In this document: one piece after another, positions 1 through 64,000 of the stretch
How the letters are laid out: every line of letters starts with the position of its first letter
How positions within the stretch are numbered: position 1 is the first letter of the stretch
Source: Roseivivax halotolerans
GTDB lineage: Bacteria > Pseudomonadota > Alphaproteobacteria > Rhodobacterales > Rhodobacteraceae
Direction of reading: 5' to 3'
Assembly: GCF_900115815.1 (NCBI RefSeq)
Contig: NZ_FOXV01000003.1
Coordinates: 186,001 to 250,000, forward strand
DNA length: 64,000 nucleotides
Notes under the pieces: model-generated
What the model was told of the DNA's origin: nothing
Databases searched by the model: none
Seen by the model: the letters and a program-made list of their open reading frames with translations, nothing else
Position numbers and translations under genes: made by a program

Positions 1-41
1 TCCGCAACCGCATCAAGAAGAACGGGTTCTGGATGCGCTGA
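1..41 (+). CDS. C-terminal tail of an unidentified protein (truncated by window edge)
   Basis: A frame opening at base 3 reads RNRIKKNGFWMR and stops at TGA 39-41. Only about a dozen residues are present, basic and ending in Arg, so the family cannot be named. It is taken as a real gene end only because the next gene starts 38 bases downstream on the same strand with the usual tight spacing. Confidence 0.35.
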   Translation, partial: RNRIKKNGFWMR

Positions 42-79
42 GACGGGACTTCGGCGCCTCGCGCCCTAATTCGGCGTCC

Positions 80-517
80 ATGACGGAGAAAATCGGCAAG
101 CTTTTCGAACACTTCGCGACGCTGGTCGCCCTCGCGCTTCTCGTCGGTGTTGCGGCTGTCATCGTCATCGCGACGGCGAGCTTCCTGCGGCTGACCGCGG
201 AAGTCGCGCTCCAGGACAGCTGGCAAGTGTCTTATACGACGCTCCAGCAGCTCTTCGACCTCCTCCTCGGCGCGGTGATCGCGCTGGAGCTCGCCCATTC
301 CGTGAAGCTCATGGTCGAGGGCCACCGCGGCTACGCGCAGGTGCGGATCGTCCTCGTCATCGGCATCCTCGCCGTCGTCCGAAAGCTCATCGTGATCGAA
401 CTCGAGACCGTCTCAGGGTTCCTGCTTCTCGGTCTGGCCGCGGCGGTGATCGCGCTCGGCGCGATCTTCGGCATGCTGCTCTGGCTCGACCGGACCGGGG
501 ACCTGCCGAAGGACTGA
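80..517 (+). CDS. PsiE-like phosphate-starvation-inducible family membrane protein
   Basis: A 145-residue inner-membrane protein. Four hydrophobic stretches are visible at about residues 13-35, 55-75, 85-105 and 112-135, separated by short polar loops. The layout and the segment ELAHSVKLMVEGHR resemble the PsiE family, small four-helix proteins first noted as phosphate-starvation-induced in E. coli. The biochemical role of the family is unknown. It stands alone ahead of the sulfhydrylase gene, 63 bases away, and no PhoB box was recognised upstream. Family assignment is by similarity of layout only. Confidence 0.7.
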   Translation: MTEKIGKLFEHFATLVALALLVGVAAVIVIATASFLRLTAEVALQDSWQVSYTTLQQLFDLLLGAVIALELAHSVKLMVEGHRGYAQVRIVLVIGILAVVRKLIVIELETVSGFLLLGLAAAVIALGAIFGMLLWLDRTGDLPKD

Positions 518-580
518 TCCCTCTTTCAGGCCGCGCCGAGATCGCCTAGCGTCTGGCGCAACGAAAGGGAGGGATATTCC

Positions 581-1864
581 ATGAGCGAATACGGTTTCGA
601 CACGCTACTCATCCATGCCGGGGCGCGGCCCGATCCGGCAACCGGCGCGCGGCAGACGCCCATCTACCAGACGACCGCCTACGTGTTCCGCGATGCCGAC
701 CATGCCGCGGCGCTCTTCAACCTGCAGGAAGTGGGCTTCATCTATTCCCGCCTGACGAACCCGACAGTGGCCGTCCTGCAGGAAAAGATGGCGATGCTGG
801 AAGGCGGCCAAGGCGCGGTCTGCTGCTCATCGGGTCACGCGGCGCAGATCATGGCGCTGTTCCCGCTGATGGGTCCGGGCAAGAACATCGTCGTCTCGAC
901 GCGTCTTTACGGCGGCTCGATCACCCAGTTCAGCCAGACGATCCATCGCTTCGGCTGGTCCGCGAAATTCGTCGATTTCGACGACATGGACGCGGTTGCC
1001 GCGGCGATCGACGACGACACGCGCGCGGTCTTCTGCGAGAGCATCGCCAATCCCGGCGGCTACATCACCGATCTCGACGCGGCCGCCAAGGTCGCGAGCG
1101 ACGCGGGCCTGCCGCTCATCGTCGACAACACCTCCGCCACCCCCTATCTCTGCCGTCCGATCGAGCATGGCGCGACCCTGGTCGTGCATTCCATGACGAA
1201 GTTCCTGACCGGCAACGGCACGGTCACGGGCGGCGTCGTCGTCGACAGCGGCACCTTCGACTGGTCCGCCTCGGGCAAGTTCCCGTCGCTCTCCGAGCCA
1301 GAGCCGGCCTATCACGGTCTCAAGTTCCACGAGACGTTCGGCCCGCTCGCCTTCACCTTCCACGGCATCGCGGTTGGCCTGCGCGATCTCGGCATGACGC
1401 TGAACCCGCAAGCCGCGCACTACACGCTGATGGGGATCGAGACGCTGTCGCTTCGCATGAAGAAACACGTGGGGAACGCGGAAAAAGTGGCCGGCTGGCT
1501 TGAAGGGCACGCGGCCGTCGAAGGCGTGACCTATGCCGGTCTGCCCTCCTCGCCGTATCACTCGCGCGTCGCGCAGATCTGCCCCAAGGGCGCGGGCGGG
1601 CTCTTCACCGTCGCGCTCAAGGGCGGCTATGAGGCCTGCGTGAAATTCGTGGATTCGCTCGAGCTCTTCAGCCACGTCGCCAATCTTGGCGACACCCGAA
1701 GCCTCGTGATCCATTCGGCCTCCACGACGCACCGGCAGCTCAGCGAAGAACAGCAGATCGCCGCCGGCGCCGCACCGAACGTGGTGCGGATCTCCATCGG
1801 GATCGAGGATGCCGACGACCTCATCCGCGACCTCGACCAGGCACTGGCCAAAGCCTCGACCTGA
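581..1864 (+). CDS. metY: O-acetylhomoserine aminocarboxypropyltransferase (O-acetylhomoserine sulfhydrylase)
   Basis: A cytosolic PLP enzyme of 427 residues, normal for the family. It makes homocysteine (or methionine) from O-acetylhomoserine and sulfide (or methanethiol). The Cys/Met-metabolism PLP fold is clear: N-terminal substrate segment with QTTAYVF, the YSRLTNPTV motif that positions PLP phosphate from the neighbouring subunit, IVDNTSATPYLCRP with the Asp that pairs with the pyridine nitrogen, and HSMTKFLTGNGTVTGG carrying the Schiff-base Lys near residue 207. The C-terminal SLVIHSASTTHRQL and VRISIGIED are typical. AAAGGGAGGG lies just before the ATG. No SAM riboswitch was recognised in the short upstream gap. 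Confidence 0.93.
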   Translation: MSEYGFDTLLIHAGARPDPATGARQTPIYQTTAYVFRDADHAAALFNLQEVGFIYSRLTNPTVAVLQEKMAMLEGGQGAVCCSSGHAAQIMALFPLMGPGKNIVVSTRLYGGSITQFSQTIHRFGWSAKFVDFDDMDAVAAAIDDDTRAVFCESIANPGGYITDLDAAAKVASDAGLPLIVDNTSATPYLCRPIEHGATLVVHSMTKFLTGNGTVTGGVVVDSGTFDWSASGKFPSLSEPEPAYHGLKFHETFGPLAFTFHGIAVGLRDLGMTLNPQAAHYTLMGIETLSLRMKKHVGNAEKVAGWLEGHAAVEGVTYAGLPSSPYHSRVAQICPKGAGGLFTVALKGGYEACVKFVDSLELFSHVANLGDTRSLVIHSASTTHRQLSEEQQIAAGAAPNVVRISIGIEDADDLIRDLDQALAKAST

Positions 1865-1983
1865 GCGGACCCGAAGGCCGTTTGGCGGCCGGTTTCCGCC
1901 GGAGGGACAAAAAAATCCATGGAACTTTCGGGGCGGTCGTCACAGGCCGCCCTTCTTGTTGATATAAATTATTTTTTTGAGAT

Positions 1984-2065
1984 GCGTATTTTTGTCAAAC
2001 TCCGGAAATCACGGGGCACAACTACGAGAAACGCCCGAAAGTCATTGTTTTTTGGCGTATTTTTG
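1984..2065 (+). repeat. Pair of 11-bp direct repeats in an AT-rich promoter region
   Basis: The 276-base gap between metY and the PRC-barrel gene becomes strikingly AT-rich from about 1955 to 2065, unlike the roughly 64% GC surroundings. GCGTATTTTTG occurs exactly at 1984-1994 and 2055-2065, 71 bases apart start to start. Seventy-one bases is close to seven helical turns, so both copies would sit on nearly the same DNA face. This looks like a regulatory region for the downstream secreted protein; the binding factor is unknown. Confidence 0.5.
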
Positions 2066-2140
2066 CTCTCCTAAAAGGAACATCTGCGACTCCGATTTGT
2101 TCTCGAAACCGTGAACAGTCCAAACGGAGGAACGGATCAC

Positions 2141-3721
2141 ATGACCCTTAGACGCCTACTTCTGACTTCGGCCCTGACGCTTCCCGCGATGGCCGGCACA
2201 GCCTTCGCGCAAGACAGCGACGCGCCCTGCGACGAACTCTCCGCGATGATCGAGGACGGTGCACCCGAGTCCGTCTCGATGAGTGAAGACGAGCTGCAGC
2301 GTATCGTGGAGGAAGGCAATGCCGATGCCTGCGAGACGCAGCTCACCATGATCGAGCAAGCCGAAAGCGACAGCTCCGGCGGCGATCAGGCGCAGGACAG
2401 CGCGAGTGACAGCGATAGCGCGAGTGCTGAAGCAGAGGCAGACGCCAGCGTCGCCGAGCGTGAAACCACGACCGTCCAGATCGACGAGGAACGCGTGGTC
2501 GAGGGCGTCGTACGTCTCAGCCGCGAGACCCCGCAGGTCGACGTGAACCAAGGCGAGACAGAGGTCACGGTAGAGAATGACCGTCCTGACGTCACCGTCT
2601 CCCAGCAGCAGCCCGAGATCACGGTCCGCCAGCCGCAGGCCAATGTGACATTCGAGATGGCGCAGCCCACCGTCACCATCGACCAGCCGGCCCCCGAAAT
2701 CATCATCACGATGCCCGACCCGGATGTGAACGTGGCGAACGCCGAACCTCAGGTCGAGGTGCGGCAGTCCGAGCCGAGCGTCTCGGTGCAGCAGGCACCG
2801 CCGCAGGTGAATCTTGATCTCCGCGTGGTCGACAATGCCGATGCCACGGGTGACGGCGTTCAGGTCGAGGACGAGCAGTCCGGCTCCACCTATTCGCAGG
2901 GTGAGGCCCAAGACCTGCAGCCGATCGAGAACGCACAGGTCAACCTGACGCAAGCGGACCCCGTCGTGACCTATCAGGATGGCGCGGGATCTTCGGAGAA
3001 CGGCGACGACGACAGCGCGTCGGCTGAGCAATCGGGCGGCGACGCGGAAGCCAGCTCCGCGAACGTCACCTATGAGAGCGCCGGTCAGCCGAATGTGACC
3101 TACGAATCCTCCGAGCCGAATGTCGAAGTGACGATGCAGGGTGAGCCCAATATCGAGCTTACGCAATCGGGCGAGCCGCAGATCACCATGCAATCTGCCG
3201 ACGCCGACGAGGCGAACAGCTCCGGCGAGACCTCCGACGAGCAAAGCTCGAACACGCAATCGGGCGAAAGCGACACGCAGACGGACACCGCCAGCGACAG
3301 CCAGTCCGACGACAGCGCGGAAGGCGACAGCCAATCCGCCGAGGCCACGTCCAGCGAGAGCCAATCCGAGGAAACGACGGACACCGCTGAAAACGATGCG
3401 GCAACCGGCTCGGACATGCAGGTCGATGGCTATGAAGCGGTGGCGATGACCGATCTCGGCCGCGATGCCGTCTCGAACGGCGTGCTCTACAACACCAATG
3501 GCGAGCGCATCGGCGCGATCAAGAACGTCGTCGCCGAAAGCGGCGAGACGATCGACCAGGTCATCGTCGGCGTCGGCGGCTTCCTCGGGATCGGCGAGCG
3601 CGATGTCGCCATCGACACCGGTGAGCTGACCGCGATGCAAGCCGAAGACGGCGATGATCTGCGTCTCTACACCGACATGACGCGCGACGAGCTGCAAAAT
3701 ATGGAGCGCTACGAGGGCTGA
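2141..3721 (+). CDS. Secreted beta-repeat protein with acidic Ser-rich linker and C-terminal PRC-barrel
   Basis: A 526-residue exported protein. The ATG at 2141 is preferred over an upstream in-frame GTG at 2111 because CGGAGG ends 10 bases before it and a signal peptide follows directly (LRRLLLTSALTLP... with AFA-Q cleavage near residue 23). The mature protein has an acidic N-terminal region with two Cys, then a block of alternating PxVxVxQ-type strands (about residues 130-235, for example PDVTVSQQQPEITVRQP), a second weaker block (about 265-350), an acidic Ser/Thr/Gln tract (about 355-425), and a PRC-barrel domain in the last ~95 residues (AVSNGVLYNTNGERIGAIK and VGVGGFLGIGERDVAI). PRC-barrels are small beta domains in stress and surface proteins. 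Function unknown; an envelope or biofilm role is inference. Confidence 0.8.
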   Translation: MTLRRLLLTSALTLPAMAGTAFAQDSDAPCDELSAMIEDGAPESVSMSEDELQRIVEEGNADACETQLTMIEQAESDSSGGDQAQDSASDSDSASAEAEADASVAERETTTVQIDEERVVEGVVRLSRETPQVDVNQGETEVTVENDRPDVTVSQQQPEITVRQPQANVTFEMAQPTVTIDQPAPEIIITMPDPDVNVANAEPQVEVRQSEPSVSVQQAPPQVNLDLRVVDNADATGDGVQVEDEQSGSTYSQGEAQDLQPIENAQVNLTQADPVVTYQDGAGSSENGDDDSASAEQSGGDAEASSANVTYESAGQPNVTYESSEPNVEVTMQGEPNIELTQSGEPQITMQSADADEANSSGETSDEQSSNTQSGESDTQTDTASDSQSDDSAEGDSQSAEATSSESQSEETTDTAENDAATGSDMQVDGYEAVAMTDLGRDAVSNGVLYNTNGERIGAIKNVVAESGETIDQVIVGVGGFLGIGERDVAIDTGELTAMQAEDGDDLRLYTDMTRDELQNMERYEG

Positions 3722-3743
3722 GCCTCTCTCCGCTCACAAGGAA

Positions 3744-3771
3744 GGGCCGGCATATCCCGCCGGCCCTTTTT
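3744..3771 (+). terminator. Rho-independent terminator
   Basis: GGGCCGGC (3744-3751) pairs with GCCGGCCC (3759-3766) around a 7-base loop, followed immediately by TTTTT. It lies 23 bases after the stop of the PRC-barrel gene: a textbook intrinsic terminator for that monocistronic gene. Confidence 0.9.
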
Positions 3772-3803
3772 CATGTCTTCGGGCAAGAGCGCCACCCCGC
3801 TCT

Positions 3804-3862
3804 TTTGGGTTGGCGAAAATACCGCCGCCGGAGGCAAACCGGAGCGGGCGGCTACGCCGCCC
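3804..3862 (+). repeat. Interspersed intergenic element, copy A
   Basis: TTTGGGTTGGCGAAAATACC (3804-3823) is followed by a GC-rich stretch and the hairpin GGGCGGC-TAC-GCCGCCC (3846-3862). The same core occurs inverted at 20194-20214, also beside GC hairpins. Here it sits between two convergent genes. The same short core occurs widely in Rhodobacteraceae intergenic DNA, from general knowledge not checked here. It may act as a bidirectional terminator or REP-like element. Confidence 0.65.
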
Positions 3863-3908
3863 GTGACATATCAAGCGCGCGAGGCGCCTCGCCTCGCGCT
3901 CCTTCGGA

Positions 3909-4811
3909 TCAGGCCGATGCGGCGTAGATCTTGTCGATATTCTCGCCGAGCGCCGCGTTGAATTCCGAATCCGTCTGGCCCTTCGACAGACCTTCGGTCA
4001 GCGCGCGGGAGAAGCTCGCGATCATCTTGGGGTTCGCGGACAGGCGCTCGCAGGCCTCGTCGGTGGAATAGCCGCCAGACAGGGCGACGACGCGCACCAC
4101 CCGCGGGTGGTCCGCAAGCGCATCGTAAAGGCCCGGCGCGGTCGGGATGGTCAGCTTGAGCATGACGTCCTGACCCTCCTCAAGCGTGTCCAGATGCGAC
4201 AGGATCGCATCGCGCAGCATCGCCTCTGCCTCGGCCTTGGTCTCCGAATGGATGTCCACTTCCGGCTCAAGGATCGGCACGAGGCCCGCATCCACGACCT
4301 GCAGGCCGAGCTCGAATTGCTGCGTCACGATCGCTTCGATGCCGTCGCGATCTGCATGTTTGATGACCGAGCGCTCCTTGGTGCCGAAGATACCATGCGC
4401 GACGGCCTCTTTCAGCAGATCGTTGAGCCCCGGGATCGGCTTCATCAGCTGCACGCCCTGCGCTTCGTCCTCGAGGCCCTTGTCGATTTTCAGAAAGGGC
4501 ACCACGCCCTTCGCGCCCCAGAGCGCTTCGGCGGTCGGGCGGCCTTCGACCTCGCCGCGCATGGTCTTCTCGAACAGGATCGCGCCCAGCACCTTCTCGG
4601 AGGAGAAATGCGGGGAGGTGATGATCCGTGTCCGCATCTTGTGGATCTCGGCGAACATCTCGTCATCGCCCGAATATTCGCTTTCCTCGACCCCGTAGAG
4701 CCGAAGCGCCTTGGGCGTGGAGCCGCCCGACTGATCGAGCGCGGCAATGAAGCCCGCCTCCTTGGCCATGCGGCTCTTCTGCTGCTCGAAAGTGTTGTTG
4801 TCCCGTGCCAT
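3909..4811 (-). CDS. Class I fructose-bisphosphate aldolase
   Basis: A 300-residue cytosolic Schiff-base aldolase that interconverts fructose 1,6-bisphosphate with glyceraldehyde 3-phosphate and dihydroxyacetone phosphate. The bacterial short class I form is recognised by ALDQSGGSTPKAL near residue 25, the VPFLKIDKGL segment near 105, PILEPEVDIHSETK, VMLKLTIPT with the likely Schiff-base Lys near residue 220, and VVALSGGYSTDEA, the phosphate-binding loop. GAGGG lies about 12 bases before the ATG. It is transcribed towards the repeat element and the convergent PRC-barrel gene, with no functional partner next to it. Confidence 0.93.
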   Translation of the reverse strand: MARDNNTFEQQKSRMAKEAGFIAALDQSGGSTPKALRLYGVEESEYSGDDEMFAEIHKMRTRIITSPHFSSEKVLGAILFEKTMRGEVEGRPTAEALWGAKGVVPFLKIDKGLEDEAQGVQLMKPIPGLNDLLKEAVAHGIFGTKERSVIKHADRDGIEAIVTQQFELGLQVVDAGLVPILEPEVDIHSETKAEAEAMLRDAILSHLDTLEEGQDVMLKLTIPTAPGLYDALADHPRVVRVVALSGGYSTDEACERLSANPKMIASFSRALTEGLSKGQTDSEFNAALGENIDKIYAASA

Positions 4812-4897
4812 GATGCGGCCCTCGTTCCTGAATTCGTCGGTCAGAGATTTACCGCAAGGATTGAACGAAGGATAGCCGCGCAGGAGCGCGGTTAGCG

Positions 4898-6265
4898 CTA
4901 AACCTCTGATTTTCCTTGATCGCGCGACTTGAGGACGAGGTGGATCCCGTCGCGGGAGCGCACCGTCAGATGCGCCACGGGCACGGGCGGCGGCCCGCCC
5001 GACGGCGTGATTTCGAAGGCGCGTGCGATCAGCGAGAGAAGAAGCGGCCCTTCAACCATCGCAAAGCCTGCCCCCGTACAGACACGCCTGCCGGCCGAGA
5101 AGGGGATGAACGCCTCCCGCGCGCAGGTCTTGCCATTCTCCGTGCCCCATCGTGCGGGGTCGAACCCGTCCGGGTTCTCCCAAAGCCGCTCGTGCCGATG
5201 GAGGTGCCAGGGGCTCAGGACAAGCTGCGCGCCCTTCGGCACGTCGCGGTCTCGGAAGCGCTCGGGGCAGCTTGCCTCGCGCACCATCATCGGCACCGGC
5301 GGATAGAGCCGCAGCGCCTCGCGGAAGACGTCCCGGCTGACCTTCAGCCGCCCCATATCCGAGGCCGCGCCGGTCAGCGCCCGCGCCTCCTCCGCGACGC
5401 GCATCTGCCAGTCGGGATGCGTGGCGAGGAGATAGAGCGCCCAGGCCAGCGCCGAGGCGGAGGTCTCGTGGCCTGCAAGAAAGAAGATCGCCACCTGGTC
5501 GACCATCTCCGACGCCGAGAAGGTCTCGCCGGTCTCCGGGTCGGGCGTCGTCATGATCTTCGTCGCAAGATCGTCAGGCGCGGTGCCGGCCGCGATCTCC
5601 GCCTGACGCCGTGCGGTCATCTCGGTGATGAGAGCGCGGATTCGCGCCGCCGACGCCTTCGTGTCGCGCCGGAAGAACCTCGGCAGAAGCGACAGTTTCG
5701 GCAGGAAGGCGGCGAGGTTCAGGATCGGCTGGCTGCGCTGGTAGGCGCGGAACTCGTGGAAAACCGCCTGCGCCATCTCGTCCTCGATCGGGATGGAGAA
5801 GAGCGTGCGGAAGATGACATCGGCGGCGGCGTGGCTGGTCTCGGCCTCGATCTCGACGGGCGTGCCGGTCCGCAATCTGAGCCGCGCCACGGCCTCCTGC
5901 CCCGCCGCCCACATCGGCGCCCAGGTATCGCCCAAACGTCCGCCCTCGAAGGCCGGATCGATGATGCGGCGCTGCCGCTCCCAAGTGGCGCCGTTGGTCA
6001 GAAAGACGCTCTCGCCGAGAAGCGGACGCAAGCCCGCGCCGATCCGGTCCGATTTCGGGAAATCGCGGGGGCGGTCCTTCAGCACGGTCCTCACGAGGTC
6101 GGGCTGGTTCAAGAGGTAGGAGCGGAAGAAGGGCGTGCGGAACTCCGCCATCCAGGCGCGGTAGAGCCGCGCGGGCTGGGCCGACAGGATGTCCTGACGG
6201 AAGAGTTTCGCATAACGCCAGAGCGAGACGCGATCCGGCCGGGAGGGCGGTTTCGGTGGGATCAT
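4898..6265 (-). CDS. Cytochrome P450
   Basis: A 455-residue soluble-type bacterial P450 monooxygenase. The I-helix oxygen-binding motif AGHETSA lies near residue 265, the K-helix EALR (ExxR) near 315, the PPVP after it, and the heme loop FSAGRRVCTGAGFA with the thiolate Cys near residue 400. The substrate is unknown. No ferredoxin or reductase is adjacent, so electrons must come from elsewhere. Its ATG overlaps the stop of the upstream serine hydrolase by 4 bases (ATGA), so the two are translationally coupled and probably act on the same compound. The N-terminus lacks a hydrophobic anchor. Confidence 0.95.
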   Translation of the reverse strand: MIPPKPPSRPDRVSLWRYAKLFRQDILSAQPARLYRAWMAEFRTPFFRSYLLNQPDLVRTVLKDRPRDFPKSDRIGAGLRPLLGESVFLTNGATWERQRRIIDPAFEGGRLGDTWAPMWAAGQEAVARLRLRTGTPVEIEAETSHAAADVIFRTLFSIPIEDEMAQAVFHEFRAYQRSQPILNLAAFLPKLSLLPRFFRRDTKASAARIRALITEMTARRQAEIAAGTAPDDLATKIMTTPDPETGETFSASEMVDQVAIFFLAGHETSASALAWALYLLATHPDWQMRVAEEARALTGAASDMGRLKVSRDVFREALRLYPPVPMMVREASCPERFRDRDVPKGAQLVLSPWHLHRHERLWENPDGFDPARWGTENGKTCAREAFIPFSAGRRVCTGAGFAMVEGPLLLSLIARAFEITPSGGPPPVPVAHLTVRSRDGIHLVLKSRDQGKSEV

Positions 6266-7491
6266 GCGGCCATTGAGGTGAACTTGGAGACCGCCGCGTC
6301 GATGCGGCTCGCCGAGGCCGGGCGGTCTTCGTAGCGCGTGGCCAGGCTCACGGGGCCCGCGGTGATCTGGAAGTAATCGTAGTCGAGCGGCGCATCGAAG
6401 GCGCAGAGATACTGGAAATGCAGCCGGAAGAAGCGCCAGCGCAGCTCTTTCCAGCGTTCGGGGCTGAGCGAGCGGGTGAATTGCGCCGAGAAGACCAGCG
6501 GCCAGCGCTTGTTCGCAGGCGCGACACCCGAGACCGAGACCGGATCGCAGAGCGCGAAAGCGCAGCCATCCCCGGGCGCGGTCACGTCGATCCAGGTCAG
6601 CTCGTCGCGGGCGGACAGGAAGTGCAGATCCGCCCGGAGGCGATGGGCATCGGGAAGGAAGGAGACCATCGGCACCACCTGCCCCAGCGACAGAAACGCA
6701 AGACGCGGGCCGTTTGCGGGAACGCGCTTTGCGCGGATGAGGTCGGCCAGGATCGAAACACCCAGATGCGCGCCCGAGGAATGGCCGACAACGAGCACCT
6801 CGTCGACATCCGATCGGAGCGCCTCGGCGATCGTGTCGCCGAACGCGGCCATCCGCGCTTCGAGCTCGGGCGGGTTCGCGCCGCGATGGCGCGCGGAATA
6901 GGAGTAATCGTGCATGAGGTAATAGGCGAAGAACTTGCCGTCCTTGGCCTTGAACCAGCGCAGGAGCCAGATACCGACCGCCCCGCCCGCGATCCAGCCC
7001 AGCACCAAGGCGAGGAGCTCCGGCCCCGGAGCGAGGAGCTGCACTCCGCGCGCCAGCCCCCAGGCGGCCAAAAGAGCGATCAGCGCCTGAAAGAGCAGCA
7101 TCCCGATCGGGTAGAGCGCCGCGATCACCGGCCCTTTTCTCAGGCGCATCAGCCGCCAGAGCGCGCCGCTGCCGATATAGGCCCAGGCGGTCCGCACGAG
7201 GCTGAGATAGGTGGCAGGGATGGAATCGGACATGCTGTCCCGCACGATGTCGGACCAGACCAGCACTTCGATATCGGCATCCGCGACCTGCCCGTCGATC
7301 ACGCTTTCAACGTGCCAACCATAGGGGCCTTTCGTGGTCTTCGGCTTGAGCGCGATCTCGTATCCCGAAATCGCGGCCTGCGCCGCGGCTTCCTTGCGGT
7401 AGAGCTCGCGATATCGGCGCGGATGGATGGGATCGTAGCCGGGAATGTAGATCACCCGCCTCCGGCGCACCTCCTGACCCGATTGTGGCAT
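6262..7491 (-). CDS. Membrane-anchored alpha/beta-hydrolase-like protein
   Basis: 409 residues. An early segment RRVIYIPGYDPIHPRRYREL looks like the first strand and oxyanion region of an alpha/beta hydrolase. Two adjacent hydrophobic segments follow at about residues 120-165, and then VLVVGHSSGAHLG at about residue 240, a GxSxG nucleophile elbow. The membrane pair splits the predicted hydrolase fold, an unusual layout. GAGGGACGGG lies before the ATG. It overlaps the P450 gene by 4 bases. I infer a membrane-facing lipase or esterase supplying or processing a hydrophobic P450 substrate; no family name is certain. Confidence 0.7.
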   Translation of the reverse strand: MPQSGQEVRRRRVIYIPGYDPIHPRRYRELYRKEAAAQAAISGYEIALKPKTTKGPYGWHVESVIDGQVADADIEVLVWSDIVRDSMSDSIPATYLSLVRTAWAYIGSGALWRLMRLRKGPVIAALYPIGMLLFQALIALLAAWGLARGVQLLAPGPELLALVLGWIAGGAVGIWLLRWFKAKDGKFFAYYLMHDYSYSARHRGANPPELEARMAAFGDTIAEALRSDVDEVLVVGHSSGAHLGVSILADLIRAKRVPANGPRLAFLSLGQVVPMVSFLPDAHRLRADLHFLSARDELTWIDVTAPGDGCAFALCDPVSVSGVAPANKRWPLVFSAQFTRSLSPERWKELRWRFFRLHFQYLCAFDAPLDYDYFQITAGPVSLATRYEDRPASASRIDAAVSKFTSMAA

Positions 7492-7595
7492 ATGCCCGTC
7501 CCTCGCTCTGACAGGAAAAGGCTACTCTGCCTTCGGGGCAGGTTTAAGGCGATTTTCTGAACGGCTCGGGCCGGGCCGTCAGGAATGTTGCGCGA

Positions 7596-8348
7596 TCACC
7601 CGAGGGTCGCGAGCGCGGGGAAGGTCTCGAGGAGCCAGAATGAGAAGGCGGTGAACGCACCCGTCACGAGCGCGAGGCCGACCGCGACCAGAAGCCCGCC
7701 CATGACCTTTTCGATCAGCGCCATGTGGCGCTTGATCCGGTTCATGAGGCCCATCGCACGGGTCAGGAACAGCGCCGCGAGCAGGAATGGTATGCCAAGG
7801 CCCGCCGCGTAGACGCCCAGAAGCAGCGCGCCGCGCCCGGCATTGGCCTCGGAGGCCGCGAGCGACAGGATCGCGCCCAGTTGCGGGCCGATACAAGGGG
7901 TCCAGCCGAAGGCGAAGGCCAGGCCGAGAATATACGCGCCGAACGCCGAGCCGCCGCTGTCGCCCACCTCGATCCGCGCCTCGCGATCGAGGAAGGGAAT
8001 GCGAAAGAGCCCCAGGAAGTGCAGGCCGAAGACGATCACGACGACGCCCGAGATCCGCGCCAGAAGCACCTGGTTCTGCAGGAACAGCGTGCCAAGCCAG
8101 GACGCTGTGAAGCCCAGCAAGATAAAGACGGTCGAGAGGCCCAGAACGAAGAACAAAGCGGCAAGGCCCGCGCGCGCCCGCGCCGAGCCACCGCCCTGCA
8201 TCTCGTTCACGGAAACGCCGGACATGAAGGCGAGATAAGGCGGCACGATGGGCAGAACGCAGGGGCTCAGGAACGACAGCCCGCCCGCGAGGAGCGCGAC
8301 CGTCATGGCCGGCAGGAGGCTAGCGTCGATGATCTCGATTCCGAACAT
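7596..8348 (-). CDS. ccdA: Cytochrome c biogenesis / thiol-disulfide membrane protein CcdA
   Basis: A 250-residue inner-membrane protein with six hydrophobic segments. It passes reducing equivalents from thioredoxin across the membrane for cytochrome c maturation. The paired redox Cys are visible in SFLSPCVLPIVPPYLAFMSG near the N-terminus and GWTPCIGPQLGAIL in the middle, each in the conserved Pro-Cys setting. I place the start at 8348 rather than at upstream in-frame codons because TAAGG lies 8 bases before this ATG and the homologous region begins here. It is divergent from the TusA-like gene, 118 bases away. No ccm genes are nearby. Confidence 0.92.
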   Translation of the reverse strand: MFGIEIIDASLLPAMTVALLAGGLSFLSPCVLPIVPPYLAFMSGVSVNEMQGGGSARARAGLAALFFVLGLSTVFILLGFTASWLGTLFLQNQVLLARISGVVVIVFGLHFLGLFRIPFLDREARIEVGDSGGSAFGAYILGLAFAFGWTPCIGPQLGAILSLAASEANAGRGALLLGVYAAGLGIPFLLAALFLTRAMGLMNRIKRHMALIEKVMGGLLVAVGLALVTGAFTAFSFWLLETFPALATLG

Positions 8349-8466
8349 GCGCCCAGCCTTAGGGTATCGGCCGGGCGGCGTCACGGGGCCAAGCGTCACA
8401 TGCGCGTGGCGGATGTGAAACAATGTCGGCTGGACAGCGGCAGCACCGCCCAATATTTCGAGGCGT

Positions 8467-8688
8467 ATGGATCACGAGCTAGATGCCCGGGGGCTCCTAT
8501 GCCCCCTGCCCGTTCTGAAAACCCGCAAACGCCTGTCGGCCCTCGAGCCCGGCATGCGCATCCACGTGATGACGGACGATCCCGCCGCGGTCGTGGACAT
8601 GCCGCATTTCTGCGCCGAGAGCGGTCACGGGCTGATCGACAGCCGCGAGGAAAGCGGGATCATGTATTGGGTGATCGAGAAGCGCTAG
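8467..8688 (+). CDS. tusA: TusA-family sulfurtransferase
   Basis: A 73-residue cytosolic sulfur carrier of normal TusA length. The hallmark CPxP motif is in DARGLLCPLPVLKTRK, with the acceptor Cys near residue 12, and the fold continues with MRIHVMTDDPAAVVDMPHF. TusA proteins carry persulfide sulfur to tRNA thiolation or other acceptors. It is placed back to back with ccdA, another thiol-redox gene, so a shared role in sulfur transfer is plausible but not shown. The partner TusBCD genes are absent here. Confidence 0.88.
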   Translation: MDHELDARGLLCPLPVLKTRKRLSALEPGMRIHVMTDDPAAVVDMPHFCAESGHGLIDSREESGIMYWVIEKR

Positions 8689-8724
8689 CGCGCGCCTGTT
8701 CCCGAGATCACGGGCAAGACGTGA

Positions 8725-8755
8725 CGCCGCAGATCCCGTTGCGGAACCTGCGGCG
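8725..8755. terminator. Hairpin between convergent tusA and rne
   Basis: CGCCGCAG (8725-8732) pairs exactly with CTGCGGCG (8748-8755) around a 15-base loop. It lies between the stops of the convergent tusA and rne genes, where a bidirectional terminator is expected. There is no T-tract on either side, so factor-independent termination is doubtful. Confidence 0.45.
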
Positions 8756-8766
8756 CACGAGTGCGG

Positions 8767-11574
8767 TCAGCGGCCCAGGTTCCACCAACCACGTTTCTTG
8801 GGCTTCGCCTCGTCGGGAGCGCCCTCGCTCTCTGCCGTCTCGGCCGGTTCGAGCGGGCGGGGCTCCTCGGTAGGCTCCGCCGGGGTCGGCTCGACCGTGG
8901 CCGCCTCTTCGGGGGCCGGTTCGGGCGTCGCCGCTCCGGTCTCGACCGCCGCCGGTTCGGGGGCGGCGGGTGCCTCCTCGATCTTCTCGTCGACCGGCGC
9001 GGCCTCGGGCTCCGCCGCGACTTCCTCGGTGGCGGCCTCGTCGGCGCGTTCCTCGGTCAGTTCGGGCTCGACCTTCTTCTTGCGCGGCGCGCGCTTGCGC
9101 TTGGGCTTCTCCTCGGCCTCGGGGGCGGGATCTGCCGTCTGCGCGGGCTCGTCCGCGACCGGGGTCTCGGCCGCGGCCTCGGCGGTCTCGGCCTCGGGCG
9201 CGGGCGCGGGCGCGGGCTTCTTGGTCGACGGCTTGCGAGAACGCGAAGACGAGGACGCGCGGCTGCGCGTGGTTTTCTTGGGCTTCGGCGCGTCTTCGGC
9301 ACTGTCGGCTGCGGCCTCGGGCGTCTCGCTGGCCTCGGCGCTCACGGGCTCCGCCTCGGGAGCGGTCTCGGCCTCGTTGCCGTTGTCCTTCGATTGCGCG
9401 TCGTCCTGGTCATCCCCATTGTGGTCTGAGCTGTCCTGGCCGTTCTCGCCCTTGCTGGACTTCTTCGAGCGGCGGCGACGGCGGCGGCGCTTCTTGGGCT
9501 TCTGCTCACCCTCGTCTTCGGCCGAGGCCCCCGGTGCGGGCGGAGCCTCGGACGGATCGATCTCGTCGGGAATATCCTCGTCGTCCTCGGCCTCGCTGTC
9601 GGCATCGATGGCCGCCATGATCGAGGTATCCGCCGAGATCACCGGCGACGTCGGCTCGGGCACGGTGCGGGACGCGGTCTTGAATTTCTCCATCGAGAAA
9701 TCCGGCGAGACAAGCGACGGATCGCCCTCGATCATCACGGCCATGCCGTAACGCAGCTCGATCCCGGCGACATGCTCGCGCTTCTGGTTGATGAGGTAAT
9801 TGGCGATTCCCACGGGGCATTTGACGCGCACCTCGCGGGAGCGACGGCGCGTGCCCTCTTCCTCGATCTGGCGCAGGATCTGCAGCGCCATGTTGTCGTC
9901 CGAGCGGATCAGGCCGGTGCCGTGGCAGGACGGACAAGGCGCGGTCGTCGCCTCGATCATGCCGGGGCGCAGACGCTGGCGGCTCATCTCCAGAAGGCCG
10001 AAGCCCGAGATGCGGCCCACTTGGATGCGCGCACGGTCGGTTTTCAGCTTGTCCTTCAGCTTCTTCTCGACGGCGGAATTGTTCTTGCGCTCGTCCATGT
10101 CGATGAAGTCGATGACGATGAGACCCGCGAGATCGCGCAGACGCAGCTGGCGGGCCACCTCTTCGGCGGCCTCGAGGTTGGTCTTGAGCGCGGTCTCCTC
10201 GATCGAGCCTTCCTTGGTGGCCCGGCCGGAGTTCACATCGATGGCGACGAGCGCCTCGGTGACGCCGATGACGATGTAGCCGCCCGACTTGAGCTGGACC
10301 GTCGGGTTGAACATCGACGACAGGTAGCTCTCGACCTGGTAGCGCGCGAACAGCGGCATCGGGTCGACATAATGTTTCACGTTCTTGGCGTGGGACGGCA
10401 TGATCATCTTCATGAAGTCCTTGGCGATGCGGTAGCCGCGCTCGCCTTCCACATGCACCTCGTCGATGTCGCGATTGTATAGATCGCGGATCGAGCGTTT
10501 GATGAGGTCGCCTTCCTCGTAGATCTTCGCGGGCGCGATGCTCTGCAGCGTCAGCTCGCGGATCTGCTCCCAGAGACGCTGGAGATATTCGTAATCGCGC
10601 TTGATCTCGGTGCGGGTGCGCTTGGCGCCCGCGGTGCGGATGATGAGGCCCGCGCCTTTCGGCACGTCGATCTCGCCCGCGATCTCCTTGAGCTTGGAGC
10701 GGTCCTGCGCGTTGGTGATCTTGCGGGAGATGCCGCCGCCGCGCGCGGTGTTCGGCATCAGAACGCAATAGCGACCCGCGAGCGACAGGTAGGTGGTCAG
10801 AGCCGCGCCCTTGTTGCCGCGCTCTTCCTTGACGACCTGCACCAGCAGGATCTGGCGGACCTTGATGACTTCCTGGATCTTGTAGCGGCGCTGGCGCGGT
10901 TTCCGCACGGGCCGGATGTCTTCCTCGGTGTCGTCATCGGCGACGGATTCGATGGAATCGTCGTGCCGCTTGTCGGTCTCGTCGGACCCGTTGTCCTCGT
11001 CGGACCCGTTGTCATCGTCGGACGAATTCGCGTCTTCGGAAGGTTCCTCGACCGGCGTTTCGGCCACGGTCTCCATCGGGGAGAGGCCTTCGCCGTCCTC
11101 GGGCGTGTCGCCGTCGTTCTCGCCTTCGCCGAGATCGATGGTCTCCATCCCCGCGACATCGCCGGACTCCTTCTTCGCGACCTGATCGCCGGTCTCGGCG
11201 TTCTCGGGAGCGGCCTTCTTGCGGCTGCGCGAGCGCGAGGAGCGGCGCGACTTGGGCTTGTTTTCTTCCTCGGCCTCGGCGCGTGCCTGGGCCTCTTCTT
11301 CTTCCATCAGCGCCTGACGGTCGGCGATGGGGATCTGGTAATAATCCGGGTGGATTTCCGAGAAGGCCAGGAAGCCGTGACGGTTGCCGCCGTAATCGAC
11401 GAAGGCCGCCTGCAGCGACGGCTCGACCCGCGTTACTTTTGCGAGATAGATATTGCCGGCGAGTTGCCGCTTGTTCTCGGATTCGAAGTCGAATTCCTCG
11501 ACCTTGTTTCCGTCCACCACCACGACACGGGTCTCTTCCGCGTGGGTGGCGTCGATGAGCATCTTCTTTGCCAT
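8767..11574 (-). CDS. rne: Ribonuclease E
   Basis: A 935-residue endoribonuclease for mRNA decay and rRNA/tRNA processing, the scaffold of the degradosome. The start at MAKKMLIDATHAEETRVVVV matches family N-termini, so upstream in-frame codons are rejected. The S1 RNA-binding domain begins at AGNIYLAKVTRVEPSLQAAF and is split by an acidic insert of about 190 residues (DDDNGSDEDNGSDETD). The catalytic DNase-I-like part holds AIDVNSGRA and VIDFIDMDERKNN with the two metal-binding Asp. CPSCHGTG is the Zn-link. The last ~290 residues are low-complexity, rich in Ala, Glu, Pro and Lys/Arg, ending KKRGWWNLGR: the usual disordered degradosome arm. Inside the insert an 18-base tandem repeat (10981-11016) is visible in the DNA. 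Confidence 0.95.
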   Translation of the reverse strand: MAKKMLIDATHAEETRVVVVDGNKVEEFDFESENKRQLAGNIYLAKVTRVEPSLQAAFVDYGGNRHGFLAFSEIHPDYYQIPIADRQALMEEEEAQARAEAEEENKPKSRRSSRSRSRKKAAPENAETGDQVAKKESGDVAGMETIDLGEGENDGDTPEDGEGLSPMETVAETPVEEPSEDANSSDDDNGSDEDNGSDETDKRHDDSIESVADDDTEEDIRPVRKPRQRRYKIQEVIKVRQILLVQVVKEERGNKGAALTTYLSLAGRYCVLMPNTARGGGISRKITNAQDRSKLKEIAGEIDVPKGAGLIIRTAGAKRTRTEIKRDYEYLQRLWEQIRELTLQSIAPAKIYEEGDLIKRSIRDLYNRDIDEVHVEGERGYRIAKDFMKMIMPSHAKNVKHYVDPMPLFARYQVESYLSSMFNPTVQLKSGGYIVIGVTEALVAIDVNSGRATKEGSIEETALKTNLEAAEEVARQLRLRDLAGLIVIDFIDMDERKNNSAVEKKLKDKLKTDRARIQVGRISGFGLLEMSRQRLRPGMIEATTAPCPSCHGTGLIRSDDNMALQILRQIEEEGTRRRSREVRVKCPVGIANYLINQKREHVAGIELRYGMAVMIEGDPSLVSPDFSMEKFKTASRTVPEPTSPVISADTSIMAAIDADSEAEDDEDIPDEIDPSEAPPAPGASAEDEGEQKPKKRRRRRRRSKKSSKGENGQDSSDHNGDDQDDAQSKDNGNEAETAPEAEPVSAEASETPEAAADSAEDAPKPKKTTRSRASSSSRSRKPSTKKPAPAPAPEAETAEAAAETPVADEPAQTADPAPEAEEKPKRKRAPRKKKVEPELTEERADEAATEEVAAEPEAAPVDEKIEEAPAAPEPAAVETGAATPEPAPEEAATVEPTPAEPTEEPRPLEPAETAESEGAPDEAKPKKRGWWNLGR

Positions 11575-12022
11575 ATTGTCCGTTTGCACGGGTCGAGCCG
11601 CCGCGCCCTCTCGGGGCTGGCGGTGTGGTCCCGTGTTTCTATGCTGTGCGAGACACGAGGATGTCGGCCAGCGGCGGAGACCTTGCGGTCCTCTTCCGTC
11701 TGCCTGTGCAATCCTGCGCGCGTCATCGCATTTGGTCTCCAACGCGGCTGCGGCGGGGCGGGCCTCGGCCCTGATCCGCGCGTTCCGCGTCAACGAATGT
11801 CCGGTGCCTTGAAGGTCGGACGGGGTGGGATGGCCCTTGGGCCGCATCGGTCTGTCGGGGCGGTGATCCGCGGGTCTTCCCCCGGAGAGCACCTGCCCGT
11901 TCAGCGAATTCGGGGCCGGAGCGATACTGCTCCGGCGGTCTGGTCACCTTACGCCGGGAGTTCGGGAAAACACAATGGGCAATGTCGCGCTCGGCGGCGT
12001 GCCGGGCGGCGATGCCCGGTCT
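11575..12022 (-). promoter_or_regulatory. Long rne leader region with stem-loops (448 bases, no gene)
   Basis: No credible gene fits between rne and the upstream reductase. The stretch holds a perfect 7-bp stem CCGGAGC/GCTCCGG with a 6-base loop (11916-11935), and a 6-bp stem CCGGGC/GCCCGG at 12002-12019 directly after the stop of the upstream gene, which may end that transcript. E. coli rne has a ~360-base structured leader through which RNase E limits its own synthesis. A similar feedback leader here is inference from position and length. Confidence 0.5.
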
Positions 12023-12895
12023 TTAGCCGGACGCCTTCAAGCGTTTGAAAAGGCTGGACGTATCCCAGCGACCGCCCCCCATCTTCTGCACGTCCTTGTA
12101 GAATTGGTCCACAAGCGCCGTGACCGGCAAGGATGCGCCGTTCTCGTTCGCGGTCTTGAGGCAGATGCCGAGATCCTTTCGCATCCAGTCCACGGCGAAG
12201 CCATGATCGAAGTGATCGTCGAGCATCGTCTCGTAGCGGTTCGCCATCTGCCACGAGCCCGCAGCGCCCTGGCTGATGACCTCGACCACGGCACGTCCGT
12301 CCAGCCCGGCCTTGTCGGCGAAGTGCAGCGCCTCGGACAGGCCCTGCACGAGGCCCGCGATGGCGATCTGGTTGCACATCTTGGTCATTTGCCCCGCGCC
12401 GCTCTCGCCGATGCGGCGGCAGAGCTTGGCGTAGATCTCCATCACCGGCTCGGCCTTGGCATAGGCGTCCTCGTCGCCGCCGCACATGATCGACAGCTGG
12501 CCATTCTCGGCCCCCGCCTGCCCGCCCGAGATCGGCGCGTCGACGAAGGAAATGCCGGCATCCTTCGCGGCGGCGTAAAGCTCGGCGGTCACCTCGGCCG
12601 ACACCGTGGTGTGATCGACGAAGATCGCGCCCTTCGCCATGCCCGCGAATGCGCCATCCTCGCCAAGGCACACGCTTCGCAGATCGTCGTCATTTCCGAC
12701 GCAGGCCATCACGAACTCCGCCCCCTCGGCGGCCTCGCGCGGCGTCTTGCGGGCCGCGCCGCCATGTTCGGACGCCCAGGCCTCGGCCTTCGAGAAGGTG
12801 CGGTTGTAGACCGTGACGTCATGCCCTTTCGCCTGAAGGTGCCCCGCCATCGGGTAGCCCATCACGCCAAGCCCCAGAAACGCGCATTTCGCCAT
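12023..12895 (-). CDS. NAD(P)-dependent beta-hydroxyacid dehydrogenase (3-hydroxyisobutyrate dehydrogenase family)
   Basis: A 290-residue cytosolic oxidoreductase of normal family length. The Rossmann start FLGLGVMGYPMAGHL, NADP-leaning R in YNRT, the substrate loop DAPISGGQAGAENG, and GAGQMTKMCNQ with the catalytic Lys near residue 170 are all present. The family includes 3-hydroxyisobutyrate, tartronate semialdehyde and glyoxylate reductases, and the true substrate cannot be told from sequence. GGGACGG precedes the ATG. It is divergent from the acylase gene and stands ahead of the rne leader. Confidence 0.87.
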   Translation of the reverse strand: MAKCAFLGLGVMGYPMAGHLQAKGHDVTVYNRTFSKAEAWASEHGGAARKTPREAAEGAEFVMACVGNDDDLRSVCLGEDGAFAGMAKGAIFVDHTTVSAEVTAELYAAAKDAGISFVDAPISGGQAGAENGQLSIMCGGDEDAYAKAEPVMEIYAKLCRRIGESGAGQMTKMCNQIAIAGLVQGLSEALHFADKAGLDGRAVVEVISQGAAGSWQMANRYETMLDDHFDHGFAVDWMRKDLGICLKTANENGASLPVTALVDQFYKDVQKMGGGRWDTSSLFKRLKASG

Positions 12896-13027
12896 GATCC
12901 GTCCCTTTCTTCACATTATCCGGGGTTCAGTAGTGACGCCCCGGGGTCGCACTTGGCAACCGGTGACATTGGGTTTAGTCCCGAAAGCCACGCGCGCCAG
13001 CCCCTGCGCGCTGTCTCTGGAGGTGTG

Positions 13028-15493
13028 ATGCGACTGCTGTTCCGTTGGCTTGTCCGGCTGGTGAGCTTCGCCATTCTGGCGGGCGTCCTGGCCGTGGTCG
13101 TGGTCTATTACCTCGGCTCCCGGTCCCTGCCCGATTACGACAAGCGCGTCGAGGTCGCGGGGCTGAGCCAGCCGTTCGAGATCGTGCGCGACAATTCCAG
13201 CATTCCGCACATCATGGCCGAGACCGACGAGGACGCGTTCTTCGGCCTCGGCTATGCCCATGCGCAGGACCGGCTCTGGCAGATGACGCTGCTCCGCCGA
13301 ACCGCGCAGGGCCGCCTGTCCGAGATGTTCGGCACGCGCACGGTGGAGACGGACAAGCTCTTGCGCCGGCTCGATCTTTATAACCTCGCACGGCAGAGTG
13401 TCGCCGCGCAGGACACACGCACGCAAGCGGCGCTCAGGGCCTATTCGGCGGGGGTGAACGCGCGCATCGACGAGATCAACCAGGGCAGCCTTGGGCGCGG
13501 CGCGCCGGAATTCTTCGTCTTCGGCGCCGAACTCGCGCCGTGGCAGCCGGCGGATTCCGTGGCGCTGGTCAAGGTGTTGGCACTGCAACTGGCCGGGCAC
13601 CTGCAAGAAGAGGTTCTGCGCGCGCGGACCTCGCTCGCGCTCGACGACGAGGAACGGCTTGCCGATATTCTGCCCGATATTCCCGGCAGCGGCGTTGCGG
13701 CTTTGCCGGAATATGCCAGCCTCGCCCCCGGTCTGCCGCGCTTTGCCGAGGCGCAGCCGCAAGCGGAGGGCGCGCTCTGGCCGGCACCCAAGCGCGGCCT
13801 TGCGGGCGCCTCGAACGCCTGGGCGGCGGATGCGACGCGCGCGACCTCCGAAGGCACGCTTCTCGCGAACGATCCGCATCTTGGGCTGACCGCTCCGTCG
13901 ATCTGGTATCTCGCGCGGATGGAGCTCTCCTCGGGCGGTGTGATCGGCGGGACGATCCCGGGTATTCCCGCGATCATGGTCGGCCGGTCCGAGACGCTGG
14001 GCTGGGGGCTGACCTCCTCCTATCTCGACGATCAGGACCTGCATCTCGAAGAGCTGAACCCCGACAATTCCGAGCAATATCGCGGCGTCGACGGATGGCG
14101 GCGCTTCGAGACGCGCCGCTCGATCATCGAGATCAAGGACGCGCCTCCCGTCACCGTCACCCTGCGCTGGACGGAGAACGGCCCCGTCCTGCCCGGCACG
14201 CAGTTCGATCTCGGCACGATCACGCCGCCGGGCCACGTGATGTCGCTGTCCTGGACCGCGCTCTCGCCCGAGGACACGACGATGAGCGCGGCGATGGGCA
14301 TCATGCATGCGGGCGACGTCGACGAGGCGCTCGAGGCGGGAGAGAGTTACGTCGCCCCGTCGCAGATGCTGACGCTCGCCGATGAAGACGGCGTCGCGAT
14401 GAAGCTACTGGGCCGGATGCCCGCGCGTGATGCGAACCATCAGAGCCAGGGCCGCCTGCCCGCACCGGGCTGGATCGAGGCCAATCGCTGGCAGGGCACC
14501 CTGCCCTACAGGGACAACCCTGAATTCACGGAGCCTGCGGGGGGCATCGTCGGGAACACCAACAACAAGGTTATCGACCGCCCCTTCCCCGATCATGTCA
14601 GCTTCGAATGGGGCGACAGCCAGAGGGTCCGGCGCTGGCGCGCGCTCATGCAAGGCCGCGAGGTCCATACCCGCGACAGCTTCATCGAGTTTCAGCTCGA
14701 CACCGTGTCCGAGGCGGCGCGCACGCTTCTGCCGCTCATCGGCGCGGATCTGTGGTTCACCGGCGAGGCCGCGCCCGAGGGCACGCCCGAGCGCCGACGC
14801 CGCGTCGCGCTCGACCTTCTGTCCGAGTGGAACGGGGAGATGAACGAGCACCTGCCGGAGCCGGTGATCTATGCCGCCTGGCTGCGCGCGTTGCAGGACC
14901 GGTTGATCCGGGACGACCTCGGCCCGCTTGCCGACACTTACGACCGGGTCGAGCCCCTCTTCATCGAGCGGGTCTTCCGCGACGTCGACGGCGCGTCGGC
15001 CTGGTGCGACATCGTCCGCTCCGCCGCCGAGGAGAGCTGCACCGACATTGCGCGGCTCGCCCTCGACGATGCGCTCGTTTGGATCGAGGAGACCTACGGG
15101 ACCACCCTCGCCTCCCTGCGCTGGGGCACGGCCCATGAGGCGGTGCACGAGCATTCCGTGCTCGGCGAGGTGCCGGTGCTGCGCTATTTCGTGAACATCC
15201 GCCAATCGACCAGCGGCGGGGACTTCACCCTGCAGCGCGGCGCGACAAGCGGCGACGAGACCAACCCGTTCCAGAATGTCCACGCGGCAGGCTATCGCGG
15301 CGTCTACGATTTCGCCGATCCCGACTCGTCGGTCTTCATCATCGCCACGGGTCAGTCAGGGCATTTCCTGTCGCGCCATTACGACGATCTCGGCCAGCTC
15401 TGGCGGCGGGGCGAATACATCCCGATGTCGCTCGACCCCGAACTTGCGCGGGCAGCGGCGGTCGGGATCACGGAGCTTGTTCCGACGGAGTGA
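13028..15493 (+). CDS. Penicillin acylase family Ntn-hydrolase (possible acyl-homoserine-lactone acylase)
   Basis: 821 residues. An N-terminal hydrophobic segment (about residues 8-28) serves as signal or anchor, so the enzyme is periplasmic. Family members cleave themselves into alpha and beta chains, the beta chain starting with the nucleophile Ser. The expected junction is GLAGASNAWA, giving Ser-Asn-Xaa-Trp near residue 262. ANDPHLGLTAPSIWY and the later VGNTNNKVIDR are typical. GGAGG lies 4 bases before the ATG at 13028; the long in-frame extension upstream overlaps a minus-strand gene and has no start signals. Substrates in this family range from beta-lactams to acyl-homoserine lactones; the real one is unknown. 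Confidence 0.9.
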   Translation: MRLLFRWLVRLVSFAILAGVLAVVVVYYLGSRSLPDYDKRVEVAGLSQPFEIVRDNSSIPHIMAETDEDAFFGLGYAHAQDRLWQMTLLRRTAQGRLSEMFGTRTVETDKLLRRLDLYNLARQSVAAQDTRTQAALRAYSAGVNARIDEINQGSLGRGAPEFFVFGAELAPWQPADSVALVKVLALQLAGHLQEEVLRARTSLALDDEERLADILPDIPGSGVAALPEYASLAPGLPRFAEAQPQAEGALWPAPKRGLAGASNAWAADATRATSEGTLLANDPHLGLTAPSIWYLARMELSSGGVIGGTIPGIPAIMVGRSETLGWGLTSSYLDDQDLHLEELNPDNSEQYRGVDGWRRFETRRSIIEIKDAPPVTVTLRWTENGPVLPGTQFDLGTITPPGHVMSLSWTALSPEDTTMSAAMGIMHAGDVDEALEAGESYVAPSQMLTLADEDGVAMKLLGRMPARDANHQSQGRLPAPGWIEANRWQGTLPYRDNPEFTEPAGGIVGNTNNKVIDRPFPDHVSFEWGDSQRVRRWRALMQGREVHTRDSFIEFQLDTVSEAARTLLPLIGADLWFTGEAAPEGTPERRRRVALDLLSEWNGEMNEHLPEPVIYAAWLRALQDRLIRDDLGPLADTYDRVEPLFIERVFRDVDGASAWCDIVRSAAEESCTDIARLALDDALVWIEETYGTTLASLRWGTAHEAVHEHSVLGEVPVLRYFVNIRQSTSGGDFTLQRGATSGDETNPFQNVHAAGYRGVYDFADPDSSVFIIATGQSGHFLSRHYDDLGQLWRRGEYIPMSLDPELARAAAVGITELVPTE

Positions 15494-15513
15494 CGGGGTG
15501 CGGCGGCGCGCCC

Positions 15514-16788
15514 CTACACCTTTTCGAAGCGTGCCGCGTCGCGAGCGGACCAGCGAACGGTCAGGAGATAGCCGTCCGCGTCCTGCACCTCGGCCTCGAC
15601 CAGCCCTTTTTCGAAAAGCCAGGCGCGCTTGCGGCCTTCGGCAAAGGGCAGGCGCAGCTCCTCGATCCGCATCTCGCCTTCGAGCCGGTCCGCGATCGCG
15701 TCGAGTATCGGCTCCATCCCCTCGCCGGTCCAGGCGGACAGGGTGAAGATGTCAGGCTCGCGTGCGGCACGTTCGGCGAAACCGGCGCGGGCCTCGTCAT
15801 CGAGCTGGTCGACCTTATTCCAAAGCTCGAGTTGCGGAACGGTCTCGTCCACGCCGAGCGAGGCCATGATCGCGCGCACGTCGGCGGCCTGCTCCTCGGA
15901 ATTGGGATGCGCGATGTCGCGGACATGCAGGATGAGATCGGCTTCCAACACCTCTTCGAGCGTGGCACGGAAGGCGGCGACCAGTTCCGTCGGCAGATCC
16001 GAGATGAAGCCCACCGTATCCGACAGGATCACGTCGAGCCCGTTGGCAAGCTTCACGCCGCGCATTGTCGGGTCGAGCGTGGCGAAGAGCATGTCCTTGG
16101 CCATCACCTCGGCCCCGGTGAGCCGGTTGAACAGCGTCGACTTTCCCGCGTTCGTGTAGCCCACGAGCGCGACGATGGGATATGGCACCTTTGCGCGCGC
16201 GGCGCGGTGCAGCGTGCGGGTCTTCACGACCTTTTCGAGCTGCCGGCGCAGGCGCACGAGCTGCTCGTCGATGGCGCGGCGGTCGGCCTCGATCTGGGTC
16301 TCGCCGGGGCCGCCGACGAAGCCGAGCCCGCCCCGCTGACGTTCGAGGTGGGTCCAGGCCCGGACAAGGCGCGTGCGCTGGTAGGACAGATGCGCCATCT
16401 CGACCTGCAAGACGCCCTCGCGGGTCGCGGCGCGGTCAGAGAAGATCTCGAGGATGATGCCGGTCCGATCGAGGATCTTGACCTTCCACGCCTTCTCGAG
16501 ATTGCGCTGCTGCACCGGGGTCAGCGGGCCATCGATCAGCACGAGCTCGATATCGCTGCCTTCGAGGCTCTCGGCGATCTCGGCGATCTTGCCCTTGCCG
16601 AACAGCTCTCCGGGCTGCGGCTCGCGCAGTGGCACCACGGTCGCGCCAGCCACGACGAGGCCCGGCAGCGCCTCGGCGAGCGCGACCGCCTCATCGAGCG
16701 CGATTTCCGCATTGCGGCGGTCGCGGTCGGACTTGATGTCGGGGTGCAGCACCCAGGCGCGGGTGGTGCGGGTCTGGTCGGGCGTCAA
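15514..16788 (-). CDS. hflX: GTPase HflX (ribosome rescue/splitting)
   Basis: 424 residues. HflX binds the 50S subunit and splits stalled ribosomes under stress. The HflX domain carries [12 protein letters not shown], the linker holds [18 protein letters not shown], and the G domain has GYTNAGKS (G1), the G2 Thr in FATLDPT, DTVGF (G3) and NKVD (G4). The start is a TTG whose TTGA overlaps the hfq stop, so it is translationally coupled to hfq; no ATG exists near the expected N-terminus. The hfq-hflX pair is conserved across Proteobacteria. Confidence 0.95.
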
Positions 16789-17027
16789 GATTCCGAGCCG
16801 TCCCCGTCATAGAGGTTGATCGGCTGGGCCGGCATGATCGTGGAGATCGCATGCTTGTAGACAAGCTGCGACTGTCCGTCGCGGCGCAAAAGCACGCAAA
16901 AATTGTCGAACCAGGTAATCACGCCCTGCAATTTGACGCCATTGATGAGAAAAACGGTCACCGGGACCTTGGTCTTGCGGACGTGATTGAGAAATGCGTC
17001 CTGAAGATTCTGCTTATCGGAAGCCAT
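16785..17027 (-). CDS. hfq: RNA chaperone Hfq
   Basis: An 80-residue hexameric Sm-like RNA-binding protein that pairs small RNAs with mRNAs. Sm1 runs through [26 protein letters not shown], and Sm2 is marked by [12 protein letters not shown] with the YKH motif that lines the proximal RNA site. The C-terminal tail is very short, as in other alphaproteobacteria. It precedes hflX and follows trkH. Confidence 0.97.
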
Positions 17028-17049
17028 TCAAAAGCCTTTGTTCTTGTCA

Positions 17050-17066
17050 GTGCCGGGGCCCGGCAC
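17050..17066 (-). other. Hairpin upstream of hfq
   Basis: GTGCCGG (17050-17056) pairs with CCGGCAC (17060-17066) around GGC, 23 bases before the hfq start. It could be a leader stem for Hfq autoregulation or the end of the trkH transcript; there is no T-run directly after it. Role is inferred from position only. Confidence 0.4.
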
Positions 17067-17144
17067 GCCCTCGTTTCAAAAGAGTATGGTATGCTGGCCT
17101 GCGACTTTCCAGAGGGAATCTGAGAACACAGCGGTCGGGCGCGG

Positions 17145-18659
17145 TCAATCGCGCCAGAGATCGGGGGTCACCAGAACAATGATCGCGAGAACTTCAAGCC
17201 GGCCGAGGATCATCGCAGCGGCAAGCGCCGCCTTGATCCCTGCCCCGTATTGCGCGAGCTGGATCGGCATCTCGGTCGCCAGAGACACGATCGGCCCGGT
17301 ATTGGTGAGCGCGGCGAGCGTCAGCACGTAGGCCCCCTCGAAACGCAGCCCGAGCGCGGAGAAGACCATCACCATCGCGGCAATGGTCAGCGCGAAGATC
17401 ATGAAGAACACCCATGCGATGAGCGCCCCTTCCCGGCGGACCCGGCGCGACAGCAGCCCAGAGCGGCCCACCGAATGCGGGTGGATGAGGCGCTCGAGCT
17501 CACGCCGGCCGTTGAGGTAGAGGATGAAGACGCGCAAGAGCTTCACCCCGCCCGCGGTCGTCGCCACGCCGCCGCCGATCAAGGCCAGCCCCATGAGGAT
17601 GAGCCCGGGCGTCTCCAGCCCCGACCAGCCCTGCGAGCGGGCCCAGTCCATGCTTTCGAACCCGGTCGTCGTCAGGAAGGACAAGGTCGTGAAGGTCGCG
17701 CCCCAGAGTGCGGCGAGCGCCATCGGGATATTCTCTTCCGCGCTCATGTCGAAGGACGCGGCCCAGTGACGGAAGAACAGGATCGTCGGCACCGCGGCGA
17801 CGATCAGGATCCCCATGCGGAACTCGGGATCGTACCAGAGGCCCTGCCGCCGGGCTGCCGAGGTGTCGTTGGAGAAGGTCAGGCGCGAGAGTGCGAACAA
17901 AAGAAACAGGAAGATCAGGGCCTCGCCCGCATGGCCCGACGATGCGCCGGACAGCCCGCCCACCGGAGAGATCGCGGAGGTCGCGAGCGTCGACATGGCG
18001 TGGCAGATCGCGACGAGCGGCGGATCACCTGCCGCCAGCAATCCCAGCCACAGGGCCAGCGTAAGACCCACATAGGTTGGCACCAGCGCGTGGATCGCGC
18101 GCGCGAGGCGCTGCCGCGGATCGGCGCGATCCCGGTGCGCGGCGCCCGGCGCGGTCGACTGGCCCGGTTCCGACACGGCGGTCACCTCGAAGCCGCCCAG
18201 GGTGAGGGGCGCGAGGATCGCGGCGGCGGCGATCCACATCAGCAGCCCGCCCAGCCAGCCGACCTCGGCCCGCCAGAGATGCTCGGCCGAGGACAGACGC
18301 TCCGGCGTGAAAAGCGAGAGCCCGGTCGTGGTCAGCGCCGAGACCATCTCCACGTAGGCGTTGATGAAACTCGTCGTCCGCACCGCCTCGTGGAATGGCA
18401 CCGCAAGAAGCGCGGGCAGGACCGTGAAAACGAGAAGCAGCGACAGAAGCTGGCGCAAGGCGCTGCGATTATGCTCGCGGGCGGATTGCGCGACCGCGAT
18501 CAGCGTGATCACGATAAGCGACATGAGCCCGGCATAGAAAAACGCGCGTGCGTCGTGAAAATCGCCTTCCAGCAAGGCCAGAGCCGCAGGCGCGAACATC
18601 GCGACCGCACCGACAGCCGCGATCAAGAGGAACAGCGGAAGAGAGAGAAGCCGCGCCAT
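17145..18659 (-). CDS. trkH: TrkH potassium uptake channel subunit
   Basis: 504 residues, multi-pass inner-membrane K+ translocator that works with the cytosolic regulator TrkA. At least ten hydrophobic segments are visible, with repeated pore-loop signatures: ALTTTGLSLF, STLATSAISPVGG, SFLTTTGFESMDW and ALTNTGPIVS, matching the four Gly-bearing selectivity loops of the SKT superfamily. An ATG start is used, 8 bases after the trkA stop, so trkA and trkH form one unit. The position next to ntrX and hfq is typical for Rhodobacterales. Confidence 0.94.
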   Translation of the reverse strand: MARLLSLPLFLLIAAVGAVAMFAPAALALLEGDFHDARAFFYAGLMSLIVITLIAVAQSAREHNRSALRQLLSLLLVFTVLPALLAVPFHEAVRTTSFINAYVEMVSALTTTGLSLFTPERLSSAEHLWRAEVGWLGGLLMWIAAAAILAPLTLGGFEVTAVSEPGQSTAPGAAHRDRADPRQRLARAIHALVPTYVGLTLALWLGLLAAGDPPLVAICHAMSTLATSAISPVGGLSGASSGHAGEALIFLFLLFALSRLTFSNDTSAARRQGLWYDPEFRMGILIVAAVPTILFFRHWAASFDMSAEENIPMALAALWGATFTTLSFLTTTGFESMDWARSQGWSGLETPGLILMGLALIGGGVATTAGGVKLLRVFILYLNGRRELERLIHPHSVGRSGLLSRRVRREGALIAWVFFMIFALTIAAMVMVFSALGLRFEGAYVLTLAALTNTGPIVSLATEMPIQLAQYGAGIKAALAAAMILGRLEVLAIIVLVTPDLWRD

Positions 18660-18667
18660 GCCGCCCG

Positions 18668-20044
18668 TCAGAAAAAGTCGATGGAGACCTGCAGCAGTGT
18701 CTCCACCGCGGGCACGTCCTTCGACAGCGCGAAGATCACGATCTGGTCGCCTTCCTCGACGCGGGTGCTGCCGCGCAGCTTGACCACGTCATCGCCCTTC
18801 CGCAGCGCGGCGACGAGCACGCCTTCGGGGAAATCGATGTCCCGGATGCGGCTGCCCGCGATCGGCGAGGTCGAAAGCACTTCGGCCTCGATCACCTCGG
18901 CCTCCGCATCGCCGATGGAATAGACCGCGCGCACCCGTCCATGCCGGATATGCCGCAGGATCGAGGAGACGGTCGTCGCGCGCGGATTGATATAGGCGTC
19001 GATGCCGAGCGGCTCCATCATCGCGGTCAGCGTCGGGTCGTTGATGAGCGCGATGGCCATCGGACAGCCCTCGGCCTTGGCGCGCACGGCCGCGAGCATG
19101 TTCGTCTTGTCATCGTCGGTGACGCACAGGACCGCATCGGCCCGGTCGATATTGGCCTCCGAGAGAAGCGAGGTGTCGAGCCCGTCGCCATAAAGGACGA
19201 TGGTCTTCTCGAGCTCTTCGGCGGCGCGTTCGGCAGCGCGGCGGTCCTTTTCGATGACCTTGGCGCGGATGCGGTCGGTGCGCTCCTCGAGGGCGCGGGC
19301 GACCATGAGGCCGACATTGCCGCCGCCGATCAGGACGACGCGCTCCTGCTTGCGCTGGGATTTGCCGAAGACCTCGAGCGTGCGCGTGACGTCATCGCGG
19401 TGGACCATCACATAGACGCTGTCCCCGATGAAGATCTGGTCCTCGGGTTCGGGCGCGAAGAGCGTGCCGTCCCGGCGGACACCGACGACAACCGCGCGAA
19501 GCGTCGAGAAGAGATCCGTCAGCTGGCGCAGCGGCGTGTTCACCACGGCGCAATCCTCTTCGATCGTCAGACCGAAAAGCCGCGCCCGCTCGTCGAGGAA
19601 GGTCTCGGTGTCGAAGGCCGAGGGCGCACCGAGACGCTGAAGCGCGGCATCCGCAACCTCGCGCTCGGGCGAGATCACAACGTCGATGGGCAGGTGGTCG
19701 CGGCGGTAGAGGTCGGAATAGATCGCGTCGAGATAGCTCTGCGCCCGGAGACGCGCGATCTTGCGCGGGATCGAGAAGATCGAATGGGCCACCTGGCAGG
19801 TGACCATGTTGACCTCGTCCGAATGGGTCGCGGCGATGATCATCTCCGCATCCCGCGCCCCGGCCCGGTCGAGCACGTCCGGATAGGAAGCGAAGCCCGC
19901 AATGCCCTGCACATCGAGCGTATCGGTGGCGCGGCGCACCAGGTCGGGGTTGTTGTCGACGACGGTGACGTCGTTGCGCTCACCCGAGAGGTGGCGGGCG
20001 ATCTGCCAGCCGACCTGGCCGGCGCCGCATATGATGACCTTCAT
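18668..20044 (-). CDS. trkA: Trk system potassium transport regulatory protein TrkA
   Basis: 458 residues, a cytosolic ring protein that gates TrkH in response to nucleotides. Two RCK units are present: the first NAD-binding start KVIICGAGQVGWQIA at residue 1, the second VVLIGGGNVGLMVARAL near 235, each followed by a TrkA-C domain. The ATG at 20044 is chosen over an upstream in-frame extension because the Rossmann motif begins directly and CAGGA lies 8 bases before. The upstream 197-base gap holds intergenic repeat copy B. Confidence 0.95.
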   Translation of the reverse strand: MKVIICGAGQVGWQIARHLSGERNDVTVVDNNPDLVRRATDTLDVQGIAGFASYPDVLDRAGARDAEMIIAATHSDEVNMVTCQVAHSIFSIPRKIARLRAQSYLDAIYSDLYRRDHLPIDVVISPEREVADAALQRLGAPSAFDTETFLDERARLFGLTIEEDCAVVNTPLRQLTDLFSTLRAVVVGVRRDGTLFAPEPEDQIFIGDSVYVMVHRDDVTRTLEVFGKSQRKQERVVLIGGGNVGLMVARALEERTDRIRAKVIEKDRRAAERAAEELEKTIVLYGDGLDTSLLSEANIDRADAVLCVTDDDKTNMLAAVRAKAEGCPMAIALINDPTLTAMMEPLGIDAYINPRATTVSSILRHIRHGRVRAVYSIGDAEAEVIEAEVLSTSPIAGSRIRDIDFPEGVLVAALRKGDDVVKLRGSTRVEEGDQIVIFALSKDVPAVETLLQVSIDFF

Positions 20045-20141
20045 GGGGCATCCTGAAAGAAACTGTGCTTGGCCCCCGGTCTGACACGGGGGCGCGGGTC
20101 GGTCAATCGAGCCCGGCGGCCTGAAGACGGGAGGCGGCGGA

Positions 20142-20214
20142 GGGGGCGTGCCGCCCCCTCTTCGGGGCATGCCGCCCCGAATTCACCCCCGCCGGTATTT
20201 TTGCCAACCCAAAG
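20142..20214 (-). repeat. Interspersed intergenic element, copy B
   Basis: On the minus strand CTTTGGGTTGGCAAAAATACC (20214-20194) matches copy A at 3804-3823 with one G/A change. It is followed by two strong hairpins: TTCGGGGC/GCCCCGAA (20161-20181, 5-base loop) and GGGGGCG/CGCCCCC (20142-20158, 3-base loop). It separates ntrX from trkA, both on the minus strand, and could end or attenuate the ntr transcript. Confidence 0.65.
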
Positions 20215-20241
20215 ACCGGGACGCCGCGTGACATTCATGCG

Positions 20242-21684
20242 TCACGCGGTCTGCCGGGCGGGTTCCGGCTCTGCCTCGTCCTCGTCCATATGGGCGATGC
20301 GCGCGCCGCCCTTGGCGGAGGTCACGACACCGAGCGACTTGAGCTTGCGGTGCAGCGCAGAGCGCTCCATCCCGACGAAATTCGCGGTGCGGGAGATGTT
20401 GCCGCCGAAGCGGTTGATCTGGGTCAGCAGGTATTCGCGCTCGAAAGCTTCGCGCGCCTCGCGGAGCGGCATCGTCGCCAGCGTGCCGGCGAGGACGACG
20501 CGGCCCTCGGCATCGCCGCCCGGCGCGCTTTCCTGCGGCAGCTCATGCGCTTCGATCGGTCCGCTGCCATCCCCGAGGATCAGGACGCGTTCGATCAGGT
20601 TCTTGAGCTGGCGCACATTGCCCGGCCAGACCATCGTCTGCAGAAGCGCGACCGCATCGCCGGCAAGATCGCGGCGCGGCAGGCCCTGCGTCGCGTTGCA
20701 TTGCGCGATGAAGTGGTGGGCAAGGTCCGGGATGTCCTCCCGGCGGTCCTCGAGCGAGGGCACTGCGATCGGCACCACGTTCAGGCGGTGATACAGCTCC
20801 TGACGGAACCGGCCCGCGGCGATCTCCGCCTCGAGGTCGCGGTTGGTCGAGGAGATCACGCGCAGATCGACGCGCACCTTGTCCTGGCCGCCGACGCGGG
20901 TGAATTGTTCATCGACCAGGACGCGCAGGATCTTGGACTGGGTGCCGAGGGGCATGTCCGCCACCTCGTCGAAATAGACGATGCCGCCATGGCCCTGTTC
21001 GAGAAGCCCCGGCTCGACGCCCCGGTCCGGCGTCTCGCGGCCGAACAGCACCTCTTCCATCGTCTCGGGCGTCACGCCGGCGCAGTTCACGGTCACGAAC
21101 GGGCCCTGGGCGCGGCCCGAATGGGCGTGAATGTAGCGCGCGGCCACTTCCTTGCCGCAGCCTGCGGGCCCGGTGAGCATCACGCGCCCGTTCGATTTCG
21201 TCACCTTGTCGAGCTGACCGACGAGCCCCTTGAAGGCGGCGCTTTCGCCGATCATCTCGGCGATCTCGGTCTCGCGGCGCTTGAGCTTGTGGTTCTCGCG
21301 GCGCAGGCGCGCGGTTTCCATGCCGCGGCGGATGACCACGAGAAGCTGGTCGATATTGAAGGGCTTCTCGATAAAATCGTAGGCGCCCTGCTTGATCGCC
21401 GCGACGGCGATCTCGATATTGCCGTGGCCCGAGATGATGACGACGGGGATGTCGGGATTGTCGCGTTTGACGGTCTTGAGGATGTCGATCCCATCCATCT
21501 TGCTGTCTTTCAGCCAGATGTCGAGGATGATGAGCGAGGGAGGCTCGCCGTTGATCTCGGCCATGGCTTCGCTCGAATTGCCCGCAAGACGGATCGAGAA
21601 GCCCTCGTCCTCCAGGATGTCTCCGATCAGCTCGCGAATATCGCGCTCGTCGTCCACGATCAGAATATCGCCCATCTCAGTCAT
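20242..21684 (-). CDS. ntrX: Response regulator NtrX (AAA+ type, lacking GAFTGA)
   Basis: 480 residues, partner of the sensor NtrY. Receiver domain with VDDERD and phospho-acceptor ILDIWLKD near residue 55; AAA+ domain with Walker A LTGPAGCGKE and Walker B VYFDEVAD; C-terminal Fis-type HTH near GGNISRTANFVGMERSALHRKL. Where sigma-54 activators carry GAFTGA after LFG, this protein reads LFGRETPDRGVEPG. It therefore cannot make the normal sigma-54 contact, as known for Rhodobacter NtrX/NtrC. It starts 9 bases after ntrY. NtrYX controls nitrogen, redox and envelope genes in alphaproteobacteria. Confidence 0.94.
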   Translation of the reverse strand: MTEMGDILIVDDERDIRELIGDILEDEGFSIRLAGNSSEAMAEINGEPPSLIILDIWLKDSKMDGIDILKTVKRDNPDIPVVIISGHGNIEIAVAAIKQGAYDFIEKPFNIDQLLVVIRRGMETARLRRENHKLKRRETEIAEMIGESAAFKGLVGQLDKVTKSNGRVMLTGPAGCGKEVAARYIHAHSGRAQGPFVTVNCAGVTPETMEEVLFGRETPDRGVEPGLLEQGHGGIVYFDEVADMPLGTQSKILRVLVDEQFTRVGGQDKVRVDLRVISSTNRDLEAEIAAGRFRQELYHRLNVVPIAVPSLEDRREDIPDLAHHFIAQCNATQGLPRRDLAGDAVALLQTMVWPGNVRQLKNLIERVLILGDGSGPIEAHELPQESAPGGDAEGRVVLAGTLATMPLREAREAFEREYLLTQINRFGGNISRTANFVGMERSALHRKLKSLGVVTSAKGGARIAHMDEDEAEPEPARQTA

Positions 21685-21693
21685 ACCCTTTTA

Positions 21694-23967
21694 TCATACC
21701 GTTTCTTCTGCTCGCTCGCCCGGCCCTTCGGCCTGTGGCACCTCGGAGGCGGGAAGGCGGATCACCGCCATCGCCCCCCTGTGCGCTTCGGCTCCAAAGG
21801 CCGGCGCGTCGTCGAGAGACAGCGTTCCGCCGTGCTCCTCGATGATCTTCTTCACGATGGGCAGGCCGAGGCCGGTGCCCTTCTCGCGGGTCGTAACGTA
21901 TGGCTCGAAAAGCCGCGCGCGGTCTTCGGGCAGACCGATCCCGTTATCGGCGATCGTGATCTCGGCACGCTCCTCCTCGGCCATGCGGAGCGCCACGCGG
22001 ATCTCGGCGGCCTCGCCGTCCGGCATGAGGCCCGTCTCGCGGCGGCTTTCGATCGCCTCTCCTGCATTCTTTATCAGGTTCGTCAGCGCCTGGCTGATCA
22101 TCGTCGCGTCAAGTTCGGCGGCGAGTGGGCGCGCGGGCAGATCGAGCGTGAAGCGCACGTCGGGCTGGCCGGCTTCCTGCAACAGCACCGCGCCGCGCAA
22201 AAGATCGGTCAGATCCTCGGGCTTGCGCTCGGGCTCGGGCATCCGGGCGAACTTGGAGAACTCGTCGACGATGCGCCGCAGGTCCGAGGTCTGGCGTGTT
22301 ATGACATCGGTCATCTGGTTCAGCCGCTCGGCCTCCTCGGGCGGCAGGCCGCGGGAGAACTTGCGCTTGATGCGCTCAGCGGAAAGCTGGATCGGTGTCA
22401 GCGGGTTCTTGATCTCGTGCGCGATCCGCCGGGCCACGTCGCCCCACGCGGCCATCCGCTGCGCCGAGACGAGGTCGGTGACGTCGTCGAAGGCCACCAC
22501 GTAGCCCTCGAGGCTGCCATCCTCGCGGCGGCGCGTGGACATCCGCACGAGCAGATGCTCGAGCCGCCCGTCGCGGCTGACCTTGACCTCTTCCTGCACC
22601 ACCTCGTTGCCCGTCTCGATCAGCCGGTCGAAGAGCGGGCCGAATTCGGGCACGGCGACGTGGATGGGATGGCGCGATCGGTCATGCTCGAAGCCCAGAA
22701 GACGCTCGGCCGAGCGGTTCACGAAGGTCATCCGCCCCTCGGCATCGAGGCCCGCAACGCCCGAGGTCACATTCGAGAGAACGGAATCGAAGAGCCGCTG
22801 CCGGCGCTCGATCTGGCGGGTATTCTCCAGAAGCCGCTCGCGCTGACCTTTGAGCTGCCGGGTCATCTGGTTGAAGTAGCGGCCGAGCATGGCGATCTCG
22901 TCATCGGCCTCCTCTTCGCGAACCTGCACGTCGAGATCGCCCGCCCCGACGCGTTGCGCCGCCCCGGCGAGCTGGCCCACGGGCCGCGACAGACGTTCGG
23001 CGAACCACAGCCCCGCCCATGTCGCGGCGAGGATCAGAAGGAGCGCGAAGCCGAGATAGAGCAGCGCGAAGTCGAAGACCCGCCTGCCCCGCTCGCTTTC
23101 CTGCTGCTGATAGAAGCGCGCGGTTTCCTGCGTGTCATCGAGAAGATTCAGGATGCCGCCATCCACCTCGCGGCTGACATAGAGAAAGCGATCGACGAAG
23201 GCGGCAAGCGGCACAAGAGCGCGAAACTCGTTATTGTCCCAATCGGCGATCACCGCGACGCCGCTGTTGCGTGCCTGGCTGAGATCGGCGGCGTCCGGCT
23301 CCTCGTAGTCGAAAAGGTAAGAGCGTTCGCCGCGGGCCCGGATTTCGCCCTGCCCGTCGATCACGTAGGCCTCGCGAAGCCCGCGCTGGATCTGCGCCTG
23401 GCCCGAGCCAAGGAGCTGGCGCAACTCGCCCTCGTCCATGAAGGGCTGCGCGCGGCGGTTGGCATCGAGAAAGCGCCCGAGTGCCTGCGCGTCCTCGATG
23501 AGATCGCCGCGATGCTCTTCCTCGTAGGCCTCGGCGGCGGAGAGCGAGGCACCGACGACGTTCTGCACACGCGTCGAGAACCACGTTTCGAGGCCGATAT
23601 TGATGGTGAGCACCGCGAAGACGGCGACGGTGATCGTCGGCAGGAGCGCCATAAGCGCGAAAACGCCGGTCAGGCGCAGGTGCAGCCGGCTGCCTGCGGA
23701 TTTCGCGCGCCGCGCGGCAACGAGGCCCGCAACCCGGCTCAGGACCAGCGCGGCGATCAGGAGGACGTAGACAAGATCGGCCAGCAGCACGAGGCGCAGC
23801 GACAGGTCGGAGCCGTCGCCCTGCATCGGGCCGAGAACGAGATAGGTGCAAAGCGCCAGGACCGGGCCAAGCGCCACGAGCCCCAGCGTCGCCGCATTCT
23901 GTACGCGCCTGAGACGCCGCATCTGTGCGATGCGCGCCCAGCTCCAGTTACGTGCCCGAGTGGCCAC
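21694..23967 (-). CDS. ntrY: Sensor histidine kinase NtrY
   Basis: 757-residue inner-membrane kinase. Three to four N-terminal hydrophobic segments (about residues 25-50, 60-85, 100-125 and 290-315) enclose a periplasmic sensing region. Then follow HAMP (WFAERLSRPVGQL...), PAS (LFDSVLSNVTSGVAGL), HisKA with the phospho-acceptor in [14 protein letters not shown], and HATPase N, G1 and G2 boxes (NLIKNAGEA, DNGIGLP, GTGLGL). The start is GTG with GAGGGGCGG upstream. It is 100 bases from ntrC and 9 bases from ntrX. Confidence 0.95.
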   Translation of the reverse strand: MATRARNWSWARIAQMRRLRRVQNAATLGLVALGPVLALCTYLVLGPMQGDGSDLSLRLVLLADLVYVLLIAALVLSRVAGLVAARRAKSAGSRLHLRLTGVFALMALLPTITVAVFAVLTINIGLETWFSTRVQNVVGASLSAAEAYEEEHRGDLIEDAQALGRFLDANRRAQPFMDEGELRQLLGSGQAQIQRGLREAYVIDGQGEIRARGERSYLFDYEEPDAADLSQARNSGVAVIADWDNNEFRALVPLAAFVDRFLYVSREVDGGILNLLDDTQETARFYQQQESERGRRVFDFALLYLGFALLLILAATWAGLWFAERLSRPVGQLAGAAQRVGAGDLDVQVREEEADDEIAMLGRYFNQMTRQLKGQRERLLENTRQIERRQRLFDSVLSNVTSGVAGLDAEGRMTFVNRSAERLLGFEHDRSRHPIHVAVPEFGPLFDRLIETGNEVVQEEVKVSRDGRLEHLLVRMSTRRREDGSLEGYVVAFDDVTDLVSAQRMAAWGDVARRIAHEIKNPLTPIQLSAERIKRKFSRGLPPEEAERLNQMTDVITRQTSDLRRIVDEFSKFARMPEPERKPEDLTDLLRGAVLLQEAGQPDVRFTLDLPARPLAAELDATMISQALTNLIKNAGEAIESRRETGLMPDGEAAEIRVALRMAEEERAEITIADNGIGLPEDRARLFEPYVTTREKGTGLGLPIVKKIIEEHGGTLSLDDAPAFGAEAHRGAMAVIRLPASEVPQAEGPGERAEETV

Positions 23968-24067
23968 AGCCGCCCCTCGTGATATGAGGCCGCTTTGCGC
24001 GGCCGACCGCCATATATTGTGGTCTATGCGGTGCCTAAGGCATCGCCGCCACGGTTCTGTTGCGGTT

Positions 24068-25438
24068 TTACATCAATTTGCGGCGTCGTGTCACGCGAAT
24101 ATCGAGATCCGTAATCTTTTTCCGAAGCGTATTTCTGTTGATTCCCAGAAGGTCGGCACATTTCGCCTGATTGCCGCCCGTCGCTTCGAGCGCGATTTCG
24201 AGAAGCGGGGCTTCGACCTCGCGGATGATGCGGGTATAAAGCCCCGGCGGGGGCAGCATGTTGCCATGCAGGTCGAAATAGCGCCGCAGGTGCCTATGAA
24301 CGGAGGTGCCGAGCTTCTCGCCCTCCCCGCCCCGCATGATCGGACCGGTCTCGGGCTGGTTGCCGAGCACCGCCTCGACCTCGGCGCGGGTGATTTCCTC
24401 TGTCCTCGACGTCAGGCTCAGACGCCGCGCGGTATTTTCAAGCTGGCGCACATTGCCCGGCCAGGAATAGCTGCGGAAGAGCTCCGCCGCCTCGGTCGAC
24501 AGCCAGCGATGCGGGCCGCCCTCGCGCTCGATCCGGGCAAGGAAATGCTCCGCGAGAAGGCCGATATCGTCGACGCGTTCACGCAAGGAAGGCACGTGGA
24601 TCGTCGCGCCCGACAGCCGGTAGAAGAGATCGCGGCGCATCGTGCCCTCCTCCACGTCCTGCCCGAGATCGTTCTGGCTGGTGGCCATGAAGCGCGGCGC
24701 GTGATCGCCCGGCGCATCCATCATCCGCACGAGGCGCGCCTGCACCTCGGCATCGAGATCGCCGACCTCGTCGATCAGGAGCGTGCCGCCCCGGACCCGC
24801 GCCAGCACCCGCGCCGGACCTTCGAGATCGGACAAATCCGCGCCGGTGACCGAGACAAAGGGCAGCGTGCGGCGGTCGGAGAAGTCGTGAATCGCCCGCG
24901 CGATCAGGCTCTTGCCGGTGCCGCTCTCGCCCGAGATCAGGACCGGCAGATCGGTGTTCATCACCTTCGCCACGAGCCGATAGAGTGCCTGCATCGCGGC
25001 GGTCTTGCCGACGAGCGGCAGCTCATCGGGCCCGTCCGCATGCTCTATGGCCTCATCGCGGCGCGGTGCGCGGTTGCGGTTCTCGAGCGCCTTGGCCGTG
25101 CGCTTCATGAGATCCGGCAGATCGAAGGGTTTGGGCAGGTAGTCGTAGGCTTCGGCCTCCGCCGCCTGGATCGCCGTCATGATCGTGTTCTGCGCCGAGA
25201 TCACGATGACCGGCAGGTCTGGCCGGTCCTGGCTGATCTTGGGCAGCATCTCGAGGCCGTTGCCGTCCGGCATGACCACGTCCGAGATCACCACGTCGCC
25301 CTTGCCCTCGCCGACCCAGCGCATGAGGGTCGTCAGCGACGAGGTCGCATGAACCTTGCAGCCCGCGCGCGTCAGCGCCTGGGTCAGAACCGTGCGGATC
25401 GTGCGGTCGTCATCGGCGACCAGGACCGTTCCATCCAT
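24068..25438 (-). CDS. ntrC: Nitrogen regulation response regulator NtrC (GAFTGA-less)
   Basis: 456 residues. Receiver VADDDRT with phospho-acceptor [11 protein letters not shown] near residue 54; AAA+ Walker [11 protein letters not shown], Walker [10 protein letters not shown], arginine finger region REDLFYRL-like MRRDLFYRL; Fis HTH at [21 protein letters not shown]. Between the Walker motifs the loop is shortened to [18 protein letters not shown], with no GAFTGA. Rhodobacter capsulatus NtrC has the same loss and activates sigma-70 polymerase. I choose the ATG at 25438 (GGAGG 7 bases upstream) over the GTG at 25441. It overlaps the ntrB stop by one base. Confidence 0.95.
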
Positions 25439-26523
25439 CACTCACCCTCCTTCGCGTCTTTTGGTGCCAGCGGCAACGAGATGCGGAAGAGCGTGCGCCC
25501 CGGCACGCTTTCCACGGAAATCCAGCCGTCATGGTCGGAAATGATCTTCGAGACGAGCGCGAGACCGAGCCCCGTGCCGTTTTCCTTGCCCGAGACGAAG
25601 GGATCGAAAATGTCGCCCTTGATGTCGTCCGGCAGGCCCGGCCCGTCATCCACGACCTCGATCTGGAGCGGCAGCAGCTGCCCCGAGCCGTCCGCGCGGC
25701 GCAACCGGAAGCTGTGCTCGTAGAAGGTGCGAAGGCGGATGCGCCCGCCGTCCTTGGGATCGGCCGCTTCGGAGGCGTTCTTGAGAAGGTTGAGGACCAC
25801 TTGCAGAAGCTGGTCGGGATCGCCCCAGGCCAGCGGCAGCGACGGATCGTAATCCTCGATCATGTTCATGTGGCCGCCGAAACCGAGCAGCGCCGACCGC
25901 CGCGCCCGGTCGAGCACGTCATGGACATTGACCGCGCGCTTTTCAGGCCGCGAGAGGTTGCCGAATTGCTCCACCTGCTCGAGCAGCTTCACGATGCGGC
26001 GCGTCTCGCTGACGATGAGGTCCGTGAGCTCGAGATCGTCCTTCTCGAGGCCCATCGACAAGAGCTGCGCCGCCCCCGCGATGCCCGCGAGCGGGTTCTT
26101 GATCTCGTGCGCCAGCATCTCGGCCATGCCGATGGCGGATTTCGCGGCGGATTTCACCGAATGGCTTTGCGTGATCCGTCCGGCCAGTTCGCGCGGCGAG
26201 ATCAGAACGATCATCCATCCGGGCGTTCCCGCAAGCGGCGCGATATGCAGCGAGCAGACAAGCGGCGGACGCGAGCCCGTCCCGACATCGACGTCGTTGA
26301 CGAAGAGCGGCGTGCCGTTTTCCCGGGCCCGCAGGAAGCTCTCCTCTATCGGGGCATCCACGGCGAGCCTGTCCCAGATCGGCTGACCGACGATCCATTT
26401 CGCCGAATTGTTCATGAAGCCTTCGGCGGCGGGATTCATGTCGGCGATATTGTCCGACGCATCGATCAGGAGCGCCGGAACCGGCAGCGAAGACCAGATC
26501 GAAAGGGCGAGCGCGGTGTTCAT
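25438..26523 (-). CDS. ntrB: Nitrogen regulation sensor kinase NtrB
   Basis: 361-residue cytosolic kinase/phosphatase that reads the PII signal and phosphorylates NtrC. PAS domain at the start ([22 protein letters not shown]), HisKA with [20 protein letters not shown] (phospho-acceptor His near residue 140), HATPase with [17 protein letters not shown] and GTGLGLALV. No membrane segments. The start is the ATG that overlaps the dusB stop by 4 bases; the longer reading upstream merely runs through dusB in another frame. Confidence 0.95.
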
Positions 26524-27500
26524 GCGGCGCGGCTCTCCTCGGTCTCGGACAAAGCCGCAGGCAGCTGCGAAAGAACGGCGGCGGGCGATTGCGCGGTCAG
26601 GATCTCGCGGCGGAGCGGGCCCGGCGTGCCCGCGACATCCATATACCATCCCAGATGCTTGCGCGCGACGCGCAGCCCCAGATCGCTGCCATAGAAGTCG
26701 AGCATCGCCTCGTAATGCCCTGACACCATGTCGGAAAACGCGCACCCACTCGGCACGTCCGGGAGCGAGCGACCGGCAAGACCCGCCGCCACCTCGGCCA
26801 GAAGCCAGGGACGCCCCTGCGCGCCGCGTCCGATCATCACGCCGTCGCCGCCCGAAGCCGCAAGCGCCCGACGCGCGGGCGCCGTCCCGGTGATGTCGCC
26901 ATTGGCGATGACGGGAATGGAGACGGCCTCCTTCACGGCGCGGATCGCGGACCAATCGGCTGCGCCTTTGTAGAACTGGCAGCGCGTGCGGCCGTGGATG
27001 ACGATCATGCGAATGCCCGCACCTTCGGCACGGCGCGCCAGATCGGCGGCGTTCAAGCTGCGCGCGTCCCAGCCGAGCCGCGTCTTCAGCGTGACCGGGA
27101 TCGAGACCGCCCCTGCCACCGCCTCGATCAGACGCATCGCGTGATCGAGATCGCGCAGAAGCGCGGACCCCGAATAGCCGCCGACGACCTTCTTGGCCGG
27201 GCAGCCCATGTTGATGTCGACGATCTGCGCGCCTGACGCCTCGACGAAACGCGCAGCCTCCGCCATCCAGTACGGATCCCGGCCCGCAAGCTGAACCGAT
27301 ATATTCGCGAGCCCGAAGCCAAGCTCCGCTTTCTCGCGCGTGGCCCATTTGCCCTGCACGAGTTCCTGGCTCGCGATCATTTCACTCACGACGAGGCCCG
27401 CGCCGAACCCCGAGACGAGATTTCGGAACGGCAGGTCCGTGATCCCGGCCAAGGGGGCCAGCAAAACCGGAGTGTCGAGGTCTCTGTCGCCGAGTCGCAA
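26520..27500 (-). CDS. dusB: tRNA-dihydrouridine synthase DusB (NifR3)
   Basis: 326 residues, FMN enzyme reducing specific uridines in the tRNA D-loop with NADPH. TIM-barrel start [14 protein letters not shown], catalytic Cys in [18 protein letters not shown] near residue 100, Arg/Lys pair in [11 protein letters not shown] loops VIHGRTR and VIANGDITG. The start is TTG; no in-frame ATG or GTG exists just upstream. First gene of the nifR3-ntrBC-ntrYX cluster known from Rhodobacter. It is divergent from ispD, with a 177-base shared promoter region. Confidence 0.94.
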
Positions 27501-27677
27501 AATATTCGCCCGCTGGTCATCTACAGGTTTGGGCTACTCTCGCATCGCGTGTCATTCAACGGCCCTTGCTGCGTCCGCGCCAAAAAACCGGGCGACCGCC
27601 TGTTTTTTAGGCACCGTCTGGCGAGTTGCGGAAGACTGGACGCTCTCATAAGGATATCGCGCAGGGAGAAACGCCGG

Positions 27678-28349
27678 ATGTCCTACGCCGCAATCATCGT
27701 CGCCGCCGGTCGCGGCACCCGCGCCGGGGGCGGTGTGCCGAAGCAATGGCGCGAGATCGCTGGCAAGCCGGTCGCGCGATGGACGCTGGAGCGGTTCGCC
27801 GATGCCCATTTGGTGATCCTCGTGATTAACGACACGGACCGACAGGTTGCGTCTGACGCCACCCAAGGCATCGACGTGCAGCTCGTGACCGGTGGAGAGA
27901 ACCGAGCGGCATCGGTCCGGGCCGGGCTGGAAGCGGCGGCGGAGAGCGGCGTCAGAGACGTGCTTATCCACGATGTCGCACGGCCCTGCGTGTCTTTAGA
28001 TGTGATCGGCAACGTGTTGGCTGCGCTTGAAAACTCCGAAGCTGCCGCTCCGGCGCTCGCCGTCACCGACGCGCTCTGGACCGGGGCGGACGGAATCGTC
28101 ACGGGAACCACGGCGCGCGACGGGCTGTTCCGGGCACAGACGCCGCAGGGCTTTCGCCTCAAGGCGATCCTCGCCGCGCACCGCGCCCACGATACCGAGG
28201 CCGCGGACGATGTGGAGGTCGCGCGCCGCGCCGGCATGAATGTCGCCATCGTCGCGGGTTCGGAAGACAATCTGAAAATCACCGGGCCGGAGGATTTCGA
28301 TCGCGCCCGCGCCATATTGGAGAGACAGAATGGACATCCGCCTCGGTAA
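27678..28349 (+). CDS. ispD: 2-C-methyl-D-erythritol 4-phosphate cytidylyltransferase
   Basis: 223 residues, CTP-dependent step of the MEP isoprenoid pathway. [21 protein letters not shown] is the CTP-binding loop, [11 protein letters not shown] the catalytic region, and TPQGFRL and the late [11 protein letters not shown] are diagnostic. AGGGAGA lies about 9 bases before the ATG at 27678, which is preferred over an upstream in-frame start (27549) that adds unrelated residues. It overlaps ispF by 20 bases. Many alphaproteobacteria fuse IspD and IspF; here they remain separate but overlapping. Confidence 0.95.
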
Positions 28350-28809
28350 TGGCTTCGACGTCCACCGCTTTCGGGACGGCGACCATGTCATCCTCTGCGG
28401 CGTGAAAATACCGCATTCTCAAGCGCTTGACGGCCACTCCGATGCCGATGTCGGGATGCATGCGGTGACGGATGCGCTGTATGGTGCCTTGGCCGAGGGG
28501 GATATCGGGCAACATTTCCAGCCCTCCGATCCGCAATGGAAAGGCGCGGCCAGCGAGATATTTCTGGACCACGCGGTGAAACTGGTTCGATCACGCGGGT
28601 TCGAGATCTCGAACATCGATTTGACGCTGATCTGCGAGCGCCCCAAGATCGGGCCACATGCTTCTGAAATGAAAGAAAGAATGTCCGAACTCATGACCCT
28701 TGACGCATCCCGCATCTCGATCAAGGCCACGACCTCCGAACGGCTGGGCTTCACCGGTCGTGAAGAAGGCATCGCGGCCATCGCTACCGCAGCGCTGGTG
28801 TCGGCATGA
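28330..28809 (+). CDS. ispF: 2-C-methyl-D-erythritol 2,4-cyclodiphosphate synthase
   Basis: 159 residues, a trimeric Zn enzyme that closes the cyclodiphosphate in the MEP pathway. Metal ligands are in NGFDVHRF (Asp and His) and [10 protein letters not shown] (His). [30 protein letters not shown] are typical. Starts inside the end of ispD and overlaps pgpA by 4 bases, so the whole run is translationally coupled. Confidence 0.96.
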
Positions 28810-29294
28810 CCGGGATGATCGTCACCCTGTTCGGCGTCGGGTATCTGCGCCCGGCGCCCGGCACCTGGGGCTCGCTCGCGGCGCTGCCGCTTTACTGGCT
28901 CCTCTACCAGATGGGCGGCTTTGTCCTGACGCTCGTTGCGATCGCGATGGTCGCGGTCCTGGGGGTCTGGGCGATCGGGCGCGAGACGGTGAAACGCGGC
29001 CAGCACGACCCGTCCGAGATCGTCATCGACGAAGTGGCGGGGCAGTGGATCGCCCTTCTTCCAGTGGGTTACGGGGCGTACTTCACAGGCTCGGACGTGT
29101 TGGCACTCTGGCCCGGCTGGATCGCGGCCTTCCTCTTCTTCCGGCTCTTCGACATCTGGAAGCCGTGGTTCGTCGGCCGCGCCGACCGGATGGAAACGCC
29201 GACGGGCGTCATGCTCGACGATTGCGTCGCGGGAGCCTTTGCGGCGATCTCGACCTTCGCGCTCGGCGCGCTCTGGCACGCGGTGTTCCTATGA
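28806..29294 (+). CDS. pgpA: Phosphatidylglycerophosphatase A
   Basis: 162-residue inner-membrane phosphatase that makes phosphatidylglycerol. Diagnostic segments are the N-terminal [15 protein letters not shown], the acidic [22 protein letters not shown] and [10 protein letters not shown], whose acidic residues form the active site. Three to four hydrophobic segments are visible. It overlaps ispF and pncC by 4 bases each. Confidence 0.95.
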
Positions 29295-29764
29295 GGCCTG
29301 CAGCACAGGAAGTGTTGCGCCTGGCGAAGGCGAAAGGCGCGACCATCGCCACGGCGGAAAGCTGCACGGGCGGCATGATCGCGGCAGCGCTCACGGACAT
29401 CGCCGGATCCTCCGCGGTGTTCGACCGAGGCTTCGTTACCTACTCCAACGCTGCAAAAACACAGATGCTGGGCGTGTCGGACGCCACGCTTGTCGCGCAT
29501 GGAGCCGTCTCCGAAGAGGTGGCGCGGGAGATGGCCCAAGGCGCTTTGGATCGTGCCGGTGTGACACTCGCCGTGTCGGTCACAGGGATCGCAGGGCCCG
29601 GCGGATCGGAAACGAAACCGGAAGGGCGGGTCTGTTTCGGTCTGGCAAGCGACCGCGGAGTTGCCACGGAAACCGTCGAGTTCGGCGCGCTTGGCCGCGA
29701 ACAGGTGCGCCGGGCGAGCGCGGAGCACGCGCTGGCCCTCCTGATCGCGGCGCTTGAAGGCTAG
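29291..29764 (+). CDS. pncC: Nicotinamide-nucleotide amidase (CinA C-terminal family)
   Basis: 157 residues, the stand-alone CinA C-terminal domain, which deamidates NMN back to nicotinate mononucleotide in NAD recycling. [20 protein letters not shown] holds the catalytic Ser, TGIAGPGG the conserved loop, and [11 protein letters not shown] the late strand. The ATG overlaps the pgpA TGA. The stop codon shares CTAG with the stop of the convergent gene. Confidence 0.92.
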
Positions 29765-30204
29765 CCGTAGAGGGCCGCGGCCCGTCGCTCGAAGGCGCGC
29801 ACGATCCGCTGCATCGCCTCGTAGAAGAACATACCGGCAGCCCCTTGCAGGATTCGGTTCTTGAACTCGAAATCCACGAAGAAGCTGACTTCACATCCGC
29901 CGTCCACATCCTTGAATTCCCAGCGACTTTCCATGTAGCGGAACGGGCCGTCGAGATATTCGGTGTCGATCTTCTTCTCATCCGGCCAAAGCGTGACGCG
30001 GCTGCCGAAGCGCTCGCGAAACACTTTGAAGCTGATGACGAGGTCGGCCAGCATCACCGTCTTGTCGCCCTGCTCCTCGGTAGAGCGGATGCGCGCGGCA
30101 GCACACCACGGCAGGAATTCAGGATAGGACTCGACATCGGCCACGAGCGCATACATCTCGTCCGCGCCGTATGGCAACGTCTTGGTTTCGGAATGCTTTG
30201 GCAT
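29761..30204 (-). CDS. COQ10/RatA family START-like protein
   Basis: 147 residues of a SRPBCC/START fold. [25 protein letters not shown] and the late [18 protein letters not shown] match the polyketide-cyclase-like family that includes mitochondrial COQ10 (coenzyme Q binding) and E. coli RatA. In alphaproteobacteria the quinone-binding role is the likelier one. Convergent with pncC, sharing the self-complementary CTAG as both stop codons (29761-29764). Confidence 0.88.
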
Positions 30205-30273
30205 GCGCCTCGCTCCGGTAGTGACAATGGCCTCTCATGTCGTATAGAGGCCCGGCAAAATCAAGGGAATGAG

Positions 30274-30816
30274 ATGTCCCAGACCTCATACGTCATCGAC
30301 GAAATGATCTCCGCGAAAGCGATTGCTGCGCGGATCGAAGCGCTGGCGCACGAGATCGAGCGCGATTTCGCGGGCACCGACAAGCTCGTGGTGGTGGGCC
30401 TCTTACGCGGCTCCTTCGTGTTCATCGCGGATCTCGCGCGCGAGCTATCCCTTCCCGTCGAGGTCGACTTCCTTGAGGTCTCGTCTTACGGAAACTCGAT
30501 GGAGAGCAGTCGAGAAGTACGCATTCTCAAGGACTTGCGGACCGGAATTGAAGGTCGCGACGTGCTTGTCGTGGAGGACATCGTCGACACCGGCTACACG
30601 CTCAGCCACGTCATCAAGCTTCTCGAAAGCCGCAATCCGCGCAAGCTCCGCACGATCGCGCTTCTCGACAAACCCTCGCGGCGCGAAGTCGAGGTCAAGG
30701 CCGATTGGATCGGTTTCGAGATCCCGGACGAATTCGTGGTCGGCTACGGCATCGACTACGCGCAACGCGACCGCAACCTCGGCCATATTGGCAAGGTGCG
30801 GTTCGTCGAAGGCTAG
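30274..30816 (+). CDS. hpt: Hypoxanthine phosphoribosyltransferase
   Basis: 180 residues, purine salvage enzyme making IMP/GMP from base and PRPP. The PRPP motif is [14 protein letters not shown], the flexible loop is [10 protein letters not shown], and [22 protein letters not shown] is diagnostic of HPRT. AGGGA precedes the ATG at 30274; an overlapping out-of-frame ATG sits 5 bases earlier. A tiny membrane gene follows 4 bases later. Confidence 0.94.
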
Positions 30817-30820
30817 GCCC

Positions 30821-31000
30821 GTGCGATTCCTGATGCGGATGCGCCTTTGGGCGCAGAGGCCGAAGAGCGCGGCGCAGGTCAAGATCATGCTGGGCATTCT
30901 CGCCGCCTGCTTCGCACTCTATTCGGTGGAGCGGTGGATCGGCTGGCCCGACGCGCTGACCGCGGGCCGCTACGCGCCGCCCGCCAGGGTCGCCGATTGA
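30821..31000 (+). CDS. Small single-pass membrane protein downstream of hpt
   Basis: 59 residues from GTG 30821 (or 55 from ATG 30833). A basic head (MRMRLWAQRPKSAAQVK) leads into one hydrophobic segment IMLGILAACFALYSVERW, then a short polar tail. AAGG lies 9 bases before the GTG. It follows hpt by 4 bases, which supports co-transcription. No family recognised. Confidence 0.6.
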   Translation: MRFLMRMRLWAQRPKSAAQVKIMLGILAACFALYSVERWIGWPDALTAGRYAPPARVAD

Positions 31001-31004
31001 CCCT

Positions 31005-32150
31005 CTAGTAGACCATGCCTTCATGCAGCGGCCGGTTCTCGCGTATCCGCTCCCATCCAAGAGGCGCAAGGTCGAGACTGCGATAGCCGCCGCACTGGAT
31101 CCATTCGGCGATCCCGCGCCCGGCGGCCGGTGCGTGTTGAACGCCGTGACCCGAAAACCCCGTGCAGAACAGGAGGTTCGGGAACACGTCATGCGGGCCG
31201 ATGATCGCGTTCTGATCGAGCGTGTTCATCTCGTAATGCCCCGCCCAGGCCCGGTCGAGCCGCAGCTTTTCCATCGCCGGAATGCGGTGGGCGATATGCG
31301 GCCAAAGCGCTTCGAGAAAAAGATCGTGGTCCGGCTCGAAATCGTCCGGCGCATGAGTGTCCCGTTCGGGCGGCGGCTGGATACCCGCGATGAACCCCTG
31401 GCCTTCGGGACGGAGCCAGAAACCCGAGATATCGAAGACGAGCGGCATCCCCTCGTTCCTCAGAGGGGCGCGGAACGCAAAGCCCGTGCGCTTCTTGTGA
31501 GCGACGGGCAGCGCGACCCCGAGATCGGCAACCAGGGGCGCGGATAGGGCACCCGCAGCCAGAACGCACCAATCGCAGGGCAGCCGCGTGCCGTCAGCCA
31601 AGGCAACACCCGTGACCGCTCCGTCCCGCCCCTCGATGCTCCGCGCCTCGCCGCGCAGGTAGGACACGCCGCCCTCTCGCGCACGGGCCCGCGCCTCGCT
31701 CAACATGGCCCAGGGGTCGAACCATCCTTCACCGCTGAGCCCGATCGTACCGCCGGCGAGATCGTCGGCGTTCAGCAATTCAAAGCGCTTTGAGAGGTCC
31801 GAGCGGTCCAGCACCGCGACATTCGCGCCAGACGCGTTTTGCATGTCCGCCAGCCGCGTGCGCGTCTCCATCCCTGCCGCATCCGACAGAACGAGATATC
31901 CCTGCTCGCGCAAGGCCATCTCTGATCCTATACCGCGCAGGTAGTCCGCGCCGTAAAGCGACATCTCCACGAGGAGCGGCGTGTCGAACTGCGTGCGGAT
32001 CCCGGCGGCGGACAGCGCCGTGGAGGCCCGCTCATAGCTCGGATCTCGTTCGACCACCGTGATCTCGCCGGGAAAGCCCTGCTCCACGAGAAACCGGGCG
32101 ACCATGCTGCCCATGGCCGCCCCGCCCAGGATGACCACACGCTCTGGCAT
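31005..32150 (-). CDS. FAD-dependent oxidoreductase of the DAO (D-amino-acid/sarcosine oxidase-like) family
   Basis: 381 residues. FAD-binding start VVILGGAAMGSMVARFLVE, substrate-side GYLVLSDA, and the C-terminal FCTGFSGHGVQHAPAAGRGIA that closes over FAD. This is the general amine-oxidase/DAO fold; an N-methyl or amino acid substrate is typical but not provable. The ATG at 32150 abuts a perfect LacI-type palindrome, leaving no clear ribosome site, so translation may rely on the upstream SDR gene 31 bases away. Two more palindromes lie within the gene. Last gene of the galactoside locus. Confidence 0.85.
   Translation of the reverse strand: MPERVVILGGAAMGSMVARFLVEQGFPGEITVVERDPSYERASTALSAAGIRTQFDTPLLVEMSLYGADYLRGIGSEMALREQGYLVLSDAAGMETRTRLADMQNASGANVAVLDRSDLSKRFELLNADDLAGGTIGLSGEGWFDPWAMLSEARARAREGGVSYLRGEARSIEGRDGAVTGVALADGTRLPCDWCVLAAGALSAPLVADLGVALPVAHKKRTGFAFRAPLRNEGMPLVFDISGFWLRPEGQGFIAGIQPPPERDTHAPDDFEPDHDLFLEALWPHIAHRIPAMEKLRLDRAWAGHYEMNTLDQNAIIGPHDVFPNLLFCTGFSGHGVQHAPAAGRGIAEWIQCGGYRSLDLAPLGWERIRENRPLHEGMVY
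31303..31314. promoter_or_regulatory. LacI-type operator, near-match (intragenic)
   Basis: CAAAGCGCTTCG, one mismatch to the palindrome CAAAGCGCTTTG, inside the FAD oxidoreductase gene. It is the most distal of nine related sites. Confidence 0.4.
31781..31792. promoter_or_regulatory. LacI-type operator, perfect palindrome (intragenic)
   Basis: CAAAGCGCTTTG lies inside the FAD oxidoreductase gene, read there as part of Ser-Lys-Arg-Phe-Glu. In the beta-galactosidase gene the same 12-mer is read in another frame, so it is conserved as DNA and not as protein. Confidence 0.6.
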
Positions 32151-32162
32151 CAAAGCGCTTTG
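32151..32162. promoter_or_regulatory. LacI-type operator, perfect palindrome at the FAD oxidoreductase start
   Basis: CAAAGCGCTTTG touches the ATG of the FAD oxidoreductase gene in the 31-base gap after the SDR gene. A bound repressor would block readthrough or translation initiation of the last gene. Confidence 0.7.
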
Positions 32163-32181
32163 GATATGGGGCCGGCCAAGG

Positions 32182-32958
32182 TCATTCCGGGACAGGCACC
32201 GTATAATTCAGCACCATGCGCCCACCGTCCGGGTAGATCGTCTGCCCGACGACGTAGGACGCATCCGGCCCGCAAAGGAACGCGGCGACCGAGGCGACCT
32301 CGGAGGGCTCCCCGCAGCGGCCCGCGGGCGTGCGCGACAGGATGGTCTGCCGCGCCGCGTCCGATTGCATGACCGACTGGCGCACCATGTCTGTCAGGAT
32401 CGTGCCGGGACCGATCGCATTGACGCGGATGCCGTGTGGAATGAGGCCCACGGCCATGACCGCGGTCAGCTGCTTCATCCCGCCCTTGGAGCAGGCATAG
32501 GCGACGGTGTTCGGGATCGCGAGCTCGGCATTGACCGAGGACATGTTGACGATGGCCCCGCCGTCGCCCTGGTCGATCATCTGCCGCGCGACGGCCTGAC
32601 CCAGCAGGAAGGGCGCCTTGAGGTTCACCGCAAGCGTTTTGTCGAAACCGTCTTCCGGGAAGTCGACGAAATCGGCTTGAACGATCATGCCCGCGTTGTT
32701 GATGAGCACATCGCAGCGCCCGAACGCCTCGACGCAGCTGGCAACGATAGCCGCCGCGCTGTCGGCGTTCAGGCTGGCAAGATCGACCACATGCGCGACG
32801 GCCCGATCGCCGAGCCGGTCCGCCGCTGCAAGCAAGGCCTCTTCCTTGATATCGACCAGCATGACCCGGTCGCCATCGGCGATGAAGCGCTCGGCGCAGG
32901 CAAGGCCGAGGCCTTGCGCGGCCCCTGTGACGATAACGGCGCGATCTGTCTGACGCAT
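32182..32958 (-). CDS. Short-chain dehydrogenase/reductase
   Basis: 258 residues, NAD(P)-dependent classical SDR. Cofactor loop TGAAQGLGLA, Asp in LVDI suggesting NAD preference, NNAGM, catalytic Ser in NMSSVNAEL, YACSKGG (Tyr and Lys), and late IGPGTILTDMV. The ATG at 32958 has AAGGAG 7 bases upstream; the longer reading to 33045 is rejected. Its upstream gap holds two LacI-type operators (33022-33054), so it likely starts its own regulated transcript. Placement with beta-galactosidase suggests a sugar or polyol dehydrogenase. Confidence 0.88.
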   Translation of the reverse strand: MRQTDRAVIVTGAAQGLGLACAERFIADGDRVMLVDIKEEALLAAADRLGDRAVAHVVDLASLNADSAAAIVASCVEAFGRCDVLINNAGMIVQADFVDFPEDGFDKTLAVNLKAPFLLGQAVARQMIDQGDGGAIVNMSSVNAELAIPNTVAYACSKGGMKQLTAVMAVGLIPHGIRVNAIGPGTILTDMVRQSVMQSDAARQTILSRTPAGRCGEPSEVASVAAFLCGPDASYVVGQTIYPDGGRMVLNYTVPVPE

Positions 32959-33021
32959 GTCCTGCTCCTTCTCGAGTTCGGGACGGAGTGTGACAGCACG
33001 GGCGCCGGACGCAAGGCGTCT

Positions 33022-33054
33022 CAAAGCGATTTGGGCATGCCTCAAAGCGCTTCG
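33022..33054. promoter_or_regulatory. Pair of LacI-type operators upstream of the SDR gene
   Basis: CAAAGCGATTTG (33022-33033) and CAAAGCGCTTCG (33043-33054) are 21 bases apart start to start, exactly two helical turns, so two dimers would bind on one face. They lie at the junction between the beta-galactosidase stop and the SDR start. Confidence 0.65.
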
Positions 33055-34940
33055 ATGTGGACGCCCGCAGGAGGCAGCGTGCCGATCTCGGTCGCGACAT
33101 CGGTGGCATTGTGGTTGAACCAGAATCTCTCCGCCCCCGTCTCACGGATACGGACGCCTTCGGGCAAAACGCGCGTGTCGATCCCGGCGCGCGGGGCGAG
33201 ATCCGCAATGAGCCGGTCAAGCGCGGCATCATCGCCCAAGCCGCCCATATACGTGATGGAACCTGCGCGCTGCGCGACGATCTGGCCATTCTCGGTCTGA
33301 AGAACCGGTTCGGCACTGCCTTCGAGCTCTTCGAGATACCCGACGATCCGACCGCCACCGTTCAGCAAGACCGGCATGTCGGGCCGCAGGCTCTCTACCC
33401 GGCTGACCGTTACATCGAGACCGGGAAAAGCGGGCGGCAGGGGAATGGGGATGGAGAATTCGCCATCGCGCGCGGCGCTGCGGGGACCGATCAGGAGTTC
33501 GGCGCCGCTTGCCGCAAGCCGTGCTTTGAGATCCTCGGGCATGTGCATGAGGCCCGGCGCGAGGATCAGGCGGTAGCCGTCCAAAGCGCTTTGGGAAGCG
33601 ACGATATCGACCGATAGCCCCGCCCGGCGCAGCGCCCGGTAATGATCGAGGACCAGCCCGAAATACGAAAGCCCTGCCCCGTGCGGTTGCACGTCCCAGG
33701 CCCAGGCCGCGTCGTAGTCGAAAAGAAGGGCAACCTCTGCCTGGCGCGGCGCGACGTCAGGTCGCTCAGCCAGCTCTTTCGCCACCTCGCACGCCTCGCC
33801 CATCGCTGGCGCATCGGCGCTGTCGGGCCGCAAAAGACCGCTATGCATCTGTTCTTGCGCGAAGGGCGCCTGCCGCCAGCGGAAATAACACACCGCCTCC
33901 GCCCCGTGCGCGAAAGCCTCCCAGGTCCAGAGGCGCACCATGCCCGGTAAGGGCGCGGGGTTGTAAGGCGCCCAGTTCACCGGGCCCGGTTGCTGCTCCA
34001 TCACCCACCAGCGTCCGCGCCCGACCGCACGGTATAGGTCGTGGTGGAAGGCCTGGAAGTCCGGATCGCCCTGGCGCATGTAACGGCGCTGGATCTCTGG
34101 CGAAGCGCCTGCACGGTCTTCCAGAAACCCCAACGGATAGGAATCCCAGCTTGAGATATCGAGGTCCGCGCCGACGGCGAAATGGTCGAAGGCGATCTCG
34201 CGGCCCATGTAATTATGCGCGATGGGCGCGTCCGAATGAGCTCGGATGATTTCGGTTTGCGCGCGGTTGAAGGCCACCACCTGATCGGACGAGAACCGCC
34301 GGAACGCGAGCGCATGGGCCGGGTTCGGTTCGGTCACGGTCAGGTTCGGCAGATCGATCTCGTCGAATGCGTCATACTCCATCGACCAGAAGACGTTGCC
34401 CCAGGCACGGTTCAGCGCGCTCGGCGATTGATAGCGCTGCGCGAGCCAGTCTCGAAATGCCTGCCGCGCCGCGTCCGAGTAGGAGATCACCGTATCGTGG
34501 CAGCCATATTCGTTGTCGGTCTGCCAAGCGGCAACATGCGGGTTTCGGCCATAGCGCTCTGCCATACGCGTCACGATGCGGCGGCATTCCTCGAGGGAGC
34601 CTTGATGCGAAAAGCAGTAATGGCGGCGAGATCCAAAGCGCCTTGGACGTCCCTCTGCATCGACGGCGAGCATGTCGGGATGTTTCGAGAGCATCCAGCG
34701 CGGCGGTGTCGCGGTGGGTGTGCCGAGAACGACCTTGAGACCGGCCGCGCCCAAGATGTCGATCGCCTCGTCGAGCCACTGCCAGTCGAACTGGCCCGGC
34801 TGCGGCTCGATCCGTTTCCAGGCGAACTCGCCGATCCGCACCCAGGTCAGGCCCGCCTCCGCCATGCGGCGGGCGTCCTCCTCCCAGATCTCCCGCGGCC
34901 AATGTTCGGGGTAGTAGCAAGTGCCGAGCGTGCGACGCAT
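33042..34940 (-). CDS. Beta-galactosidase, GH42 family
   Basis: 632 residues, usual GH42 size. It hydrolyses beta-galactosides; no signal peptide, so cytosolic after ABC import. The start TCYYPEHWP near residue 6 is the GH42 hallmark. The acid/base Glu is in AAWQTDNEYG near residue 145 and the nucleophile Glu in WVMEQQPGPVNW near residue 305; the trimerisation and C-terminal beta domains follow. The ATG at 34940 has GAGAGG upstream and starts the homologous region. It carries two operator-like sites inside and one just before the start. It follows the aldolase gene by 25 bases. Confidence 0.93.
   Translation of the reverse strand: MRRTLGTCYYPEHWPREIWEEDARRMAEAGLTWVRIGEFAWKRIEPQPGQFDWQWLDEAIDILGAAGLKVVLGTPTATPPRWMLSKHPDMLAVDAEGRPRRFGSRRHYCFSHQGSLEECRRIVTRMAERYGRNPHVAAWQTDNEYGCHDTVISYSDAARQAFRDWLAQRYQSPSALNRAWGNVFWSMEYDAFDEIDLPNLTVTEPNPAHALAFRRFSSDQVVAFNRAQTEIIRAHSDAPIAHNYMGREIAFDHFAVGADLDISSWDSYPLGFLEDRAGASPEIQRRYMRQGDPDFQAFHHDLYRAVGRGRWWVMEQQPGPVNWAPYNPAPLPGMVRLWTWEAFAHGAEAVCYFRWRQAPFAQEQMHSGLLRPDSADAPAMGEACEVAKELAERPDVAPRQAEVALLFDYDAAWAWDVQPHGAGLSYFGLVLDHYRALRRAGLSVDIVASQSALDGYRLILAPGLMHMPEDLKARLAASGAELLIGPRSAARDGEFSIPIPLPPAFPGLDVTVSRVESLRPDMPVLLNGGGRIVGYLEELEGSAEPVLQTENGQIVAQRAGSITYMGGLGDDAALDRLIADLAPRAGIDTRVLPEGVRIRETGAERFWFNHNATDVATEIGTLPPAGVHIEAL
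33582..33593. promoter_or_regulatory. LacI-type operator, perfect palindrome (inside beta-galactosidase)
   Basis: CAAAGCGCTTTG, read in the gene as Gln-Ser-Ala-Leu. It could act as an auxiliary operator for DNA looping, as lac O2 does inside lacZ. Confidence 0.6.
34634..34645. promoter_or_regulatory. LacI-type operator, near-match (inside beta-galactosidase)
   Basis: CAAAGCGCCTTG, one mismatch to the palindrome, about 300 bases into the gene. Confidence 0.4.
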
Positions 34941-34949
34941 GGAGCCTCT

Positions 34950-34961
34950 CAAAGCGGTTTG
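34950..34961. promoter_or_regulatory. LacI-type operator before beta-galactosidase
   Basis: CAAAGCGGTTTG sits 9 bases before the ATG, between the aldolase stop and the beta-galactosidase start. One mismatch to the consensus palindrome. Confidence 0.6.
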
Positions 34962-34965
34962 GATA

Positions 34966-35571
34966 TCAGGCGGGAAGCGCGTCCCACGCAGAGACGATGC
35001 CGGCCGCACGGGTGGCGACATCCTCGGCCGAAGCGCCGGGAGTATAGATGCCGGTGCCGATGCCGAAGCCGGTGACGCCCGCGCTGCGCCAGGCGGAAAA
35101 GTTGTCCGGACCGACGCCGCCGACCGCGAAGGTCGGCACCTCGCGTGGCAGGACGGCCGACAGCGCCTTCAGGCCGTCCGTGCCGAGCTTGAAGGCGGGA
35201 AAGATCTTGAGCCCGTCCGCCCCGGCACGGATCGCGGCGAAGCATTCGCTCGCGGTGAATACGCCGGGATAGGACAGCATGCCGGCGTCCTTCGTGGCCG
35301 CGATGACCTCGGGATTGCAATCGGGCGAGACGACCATGCGCGCGCCGATCGCCGCCAGACGATCCACGTCGGCAGGATCGAGGACCGTGCCCGCGCCGAT
35401 CGTCGCCTCGCTGCCCAGCGCGTCCACCATGCGCGCGATGCTGTCGAAGGGCTCGGGCGAATTGAGCGGCACTTCGATCCGGTCGATCCCTGCCTCCAGA
35501 AGCGCGCGAGCGACCGGAACGGCATCTTCGGGGCTGATACCGCGCAGGATGGCGATGATATCGCGGCTCAT
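34966..35571 (-). CDS. dgoA: 2-dehydro-3-deoxy-6-phosphogalactonate aldolase
   Basis: 201 residues, KDPG/KDPGal class I aldolase: cleaves 2-keto-3-deoxy-6-phosphogalactonate to pyruvate and glyceraldehyde 3-phosphate. IAILRGISPEDA, EVPLNSPEPFDSI (the PLNS form is typical of the galactonate enzyme, against TLRT in Eda), IGAGTVLD, VSPDCNPEVI, Schiff-base Lys in GLKIFPAFKLG and FAVGGVGPDNF. Overlaps the kinase gene by 4 bases. Confidence 0.93.
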   Translation of the reverse strand: MSRDIIAILRGISPEDAVPVARALLEAGIDRIEVPLNSPEPFDSIARMVDALGSEATIGAGTVLDPADVDRLAAIGARMVVSPDCNPEVIAATKDAGMLSYPGVFTASECFAAIRAGADGLKIFPAFKLGTDGLKALSAVLPREVPTFAVGGVGPDNFSAWRSAGVTGFGIGTGIYTPGASAEDVATRAAGIVSAWDALPA

Positions 35572-36476
35572 GTGGCCGTCTCCTTCATGTCTGCGCGGGC
35601 GGCGACAAGGCCAGCAAGCGTGACCGCTTCGGAGTCAAGACGCTCGACCGCCGCGCCCTGCGCGCTCAAAGCGCTTTCATAGGCGCGCGACAGATCGCTC
35701 GCCCCGGCCAGAATGATGGGCTGGCCGAGCCAGTACGGCCGCGCGCCCGCGAGCTCGAGCCCGATCAAGAGGCCGGAAAGCCGCGAGGCGGCGCGCGCGC
35801 CATCGAGACCGCGCAGCAATCCCTCGGCCCGGAGCCCGAAGAGATGGCCCGCGACACTGCCCGGCCGCGACATGGCGTCCGAGACGGCTTCGGAGAAGGC
35901 CTCCCCGTCCCAGCCCTCGCCAATGGAATGACGCAGAACCGAATTTGCCGAGAGAAGTGCGTAAAGCTCGCCCGTCATGAAGGTGCGAAAGCTCACCACC
36001 TCGCGCGCCGAGACCTGCACCCACTTGGTATGCGTGCCCGGCAGGCAGATTGTGCCGTCGAAGCCCGGGTTGGCAAGGAAGATGCCGCGCAGCTGGGTCT
36101 CCTCGCCCCGCATCACGTCGGCGGGCTGCTCCTGCTTCAGACCCGGCAGAATCCGCACGTCGAGGCGCGGATCGTGCACCAGCGCGCGCGTGGCCGCGGA
36201 AAGCTGGGGCGGCGCGGAGGGAACGCTGCGATACGGCGCTTCGGCCCAGCCCTGCCGCGAGCCGGCCATCCCGCAGACGATCACGGTGACGGGCCCGTTT
36301 CCGATCGCATCGCCGACGAGATCCAGAAGCGCGGGCTCGAACCCGTCGCGGGACAGCGCGTTCATGCCCCGGTCCGAGCTGCGCTTGTCCAGAATCGTGC
36401 CATCGGCCGCCATCAGCCAGGCGCGCAGGTTCGACGTGCCCCAATCGACCGCGATCCAGTCAAGTCCGTCCATCAT
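35568..36476 (-). CDS. dgoK: 2-dehydro-3-deoxygalactonokinase
   Basis: 302 residues. It phosphorylates 2-keto-3-deoxygalactonate with ATP. WIAVDWGTSNLRAWLM is the phosphate-1 motif of the ASKHA fold, followed by VIVCGMAGSRQGWAEAPY and CLPGTHTKWVQV, diagnostic for DgoK. Start at tandem ATGATGA overlapping the SDR stop by 4 bases. One operator-like site (CAAAGCGCTTTC) falls near its 3' end. Confidence 0.94.
   Translation of the reverse strand: MMDGLDWIAVDWGTSNLRAWLMAADGTILDKRSSDRGMNALSRDGFEPALLDLVGDAIGNGPVTVIVCGMAGSRQGWAEAPYRSVPSAPPQLSAATRALVHDPRLDVRILPGLKQEQPADVMRGEETQLRGIFLANPGFDGTICLPGTHTKWVQVSAREVVSFRTFMTGELYALLSANSVLRHSIGEGWDGEAFSEAVSDAMSRPGSVAGHLFGLRAEGLLRGLDGARAASRLSGLLIGLELAGARPYWLGQPIILAGASDLSRAYESALSAQGAAVERLDSEAVTLAGLVAARADMKETAT
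35667..35678. promoter_or_regulatory. LacI-type operator, near-match (inside dgoK)
   Basis: CAAAGCGCTTTC, one mismatch. The upstream limit of the operator array; none was found in the importer or dehydratase genes. Confidence 0.4.
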
Positions 36477-37243
36477 CCGGTCACCACGACGCCGCCATCG
36501 ACCACAAGCGCCTGCCCGGTCATCATTCGGCTCGCATCCGAGGCGAGAAACAGCATCGGGTTGACGATATCCGACGGGCCGAGATGCTCTTTCAGGCACT
36601 GCTTGGCGAGATGCGCCTCGAGCGCTTCGGGCTTGGCCCATTTGTCGAGCTGCTTCTGCGTCAGCACCCAGCCCGGCGCCAGCGCGTTGACCGCGATATT
36701 GTCGGGGCCAAATTCCCGCGCAAGGCTGCGGGTCATCCCGTTGATGCCGGAATTCGCGGTCGTGTAGGCGGGGTAGTCGGAATTGCCCATCATGTAGCTG
36801 ATCGAGGTGAAATTCACGATACGCCCGCCACCGGCGGCCCGCATGCCGGGGATCACCGCCTGGCAGGCGAAAAAATAGGCCTTGAGATTGATCGCCTGCG
36901 CCCAGTCCCAGAAGTCTTCCGTGACCTCTTCGGTCTGGTGGCGCTGGTCGTTTGCGGCGTTGTTCACGAGAACGCGGATGGGGCCATGCGCGTCCGCGGC
37001 CCGGTCAATCGCGGCACGCAGGGCGGGAATGTCGGTGATGTCGCATTGAATGAAGAGCGGGCGATTGCCGGTTTCCTCTTCCATTTGGTCGACGAAGGCG
37101 CTGGCATCGGAACGGCCGACGAAGGCGACCTTCGCCCCTTGACGGAGCAGCCCTTCGGTGAGCGCCGCCCCGATGCCGGAGCCGCCGCCGGTGAGAAAGA
37201 CGGACGCGCCGGCGAGATCGGGATAGGTGGGAATTTCGGTCAT
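36473..37243 (-). CDS. SDR family sugar dehydrogenase (likely galactose dehydrogenase)
   Basis: 256 residues, classical SDR: FLTGGGSGIGAALTEG, NNAAND in place of NNAG, NFTSISYMMG with the catalytic Ser, YPAYTTANSG with Tyr but Asn where Lys is normal (YxxxN at this alignment). Wedged between dehydratase and kinase genes by 1- and 4-base overlaps, so it most likely performs the first step, D-galactose to galactonolactone. Similar SDRs oxidise L-arabinose and D-fucose. The apparent Lys-to-Asn change in YxxxK deserves checking by alignment. Confidence 0.82.
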   Translation of the reverse strand: MTEIPTYPDLAGASVFLTGGGSGIGAALTEGLLRQGAKVAFVGRSDASAFVDQMEEETGNRPLFIQCDITDIPALRAAIDRAADAHGPIRVLVNNAANDQRHQTEEVTEDFWDWAQAINLKAYFFACQAVIPGMRAAGGGRIVNFTSISYMMGNSDYPAYTTANSGINGMTRSLAREFGPDNIAVNALAPGWVLTQKQLDKWAKPEALEAHLAKQCLKEHLGPSDIVNPMLFLASDASRMMTGQALVVDGGVVVTG

Positions 37244-38961
37244 CAGTGGCTCTCCCGTGTGACTGGCCGTGTGTCCTTGCCGACGAGAAAGTCGAGATCG
37301 GCCCCTTGGTCGGCCTGAAGAACGTGGTCGATATAAAGCTTGGCGTATCCACGCGTGTAGCGGGGCGGTTCAGGGGTCCAATCCGCGCGGCGCGTGGCCA
37401 GTTCCGCCGCGTCCACCAAGAGCTCGAGGATGCCGTCCTTGGCGCTGACCCGGATGCGATCGCCGGTTTTAACGAGGCCAAGCGGCCCGCCTGCCTGCGT
37501 CTCGGGGCTGACATGCAGGATAACGGTACCGAAGGCGGTACCCGACATCCGCGCATCGGAGACGCGTATCATGTCGCGCACGCCCTCCTTCACGAGCTTG
37601 GCAGGGATCGGCATGTTTCCGACCTCGGCCATGCCCGGATAGCCCTTGGGTCCGCAGCCCTTGAGGACCAGGATCGTCTCGGGCGTGACCGGAAGATCGT
37701 CCCTGTCGATATTGGCTTTCAGCTCCTCGATATTCTCGAAGACATAGGCCTCGCCCTCGTGCTCCAGGAGATGGTCCGACGCGGCGGAGGGTTTCACGAT
37801 GGCCCCGTCCGGCGCGAGATTGCCGCGCAGGACACGCAAGCCGGCGGCGGGCTTCACCGGCGCATCGAAGGCGTGGATCACATCGCGGTCATGGCATTCC
37901 GCGCCGTCCGCATAGACCGAGATATCGCCGCCGAGGACGGTTTTCGCCGGTGCGAGAAGCCCCTGTCCTGCGAGTTCCGACAGGATCACCGGCATCCCGC
38001 CCGCGTAGCAGAAATCCTCCATCAGGTACGTGCCTGACGGCATGCAATTGGCGAGCAGCGGCACATCGGTGCCGTCTTCGAAGTCCTTCAGTGTCAGGTC
38101 GACACCGACCCGGCCCGCGATGGCGAGAAGATGCACGACCGCGTTCGTCGACCCGCCGACCGCCGCGTTGGCGCGGATCGCATTCAGGAACGCCTCCTTG
38201 GTCAGGATGTCCGAGGGTTTGAGATCCTCGTCCACCATCTCGACGATGCGCTTGCCGGTCAGATGCGCCAGCGCCTTGCGACGGGCATCGACCGCTGGCA
38301 GCGCGGCGTTGGTGGGAAGGCAAAGGCCCATCGCCTCGCAGAGCGAGGCCATCGTCGAGGCCGTGCCCATCGTCATGCAGACGCCGACCGAGCGCGACAT
38401 GCCCGACTCGGCGGCCATGAAATCCTGCAAGGTCATCTCGCCCGCGCGCACCGCTTCGGAGAATTTCCACACATCGGTGCCGGAGCCGACTTCGCGGCCC
38501 TTCCACTTGCCGTTCAGCATCGGGCCCGAGGAGACGACGATGGAGGGCAGATCGACCGAGGCCGCGCCCATGATCTGACCCGGCGTGGTCTTGTCGCAGC
38601 CACCCAAAAGCACGACCCCGTCGATCCCGTAGGCCCGGATCGATTCCTCCACATCCATCGACAGAAGGTTGCGGAACAGCATCGCGGTCGGCTTCATCTG
38701 CGTCTCGCCGAGGCTCATCACGGGGAACTCGACGGGGAAGCCGCCCGCCTCCCAGACACCGCGTTTGACCGCCTCGGCAAGATCGCGCAGGCCGGCGTTG
38801 CAGGGCGTCAGCTCCGACCATGTGTTGCAGATGCCGATGACGGGGCGGCCATCGAAGGCGTGATCGGGAAAGCCCTGGTTCTTCATCCAGGAGCGGTGAA
38901 TGAACCCGTCCTTGTCGAGCTTGCCGTACCAGGCGGCGGAGCGTCGTGTCTTTGTCATCAT
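37243..38961 (-). CDS. IlvD/Edd family sugar-acid dehydratase (galactonate/arabinonate type)
   Basis: 572 residues, an iron-sulfur dehydratase that removes water from an aldonic acid to give the 2-keto-3-deoxy acid. The cluster Cys are seen in VIGICNTWSELTPC, LLGGCDKTTPGQIMGA and SVGVCMTMGTASTMA; KTTPGQ and the late SDARMSGTAFGTVILH are typical of the L-arabinonate/D-galactonate/D-xylonate subgroup. Context with dgoK and dgoA points to D-galactonate. Starts at tandem ATGs, 9 bases after melA; ends 1 base into the SDR start. Confidence 0.9.
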   Translation of the reverse strand: MMTKTRRSAAWYGKLDKDGFIHRSWMKNQGFPDHAFDGRPVIGICNTWSELTPCNAGLRDLAEAVKRGVWEAGGFPVEFPVMSLGETQMKPTAMLFRNLLSMDVEESIRAYGIDGVVLLGGCDKTTPGQIMGAASVDLPSIVVSSGPMLNGKWKGREVGSGTDVWKFSEAVRAGEMTLQDFMAAESGMSRSVGVCMTMGTASTMASLCEAMGLCLPTNAALPAVDARRKALAHLTGKRIVEMVDEDLKPSDILTKEAFLNAIRANAAVGGSTNAVVHLLAIAGRVGVDLTLKDFEDGTDVPLLANCMPSGTYLMEDFCYAGGMPVILSELAGQGLLAPAKTVLGGDISVYADGAECHDRDVIHAFDAPVKPAAGLRVLRGNLAPDGAIVKPSAASDHLLEHEGEAYVFENIEELKANIDRDDLPVTPETILVLKGCGPKGYPGMAEVGNMPIPAKLVKEGVRDMIRVSDARMSGTAFGTVILHVSPETQAGGPLGLVKTGDRIRVSAKDGILELLVDAAELATRRADWTPEPPRYTRGYAKLYIDHVLQADQGADLDFLVGKDTRPVTRESH

Positions 38962-38970
38962 GTCGTTCCT

Positions 38971-40311
38971 TCAGGCCGCTTTCGGCATCCGCGCGAAGGC
39001 CGGCAGCATGTCGCCATGCGCGGTCAGAAGATCGCTCACGAGCGCCCGGATCTGGCGCAGATCGAGCTCGGCCGCCGTGTGCGGATCCATCATCGCGGCG
39101 TGGTAGATGTGTTCGACGTTCTCGTCGCTCAGCGCGCGGACCACAAGCTCCTGCACGTTGATCTGGCTCCGCATTACCGCGACGAGCTGCGGCGGGATAT
39201 CGTCGACCACCGTGGGCTGCACGCCGTTCGCGTCGACCATGCAGGGCACCTCGACCGCCGCGCCCATCGGCAATTGCGGCGCCTGACCCCGGTTGGGCAG
39301 GTTGCCATAGATCGGGAACGGCGCATCGGTCACGACCGCGTTGATGATCTCGGCAGCGAACTCGTGGCTCTTCTCGAAGCTGATTTCGCCCGCGTCTCGG
39401 TAAGAGGCGGCCTGCGCGGACCAATCGGCCATCTGCTCCACGCAGCGCTTGGGGTATTCGTCGAGCGGGATCTGAAATGTCTCGATCAGATCCTCCCGGC
39501 CGGACTTGATGAACCACGGCACGTATTCGGCCAGATGCTCGGAGCTTTCGGTGCAGAAATAGCCCAGGTGCTCCATCACCTCGTAGCGCACCTTGTTCTG
39601 GCAGCGCGGCATCAGAAGCGGCGGCTTCGGAAGCCGGCCCGCGCGGTAGCCCTCGCCAAGGCGCGGATAGAGACTTTCGCCCCCGTGGGTGAGCTCGAGG
39701 AAGAATGCGACGTGATTCACGCCCGCGACACGGTAGCGGATCTCGTCTTTCGGCAGATCGAGGTCATGGGCCAGCTCTTCGACCGTGTTCTGCACGGAGT
39801 GACACAATCCCACCTGCTTGAGGTTCGGAAATCGTTCGGCCAGCGCCCAGGTGTTGATCGCCATCGGGTTCACGTATTGCAAAAGCAGCGCACCCGGACA
39901 CAGCTCGGCCATGTCGGCGGCCACCGCCCAGAGATGCGGCACCGTGCGAAGGCCCCGCATGATCCCGCCAACGCCGAGGGTGTCGGCGATGGTCTGGCGC
40001 AGCCCGTAGCGCTTGGGGATGTCGAAATCGATGACGGTCGAGGGCTCGTAACCGCCGATCTGGAAGGCGGTGACGACGAAATCCGCGCCATCGAGCGCTT
40101 GGCGGCGGTCGAGCGTCGTCTCCACATGTGCCCTCCGGCCCGATGCGGCGATGAGCTTTCTCGCAACGAGCGCCGATTCCTCGAGACGGTGCGCGTCGAT
40201 ATCCATCAGTGCGAAGGTCACCCCTTCGAGCGCGGGGAAATGCAGGCAATCCCCGATGATGTTCTTCATGAAGATGGTCGAACCGGCGCCGATAAAGGCA
40301 ATGCGCGTCAT
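38971..40311 (-). CDS. melA: Alpha-galactosidase, GH4 family
   Basis: 446 residues. GH4 enzymes cleave glycosides by an NAD- and Mn-dependent redox mechanism. NAD-binding start IAFIGAGSTIFMKNIIGD, LMDIDAHRL, the metal Cys in GLCHSVQNTVEELA, and metal His in RVAGVNHVAFFLEL. VVTAFQIGGYEPSTVIDFDIPKR places it in the melibiase branch. No signal peptide, so substrate is taken up intact. 10 bases downstream of it lies the stop-start junction from the upstream permease, confirming one operon. Confidence 0.92.
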   Translation of the reverse strand: MTRIAFIGAGSTIFMKNIIGDCLHFPALEGVTFALMDIDAHRLEESALVARKLIAASGRRAHVETTLDRRQALDGADFVVTAFQIGGYEPSTVIDFDIPKRYGLRQTIADTLGVGGIMRGLRTVPHLWAVAADMAELCPGALLLQYVNPMAINTWALAERFPNLKQVGLCHSVQNTVEELAHDLDLPKDEIRYRVAGVNHVAFFLELTHGGESLYPRLGEGYRAGRLPKPPLLMPRCQNKVRYEVMEHLGYFCTESSEHLAEYVPWFIKSGREDLIETFQIPLDEYPKRCVEQMADWSAQAASYRDAGEISFEKSHEFAAEIINAVVTDAPFPIYGNLPNRGQAPQLPMGAAVEVPCMVDANGVQPTVVDDIPPQLVAVMRSQINVQELVVRALSDENVEHIYHAAMMDPHTAAELDLRQIRALVSDLLTAHGDMLPAFARMPKAA

Positions 40312-40320
40312 GGGTAGTCC

Positions 40321-41169
40321 TTATTTCACGGCTCCGAGCGTCAGCCCGGCGATGAAGTGGCGCTGCATGAGGAAGAACATCGCCACAGGCGGCAGTGCCG
40401 CGACGATGCTGCCCGCGCTCATCAGGTGGTAGGCGGCGCGATATTGCGCGTTGAACGAGGTGATGCCGGCGGTGACGGGCTGGCTTTCCGCGCCTTGCGT
40501 CAGGACCACCGCCCAGAAGTAGTCGTTCCAGATGAAGGTGAAGACGAGCACCGACAGCGCCGCGATGGCAGGCTTCATCAGGGGCAGGACGATGAACCAG
40601 AAGATCCGCCATTCGGCGACGCCCTCGACCCGCGCGGCCTCGATCAACTCGAAGGGCAACGCGCGGATGAAGTTCCGCATGAACAGCGTGCAGAACCCCG
40701 TCTGGAAGGCGATGTGAAAGAGAACGAGCCCCGTCTTGGTGTTGTAGAGGCCAAGATCCAGCGTCAGGTCACGGACCGGCACCATCAGGATCTGGAACGG
40801 CACGAAGTTGCCAGCGACGAACATGAAAAAGATCCAGAGATTGCCGCGGAACTTGTAGACGCCAAGGGCAAAGCCCGTCATCGCCGAGAGCGCCACCGCC
40901 CCGATCACCGTGGGCACGGTGATGAGGACCGAATTCATCAGGTAGCGCGGCATATCGCTCTCGAAGAAGACCTTGCCGTAATTGGCGAAGCCTTCGAACT
41001 CCGCGGGCCAGCCCCAGTAATTGCCGCTGGTGAAATCGGTGTCCGGTTTGATCGAGAAGATCGCGACCGCGATCAGCGGCGCAAGCCACAGAAGAAGCGC
41101 CACCGGAATGAGCGACTGGTAGGTGATCTGCGTGGCGCGCGGCTGGGTTTCGATGGGTCTTGGAAACAT
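40321..41169 (-). CDS. Sugar ABC transporter permease, MalG type
   Basis: 282 residues, six hydrophobic segments. The coupling loop is FELIEAARVEGVAEWRIFWFIVLPLMKPA (EAA motif, EAARVEG), the contact for the ATPase. Pairs with the MalF-type permease 3 bases upstream. CUT1 family, so oligosaccharides or glycosides are the expected cargo. The neighbouring alpha- and beta-galactosidases suggest galactosides. Confidence 0.93.
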   Translation of the reverse strand: MFPRPIETQPRATQITYQSLIPVALLLWLAPLIAVAIFSIKPDTDFTSGNYWGWPAEFEGFANYGKVFFESDMPRYLMNSVLITVPTVIGAVALSAMTGFALGVYKFRGNLWIFFMFVAGNFVPFQILMVPVRDLTLDLGLYNTKTGLVLFHIAFQTGFCTLFMRNFIRALPFELIEAARVEGVAEWRIFWFIVLPLMKPAIAALSVLVFTFIWNDYFWAVVLTQGAESQPVTAGITSFNAQYRAAYHLMSAGSIVAALPPVAMFFLMQRHFIAGLTLGAVK

Positions 41170-41172
41170 CGC

Positions 41173-42102
41173 TCAGTGCCCCCGTTCCTGCCGCCACATC
41201 GACCACAGGAAGTAGGCGATGAAGACCAGCATGATGAGGAACAGAACGACCGCGATCGCCGCGCCGTAGCCCATGCGGAAGCCGTATTCGGAAAGCGCCT
41301 TCTCGAACATGTAGAAGGACAGAACGCGGGTGGAGCCGAAGGGGCCGCCATTGGTCATGATCGAGATGAGATCGAAGGAACGCAACGCGCCGATGATCGT
41401 GACCACAAAGGCGATGAAGGTCGCGGGGCGCAGCTGCGGCAGGATCACGTGCCAGAGCATCCGCAAGCCCTTGGCCCCGTCGAGACGCGCGGCCTCGATC
41501 TGTTCGGGGTCCACGGCGTTGAGACCGGTGAGATAGAGGATCATGCAATAGGCGATCTGCGGCCAGAGGCCCGCGATGATGACGCCATAGGTGGCGAGCG
41601 TCGGATCACCGAGCACGTTGATCGGCGAGATACCGATGCCTTCGAGAAGCGTGTTCAGAAGCCCGAAGGTCGGATCGTAGAACCAGGTGAAGACGAGGCC
41701 CACGACCACCTGGGAGATCACGAAGGGAAAGAAGAAGAGCGATTTGTAGATGCGGATACCCGCGACCGTCTGGTTGAGAAAGAGCGCGATGAACAGCCCG
41801 CCCGGAATTGCCAGAAGGTAGAGGACCAGCCATTTGAGGTTGTTCCAGAGCGAGACCTCGAAAGCGCGGTCGGTCGAAAGCTCCTGGTAATTGGCAAGGC
41901 CGACGAATTCCGGCTCGCCCAGACCGTCCCAGCGGAAGAAACTGATCTGGAAGCTCTGCAGGATCGGCAGGATCACGTAGGCGATGAAGAAGATCGCGCC
42001 GGGCAGAAGGAACAGAAGCGGCGCGAGCGTCATCCGGTTGCGCCGGATCCAGCCCGGCCCGCCCTCGTCGGCATGCGTGTCTGGCAGCGTTGCGGTGGTC
42101 AT
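41173..42102 (-). CDS. Sugar ABC transporter permease, MalF type
   Basis: 309 residues, six main hydrophobic segments after a short cytosolic head (MTTATLPDTHADEGG). EAA loop EQIEAARLDGAKGLRMLWHVILPQLRP. GAGGAGAGGCGG is the ribosome site before the ATG at 42102; a longer in-frame reading to 42291 runs into the binding-protein gene and is rejected. Separated from the binding protein by 67 bases that hold a stable hairpin. Confidence 0.93.
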   Translation of the reverse strand: MTTATLPDTHADEGGPGWIRRNRMTLAPLLFLLPGAIFFIAYVILPILQSFQISFFRWDGLGEPEFVGLANYQELSTDRAFEVSLWNNLKWLVLYLLAIPGGLFIALFLNQTVAGIRIYKSLFFFPFVISQVVVGLVFTWFYDPTFGLLNTLLEGIGISPINVLGDPTLATYGVIIAGLWPQIAYCMILYLTGLNAVDPEQIEAARLDGAKGLRMLWHVILPQLRPATFIAFVVTIIGALRSFDLISIMTNGGPFGSTRVLSFYMFEKALSEYGFRMGYGAAIAVVLFLIMLVFIAYFLWSMWRQERGH

Positions 42103-42140
42103 CCGCCTCTCCTCACGGGGGGTCAGCCTTTGGGCGGGGC

Positions 42141-42157
42141 GCGCGGGTAACCCGCGC
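42141..42157 (-). other. Intercistronic stem-loop between binding protein and permease genes
   Basis: GCGCGGG (42141-42147) pairs with CCCGCGC (42151-42157) around TAA, 13 bases after the binding-protein stop. Such stems protect the binding-protein mRNA from 3' decay or partially end transcription, giving excess binding protein over permease, as in malE-malF. Confidence 0.6.
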
Positions 42158-42169
42158 ACCCCCGAAGGA

Positions 42170-43423
42170 TCAGTAGATCCGCTGGCGCGCCTGCTCGAGG
42201 CGGCCGAGGATATCCTCGAGGTTGTCCGGGAACACCATGAATTCCTGGAACCCCTCCATCGCGACCGAGGCCATCTCGGCCGGTGCGTCACGGTCGAAGA
42301 ACTGCGCGATGCCGCCCGGCGCGTTCGAGGACAGCATCTCGAACCCCTGGTTCAGCATCTCGTCATCGTCGACCGAGCTTTGCGAATTGACCGGAAGCTG
42401 ACCCAGCCCGTCGCCCGAGTTGATCTGCGTCTGGTTCTCGGCGGACACGACGAAGCGCAGGAATTCGCGCGCCGCTTCCTTGTTCTCGGCCCCGGACGGG
42501 ATGTGGAACGTGTCGGTCGGCGCGTCTTCGGCCAGCTCCACGTCCGGGTTGATCGCAGGGAACTGGTAGAAGTCGAGCTGGTCGTCCGAAAGGCCCGCCT
42601 CGCGCATCGGCGCGACAGCGAAGTTGCCCATGAGGTAGGCTGCGGCCTCGCCGTTCACCATGAAGGGCAGCGCCTCTTGCCAGCTGTAGGATTGGTGGTT
42701 GTCGATGAACGCGCCCATGTCGATCAGTTCGCGCCAGTTGGCAAAGGTCTGGCGCACGCGCTCGTCGGTCCATTCCACCTCACCTTGCGTGAGCTGCATA
42801 TGGAAGTCGTAACCATTGGTCCGCATGTTCAGATAGTCGAACCAGCCGGCAGCGGTCCAAAGGAACTTGGTTCCGACGGTAAAGCACTTCACGCCTGAAT
42901 CGAGCATCGTCTGGCAGTTCGACTTGAAGGTTTCCCAGTCCTGCGGCTCTTCGAGGCCGAGCTCTTCGTAGATGTCCTCGCGGTAGTAGACGCCCCACTG
43001 ATAGTAGGTGTAGGGCACGCCCCATTGCTTGCCGTCCAAGGTCAGCGCGCCCTTCGTGGAGGCGAGATTGTCGGCGATCTCGGGCTCGGCCCAAAGATCG
43101 GAGACGTCCTCGAACAGCCCCGCATCGACATAGGGCGCCATGCGGTTCGCAGCGTACCAGTTGGCGACATCCGGCGGGTTCGCGGTCAGGAAGTTGCGAA
43201 TCTGGGTCTTGTAGGCTTCGCGGTCGATGATCGTGAGTTCGATCTCGAGATCGGGATGCATCTCACCGAACCGCGCCGCCATGTCCTCCATCACGGCGCG
43301 CGGAGCGGGGTTCGACATATCCGAGAAAATGGTGAGCGTGCCCGACAGCTCGCTGTCCTGGGCATGGACCGCGCCTGCGGCCAGCGACAGCGCGGCCGCC
43401 GCGGTGAGTGTCGTCCTGAGCAT
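42170..43423 (-). CDS. Sugar ABC transporter substrate-binding protein (CUT1)
   Basis: 417 residues with a Sec signal peptide (LRTTLTAAAALSLAAGAVHAQ, cut near residue 22), so periplasmic. Body follows the MalE-like family 1 binding fold: LTIFSDMSNPAPRAVMEDMAARF, WGVPYTYYQWGVYYRED, LPFMVNGEAAAYLMGNF, and TFHIPSGAENKEAAREFL. GGGAGG lies 6 bases before the ATG. First gene of the galactoside operon, divergent from the IclR gene. Confidence 0.94.
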   Translation of the reverse strand: MLRTTLTAAAALSLAAGAVHAQDSELSGTLTIFSDMSNPAPRAVMEDMAARFGEMHPDLEIELTIIDREAYKTQIRNFLTANPPDVANWYAANRMAPYVDAGLFEDVSDLWAEPEIADNLASTKGALTLDGKQWGVPYTYYQWGVYYREDIYEELGLEEPQDWETFKSNCQTMLDSGVKCFTVGTKFLWTAAGWFDYLNMRTNGYDFHMQLTQGEVEWTDERVRQTFANWRELIDMGAFIDNHQSYSWQEALPFMVNGEAAAYLMGNFAVAPMREAGLSDDQLDFYQFPAINPDVELAEDAPTDTFHIPSGAENKEAAREFLRFVVSAENQTQINSGDGLGQLPVNSQSSVDDDEMLNQGFEMLSSNAPGGIAQFFDRDAPAEMASVAMEGFQEFMVFPDNLEDILGRLEQARQRIY

Positions 43424-43452
43424 GAAGTCCTCCCTTGAGCTTCAGGGACTAG

Positions 43453-43490
43453 GTTCCATTATTTGAAACTTTAGTCCAACTATTGAAACT
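43453..43490. promoter_or_regulatory. Probable IclR operator region in the divergent promoter
   Basis: In an AT-rich 134-base gap, GTTCCA-N5-TTGAAAC (43453-43469) forms an imperfect palindrome, and TTGAAACT occurs twice as a direct repeat at 43463-43470 and 43483-43490, 20 bases apart. AGTCCAACTATTGAAACT (43473-43490) is a second imperfect palindrome. IclR proteins bind palindromes of about this kind; the adjacent divergent IclR gene is the obvious binder. Confidence 0.6.
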
Positions 43491-43557
43491 ATGCGCGAAG
43501 CCTCGTAAGAATGTCAACACGTCCCGCGACGGGACGCCGGGGAGGAGGCCCTGCAAG

Positions 43558-44355
43558 ATGAACGACATGGGCACGCGCAGCGGCGATGGCACTGTGGGAA
43601 AGGCGCTCGACGTGCTGGACCAGGTCGCGGGACATGGTCGCCCGATGCGGTTCGCCGAAGTGCTTGCGGCATCGCCCCTGCCCAAGGCCACGCTCTACCG
43701 TCTGCTGCAAACGCTTGTGAACCAGGGCATGCTGCGTCTCGACGCCGAGACCGGCGCCTATTCGCCGGGGCTGAGGCTCGTGCGGCTGGCGCACATGGCC
43801 TGGGCCCGGTCCTCGCTCGCACCCATCGCGCGGCCCTTTCTCGACGAGCTCTCCAAGGATGTCTGCGAGACGATCCACCTCGCGCAGCTCGACCGGGGTC
43901 AGGTGCTCTATGTGGACAAGCGCAATGCGCGCCAGCCGATCGAGATGTTCTCGGGCGCGGGCAAGGTCGGGCCGGGATATTGCACCGGCGTCGGCAAGGC
44001 GATGCTGGCCCATCTGCCCGATGACGAGCGCGCGGCCGCCCTGCCCCTCCAGGCCTTCCACGCCCATACGGGCCACACGATCACCAGCGCCGAGGCGCTC
44101 GAGGCCGAGCTCGCGGAAATTCGCGCCGCCGGTATCGCCTTCGACCGCGAAGAGCACGAGCCCGGCATCATCTGCATCGCCGCCCCGATCCTGTCGCCCG
44201 GCGGCCGTGTCATGGGCGCGCTTTCGATCACCACCTCCACCGACCGGCGCAGCCTAGAGGATCTGGCGACGCTGAAACCCCGCATGATCGCGACCGCCGC
44301 GCGAATCGCCGAGGCCGCCTCGGCCTGGCAATTCCCCGACCGGACCGAGACCTGA
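43558..44355 (+). CDS. IclR family transcriptional regulator
   Basis: 265 residues. N-terminal winged HTH ([22 protein letters not shown], then [20 protein letters not shown] as recognition helix) and a C-terminal effector domain ([44 protein letters not shown]). GGAGGAGG precedes the ATG at 43558. It lies between the binding-protein gene (divergent) and the ATPase gene (17 bases downstream), so it probably controls the galactoside importer and itself. Confidence 0.92.
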
Positions 44356-44372
44356 CAGGAAAGGAGACCGCC

Positions 44373-45434
44373 ATGAGCGGCGTCACGCTTGAAAAGGCCG
44401 TCAAGAAATACGGCGAAGTGCAGGTCATTCACGGGCTGGACCTCGAGATCGCGGAGGGCGAGTTCTGCGTCTTCGTCGGCCCCTCGGGCTGCGGCAAGTC
44501 CACGCTGTTGCGGATGATCGCCGGGCTTGAGGAGACGAGCGGCGGCAAGATCCATATCGGCGCGCGGGACGTGACCCGCGTCGATCCCTCGGACCGGGGT
44601 GTCGCGATGGTGTTCCAGACCTACGCGCTCTATCCGCACATGACCGTCGAGGAAAACATGGGCTTCGGGCTGCGGATGACCGGCCATCCCAAGGCCGAGA
44701 TCCGTGAAAAAGTGAGCGAGGCCGCGCGTATCCTCAAGCTCGAGGATTACCTCAAGCGTAAGCCAAAGGCGCTTTCGGGCGGGCAGCGCCAGCGCGTCGC
44801 CATCGGCCGCGCCATCGTGCGCGGGCCCGAGGTATTCCTTTTCGACGAGCCGCTCTCCAACCTCGATGCGGAGCTGCGCGTCGACATGCGGGTGGAGATC
44901 GCGCGCCTGCACAAGGAGATCGGCGCGACGATGATCTATGTCACGCACGACCAGGTCGAGGCGATGACGCTCGCCGACAAGATCGTGGTGCTGCGCGCAG
45001 GGCATATCGAGCAGGTCGGCAGCCCGATGCATCTTTACAACGACCCCGACAACCGCTTCGTCGCGGGGTTCATCGGCTCGCCCTCGATGAACTTTCTCGA
45101 AGGCACCGTGAGCGGCGGAAAGGTTCATTGCCCGCTCTTGGGCGAGACGGCGATAGACGCCCATGTCGCCCTGCCCTCCGAAGGCTCCCGCGTGCTGGTG
45201 GGGCTTCGTCCGCAAGTTCTGTCGGTGGAGGAAGGACCCTCGCCTCTCAAGCTCGATATCCGAGAGCGCTTGGGCGGGGTCGCCTATGACTACCTCGTCG
45301 ACGGCAAGGACGCCCGGATCGTGGTGGAGACCCGCGCGGACGAAGAAATCCCGGAAGGCACCGAGGTGCGGCTGGTCTTCGATCCAGCCGACGCGATGTT
45401 CTTCGATGGCGAAACCGAGGCGCGGCTGCGCTAG
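44373..45434 (+). CDS. Sugar ABC transporter ATP-binding protein (MalK/UgpC type)
   Basis: 353 residues. Walker [12 protein letters not shown] near residue 38, Q-loop [13 protein letters not shown], signature [14 protein letters not shown], Walker [14 protein letters not shown], switch His in [11 protein letters not shown], and a C-terminal OB/TOBE domain from about residue 240. It serves the importer encoded across the divergent promoter, or is shared with other CUT1 systems, as MsmK-type ATPases are. It overlaps the convergent esterase gene by 4 bases. Confidence 0.94.
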
Positions 45435-46264
45435 CGGGCGAGCCCCTCGAACCAGTCGAGCGCCATCGGCGCCCAGCCCGGCGGAATGCCGTGCCCTCCA
45501 TCGTAGAGCGCGAAGTCGAGCCGTCCGGCTTCGCAGGCCGTCCAGCTTTTGCGCCAATAGGTCTCGTCGGCCGAGAAATCGTTCGCCTGCAGACGGCAGC
45601 CATTGGTCTCGCGCCAGATCCGCATCGCGTCCCAGACATCGCCCTGCACGACCGCGCCATCGGCCTGTGGGCTGTCGCCCCTGAGAAGCCGCCCTTCGAG
45701 CGGCACTGTCCCATCGCGCCAGCCATGCGTGTGGAGGAGCGCCACCGGCCCTGCGCATTCCGCCGGGTGCGGCCGCCAAAAACTGCCCGCGACGGGCGCA
45801 TAGGCCATGAACGCCCCTGGCGTGGCGCAGGCAAGATACGAGACCATCGAGCCGCCGATGGAAAAGCCCGCCAGCAGCATCGCATCCGCGTCGAGGTCGA
45901 ACCGCGCCGCCGCGTCGTCCCGCACCTCGGCGAGGAAGGCCACCTCGTCGCGGGGACCGGGCCGTTCGGGCTGGAAACCCCAGGTGCGCCCGTTCCGCCC
46001 CTCTCGCGGCACACCGTCGGGTGCGATCACCGCGTAGCCCCGCGAGGTCGCCTCCTCGATGATGCCGCGCATGGTCAGCGTGCCTTCGCCGCTCGATCCC
46101 CAGCCATGCAGGAAGACGAGCGCAGGCGCGCCGACGGCATCTTCGGGAAGTTCGATGTGATAGGTGCCGCCCTCGGTCTCGCACGGCCCCTCCGCGGTGC
46201 CGCAAGCGGCATGGAGGCTTGCGGGAAGCAGGCAGATGGCGAGGATCGCGAAAGAGCGCAGCAT
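45431..46264 (-). CDS. Secreted esterase of the polyhydroxybutyrate-depolymerase-like (LpqC) family
   Basis: 277 residues with a signal peptide ([19 protein letters not shown]). Alpha/beta-hydrolase: oxyanion [11 protein letters not shown], nucleophile elbow [11 protein letters not shown] (GxSxG) near residue 135, acid in [11 protein letters not shown], and His in [11 protein letters not shown]. Similar enzymes include feruloyl esterases and PHB depolymerases, so the natural ester is uncertain. It may remove acyl groups from plant galactans, which would fit the neighbouring locus, but it is convergent with it and not in the operon. Confidence 0.85.
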
Positions 46265-46283
46265 GACGAGTCCCCGATCAGGT

Positions 46284-46311
46284 CCAGCAGCCGAAACATT
46301 CCGGCTGCTGG
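46284..46311 (-). terminator. Strong hairpin after the YHS gene
   Basis: CCAGCAGCCG (46284-46293) pairs perfectly over 10 bases with CGGCTGCTGG (46302-46311), 8-base loop, 19 bases beyond the YHS-gene stop. No T-tract follows on the minus strand, so it may be a Rho-assisted end or an mRNA-stabilising stem. Confidence 0.5.
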
Positions 46312-46330
46312 AGAAGGTAGAGCGGCGCCT

Positions 46331-46849
46331 TTACTCGGACAGCGGCGCAGCGGAGGAGAATTGCGGGATCGTGTTGCCCGACGCGCCATCGGGCTCGATG
46401 CCCGGCCAGTTGCCCTCGGCCAGATCGATGTTTCCGGGAATGTCCTCCTCCCAGAAGCTCACCACGTTCTCGGTTATGTTGAGGTAAAGCTCGCCGTCCA
46501 CGATCCGCCATAGATACGGATTTCCCGGCACCTTACCGCCCTTCGCAACGCCGTAGGCACAATGCCCGTCGTATTGCGGCAAGAAGGCTTCGGGGTCAGC
46601 AAGGAACCTCTCGCGATTCTCCTCTGACGAGAAGGCGAAGGTCGCTCCGTTATGCTCGGCCGTGAGGCTCGCGCGTCCGGGAACCGGGTCGGGCTGCGCC
46701 TCGCCCACAGCGCTCTGCGGCAGGTCGAAATAGGCCACGACGTCGTAACCGGAGACGGCAAAGCCGGTTTCGTCGACATATTGCTCACCGGCGAACGCGG
46801 TCGCTGGCAGGAGGGCCGCAAAGGCCAAGGCTAAGGATGTCATGCGCAT
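46331..46849 (-). CDS. Exported YHS domain protein
   Basis: 172 residues. Signal peptide (TSLALAFAALLPATAFAG), then a YHS-type domain: GFAVSGYDVVAYFDL at the start, HNGATFAFSSEENRERFLADPEAFLPQYDGHCAYGVA in the middle. YHS domains are associated with metal binding; the C-terminal HC pair is visible. The ATG at 46849 has AGGAAAG upstream. Function of these periplasmic YHS proteins is not established. Stands alone between esterase and opg operon. Confidence 0.82.
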   Translation of the reverse strand: MRMTSLALAFAALLPATAFAGEQYVDETGFAVSGYDVVAYFDLPQSAVGEAQPDPVPGRASLTAEHNGATFAFSSEENRERFLADPEAFLPQYDGHCAYGVAKGGKVPGNPYLWRIVDGELYLNITENVVSFWEEDIPGNIDLAEGNWPGIEPDGASGNTIPQFSSAAPLSE

Positions 46850-46977
46850 CAAATCATCTTTCCTGTTGGGTCGATGATCCGATGGTGCACCCGAAGCTGC
46901 CCCTGCGTCAGCCCGCCTCCGCGCTTCGTGAGGATACGTGCGCGGCGCCGGGCGATTGTTACAGGAAAGGGCCTTTT

Positions 46978-48867
46978 TTACTCGGCGGCGATCAATACGG
47001 GCTCTTCTTCGGCGAGCGCAGATTTCAGACGGGCGCGCTCCGCACGGGCACGGGTCTGCACGCGCGGCTCGCGGAGCGAGAGCGGCGTCTCAAGTCGCAG
47101 CGCCGCAACGCCAAGCTCGTCGACCTTGAGCGAGGACGCCCAGGACAGAACCGGCGCGAGAGCGAGGCTGGTCGCCACCGGGAGAAGCCAGAGCGACAAA
47201 AGCCCCGCGGCCATCCCGTAGACCATGCCCGCACCGAGCACTGTCTCTAGCCAGTGGAAGCGCAGCACCGTCGACCAGTCGTAATGCGTTGTGCCGCGCG
47301 ATTGCGGAGTCCAGGCGTTCGGTTTGCCCAGAAGCGCGCGCATGACGGCTTGCGTCTGCTGCACCATGAGGATCGGCGCATAGAGGATCGCGAGCCCGAT
47401 TTCGACGGCGGTCGTCGCCACGAAACGTCCGGTGCCGCCATAGAGCTTCACCACGCCCCGCGAGGCTGCCAGAAGTCCGGCGGCGACGATCTTAGGCAGA
47501 AGCAGCATCGTGTAGATGAAGACAAGGAACCACACACCGTCGATCTGGCTGACCTGCGGCCAGACGGGGTGGAAGGGGTTCGAGGGCGAGAAGTAGCTCA
47601 CCGGATCCTTCGTCAGCGGCAGAAACGCCGACCAGACGACGAGAAGCACGAACCAAGCGGGCGAAAGAAGATAGGCGAACGCCCCCTGCAAGAGATGAAA
47701 GCGCGAGATCGGGTGGAAACCGCGCGCACCCAGGATACGCAGATGCTGCAGGTTGCCCTGGCACCAGCGCCGGTCCCGGATGACGTAATCGATGAGAGAA
47801 GATGGCGTCTCCTCGAACGAGCCGCCCAGCCGCGGCAGGAAGCGGACGGCCCAGCCCGCGCGGCGCAACATCCCGGCTTCGACGAAATCGTGGCTCAGGA
47901 TGAGCTGATCCTGACCGCCTCGCCCTTTCAGATGCGGAAGCTGCGCGCTGTCTGCGAAGGCACGGGTGCGGATGATGGCATTGTGCCCCCAGTAATTGCC
48001 TTCGCTCTGCGACCAGAGGGCAAGTCCTTCGGCCAGAAGCCAACCATAGACCGAGGTTGCGAATTGCTGCATCCGGCCGAAAAGCGTTTCGGCGGAGATA
48101 AGGACCGGGAAAGATTGAATGAGGCCGGCGCTTGGATCGCGCGACAAGGCGTCCGAAAGCTGACGGATGCCCGCACCCGTCATCAGGCTGTCCGCGTCAA
48201 GGACGATCATCGCATCCCAAGCGGCTCCGTATTCGGTGATCCACCCGTTGATATTGCCGACCTTCTTGTCGGTGTTGACTTCGCGCCGGCGGTAGAAGAC
48301 GGGAATCTCACGGCCGATTTCGGCGCGCAGGTGACGGATGGCGCGCGCCTCGTCCTCGGCGATCTGAGGATCCTGCGTGTCCGAAAGAATGAAGAAGGCG
48401 TAATCGTCGGACCGGCGCCCTTGCTCGAGTTCCCGCCGCATGGCCGCGACGTTGCCCATCACGTCGGAGGGATTCTCGTTATAGACGGGGACCAGAAGCG
48501 CGATCCGCTGAGCCGCACCGCGTGCCCGCCGCTCGGCCCGCTTGCCGAGGATGAGCCGCAGGACAGCGAGCAGAACCGCCGACACCGACAGCGACACCCA
48601 TACGAAGGTGAGACCGATCAGGAGGGTGACAAGCCCTTCCTGGAACGTGAACCCGGTCAGACCGAACCAGTTCACGATCCCGACGACCAGAGACAGCGTG
48701 ATCAGGAGCGCCGGACCGAACGCCCCGACACGCCAAGCGATATCGCGCATCGTCCAGCGTCCGGGATGACGCTCCGGCGTCGGGCACGTCCCGAAGCTCT
48801 GCTTTCGCATCGCCAAAGGCGTGCGCGGAGGCATCATTGACGCGTAGTCGCTGTTCATTCCGTCCAT
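46978..48867 (-). CDS. opgH: Osmoregulated periplasmic glucan glucosyltransferase OpgH (MdoH)
   Basis: 629-residue inner-membrane GT2 enzyme that builds the beta-glucan backbone from UDP-glucose. Membrane helices flank a cytosolic catalytic domain: ALLVPVYNENPSDVMGN, donor Asp in SDTQDPQ, metal DxD in IVLDADSLM, and QxxRW-type RRWCQGNLQH, followed by several C-terminal helices. Shorter than E. coli OpgH (about 850) at both ends, as in other alphaproteobacteria. Overlaps opgG by 13 bases. Confidence 0.93.
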   Translation of the reverse strand: MDGMNSDYASMMPPRTPLAMRKQSFGTCPTPERHPGRWTMRDIAWRVGAFGPALLITLSLVVGIVNWFGLTGFTFQEGLVTLLIGLTFVWVSLSVSAVLLAVLRLILGKRAERRARGAAQRIALLVPVYNENPSDVMGNVAAMRRELEQGRRSDDYAFFILSDTQDPQIAEDEARAIRHLRAEIGREIPVFYRRREVNTDKKVGNINGWITEYGAAWDAMIVLDADSLMTGAGIRQLSDALSRDPSAGLIQSFPVLISAETLFGRMQQFATSVYGWLLAEGLALWSQSEGNYWGHNAIIRTRAFADSAQLPHLKGRGGQDQLILSHDFVEAGMLRRAGWAVRFLPRLGGSFEETPSSLIDYVIRDRRWCQGNLQHLRILGARGFHPISRFHLLQGAFAYLLSPAWFVLLVVWSAFLPLTKDPVSYFSPSNPFHPVWPQVSQIDGVWFLVFIYTMLLLPKIVAAGLLAASRGVVKLYGGTGRFVATTAVEIGLAILYAPILMVQQTQAVMRALLGKPNAWTPQSRGTTHYDWSTVLRFHWLETVLGAGMVYGMAAGLLSLWLLPVATSLALAPVLSWASSLKVDELGVAALRLETPLSLREPRVQTRARAERARLKSALAEEEPVLIAAE

Positions 48868-50408
48868 CGGTAGAGCCAGACCTCAGAGAGGGGAGCATTG
48901 GGAGTTCTGAGCTGCGCACGCATCTCGCTCACCTCCGCATCACCCGGTTGAAACTTGAAACCAAGCCTCAAACCGCCTGTCTCGGGGTTTCGTTCCACGA
49001 TCGGGGCGACGATCTCCCCCTGGGAGGCCCTGACCAGCGGAATAATGCTGTCCGGGTCGGTAAGTGCCCCATTTTCAGGCGCAAAATCGATGGTGAAGCG
49101 CAAACCGCCGCCACGATCGTCACCCGCCCGCGTGTTCAGAACGCGCAGACCCTTGCCGTATTCGGCCCGCGAACTCCACGTCATGTTGTAGGAAAAAGCG
49201 CGCGACTGGCCGGACTCGAGCGGGGTGCGTGGTCGCCAATAGGCGACGATATTGTCATAGATTTCGTCATCGGTCGGGATCTCGACAAGCGTCACCTCGC
49301 CCACGCCCCACCCCTCGCCGGGTTTGATCCAAAGCGAAGGGCGACGGTGATAGAGCGCCTGAAGATCCGCGAAATCCTCGAAGTTCCGGGCCCGCTGCAT
49401 GAGGCCGAAACCGCGCGGGTTCTCGTCCTGGAAACCGCTGACCTGAAGCGTTCTGGGGTTCGCGAGCGGCCGCCAGATCGTCTCGCCGCCGCCACTCAAC
49501 ATCAAGAGCCCGTCGGAATCGTGGACCGCGGAGCGGAAATCCGAAAAGCGGTGCCGGTTCGTCTCGTCGAACTGGAACATGCTGGTGAGCGCGCCGATGC
49601 CGAAATGCGTCAGGCGATCGCGGGCGAAGATTTCGGCCTCGACCCGCATCTCGAGCGCATCTCCGGGCTGGATGGTGAACTTGTAGGCGCCGGTCGCCGA
49701 CGGGCTGTCGAGCAGCGCATGGATGATGATCTCGTCCGATCCGGCCGCGGGGCGTTCGAGCCAGAAGCGCCGGAACTCGGGGAATTCCTCTCCCGACGAC
49801 TCTGCGGTGTCGATGGCAAGGCCACGCGCGGATATCCCGTAGATCTGCCCCGCGCCGATGCCGCGGAAATAGCTCGCGCCCTGGAAGACCGCGAATTCGG
49901 TGAAGATGCCTTGCTGTTCGAGCTCGGCGCGCAGGCGAAAGCCCGAATAGCCGAGCGTCTCGTCGACCGGCAGGTCGGGGAATTGATCGGTCTTGTCGAA
50001 GACATCGAGCGAGAACAGAACCGGGCGCGCTTCCTGGCCCTCGATCACGTCGATGCGGATCGGTGTCGGGAAATAGAGGCCGGGCGCGAAGACATCCACG
50101 CGGACCGGCGTATCCTCGACATTTTCCCAGAGCGCGTTGCGAGGATCGAACCAGATCGACCGGTATTGATCGTAGCTGAGGTCGGTCCAGGCATCGGGGA
50201 TGCGCTGCGGCTCGGAATAGGGCTGCGCGGCAAGATCGGCGGCCAAAGTGCGAACATCGCTTTCGGAGAAGGGCGCGGGATCGCCAAGTTGAAGACCGGG
50301 TTCACCGGCCTCCGGCGCGGGTGCCGCCCCTTCCCCGTCCTGAGCCACGGCGCGCGTCGCCAAAAGCCCCATCAATCCTGCAAGTACGTCTCGTCTCAGC
50401 ATTGTCAT
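48855..50408 (-). CDS. opgG: Periplasmic glucan biosynthesis protein OpgG (MdoG)
   Basis: 517 residues with an exported N-terminus (LRRDVLAGLMGLLATRAVAQ); the double Arg hints at Tat export. MdoG domain signs: DLSYDQYRSIWF, FSLDVFDKTDQF, GYSGFRLRAEL, ASYFRGIGAGQIYGISARGLAI, and RPSLWIKPGEGWGVGEVTLVEIP. The family is needed for glucan release and branching and has recently been assigned glucanase activity in the related OpgD/OpgG (family knowledge). The ATG lies one base beyond the opgC stop. Confidence 0.93.
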   Translation of the reverse strand: MTMLRRDVLAGLMGLLATRAVAQDGEGAAPAPEAGEPGLQLGDPAPFSESDVRTLAADLAAQPYSEPQRIPDAWTDLSYDQYRSIWFDPRNALWENVEDTPVRVDVFAPGLYFPTPIRIDVIEGQEARPVLFSLDVFDKTDQFPDLPVDETLGYSGFRLRAELEQQGIFTEFAVFQGASYFRGIGAGQIYGISARGLAIDTAESSGEEFPEFRRFWLERPAAGSDEIIIHALLDSPSATGAYKFTIQPGDALEMRVEAEIFARDRLTHFGIGALTSMFQFDETNRHRFSDFRSAVHDSDGLLMLSGGGETIWRPLANPRTLQVSGFQDENPRGFGLMQRARNFEDFADLQALYHRRPSLWIKPGEGWGVGEVTLVEIPTDDEIYDNIVAYWRPRTPLESGQSRAFSYNMTWSSRAEYGKGLRVLNTRAGDDRGGGLRFTIDFAPENGALTDPDSIIPLVRASQGEIVAPIVERNPETGGLRLGFKFQPGDAEVSEMRAQLRTPNAPLSEVWLYRWTE

Positions 50409-50409
50409 C

Positions 50410-51624
50410 TCACTTCTTGCGCCGCCAGGGCTCGGCCTTGAACCAGCCGACGCCGTAGGCCGTTGCCGCCAGGATGGCGATACCGGCCGCGTTGATCGCG
50501 AACATGGAGACCGCATCGCGCGATACAAGGTCGAGGGCGACCCCCATGAGGCGAGCGAGGAACATCGACGTGATGAAAACGGCGAGCGATTGCTGACCGA
50601 CCTTCATGATAACGGCGAGAACCCGCCGCCAGATCTCGGGCCCGATACCGGGGCGGCCCGAGGGCTGCAACCGTGCGCCGCGCGCACCAGCCGCAACCCA
50701 GGCAAGATAGGCGAGCGAGAGGAAATGCACGTAACGCAGAAAGCCGAAATCGGTCTTCGCGATCAACAGGGCGTAATCGGAGCGCCACTCGCGGATGAGC
50801 GGCACTTCGCCGATGATCCGGAACCAGGCGAAGGGCACGATGGTCAGCACGATCACCGCCGCCAGGATCACGAGGCGTCGGTCGACCGGCGGCGCGGGCA
50901 GCCAGCCCGACATGAAGGCGAAGCCCGTGAAGAAGATGAGCTGCCAGCCGAAGGGATTGAAGAACCACTCGCGGTCCGACCACGGCTCCGCCGGGAAGGC
51001 CAGGACGTTTGCCTGCGCCAGAAGCCAGAGCGTGAGGATGAAGAGCGCGGCGAGCCCGCGATGCACGTTCGCCAGTGCGACGACGACGGGCATCATCGCA
51101 AGGATCACGAGGTACATCGGCAGGATGTCGAAATAGTTCGGCACGTAGGTCAGCGTCATCAGGCCGACGAGGTTTGTCTCGGTGCTCTTGAAGAACGGGT
51201 GGAGATTGAGCTGGCCGACATAGTCGCGCTCGAAAAGGCCAGAGGCATTGAGCGCGGCCATCGTCACGGCGATGGCGAAGAAGAGCCCGATATGCGCCCA
51301 GTAGACCTGCCAGCACCGAAACGCGACGCGCGCCGCGCCCATGAGCCAGCTCTGGTCCCGGAATACTTTTCCGAAGGCAATGGCCGAGGCCATGCCCGAG
51401 CAGAAGACGAAGATCTCGGTCGCGTCGGAAAACCCGAACCGCGCGGGGATCCAGAGACCCCAAGCATTTCCGGGGACATGGGCGATGAGGATGATGAACA
51501 TCGCGATGCCTCGGAAGAAGTCGAGGCGAGGATCGCGGCTTGTTATTGTCCGCGCGCCAAGCGCGGTGGTGGTGCGGGGCGGTTCGGTCGTCTGGGCCGT
51601 CACGGGCATCTCGGCATTGGTCAT
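50410..51624 (-). CDS. opgC: Glucan-modifying acyltransferase OpgC
   Basis: 404 residues, about ten hydrophobic segments. The N-terminal RLDFFRGIAMFIILIAHVPGN and the ATEIFVFCSGMASAIAFG stretch mark the OpgC family, which adds succinyl groups to periplasmic glucans and makes them anionic. Together with opgG and opgH it forms the operon opgC-opgG-opgH, with junctions of 1 and -13 bases. These glucans protect against low osmolarity and affect envelope and host interaction. Confidence 0.92.
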   Translation of the reverse strand: MTNAEMPVTAQTTEPPRTTTALGARTITSRDPRLDFFRGIAMFIILIAHVPGNAWGLWIPARFGFSDATEIFVFCSGMASAIAFGKVFRDQSWLMGAARVAFRCWQVYWAHIGLFFAIAVTMAALNASGLFERDYVGQLNLHPFFKSTETNLVGLMTLTYVPNYFDILPMYLVILAMMPVVVALANVHRGLAALFILTLWLLAQANVLAFPAEPWSDREWFFNPFGWQLIFFTGFAFMSGWLPAPPVDRRLVILAAVIVLTIVPFAWFRIIGEVPLIREWRSDYALLIAKTDFGFLRYVHFLSLAYLAWVAAGARGARLQPSGRPGIGPEIWRRVLAVIMKVGQQSLAVFITSMFLARLMGVALDLVSRDAVSMFAINAAGIAILAATAYGVGWFKAEPWRRKK

Positions 51625-51646
51625 AACCGCGTGATCTCTCTGCCGA

Positions 51647-53008
51647 TCACTGGGCGGCGTAAAGTGCTGCGTTGCGGCGAGCCTCGGCGATGGCGGAAAA
51701 CCGCGTATCGGCGAACCGGTCGCGATGCCCGGCGCGAAGGGCGGTCCGCTCTGTCAGAATGGCTTCCGTCCGGGCAAGTTCGCCAGCGCGCAAACCGGCG
51801 TCGATACAGATCCGTTCGAAGATATCGCGCTGCGCGTGGCTGCCCCCGATCGTCTGCATGTGCGCGCGGGCATGGCTCAGCATCTCGAAGGCGGCCTCGT
51901 ACCGGCCCTCGCCGAAGGCTTCGAGCCCGCGTGCCGCCGCTTCGCCGGGATGGGCCGCGATACGGCCGGGCTCGGTGCGCGCTTTGCCCGAAGACGCGAT
52001 CCGCGCGGAGAGGCGGTTTGCGCTATCGCGCCGACCGTCGCTCGCGAGCGCGAGCATGTAGTGCAGATCCGCAAAGACGAGGCAGCCATCGGTCAGCCGC
52101 GTCTCGGAGAGATCGGCCAGCTCGTCCCAGCGGTCGCCGCAGGCCACGCCCTCGAGCTCGAGCCGCATCAAGAGCGAGGTCGCGTTGGAGATGTCGCGGT
52201 AATCGTCCGTCTTCTCTTCGCGGATCTTGCCGTCGTAGAGCGCGAGCACCGTATCCGTCTCGCCCCGGTCGAGATGCAGGAGCGCCTTGTGCCACCAGAC
52301 ATGGAAGCGGAAGTTGTTGCAGTGGTCCCAGGCCGCTTCGTTCGCATCGAGAAGCGCGATCCCGGCATCGCTGCGATGGGTCATATCATAGACATGCGCG
52401 ACGGCGTGCAGGCCCCAGGCATCGTCGGGCGCGACCTCAAGCGCCGCCCGCCCGGCGCTTTCCGCGGCATCGTAATCGCCGGTCTCCTCGAGCGCGAAGG
52501 CATGACAGCCGAGCGTGTAGCCTCGGAGCGGGTGATCCGCGCCATGCGCTGCGAGGGTATGTTCAACGGACAGGCGCATGCCGCGCGCATCCCCGAGAAC
52601 GAAGCGGATCGCGTGACAGACCTTCATGGTCAGCGTGTCTGCGGGGTTGCGGGCCAGAACGGTCTCGAGGTGAAACACCGCCCCCGAGGGATGCCCCGAA
52701 AGCCAGGCCTCGAGCGCGGCGAGCCAGGCTGCCGCGCGCTGCGTGTCGTCTCCGCCCTCGACAGCCGCCCGCGCCCGCAGCGCCGCGTCCCGCGCCGCCT
52801 CCGTCATCTCCGACCTGCCCATGAGCATACAGAAGAGCCCTTTGGCCGCGTGGGGCAAGGCGGCATCCGGCGCGCCCTCCAGCACCCGCGCAAGATGATC
52901 GGGGGCCGCCGCGCCATGCGCGAGGAACGCGCGGATCATCGCGTTCCAGGCATCGAGCGCCGTGGCATCCCGGATCGCGATTTCGGAGCAGCATATATCG
53001 AACGTCAT
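51647..53008 (-). CDS. Tetratricopeptide repeat protein (TTC38-like)
   Basis: 453 residues, all-helical, cytosolic, with no signal peptide. Repeated helix pairs run through residues 60-420 (for example PSGAVFHLETVLARNPADTL, YDAAESAGRAALEVAPDDAW, DAGIALLDANEAAWDHC). HVYDMTHRSDAGIALL and FHVWWHKALLHLDRG match the family that includes animal TTC38. The ATG at 53008 has AGGGG upstream. It ends 22 bases before opgC, so may share that transcript. Function unknown; possibly adaptor. Confidence 0.8.
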   Translation of the reverse strand: MTFDICCSEIAIRDATALDAWNAMIRAFLAHGAAAPDHLARVLEGAPDAALPHAAKGLFCMLMGRSEMTEAARDAALRARAAVEGGDDTQRAAAWLAALEAWLSGHPSGAVFHLETVLARNPADTLTMKVCHAIRFVLGDARGMRLSVEHTLAAHGADHPLRGYTLGCHAFALEETGDYDAAESAGRAALEVAPDDAWGLHAVAHVYDMTHRSDAGIALLDANEAAWDHCNNFRFHVWWHKALLHLDRGETDTVLALYDGKIREEKTDDYRDISNATSLLMRLELEGVACGDRWDELADLSETRLTDGCLVFADLHYMLALASDGRRDSANRLSARIASSGKARTEPGRIAAHPGEAAARGLEAFGEGRYEAAFEMLSHARAHMQTIGGSHAQRDIFERICIDAGLRAGELARTEAILTERTALRAGHRDRFADTRFSAIAEARRNAALYAAQ

Positions 53009-53123
53009 GGGGAAACCCCTGAGATTGGAGTGCGAAACTCCTCTTAGTGGTGACATAGAACGGCGTCATAAAATGTCTCACCGGCGCTTTTGCGCGCGTT
53101 TGTGAAGAGCCGTCAGGGATGTT

Positions 53124-54338
53124 TCAGCGTGCGCCACGCGCGCCGATAGCGCGTCGCAGAATGTCGCTCAGCGCCGCGTCATGCTCTCCGAGACGGGGCG
53201 GCGCCTGCCTGTAAGAGACCGGCGTGCGAGAGAATTTCAACGGATTTCCAAGAAGTTGCACATTGCCCTTCACGCTATCGTCCCGCTGCATGGTGATCAC
53301 CGCCCCGCGCGCCTCGGCTTGATCCGAACTCAGCGCTTGCCGCACCGTATGGATCGGACCCGCAGGAACACCGACATTGGACAGCCGCTCAAGAATGTCG
53401 CGCGTATCCCGCTTAATGAGCAGTTCTGAAATAATCGGCGTCAGCGCGTCGCGATGGGAAAGACGCGAGGAATTCGTTGCGAACCGCTCGTCAGCAGCCG
53501 TCTCGGCGGCATCCAGCGCCCCGCAGAAGCGGCGGAACTGCGCGTCATTTCCGACAGCGAGGATGACATGCCCGTCCGCTGTCTCGAACACATCATAGGG
53601 GCAGATATTCGGGTGAGCATTGCCGCGCCGGACCGGATCCTTCCCGGAGGTGAGGTAATTCGTACCCTCGTTGATGAGCCAGGCCATCTGTGCATCGACG
53701 AGCGCAAGGTCGATATGCTGTCCCTCGCCTGTCGCGTCGCGATGCCTCAGCGCCGACAGGATGCCGATCGCGGCATACATCCCGCACATCACGTCCGCGA
53801 TGCCGACGCCCACCTTCATCGGGGGGCCATCCGGCGCACCGGTGAGCGACATGATCCCGCCATAGCCTTGCGCCATCAGATCGTAGCCCGCGAGATGCGC
53901 GTTGGGACCGGTCTGCCCGAACCCCGAGATCGAGCAATAGACAAGGTCCGGATGCGCCGCCAGCATCGTCTCGTGATCGAGGCCGTATTTCGCGAGACCG
54001 CCAGGTTTGAAATTCTCGATGACCACGTCCGCGGCCGCCGCGATCTCGCGCACGAGCGCCACGCCGTCCGTTGTCGAAATATCCGCGGTGACGGAGAACT
54101 TGTTGCGGTTCGCGGCCATGAAATAGGCGGAAAGATCACTCTCTCCGTCCGTCGTCTCGGCATAGGGCGGCCCCCAGGCGCGGGTATCGTCACCGCCGGA
54201 TTTGGGGTTTTCGATCTTGATGACCGTCGCGCCGAGATCCCCCATGAGCTGCGTCGCGGTCGGCCCGGCGAGGATGCGCGAGAGATCGCAGATGACGAGA
54301 CCGGCGAGCGGACCCTTGGGCTCAGATGCGTCCGTCAT
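53124..54338 (-). CDS. CaiB/BaiF family CoA-transferase
   Basis: 404 residues, a class III CoA-transferase moving CoA between carboxylic acids without free intermediates. LVICDLSRILAGPTATQLMGDLGATVIKIE near the start, the catalytic Asp in AGYDLMAQGYGGIMSLTG near residue 170, GVGIADVMCGMYAAIGIL, and NICPYDVFETADGHVILAVGN are typical. The ATG at 54338 lies 17 bases inside the end of the thiamine-diphosphate enzyme gene. The acyl substrate is unknown; the pair resembles the frc-oxc layout but the partner is not oxalyl-CoA decarboxylase-like. Confidence 0.9.
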   Translation of the reverse strand: MTDASEPKGPLAGLVICDLSRILAGPTATQLMGDLGATVIKIENPKSGGDDTRAWGPPYAETTDGESDLSAYFMAANRNKFSVTADISTTDGVALVREIAAAADVVIENFKPGGLAKYGLDHETMLAAHPDLVYCSISGFGQTGPNAHLAGYDLMAQGYGGIMSLTGAPDGPPMKVGVGIADVMCGMYAAIGILSALRHRDATGEGQHIDLALVDAQMAWLINEGTNYLTSGKDPVRRGNAHPNICPYDVFETADGHVILAVGNDAQFRRFCGALDAAETAADERFATNSSRLSHRDALTPIISELLIKRDTRDILERLSNVGVPAGPIHTVRQALSSDQAEARGAVITMQRDDSVKGNVQLLGNPLKFSRTPVSYRQAPPRLGEHDAALSDILRRAIGARGAR

Positions 54339-55935
54339 AGGCTCTCCGGTCAATCTCCGCGGCGATAAGGGTAAAGGTATCGGCCTTCAGCGCTTCGGCG
54401 AGCGCGGCTTCCAGCCCGTCGCGAGACGAGACCTGCACGCCCTGCCCGCCCATGGCCCGCGCGAGGCCGGGGAAGTCCGTGCCCGCGAAATCGACACCGG
54501 CATTGGGCAGCTGGCGCTGACGCTGCTTCATCTCGATCAACGCAAGCGAGCGGTCGACGAACACGACGAAGATCGGCCGCACGCCAAGCTCCGCCGCAGT
54601 GGCAAGCTCGCCCGCGACCATGAGGAAGCCCGCATCGCCCGAGAAGGAGACGACCGGCACGTCGGGCGCTGCCAGCGACAGGCCGATAGCGAGCGGCACG
54701 GCGCAGCCCATCGTGCATAGCCCGGAAGATTGCACGAGACCGCGCGGGGCGTAGGTCGTCCACATCTGGCTGAGAAGTATGCGATGCGCGCCGCTATCCG
54801 CGGTGGCGCGGGTGGTCTCGGGCAGAACCTGGCGGCACGTCTCGATCACGACGCCAGGGCCCCAGTCCGGCTCCGGCGCGAAAGCCTGCGACAGCGCCGC
54901 CCTCGTTTCGGCGATCCGATCGCCCCAGCCGGAGGCGCGGCCTGCGCCTTCGGTCAGCGCATCGAGGCTCGGGCCGACTCCGCCGATCACGTTCACGCTG
55001 CCCTGGTGCATGTAATGCAGGTTTGGCGCGGCGGAGATGTCGATCACGCTCTGGCTGCCCGGATCCACCGCATCCTGCCAGCCGGTCCGCATCTCGATCG
55101 GATCGTAGCCCGCGAGAATGACCACGTCCGCATCCGCGACAAGCCGCAGAAGATGCTTGTCCGCCTTGGGTGAGAGGCCTGCGCCGCCGAGTGAGAGCTC
55201 ATGCGTTTCGGGAATAAGGCCCTTACCCTTGTAGCTCGTGACAAGCGGCGCGCCGAGCGCCTCCACCGCGCGAAGGATGGCATCGCCCGCGCCTTCGTTC
55301 ACCGCATCGACGCCTGCGACGATCAGCGGGCGCTTCGCCTCGGCGACGGCTTGCCGCGCGGCCTCGAACTCCGCGCTCGGCGCAGGGGCCACGGGCAGCG
55401 CCGGGCGGCGGCGCAAGGCCGGACGTGCCTCGGCGGGCGCGTCGGCGACGGAGACCGGCACGTCGATATGCACCGGGCCCGGCCGCGGATCGGTCGCGAT
55501 CCTGACCGCCTTGTCCGCGATGACTTCCGCCGCACCGGCGCTGAAGGTGAAGCTCGCCTTGCAGATCGCTCCGAAAACGGCGCGCTGGTCGAGCACCTGG
55601 TGGGTGTAGCGTTCGGCCTCGTCGGCATCGATCGCGCCGGTGACGACGATCATCGGCACGCGGTCCTGCCGGGCATTCTCCACGACATTGATGGCGTTGA
55701 GCGCACCCGGTCCGACCGTCGCCAACAGAACGGCGGGCGCGCCGTCCACGTGATGCACGCCCTCCGCGATGAAACCGCCCGCGTTTTCGTGCCGAACAAG
55801 GGTGAAGCCGAGGCCCGCCGCCTCGAAGGCGTCGAGCAGCGTCAGCACCTCGCCGCCGGGCATGCCGAAGACGTGCCGGCAGCCCGCATCGTAGAGGCGG
55901 CGAGCAAGGATATCGGCGGCGCGCGTTTGGGTCAT
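54322..55935 (-). CDS. Thiamine-diphosphate-dependent enzyme (acetolactate-synthase-like)
   Basis: 537 residues. Three ThDP-enzyme domains: N-terminal pyrimidine-binding with FGMPGGEVLTLLDAF and the catalytic Glu in VRHENAGGFIAEG near residue 50; central nucleotide-type domain; C-terminal PP-binding with the GDG-type motif SFSGDAGFLMVAGEL and following loop. Length and layout match acetolactate synthase large subunits and relatives, but no small subunit is nearby, and the partner is a CoA-transferase. A decarboxylase or lyase of a 2-keto or acyl-CoA substrate is likely; specific reaction unknown. Confidence 0.85.
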   Translation of the reverse strand: MTQTRAADILARRLYDAGCRHVFGMPGGEVLTLLDAFEAAGLGFTLVRHENAGGFIAEGVHHVDGAPAVLLATVGPGALNAINVVENARQDRVPMIVVTGAIDADEAERYTHQVLDQRAVFGAICKASFTFSAGAAEVIADKAVRIATDPRPGPVHIDVPVSVADAPAEARPALRRRPALPVAPAPSAEFEAARQAVAEAKRPLIVAGVDAVNEGAGDAILRAVEALGAPLVTSYKGKGLIPETHELSLGGAGLSPKADKHLLRLVADADVVILAGYDPIEMRTGWQDAVDPGSQSVIDISAAPNLHYMHQGSVNVIGGVGPSLDALTEGAGRASGWGDRIAETRAALSQAFAPEPDWGPGVVIETCRQVLPETTRATADSGAHRILLSQMWTTYAPRGLVQSSGLCTMGCAVPLAIGLSLAAPDVPVVSFSGDAGFLMVAGELATAAELGVRPIFVVFVDRSLALIEMKQRQRQLPNAGVDFAGTDFPGLARAMGGQGVQVSSRDGLEAALAEALKADTFTLIAAEIDRRAYDGRI

Positions 55936-56014
55936 GTCAGGGCTTTTCGCATCTGGCCGAACAAGACGGAAGCGGGGCGCGAAAGGCAAGCCGGGTCACG
56001 CGGCTTCACCGAAA

Positions 56015-56055
56015 CGTGGCAAAGCGAAACCGCCGCCGGATCTCTCCGGCGGCGG
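56015..56055 (-). terminator. Terminator of the pyrimidine operon
   Basis: CCGCCGCCGGA (56030-56040) pairs perfectly with TCCGGCGGCGG (56045-56055) around a TCTC tetraloop: an 11-bp GC stem 19 bases past the binding-protein stop. On the minus strand it is followed by TTTCGCTTTG, a weak T-rich tail. Good intrinsic terminator for the whole 8-kb operon. Confidence 0.78.
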
Positions 56056-56074
56056 CGCGTTGCAGGTCAGCCAA

Positions 56075-57079
56075 TCAGTTCAGCGCCTGGTCGGTGATGT
56101 CATGGGTCCAGGCGCCTTCGCCCGGCTCCTCGGTGATCGCCGGGTTTTCCTCGGAGATCGCCGACAAAAGCGTGTCCACGGTCTGCTGGTAATCCTCGGG
56201 ATCGAGCGCGCCGTCGGAGCCCGCGGTCAGCTTGGCAACCTCGCCCATCATGTAGGTCTGGTGCTCGAGGGTCTGCGCGCCGGTCATGTCATTGTCGACG
56301 ACGATCTGCGCGGCTTCTTCGGGGTTCTCTTCGGCCCATTTCCAGCCCTTCATCGAAGCGCGCACGAAGCGCACCATCTTGTCGGAAAACTCGGGATCTT
56401 CGAGATCTTCCTCCAGGACATAAAGGCCGTCCTCGAGCATCCCGACGCCTTCCTCGAGATAGTTGAAGTTCACGAGATCATCGGCGGTATAGCCTGCATC
56501 GAGGACCTGACCGTATTCGTTATAGGTCATCGTGGAGATGCAATCGGCCTGCCCCTGAAGGAGCGGATCGACGTTGAAGGCCTGCTTCAGAACGGTCACG
56601 CCGTCCTCGTCCGCGCCATCGGTGCCGACGCCGAGCTGCGCCATCCAGGCGTAGAAGGGGTATTCGTTGCCGAAGAACCAGACGCCAAGCGTGCGGCCCG
56701 GGAAATCCTCGGGCGTCTCGACGCCGGTTTCCTTGAGGCATGTCAGCTGCAGCCCGCCGGTGGCGAAGGGCTGTGCGATGTTGACCAGCGGCACGCCGCG
56801 TTCGCGCGCGGCCAGCGCCGCCGCCATCCAGGTCACGATCACGTCGGCCCCGCCGCCCGCGATCACCTGTTCGGGCGCGATGTCGGGCCCGCCGGGCTTG
56901 ATCTCCACGTCGAGGTTCTCTTCCTCGTAGAAGCCCTGCTCCTCGGCCACGTAGTAGCCTGCGAACTGGGCCTGCGTGACCCATTTCAGCTGCAGCGTGA
57001 CCTCGTCCATGTCCTGGGCATGCGCGAGTGGCGCGAGCAGGCTGAACGCGGCGGCCCCTCCGATCAATGTTCTTTTCAT
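56075..57079 (-). CDS. ABC transporter substrate-binding protein, NMT1/THI5-like
   Basis: 334 residues with a signal peptide (KRTLIGGAAAFSLLAPLAHAQ). The NMT1/THI5-like fold is clear: VTLQLKWVTQAQFAGYYVAEEQGFYEEE, then VEIKPGGPDIAPEQVIAGGGADV and WFFGNEYPFYAWMAQL. This family binds thiamine precursors, riboflavin, pyrimidines or hydantoins. In an operon with dihydropyrimidinase and ureidopropionase, a pyrimidine or its breakdown product is the likely ligand. Last gene of the operon, before a strong terminator. Confidence 0.92.
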   Translation of the reverse strand: MKRTLIGGAAAFSLLAPLAHAQDMDEVTLQLKWVTQAQFAGYYVAEEQGFYEEENLDVEIKPGGPDIAPEQVIAGGGADVIVTWMAAALAARERGVPLVNIAQPFATGGLQLTCLKETGVETPEDFPGRTLGVWFFGNEYPFYAWMAQLGVGTDGADEDGVTVLKQAFNVDPLLQGQADCISTMTYNEYGQVLDAGYTADDLVNFNYLEEGVGMLEDGLYVLEEDLEDPEFSDKMVRFVRASMKGWKWAEENPEEAAQIVVDNDMTGAQTLEHQTYMMGEVAKLTAGSDGALDPEDYQQTVDTLLSAISEENPAITEEPGEGAWTHDITDQALN

Positions 57080-57119
57080 GTCTTACCTCCTTGTCGGTCC
57101 TGTCTTCCGCCCGGCATCT

Positions 57120-57977
57120 CTAGTGCCGGTGCGACGGGTGCCAGAACGTGACCCGTTTCTCGAGCGCGGCGACCGCGCCGTAAAAGAGCGTGCCCGCCAG
57201 CGCGGCGACCACAATCTCCGCCCAGACCATGTCGAGCGCAAGCTGTCCCACCGAGGTTGAGATGCGGAAGCCGACACCGCGGATCGGAGAGCCGAAAAAT
57301 TCGGCAACGATGGCCCCGATCAGCGCCAGCGTGGTCGAGATCTTGAGCCCGTTGAAGATGAAGGGCATCGCCGCGGGAAGCCGCAGCTTCACCAGCGTCT
57401 GGAAATAGCCCGCGCCATAGGTTCGCATCAGGTCGCGCTGCATGGCACTGGTATCTGCAAGACCCGCGACCGTGTTCACCAGCATCGGGAAGAACACCAT
57501 CACGACCACCACCGCCGCCTTGGAGTGCCAGTCGAAACCGAACCACATCACCAGGATCGGCGCGGTACCGACGATGGGCAGCGCCGCCATGAAATTCCCC
57601 ACGGGCAGGATGCCCCGGCGCAGAAATTCCGTCCGGTCGGCGAGGATCGCGAAGGCGAAAGCGGCAAGACAGCCGATCACGAAGCCCGAAAGCGCGCCTT
57701 TCACGAAGGTCTGGACGAAATCCTCCCAAAGCGTGCCCGCCTGCGCCACGAAGGTCGCCGCGATCGCGCTTGGCGCGGGCAGGATCACGCCCGGCACGGC
57801 GAGACCGCGCACGATCAGTTCCCACATGGCGATGAGCGTGAGCCCGAAGATCACCGGCACCGCGATCTGCGCCGCGCGGGTCTGAGAGACCGGCCCATGC
57901 GCGAGCCGCGCGTTGAGCGCCCAGCCCGCCGCCCAGAGGATGAGCGCGAAGACGACGAGGATCATACCGCCGCTCAT
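57120..57977 (-). CDS. ABC transporter permease (SsuC/ThiX-like), second subunit
   Basis: 285 residues, six or seven hydrophobic segments. The family motif sits in AMQRDLMRTYGAGYFQTLVKLRLPAAMPFIFNGL (the EAA-type ATPase contact). Its sequence parallels the upstream permease (DLLRTYGAKKSEMFWKLRLPSSMPY), so the two probably form a heterodimer. Overlaps that permease gene by 4 bases. Confidence 0.92.
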   Translation of the reverse strand: MSGGMILVVFALILWAAGWALNARLAHGPVSQTRAAQIAVPVIFGLTLIAMWELIVRGLAVPGVILPAPSAIAATFVAQAGTLWEDFVQTFVKGALSGFVIGCLAAFAFAILADRTEFLRRGILPVGNFMAALPIVGTAPILVMWFGFDWHSKAAVVVVMVFFPMLVNTVAGLADTSAMQRDLMRTYGAGYFQTLVKLRLPAAMPFIFNGLKISTTLALIGAIVAEFFGSPIRGVGFRISTSVGQLALDMVWAEIVVAALAGTLFYGAVAALEKRVTFWHPSHRH

Positions 57978-58975
57978 TGCTGCATCCCCATGCGCCGCAG
58001 AAGCACGCGCTCGAGCGCGCCGATCAGCCCGACCGACAGGGCCGCGAGGATCGCCGCGGCGAAGAGCGCGGACCAGATCTGGATCGTCTGCCCGTAATAG
58101 CTGCCCGCGAGCAGCCGTGCGCCGAGCCCCGCGCTCGCGCCCGTGGGCAACTCTCCCACGATCGCGCCCACGAGCGAGGCCGCGAAGCCGATCTTCAGCG
58201 AGGCGAAGAGATAGGGCATCGACGAGGGCAGCCGCAGCTTCCAGAACATCTCGGATTTTTTCGCGCCATAGGTCCGGAGAAGATCGAGCTGCATGGAATC
58301 GGGGCTTCTGAGACCCTTCACCATGCCGACGATCACCGGGAAGAAGGACAGATAGGCCGAGATCACCGCCTTCGGGATCAGGCCCTGTATTCCCACGGAA
58401 TAGAGAACGACGATAATCATCGGCGCGATGGCGATGATCGGGATCGTCTGGCTGATGATCGCCCAGGGCATCACGCTCATGTCCATGACCCGGCTATGCA
58501 CGATCCCGACCGCCAGAAGGATGCCCAGCCCCGTGCCGATGGCAAAGCCGAGCGCGGTGGCCGAGAGCGTAACCCAGGCGTGGTAGATCAGGCTGCGCGG
58601 CGAGGTCGGCGCGAGAACGGCGGTCGAGTTCCAGAGTTCCACCGACACCTGGTGCGGCGCGGGCAATTTGGGGCGGTCCTGCACATAGGCATAGCTCAAG
58701 GCGACGCCGGGATTGCGAAGCGCGAGCGCAGTGCCCGACATGCCGCGCCGGTCGGACGGGCTTTCAGGGTCGACCGCGATATCGGCACGCGAGGCCGTCA
58801 GCACCGATTGCGGCGCGTTCATCGGAATGCAGGCGAGATACCAGAGCGCGAGGATCGCCGCGACGACGGTCAGAACCGGCGCGAGCCCGCGCGAGAAACC
58901 GCGCGCCCAGAGCGCGACCCGCCCCGACCGGCCGACACCTGCGCCCTGCGCTGCAAGTGGGGCGGTATTGCTCAT
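57974..58975 (-). CDS. ABC transporter permease (SsuC/ThiX-like), first subunit
   Basis: 333 residues, with a longer N-terminal region than its partner: a first hydrophobic segment at about residues 30-55, then a ~100-residue loop on the outer face, then five to six core helices. EAA-type loop DLLRTYGAKKSEMFWKLRLP. I use the ATG at 58975, overlapping the GNAT stop by 4 bases, over an in-frame start 9 bases upstream. Confidence 0.9.
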   Translation of the reverse strand: MSNTAPLAAQGAGVGRSGRVALWARGFSRGLAPVLTVVAAILALWYLACIPMNAPQSVLTASRADIAVDPESPSDRRGMSGTALALRNPGVALSYAYVQDRPKLPAPHQVSVELWNSTAVLAPTSPRSLIYHAWVTLSATALGFAIGTGLGILLAVGIVHSRVMDMSVMPWAIISQTIPIIAIAPMIIVVLYSVGIQGLIPKAVISAYLSFFPVIVGMVKGLRSPDSMQLDLLRTYGAKKSEMFWKLRLPSSMPYLFASLKIGFAASLVGAIVGELPTGASAGLGARLLAGSYYGQTIQIWSALFAAAILAALSVGLIGALERVLLRRMGMQQ

Positions 58976-59391
58976 GCGCGCCACTCCATCCGGATCTCGG
59001 GAATACCGTCATTGCCCTCGAGCCCGCGGGCCACTTCGACAAACCCTTCACGGGCATAGAAGCGATGCGCCTGCTCGTTCGCCTCGTGGCTGTTGAGGCT
59101 GAGCCGCGTGCGGCCCGACTTGGCCCGGTCGAGTAGCGCGCGCCCCCGGCCCCGGCCCGGCTCTGCTACGTAAAAGCCGCTGATATGGCAGCGCTCGGGA
59201 TCGAGCGAGAGATACCCCTCGGCCGGTGTGCCGTAGACCCAGACCTCGCGGTTCGGAAACCCTTCGGCAAGATAGCCGCGCAGCTCCGCTTCGCTGGGCG
59301 AGGCCGGCATCCAGTCGATGCTGTCGAGCCAGCGCCGGACGATGGCGGCGCAGGCGGGCACATCCTCCTGGGTGACGGGCCGCACGATCAT
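58972..59391 (-). CDS. GNAT family N-acetyltransferase
   Basis: 139 residues. Acetyl-CoA loop AEPGRGRGRALLDRAK (R/Q-x-x-G-x-G/A pattern), strand-loop CHISGFYVAEP before it, and the late NEQAHRFYAREGFVEV, all typical of GNAT enzymes. It is embedded between the ATPase and permease genes with 4-base overlaps at both ends, an unusual place for an acetyltransferase. Acetylation of an amino product of pyrimidine breakdown (for example beta-alanine or 3-aminoisobutyrate) is a guess from context. Confidence 0.88.
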   Translation of the reverse strand: MIVRPVTQEDVPACAAIVRRWLDSIDWMPASPSEAELRGYLAEGFPNREVWVYGTPAEGYLSLDPERCHISGFYVAEPGRGRGRALLDRAKSGRTRLSLNSHEANEQAHRFYAREGFVEVARGLEGNDGIPEIRMEWRA

Positions 59392-60170
59392 GCCACCTCC
59401 ATACCGGCGCGCAGGCCCTCGCGGACGCGGTGCGCGACCTCGATGAATTCGCGGCTGTCGCGGATATCGAGCGGGCGCTCTTTCGGCAGCGGGCTGTCGA
59501 TCACGTCCGAGATGCGGCCCGGACGCGGGCTCATCACAACGATCTTGGTCGACAGATACACCGCCTCGGGGATCGAATGCGTCACGAAGAGCATGGTCTT
59601 CTGGGTCCGGTCCCAGAGCTTCAGAAGCTCCTCGTTCAGCCTGTCGCGCACGATCTCGTCGAGCGCACCGAAGGGCTCGTCCATCAAAAGGATCGGCGCG
59701 TCGAAACTGAGCGCGCGGGCAATCGAGGCGCGCTGCTGCATCCCGCCCGAAAGCTGCCAGGGATATTTCTTCTCGAATCCTGCCAGATCAACGAGTTCCA
59801 GCGTTTCCTTCACCCGCCGCGCCTTCTCGGAGGACGAATAGCCCATGATCTCGAGCGGCAGGCGGATATTGCCGCCGATGGTGCGCCAGGGATAAAGCCC
59901 CGCCGCCTGGAAGACATAGCCGTAAGCGCGCGCCTTGCGGGCCTCATCGGGCGTCATGCCGTCCACGGTCAGGCTGCCGCCCGTCGGCGTCTCGAGCCCC
60001 GCAACGCAGCGCAGGAACGTGGTCTTGCCGCAGCCTGAAGGGCCGATGAAGGAGACGAACTCGCCTTTGGACACGTCTAGGTCAACATCCTTCAGCGCAT
60101 GAACCGGGCCGTCATTGGTCTGGAACGTGAGGTTGAGATCCTTGGCGCGGATCACGGGTTGGGCAGTCAT
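59388..60170 (-). CDS. ABC transporter ATP-binding protein (SsuB/ThiZ type)
   Basis: 260 residues. Walker A GPSGCGKTTFL near residue 40, Q-loop YVFQAAGLYPWRTI, signature LSGGMQQRASIARA, Walker B ILLMDEPFGALDE, and switch His VTHSIPEAVYL. Powers the two-permease importer in this operon. Overlaps the GNAT gene and the upstream protease-like gene by 4 bases each. Confidence 0.95.
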   Translation of the reverse strand: MTAQPVIRAKDLNLTFQTNDGPVHALKDVDLDVSKGEFVSFIGPSGCGKTTFLRCVAGLETPTGGSLTVDGMTPDEARKARAYGYVFQAAGLYPWRTIGGNIRLPLEIMGYSSSEKARRVKETLELVDLAGFEKKYPWQLSGGMQQRASIARALSFDAPILLMDEPFGALDEIVRDRLNEELLKLWDRTQKTMLFVTHSIPEAVYLSTKIVVMSPRPGRISDVIDSPLPKERPLDIRDSREFIEVAHRVREGLRAGMEVA

Positions 60171-60814
60171 GCGGCAAGTCTCCTTGCGCTGTCCTTGAAC
60201 TCGGCGGCGGGCGCGTCTGTCAATTCACGTACCGGAGTGCCGGTAGCCGCGATGTGCTGCGCCACGATCCGATACCCGAGTCTGTATCCAAGCCACATCG
60301 GGCGATCTTTCGTGCCGAAAAACCATTCGGCGTGATCGTAAGGCGCGGCCCATTGCTCCAGCGCATCGCCGAGCGCATCGAGATCACCGTCGCGCGGCGC
60401 TTCGAATATCTCGGGCGCGCTGTCGAAGATCGCGTGCACGTAGCGGCCAGCTAGCCCCTCGGTGACCAACGCTTCGCCGAGCGTGCGGCCATATCCCTGC
60501 GTGCGCCAGCGGATCGTATGGTTCGCCTCGTGCGCGATCATGCGCTCCAAAGGTTCGCCGAGATTGCCTTCGAAATTGGGATTGCCGGGATCGCATATCA
60601 GCCGGATCGTCCAGCCCGAGGGCGAGAAGCCCGCTAACCCCATCTCTTCGATGACTCCGCCCGGGATGTCCTCCACGATGATGTCGATATCGGACATCCC
60701 TCCAGCTTCGAGGACTCGCGCCTCGGCCCGGTCGATGGCGTCGCGGATCTCGGCTTCCTTCGGGGAAAGCCGGCCGCGCGCATCGGCGAGATGGACAATC
60801 CAGTGGTCGGGCAT
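60167..60814 (-). CDS. Predicted Zn-dependent protease-like protein (DUF2268-like)
   Basis: 215 residues, no signal peptide. LERMIAHEANHTIRW contains a HExxH metal-binding motif (near residue 93), with GEALVTEGLAGRYV about 20 residues later supplying a likely third ligand Glu, in the manner of gluzincin peptidases. DIDIIVEDIPGGVIEEMG precedes it. This resembles the DUF2268 family of putative Zn-proteases. Starts one base into the dihydropyrimidinase stop, so is firmly in the operon. Why a peptidase-like protein is there is unexplained; an amidase role is possible. Confidence 0.75.
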   Translation of the reverse strand: MPDHWIVHLADARGRLSPKEAEIRDAIDRAEARVLEAGGMSDIDIIVEDIPGGVIEEMGLAGFSPSGWTIRLICDPGNPNFEGNLGEPLERMIAHEANHTIRWRTQGYGRTLGEALVTEGLAGRYVHAIFDSAPEIFEAPRDGDLDALGDALEQWAAPYDHAEWFFGTKDRPMWLGYRLGYRIVAQHIAATGTPVRELTDAPAAEFKDSARRLAA

Positions 60815-62274
60815 CAGATCCCCGCCGGAATGTTCATCGGGTCGCGGTGGATCTGCTTGGGCGCGGTCAGCGCCTTCCACTTCGACAGCGCCGTATGCGC
60901 CGAGGGGAAGGCCGGACGCGGAACGAAGCGGCCGCGACCGGGCTGCGGCTGGGAATTCTGACCCCAGGCCCAGATGACCTCGCCCCTGCTGATCGTGTAG
61001 CGCGGCTGCGCTTTCACCTCGAAGCCCTCGAAGACATTGTAATCGAGGATAGAATGATGATTGGACGCGCTGATCGTCTTGGTGATCGAGGGATCCCAGA
61101 CCACGATATCGGCATCCGCACCTTCCACGATGGCGCCTTTCTTGGGGTAGATGTTCAGGATCTTGGCAACGTTCGAGGACGTGACCGCGACGAATTCGTT
61201 CATCGTCAGGCGGCCCGTCTCGACACCTTCGGTCCACAGAACGCCGAGACGCTCTTCGAGGCCGTTGGAGCCGTTCGGGATCTTGGTGAAATCGCCGACG
61301 CCCATGCGCTTCTGCTCGGTCGAGAAGGCCGCATGGTCGGTTGCGACCACTTGCAGCGAGCCCGCCTGCAAACCGGCCCAGAGGCTGTCCTGATGTTCCT
61401 TGTTGCGGAACGGCGGCGACATCACGCGGCGCGCGGCATGGTCCCAATCCTTGTTGAAATACTCGCTCTCGTCGAGCGTCAGGAATTGCGCGAGCGGCTC
61501 GCCGTAGACGCGCATCCCCTTCTGGCGTGCACGGCGGATCGCTTCATGCGCCTGCTCGCAGGAGACGTGCACGATGTAGAGCGGCACGCCCGCCGCATCG
61601 GCGATGGTGATCGCGCGGTTCGCGGCCTCGCCCTCGAATTCGGGCGGACGAGAATAGGCATGGCCCTCGGGGCCGGTGATGCCCTGCTCGAGCATCTGCT
61701 GCTGCATGTCCGCGACAAGATCGCCGTTTTCGGCATGGACCATCGGCAGCGCGCCGAGCTCCTTGCAACGCTTGAAGGAGGCGAACATCTCGTCGTCCTC
61801 GATCATCAGCGCGCCCTTGTAGGCCATGAAATGCTTGAACGAGTTGACACCCATGTCGACGGCGTCCTTCATCTCGTCGAAGATCGTCTCGTTCCAGCCC
61901 GTCACCGCCATGTGGTAGCCGATATCCGAGCAGATCTGCGGCGCCGACTTGCGGTGCCATTCGTTGATCGCGTTCTTGATCGAGCCATCCGCGCCCGGCA
62001 GGCAGAAATCGACAAGCATGGTCGTGCCGCCGCAGGCCGCCGCCCAGGTGCCTGTCTCGAAGGTCTCGGCGGCGGTGGTGCCCATGAAGGGCATCTCGAG
62101 ATGGGTATGCGGGTCGATCCCGCCGGGGATCACGTAAGCCCCTTCGGCGTCGATATATTCATCGCCCTTGAGGTCTTCGCCAATCTGCTTGATCGTCTCG
62201 CCCTCGATGAGGATGTCCGCCTTCCAGGTGCGGTCGGCGGTGACGATTGTGCCGTTCTTGATGACCTTGGTCAT
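60814..62274 (-). CDS. hydA: Dihydropyrimidinase (D-hydantoinase)
   Basis: 486 residues, a cytosolic amidohydrolase that opens dihydrouracil and dihydrothymine to N-carbamoyl-beta-amino acids. Metal ligands: His pair in GIDPHTHLEMPF near residue 57, carboxylated Lys in NSFKHFMAYKGALM near 150, His in MVHAENGD and YIVHVSCEQ, Asp in VATDHAAFS near 315. YTISRGEVIWAWGQNSQP near the end is typical. In the pathway it acts before the N-carbamoyl hydrolase encoded 300 bases upstream. Confidence 0.95.
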   Translation of the reverse strand: MTKVIKNGTIVTADRTWKADILIEGETIKQIGEDLKGDEYIDAEGAYVIPGGIDPHTHLEMPFMGTTAAETFETGTWAAACGGTTMLVDFCLPGADGSIKNAINEWHRKSAPQICSDIGYHMAVTGWNETIFDEMKDAVDMGVNSFKHFMAYKGALMIEDDEMFASFKRCKELGALPMVHAENGDLVADMQQQMLEQGITGPEGHAYSRPPEFEGEAANRAITIADAAGVPLYIVHVSCEQAHEAIRRARQKGMRVYGEPLAQFLTLDESEYFNKDWDHAARRVMSPPFRNKEHQDSLWAGLQAGSLQVVATDHAAFSTEQKRMGVGDFTKIPNGSNGLEERLGVLWTEGVETGRLTMNEFVAVTSSNVAKILNIYPKKGAIVEGADADIVVWDPSITKTISASNHHSILDYNVFEGFEVKAQPRYTISRGEVIWAWGQNSQPQPGRGRFVPRPAFPSAHTALSKWKALTAPKQIHRDPMNIPAGI

Positions 62275-62337
62275 GGGGCTCTCCCTTTTGGTTGCCGCGC
62301 ATGCGCCGGGGCATGCGGAGAAGTCAGGTTGCGCGCG

Positions 62338-62586
62338 CTATGCGCCGGCATCGATGCAGACCTGGTTGCCGTCCGCATCGGTGACAGGCTCGGCAGGGTC
62401 GCCATTCGCCGGCACGACCGACTGGCAGCCGCGCGCGTCGACGATGAGCTGCGCCTCGGACGTGTCGCTCAGGATCGCGGTGCCGTCGGCCAGGATCCGC
62501 AGCGGTCCATCGCCACCCCCGCCTCCGCCGAACCGGCCGCAGCCTGCCGCGACGAGGCAGAGCGCGAAGCCGAGGACGATTTTCAT
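62338..62586 (-). CDS. Small predicted lipoprotein
   Basis: 82 residues. Lipobox LVAAGC (Cys at residue 16) follows KIVLGFALC, so lipidation and membrane anchoring are expected; a poly-Gly stretch comes next. The remaining ~55 residues hold two Cys (ARGCQSV and NQVCIDAG) that could form a disulfide. ATG overlaps the upstream hydrolase stop by 4 bases, so it is co-translated with it. No family recognised; very short for an independent enzyme. Confidence 0.72.
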   Translation of the reverse strand: MKIVLGFALCLVAAGCGRFGGGGGGDGPLRILADGTAILSDTSEAQLIVDARGCQSVVPANGDPAEPVTDADGNQVCIDAGA

Positions 62587-63833
62587 TCCACGATCTCCGC
62601 GGTTTCGACGACCGCATGCATCAGAACGTCCGCACCGGCGCTCGCCCAGTCCTTGGTGATCTCTTCAGCCTCGTTATGAGACAGACCATCGACGCAAGGA
62701 CACATGACCATCGCCGTCGGAGCGACCTGGTTGATCCAGCAGGCGTCATGACCCGCGCCCGAGACGATGTCACCATGCGAGTAGCCAAGACGTTCCGCCG
62801 CATCCCTGACCGCCGAGACGCAGCCCTCGTCGAACGTCACAGGGTCGAAATGGCCGACCGGCTCGATCTCGAGGCCGAGACCGAGATCTTCGGCGATCTG
62901 GGCGGCTTCGCGTTCGAGGCGCTCGCGCATCGATGTCAGCTTCTCGAGGTCCGGCGAGCGGAAATCGATGGTGAAGACCGCCTTTCCGGGGATCACGTTG
63001 CGCGAGTTGGGATAGACGTTCGCCTGCCCCACCGCGCCCACGGCATTCGGAAGATGATCCATCGCGATCTGGTGCACCGCCTCGGTGATCCGCGCCATGC
63101 CGAGCCCGGCATTGACCCGCATTTCCATCGGCGTCGAGCCGGTATGCGCGTCCTTGCCGGTGAGGGTGACCTGCAGCCACCAAAGCCCCTGCCCATGCGT
63201 GACAACGCCGATATCCTTGCCTTCGGCTTCGAGGATCGGACCCTGTTCGATATGCAGCTCGAAGAAGGCATGCATCTTGCGCGAGCCCACCGGTTCCTCG
63301 CCGCGCCAGCCGATGCGGTCGAGCTCGTCGCCGAACCGCTTCCCCTCGGCGTCTTGCCGGTCTTCGGCCCAGTCCTGTTGATGCACCCCGGCGAAGACGC
63401 CGGAGGCCAGCATGGCCGGAGCGAAGCGCGTGCCTTCCTCGTTCGTCCAGTTCGTCACGACGATCGGGTGCTTGGTCTTGATTCCGAGATCGTTGAGCGT
63501 CCGCACGACTTCGAGACCGCCCAGCACGCCGAGCACGCCATCGTATTTCCCGCCCGTCGGCTGCGTGTCGAGATGCGAGCCCACATAAACCGGCAGCGCG
63601 TCGGGATCGGTGCCCTCGCGCCGGGCGAACATGTTGCCCATCGTATCAAGGCCCATCGTGCAGCCCGCCGCCTCGCACCAGGACTGGAACAGCGCGCGGC
63701 CCTTCGCGTCGTCATCGGTCAGCGTCTGGCGATTGTTGCCGCCTGCGACACCCGGGCCGATCTTCGCCATCTCCATGATGCTGTCCCAGAGACGGTCGCC
63801 ATCGATCCTGAGGTTCTCGCCCGGTGCTGCCAT
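62583..63833 (-). CDS. Beta-ureidopropionase / N-carbamoyl-L-amino-acid hydrolase (M20 family)
   Basis: 416 residues, a di-metal amidohydrolase releasing beta-alanine (or 3-aminoisobutyrate), ammonia and CO2 from the carbamoyl product of dihydropyrimidinase. VGSHLDTQPTGGKYDGVLGVLGGLEV holds the first metal His and bridging Asp, TNEEGTRF the Glu pair, FFELHIEQGPIL a further His, GKDAHTGSTPME the dimer-contact segment, and SGAGHDACWI the late His. The family cannot be split into ureidopropionase and carbamoylase by eye; operon context favours pyrimidine degradation. AGGGA precedes the ATG. First gene of the operon. Confidence 0.9.
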   Translation of the reverse strand: MAAPGENLRIDGDRLWDSIMEMAKIGPGVAGGNNRQTLTDDDAKGRALFQSWCEAAGCTMGLDTMGNMFARREGTDPDALPVYVGSHLDTQPTGGKYDGVLGVLGGLEVVRTLNDLGIKTKHPIVVTNWTNEEGTRFAPAMLASGVFAGVHQQDWAEDRQDAEGKRFGDELDRIGWRGEEPVGSRKMHAFFELHIEQGPILEAEGKDIGVVTHGQGLWWLQVTLTGKDAHTGSTPMEMRVNAGLGMARITEAVHQIAMDHLPNAVGAVGQANVYPNSRNVIPGKAVFTIDFRSPDLEKLTSMRERLEREAAQIAEDLGLGLEIEPVGHFDPVTFDEGCVSAVRDAAERLGYSHGDIVSGAGHDACWINQVAPTAMVMCPCVDGLSHNEAEEITKDWASAGADVLMHAVVETAEIVE

Positions 63834-63889
63834 GTCACATCCCTGTTGTCTCGTGCCGGCGCCCTGCTTGACCGGGGCGGCATCTGTTT

Positions 63890-63905
63890 TTTACCATTTG
63901 GTCAA
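63890..63905. promoter_or_regulatory. RutR-type operator
   Basis: TTTACCATTTGGTCAA matches the RutR consensus TTGACCAnnTGGTCAA at 13 of its 14 fixed positions. RutR is a TetR-family repressor released by uracil or thymine that controls pyrimidine degradation in Proteobacteria. The site lies 57 bases before the first gene of this pyrimidine operon. The rutR gene is not in the window. Confidence 0.85.
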
Positions 63906-63908
63906 GGC

Positions 63909-63937
63909 ACGATTGCAATGCCCCCCGGTCCTGTCAA
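63909..63937 (-). promoter_or_regulatory. Candidate promoter for the pyrimidine operon
   Basis: On the minus strand TTGACA (63937-63932) is followed after 17 bases by AATCGT (63914-63909), a weak -10. The start point would fall about 7 bases further, inside the RutR box, a standard repression layout. The perfect -35 makes it credible; the -10 is poor. Confidence 0.45.
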
Positions 63938-64000
63938 GTTCACCCGGGACGGAAAGACCGGATTGACTGATTAAAGCTTATCGCCTTTGCACAACATGTC

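Follow-up and report, generated by a model that had tools for sequence, protein, structure and literature searches.

AglR has been termed a local regulator. Its published operators carry the motif nnntcAAAGCGCTTTgannn, which is also the motif of the sites described here, and lie next to aglR and a divergently oriented transport operon; the part of the source that covers the regulon mentions neither intragenic arrays nor terminus-side sites (PMC4052901). The same part gives more than 75% of LacI-family sites at −140 to −30 and fewer than 1% in coding regions (PMC4052901).

Other described systems resemble the present one in the distribution of their sites. In E. coli, 23 matS sites are reported in 800 kb (PMC3330122), and the relevant passages of two ZapT papers report MatP and ZapB from enteric bacteria only (PMC7188993, PMC7858052). 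As with MatP/matS, a short site recurs here about 20 times over about 1 Mb on the terminus side: 18 sites and two agl operators extend over 1.2 Mb in one relative, G301. Unlike MatP/matS, the motif is a different one, the sites are distributed lopsidedly about dif and some species have dense arrays; the candidate binder would be a LacI-family protein, with a structural role suggested by sequence comparison. E. coli GalR is likewise a sugar repressor of the LacI/GalR family and connects distant operators in mega-loops; its sites, in the sections of the source that treat them, are scattered and upstream of genes, whereas those described here are mostly intragenic, arrayed and terminus-side (PMC5110547). 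Caulobacter ZapT offers a further parallel, being a regulator-type protein in an alphaproteobacterium with mostly intra-ORF sites on the terminus side, but it belongs to the MerR family and the available account gives 10 ChIP peaks and no consensus motif (PMC7188993, PMC7858052). Among the matches listed from the open-licence literature, none reported terminus-side LacI-type sites or intragenic AglR sites.

A site array in the galactoside locus

The window analysed here is a 64-kb stretch of G000, a genome of 3.77 Mb in 45 contigs. The motif is a 12-nt palindrome, CAAAGCGCTTTG, of even length with a central CG, and a near-match is defined as a copy with ≤1 mismatch. An earlier note had placed nine copies within 4.4 kb of the window; a motif scan recovered all of them, three exact and six with one mismatch, as well as a tenth at 29537. 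All ten have a pyrimidine directly 5' of the 12-mer and a purine directly 3' of it (Y/R flanks). The sites and the genes around them are as follows.

29537..29548, no strand: tenth site, CAAGGCGCTTTG, one mismatch, Y/R flanks
31303..31314, no strand: site CAAAGCGCTTCG in the FAD oxidoreductase gene, Y/R flanks
31781..31792, no strand: exact site in the FAD oxidoreductase gene, Y/R flanks
32151..32162, no strand: exact site abutting the FAD oxidoreductase start codon, Y/R flanks
33022..33033, no strand: site CAAAGCGATTTG upstream of the SDR gene, Y/R flanks
33043..33054, no strand: site CAAAGCGCTTCG over the GH42 stop codon, Y/R flanks
33582..33593, no strand: exact site in the GH42 gene, Y/R flanks
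34634..34645, no strand: site CAAAGCGCCTTG in the GH42 gene, Y/R flanks
34950..34961, no strand: site CAAAGCGGTTTG in the gap from aldolase stop to GH42 start, Y/R flanks
35667..35678, no strand: site CAAAGCGCTTTC in the 2-keto-3-deoxygalactonate kinase gene, Y/R flanks
31005..32150, minus strand: FAD-dependent oxidoreductase (DAO), Pfam PF01266
32182..32958, minus strand: short-chain dehydrogenase (SDR), Pfam PF13561
33042..34940, minus strand: GH42 beta-galactosidase, Pfam PF02449
34966..35571, minus strand: KDPG/KHG-type aldolase, Pfam PF01081
35568..36473, minus strand: 2-keto-3-deoxygalactonate kinase, Pfam PF05035
43483..44355, plus strand: IclR-type ORF, divergent from the galactoside operon, read from the translation

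The array exceeds chance, as the earlier note had held. In 100 dinucleotide shuffles of the 64-kb window, 0.10 near-matches (sd 0.30) were expected against the 10 observed, and between 31000 and 36000 the palindrome has nine near-copies, while the runner-up 12-nt palindromes have two each. Synonymous-codon shuffling of the five genes yielded a mean of 0.20 sites and at most two in 1000 shuffles, compared to the six observed. This rules out an explanation at the protein level and supports selection on the DNA itself, which had also been claimed. A genome-wide scan, in which the earlier note took an even spread of the palindrome to speak against its reading, gave 22 near-matches in G000, compared to 10 for a backward-read control. 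Ten of these fall in the window cluster, five on contig C39, two beside aglR and five singly; the motif is thus unevenly spread, with most copies in two clusters.

Six of the nine array sites touch coding sequence, as noted earlier, five of them wholly intragenic (31303, 31781, 33582, 34634 and 35667) and one, at 33043, overlapping the GH42 stop codon. The remaining three (32151, 33022 and 34950) are not intragenic but lie in short gaps just ahead of gene starts. The sites at 33022 and 33043 are spaced by 21 bp, and that at 33582 falls on residues that vary across GH42 orthologues. The usual placement of LacI-family sites at promoters is therefore not seen for the six coding-touching sites, a comparison that bears on use as promoter operators and not on binding specificity.

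The array lies in a galactoside/galactonate gene cluster on the minus strand, in the part distal to the promoter. The genes, assigned by Pfam, run in the order FAD oxidoreductase, SDR, GH42, aldolase, kinase, second SDR, dehydratase and GH4 glycosidase, followed by transporter genes identified by reading translations. From this layout, the cluster probably forms one operon. The scan of the 64-kb window at ≤1 mismatch found no site at the operon promoter, beside the IclR-type ORF.

AglR as the candidate binding protein

The regulator had been supposed to be encoded elsewhere, and a candidate was found on contig C20, where an AglR-like LacI-family gene (C20:16573-17604) is preceded by two exact copies of the motif, at C20:16379 and 16548. 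This pair sits between an aglE-like gene and the LacI-family gene. With its Y/R flanks, the operator is the 14-base sequence YCAAAGCGCTTTGR. Each of nine genomes of the genus had one aglR match at E ≤ 1e-60, which speaks against an AglR paralogue as the binder, and in 9/9 the match was adjoined by the operator pair, the two operators being 156–169 bp apart. All 18 of these agl operators have Y/R flanks. G000 encodes seven other LacI-family genes.

The flanks are also found on four of the five C39 sites, compared to none of the five single sites in G000. In six array-less members of the genus they accompany 9 of 30 non-agl near-matches, where about 25% would be expected. Because the array sites match the operators upstream of aglR in both motif and flanks, and match the published AglR motif, the reading as LacI-type operators holds and has a candidate regulator. 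We consider the sites to be putative binding sites of AglR or of another protein sharing its specificity.

Gain, loss and retention of sites among relatives

A tree of two proteins grouped G000 with G302 (0.97) and both then with G298 and G301 (1.00). G302, the nearest relative, has the same genes with about 78–79% DNA identity over those of the array, and its galactoside locus contains no site at ≤1 mismatch. Neither do the homologous stretches of G298, G301 and G297. The best GH42 matches in G301 (C1:50518) and G298 (C26:161613) lie elsewhere in those genomes, and the genome site lists show no sites near them. Such a lack of conservation at orthologous loci is the outcome that the earlier note had named as telling against its interpretation. 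When the intragenic window sites were aligned to G302, the flanking sequence aligned and the 12-mer was altered by substitutions, which rules out insertion of a small palindromic element for the coding sites. The six coding-touching sites were 51% identical to G302, compared to 75% (p 0.001) for all the 12-mers in this region. Alignment was poor or gapped at the start-proximal sites and at the stop-codon site. By these alignments, G000 alone among the genomes compared has the window array. A general feature of galactoside loci was likewise rejected, since the 29 other GH42 loci examined, of 144 genomes with a match (G000 included), were free of sites.

A second array lies in the selD/mnmH region, with five sites in 2.75 kb of C39 in G000, one of them between divergent genes, and four sites each in G301 and G298. 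The other six members of the genus have no near-match there at ≤1 mismatch; G302 thus lacks arrays at both the galactoside and the selD/mnmH loci. Three of the five sites of G000 recur unchanged at the aligned positions in G301, and the rest were gained or lost. Between G301 and G298, six of 10 aligned sites have the same sequence (p 0.006 against a null of 20%) and eight of the 10 stay at ≤1 mismatch; two of the six identical sites lack Y/R flanks. The array is not a general feature of selenium loci: in 80 selD-fusion loci from other genera, mostly of Rhodobacteraceae type, nine near-matches fell in seven loci and there was no array. Two of these loci carry a pair spaced by 157–161 bp, like that at an agl promoter.

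Chromosomal position and possible roles of the sites

Position was analysed on the 3.79-Mb chromosome contig of G301. A dif-like pattern occurs at 1.743 Mb (one mismatch) and 1.801 Mb (two mismatches); we used the latter because its centre is the same as in the G000, G297 and G298 matches, a choice that shifts distances by less than 0.06 Mb. The orientation of GGGNAGGG changes from the sampling point at 1.60 Mb to that at 1.80 Mb. Both the dif-like and the GGGNAGGG pattern are general ones, presumed to apply in G301. The genome has 31 near-matches, two of them agl operators, and the other 29 divide into 18 with Y/R flanks and 11 without. All 18 of the former lie ≤0.69 Mb from dif (p(max) 2e-5, p(mean) 1.5e-4, for Y/R and dif tests devised after inspection of the data), and they merge into 11 loci at 10 kb. 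The 11 sites without the flanks are spread (mean 0.78 Mb, p 0.15), six also falling within 0.69 Mb. Eight of the loci lie to the left of dif and three to the right, none within 0.13 Mb. As only 0.14 Mb separates aglR from dif, proximity to dif is also proximity to aglR, and the sites might instead cluster about the gene.

Fifteen of the 18 Y/R sites in G301 are in called ORFs of varied function, where ORFs of the relatives were called by a simple codon score and some calls are uncertain. The host genes, named mostly by reading, include glnE, gatA, guanine deaminase, an ABC-F ATPase, selD and mnmH, and have no common pathway. Of the 16 non-agl sites in G298, 10 carry Y/R flanks; nine of the 10 could be placed on G301, all nine on the terminus side, leaving one, on contig C15, unplaced. 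A near-origin position of two G298 sites was dismissed after contig placement: the gene cluster at 10–25 kb of G301 lies at the equivalent of 1.13 Mb in G298, and the G298 copy has an exact site where the G301 copy has none (local alignment 70% identical). The repeated Y/R site is thus confined to the terminus side in G301, and in G298 where placeable. G000 has two array loci besides agl, which by homology correspond to about 2.35 Mb (window) and 1.44 Mb (C39) on G301, on the same terminus side. A strand asymmetry of the mismatches, noticed on visual inspection of the window and of C39 and less clear in G301, was not used as evidence.

The earlier note had suggested that the array serves to repress the genes for beta-galactosidase, SDR and FAD oxidoreductase. 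That suggestion found no support, since sites are absent from the related loci, including the G302 orthologue, the site-free operon promoter has its own IclR-type gene and the motif is arrayed elsewhere as well. A local effect may nevertheless occur, given that three of the nine window sites immediately precede gene starts. Under local repression, AglR bound at start-proximal and intragenic sites would form loops or roadblocks, in the manner of lac O1/O2, and so limit expression of the distal galactoside genes; alpha-glucosides would thereby set the order of sugar use, and the selenium array would be a second AglR target. The start-proximal sites, the spacing of the agl operator pairs, which would fit a loop, the sugar-related functions of the host genes and the C39 site between divergent genes agree with this; the site-free promoter, the empty homologous parts of G302, G298, G301 and G297 and the same sites in unrelated genes of G301 argue against it, and we regard it as unlikely while taking it seriously. 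Alternatively, intragenic AglR sites might be inert and merely tolerated, or keep AglR near its gene, with no structural job. Many intragenic PhoB sites in E. coli have been proposed to be inert, and are reported as non-conserved in the account available (PMC10294691). The closeness of aglR to dif in G301 and the restriction of the window array to G000 would suit such titration, but several site positions are kept between species while their flanks differ, and nine sites in 4.4 kb are far above drift, making it quite improbable.

Another terminus protein, for instance a MerR protein of the ZapT type (a system in which zapT lies beside ihfA, with zapA and zauP), might bind instead, the likeness to AglR operators being coincidence or convergence. 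Caulobacter ZapT sites do lie mostly within ORFs at 1.3–2.2 Mb around the terminus (PMC7188993, PMC7858052). Since the match to AglR operators extends to the flanks and the published ZapT work, in the parts available, found no consensus (PMC7188993, PMC7858052), this is very unlikely. Dense intragenic copies at two loci could also recall a highly iterated palindrome or uptake-type sequence brought in by foreign DNA, for which hundreds of copies would be expected; with 22 near-matches in G000 and, across 295 genomes of the family, 7 exact copies in G000 (the most) and 0–5 in the others, in host genes that have ordinary orthologues and with sites made by substitution, this was rejected as hardly credible.

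The reading that fits best is a chromosome-structural role of AglR-type sites on the terminus side, as opposed to control of the host genes. It rests on the identity to AglR operators including the flanks, the single AglR per genome, the unrelated host genes and the terminus-side position; we hold it tentatively, at somewhat less than an even chance. One clade of the genus would have gained, and partly kept, AglR-type sites, mostly intragenic and terminus-side, and AglR bound to them, or another protein that recognises the same sequence, would bridge or fold the DNA there and might affect chromosome folding or segregation, in a role resembling that of the MatP/matS terminus domain or of GalR-type long loops. 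The G000 arrays would presumably play the same part as the sites dispersed in G301. Points on the other side are the lopsided loci, the presence of only two array loci in G000, the array-less G302 and the three start-proximal window sites. More specifically, AglR may have been co-opted in one clade as an organiser of the terminus domain, with operator-identical sites written into coding sequence, dispersed in some species and in dense arrays in others, as an independent analogue of MatP/matS; this is a rather doubtful possibility.

If local repression were true instead, the locus would still be an unusually dense, recently evolved intragenic array of LacI operators. If the structural reading is true, a metabolic repressor would have gained a structural job, and the folding of the chromosome could be coupled to the supply of sugar. 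The clear 14-base motif, the closely related species that have or lack it and the single candidate protein would then open the origin of a chromosome-domain system to direct test.

Operator spacing at the agl promoters

Across the nine genus genomes (L213-L221), the two operators of the LacI-family regulator AglR at the agl promoters are 168-169 bp apart in R. halotolerans (G000) and its clade members G302, G298 and G301, and 156-159 bp apart in the remaining five. The difference is about one helical turn, the five having the shorter spacing. Such a difference fits looping between sites on the same face of the helix.

The segment following the AglR helix-turn-helix also varies, with Arg in the four clade members and G296 (PNxRA) and Trp in the other four genomes (PNAWA).

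Near a selD-fusion gene in two other genera, near-exact site pairs were found with spacing like that at the agl promoters:
L087 7945/8106, near-exact site pair, spacing 161 bp
L106 11556/11713, near-exact site pair, spacing 157 bp

Tandem and conserved sites

An internal tandem site pair in a guanine-deaminase-like gene is kept between G301 and G298 (L037 6873/6895; L057 6349/6371). Both pairs, and the tandem pair at window 33022/33043, have a spacing of 21-22 bp, or two helical turns.

A DNA-binding regulator-like gene carries a site lacking the pyrimidine/purine flanks of the agl operators at the same place in three genomes (L026 8784, L062 10086, L069 5057); conservation of the protein, not of the DNA motif, may be the cause.

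Gene cluster positions and a likely local regulator

One cluster of genes, about 16 kb long, is found close to the start of the G301 contig (10-25 kb; L031/L292), but at the equivalent of 1.13 Mb in G298:
C45:668764-685000, same gene cluster in G298 (L291/L058)

In the window, a regulator-type ORF lies beside the galactoside gene cluster:
43483-44355, IclR-type ORF, divergent from the cluster

This ORF likely encodes the local regulator.
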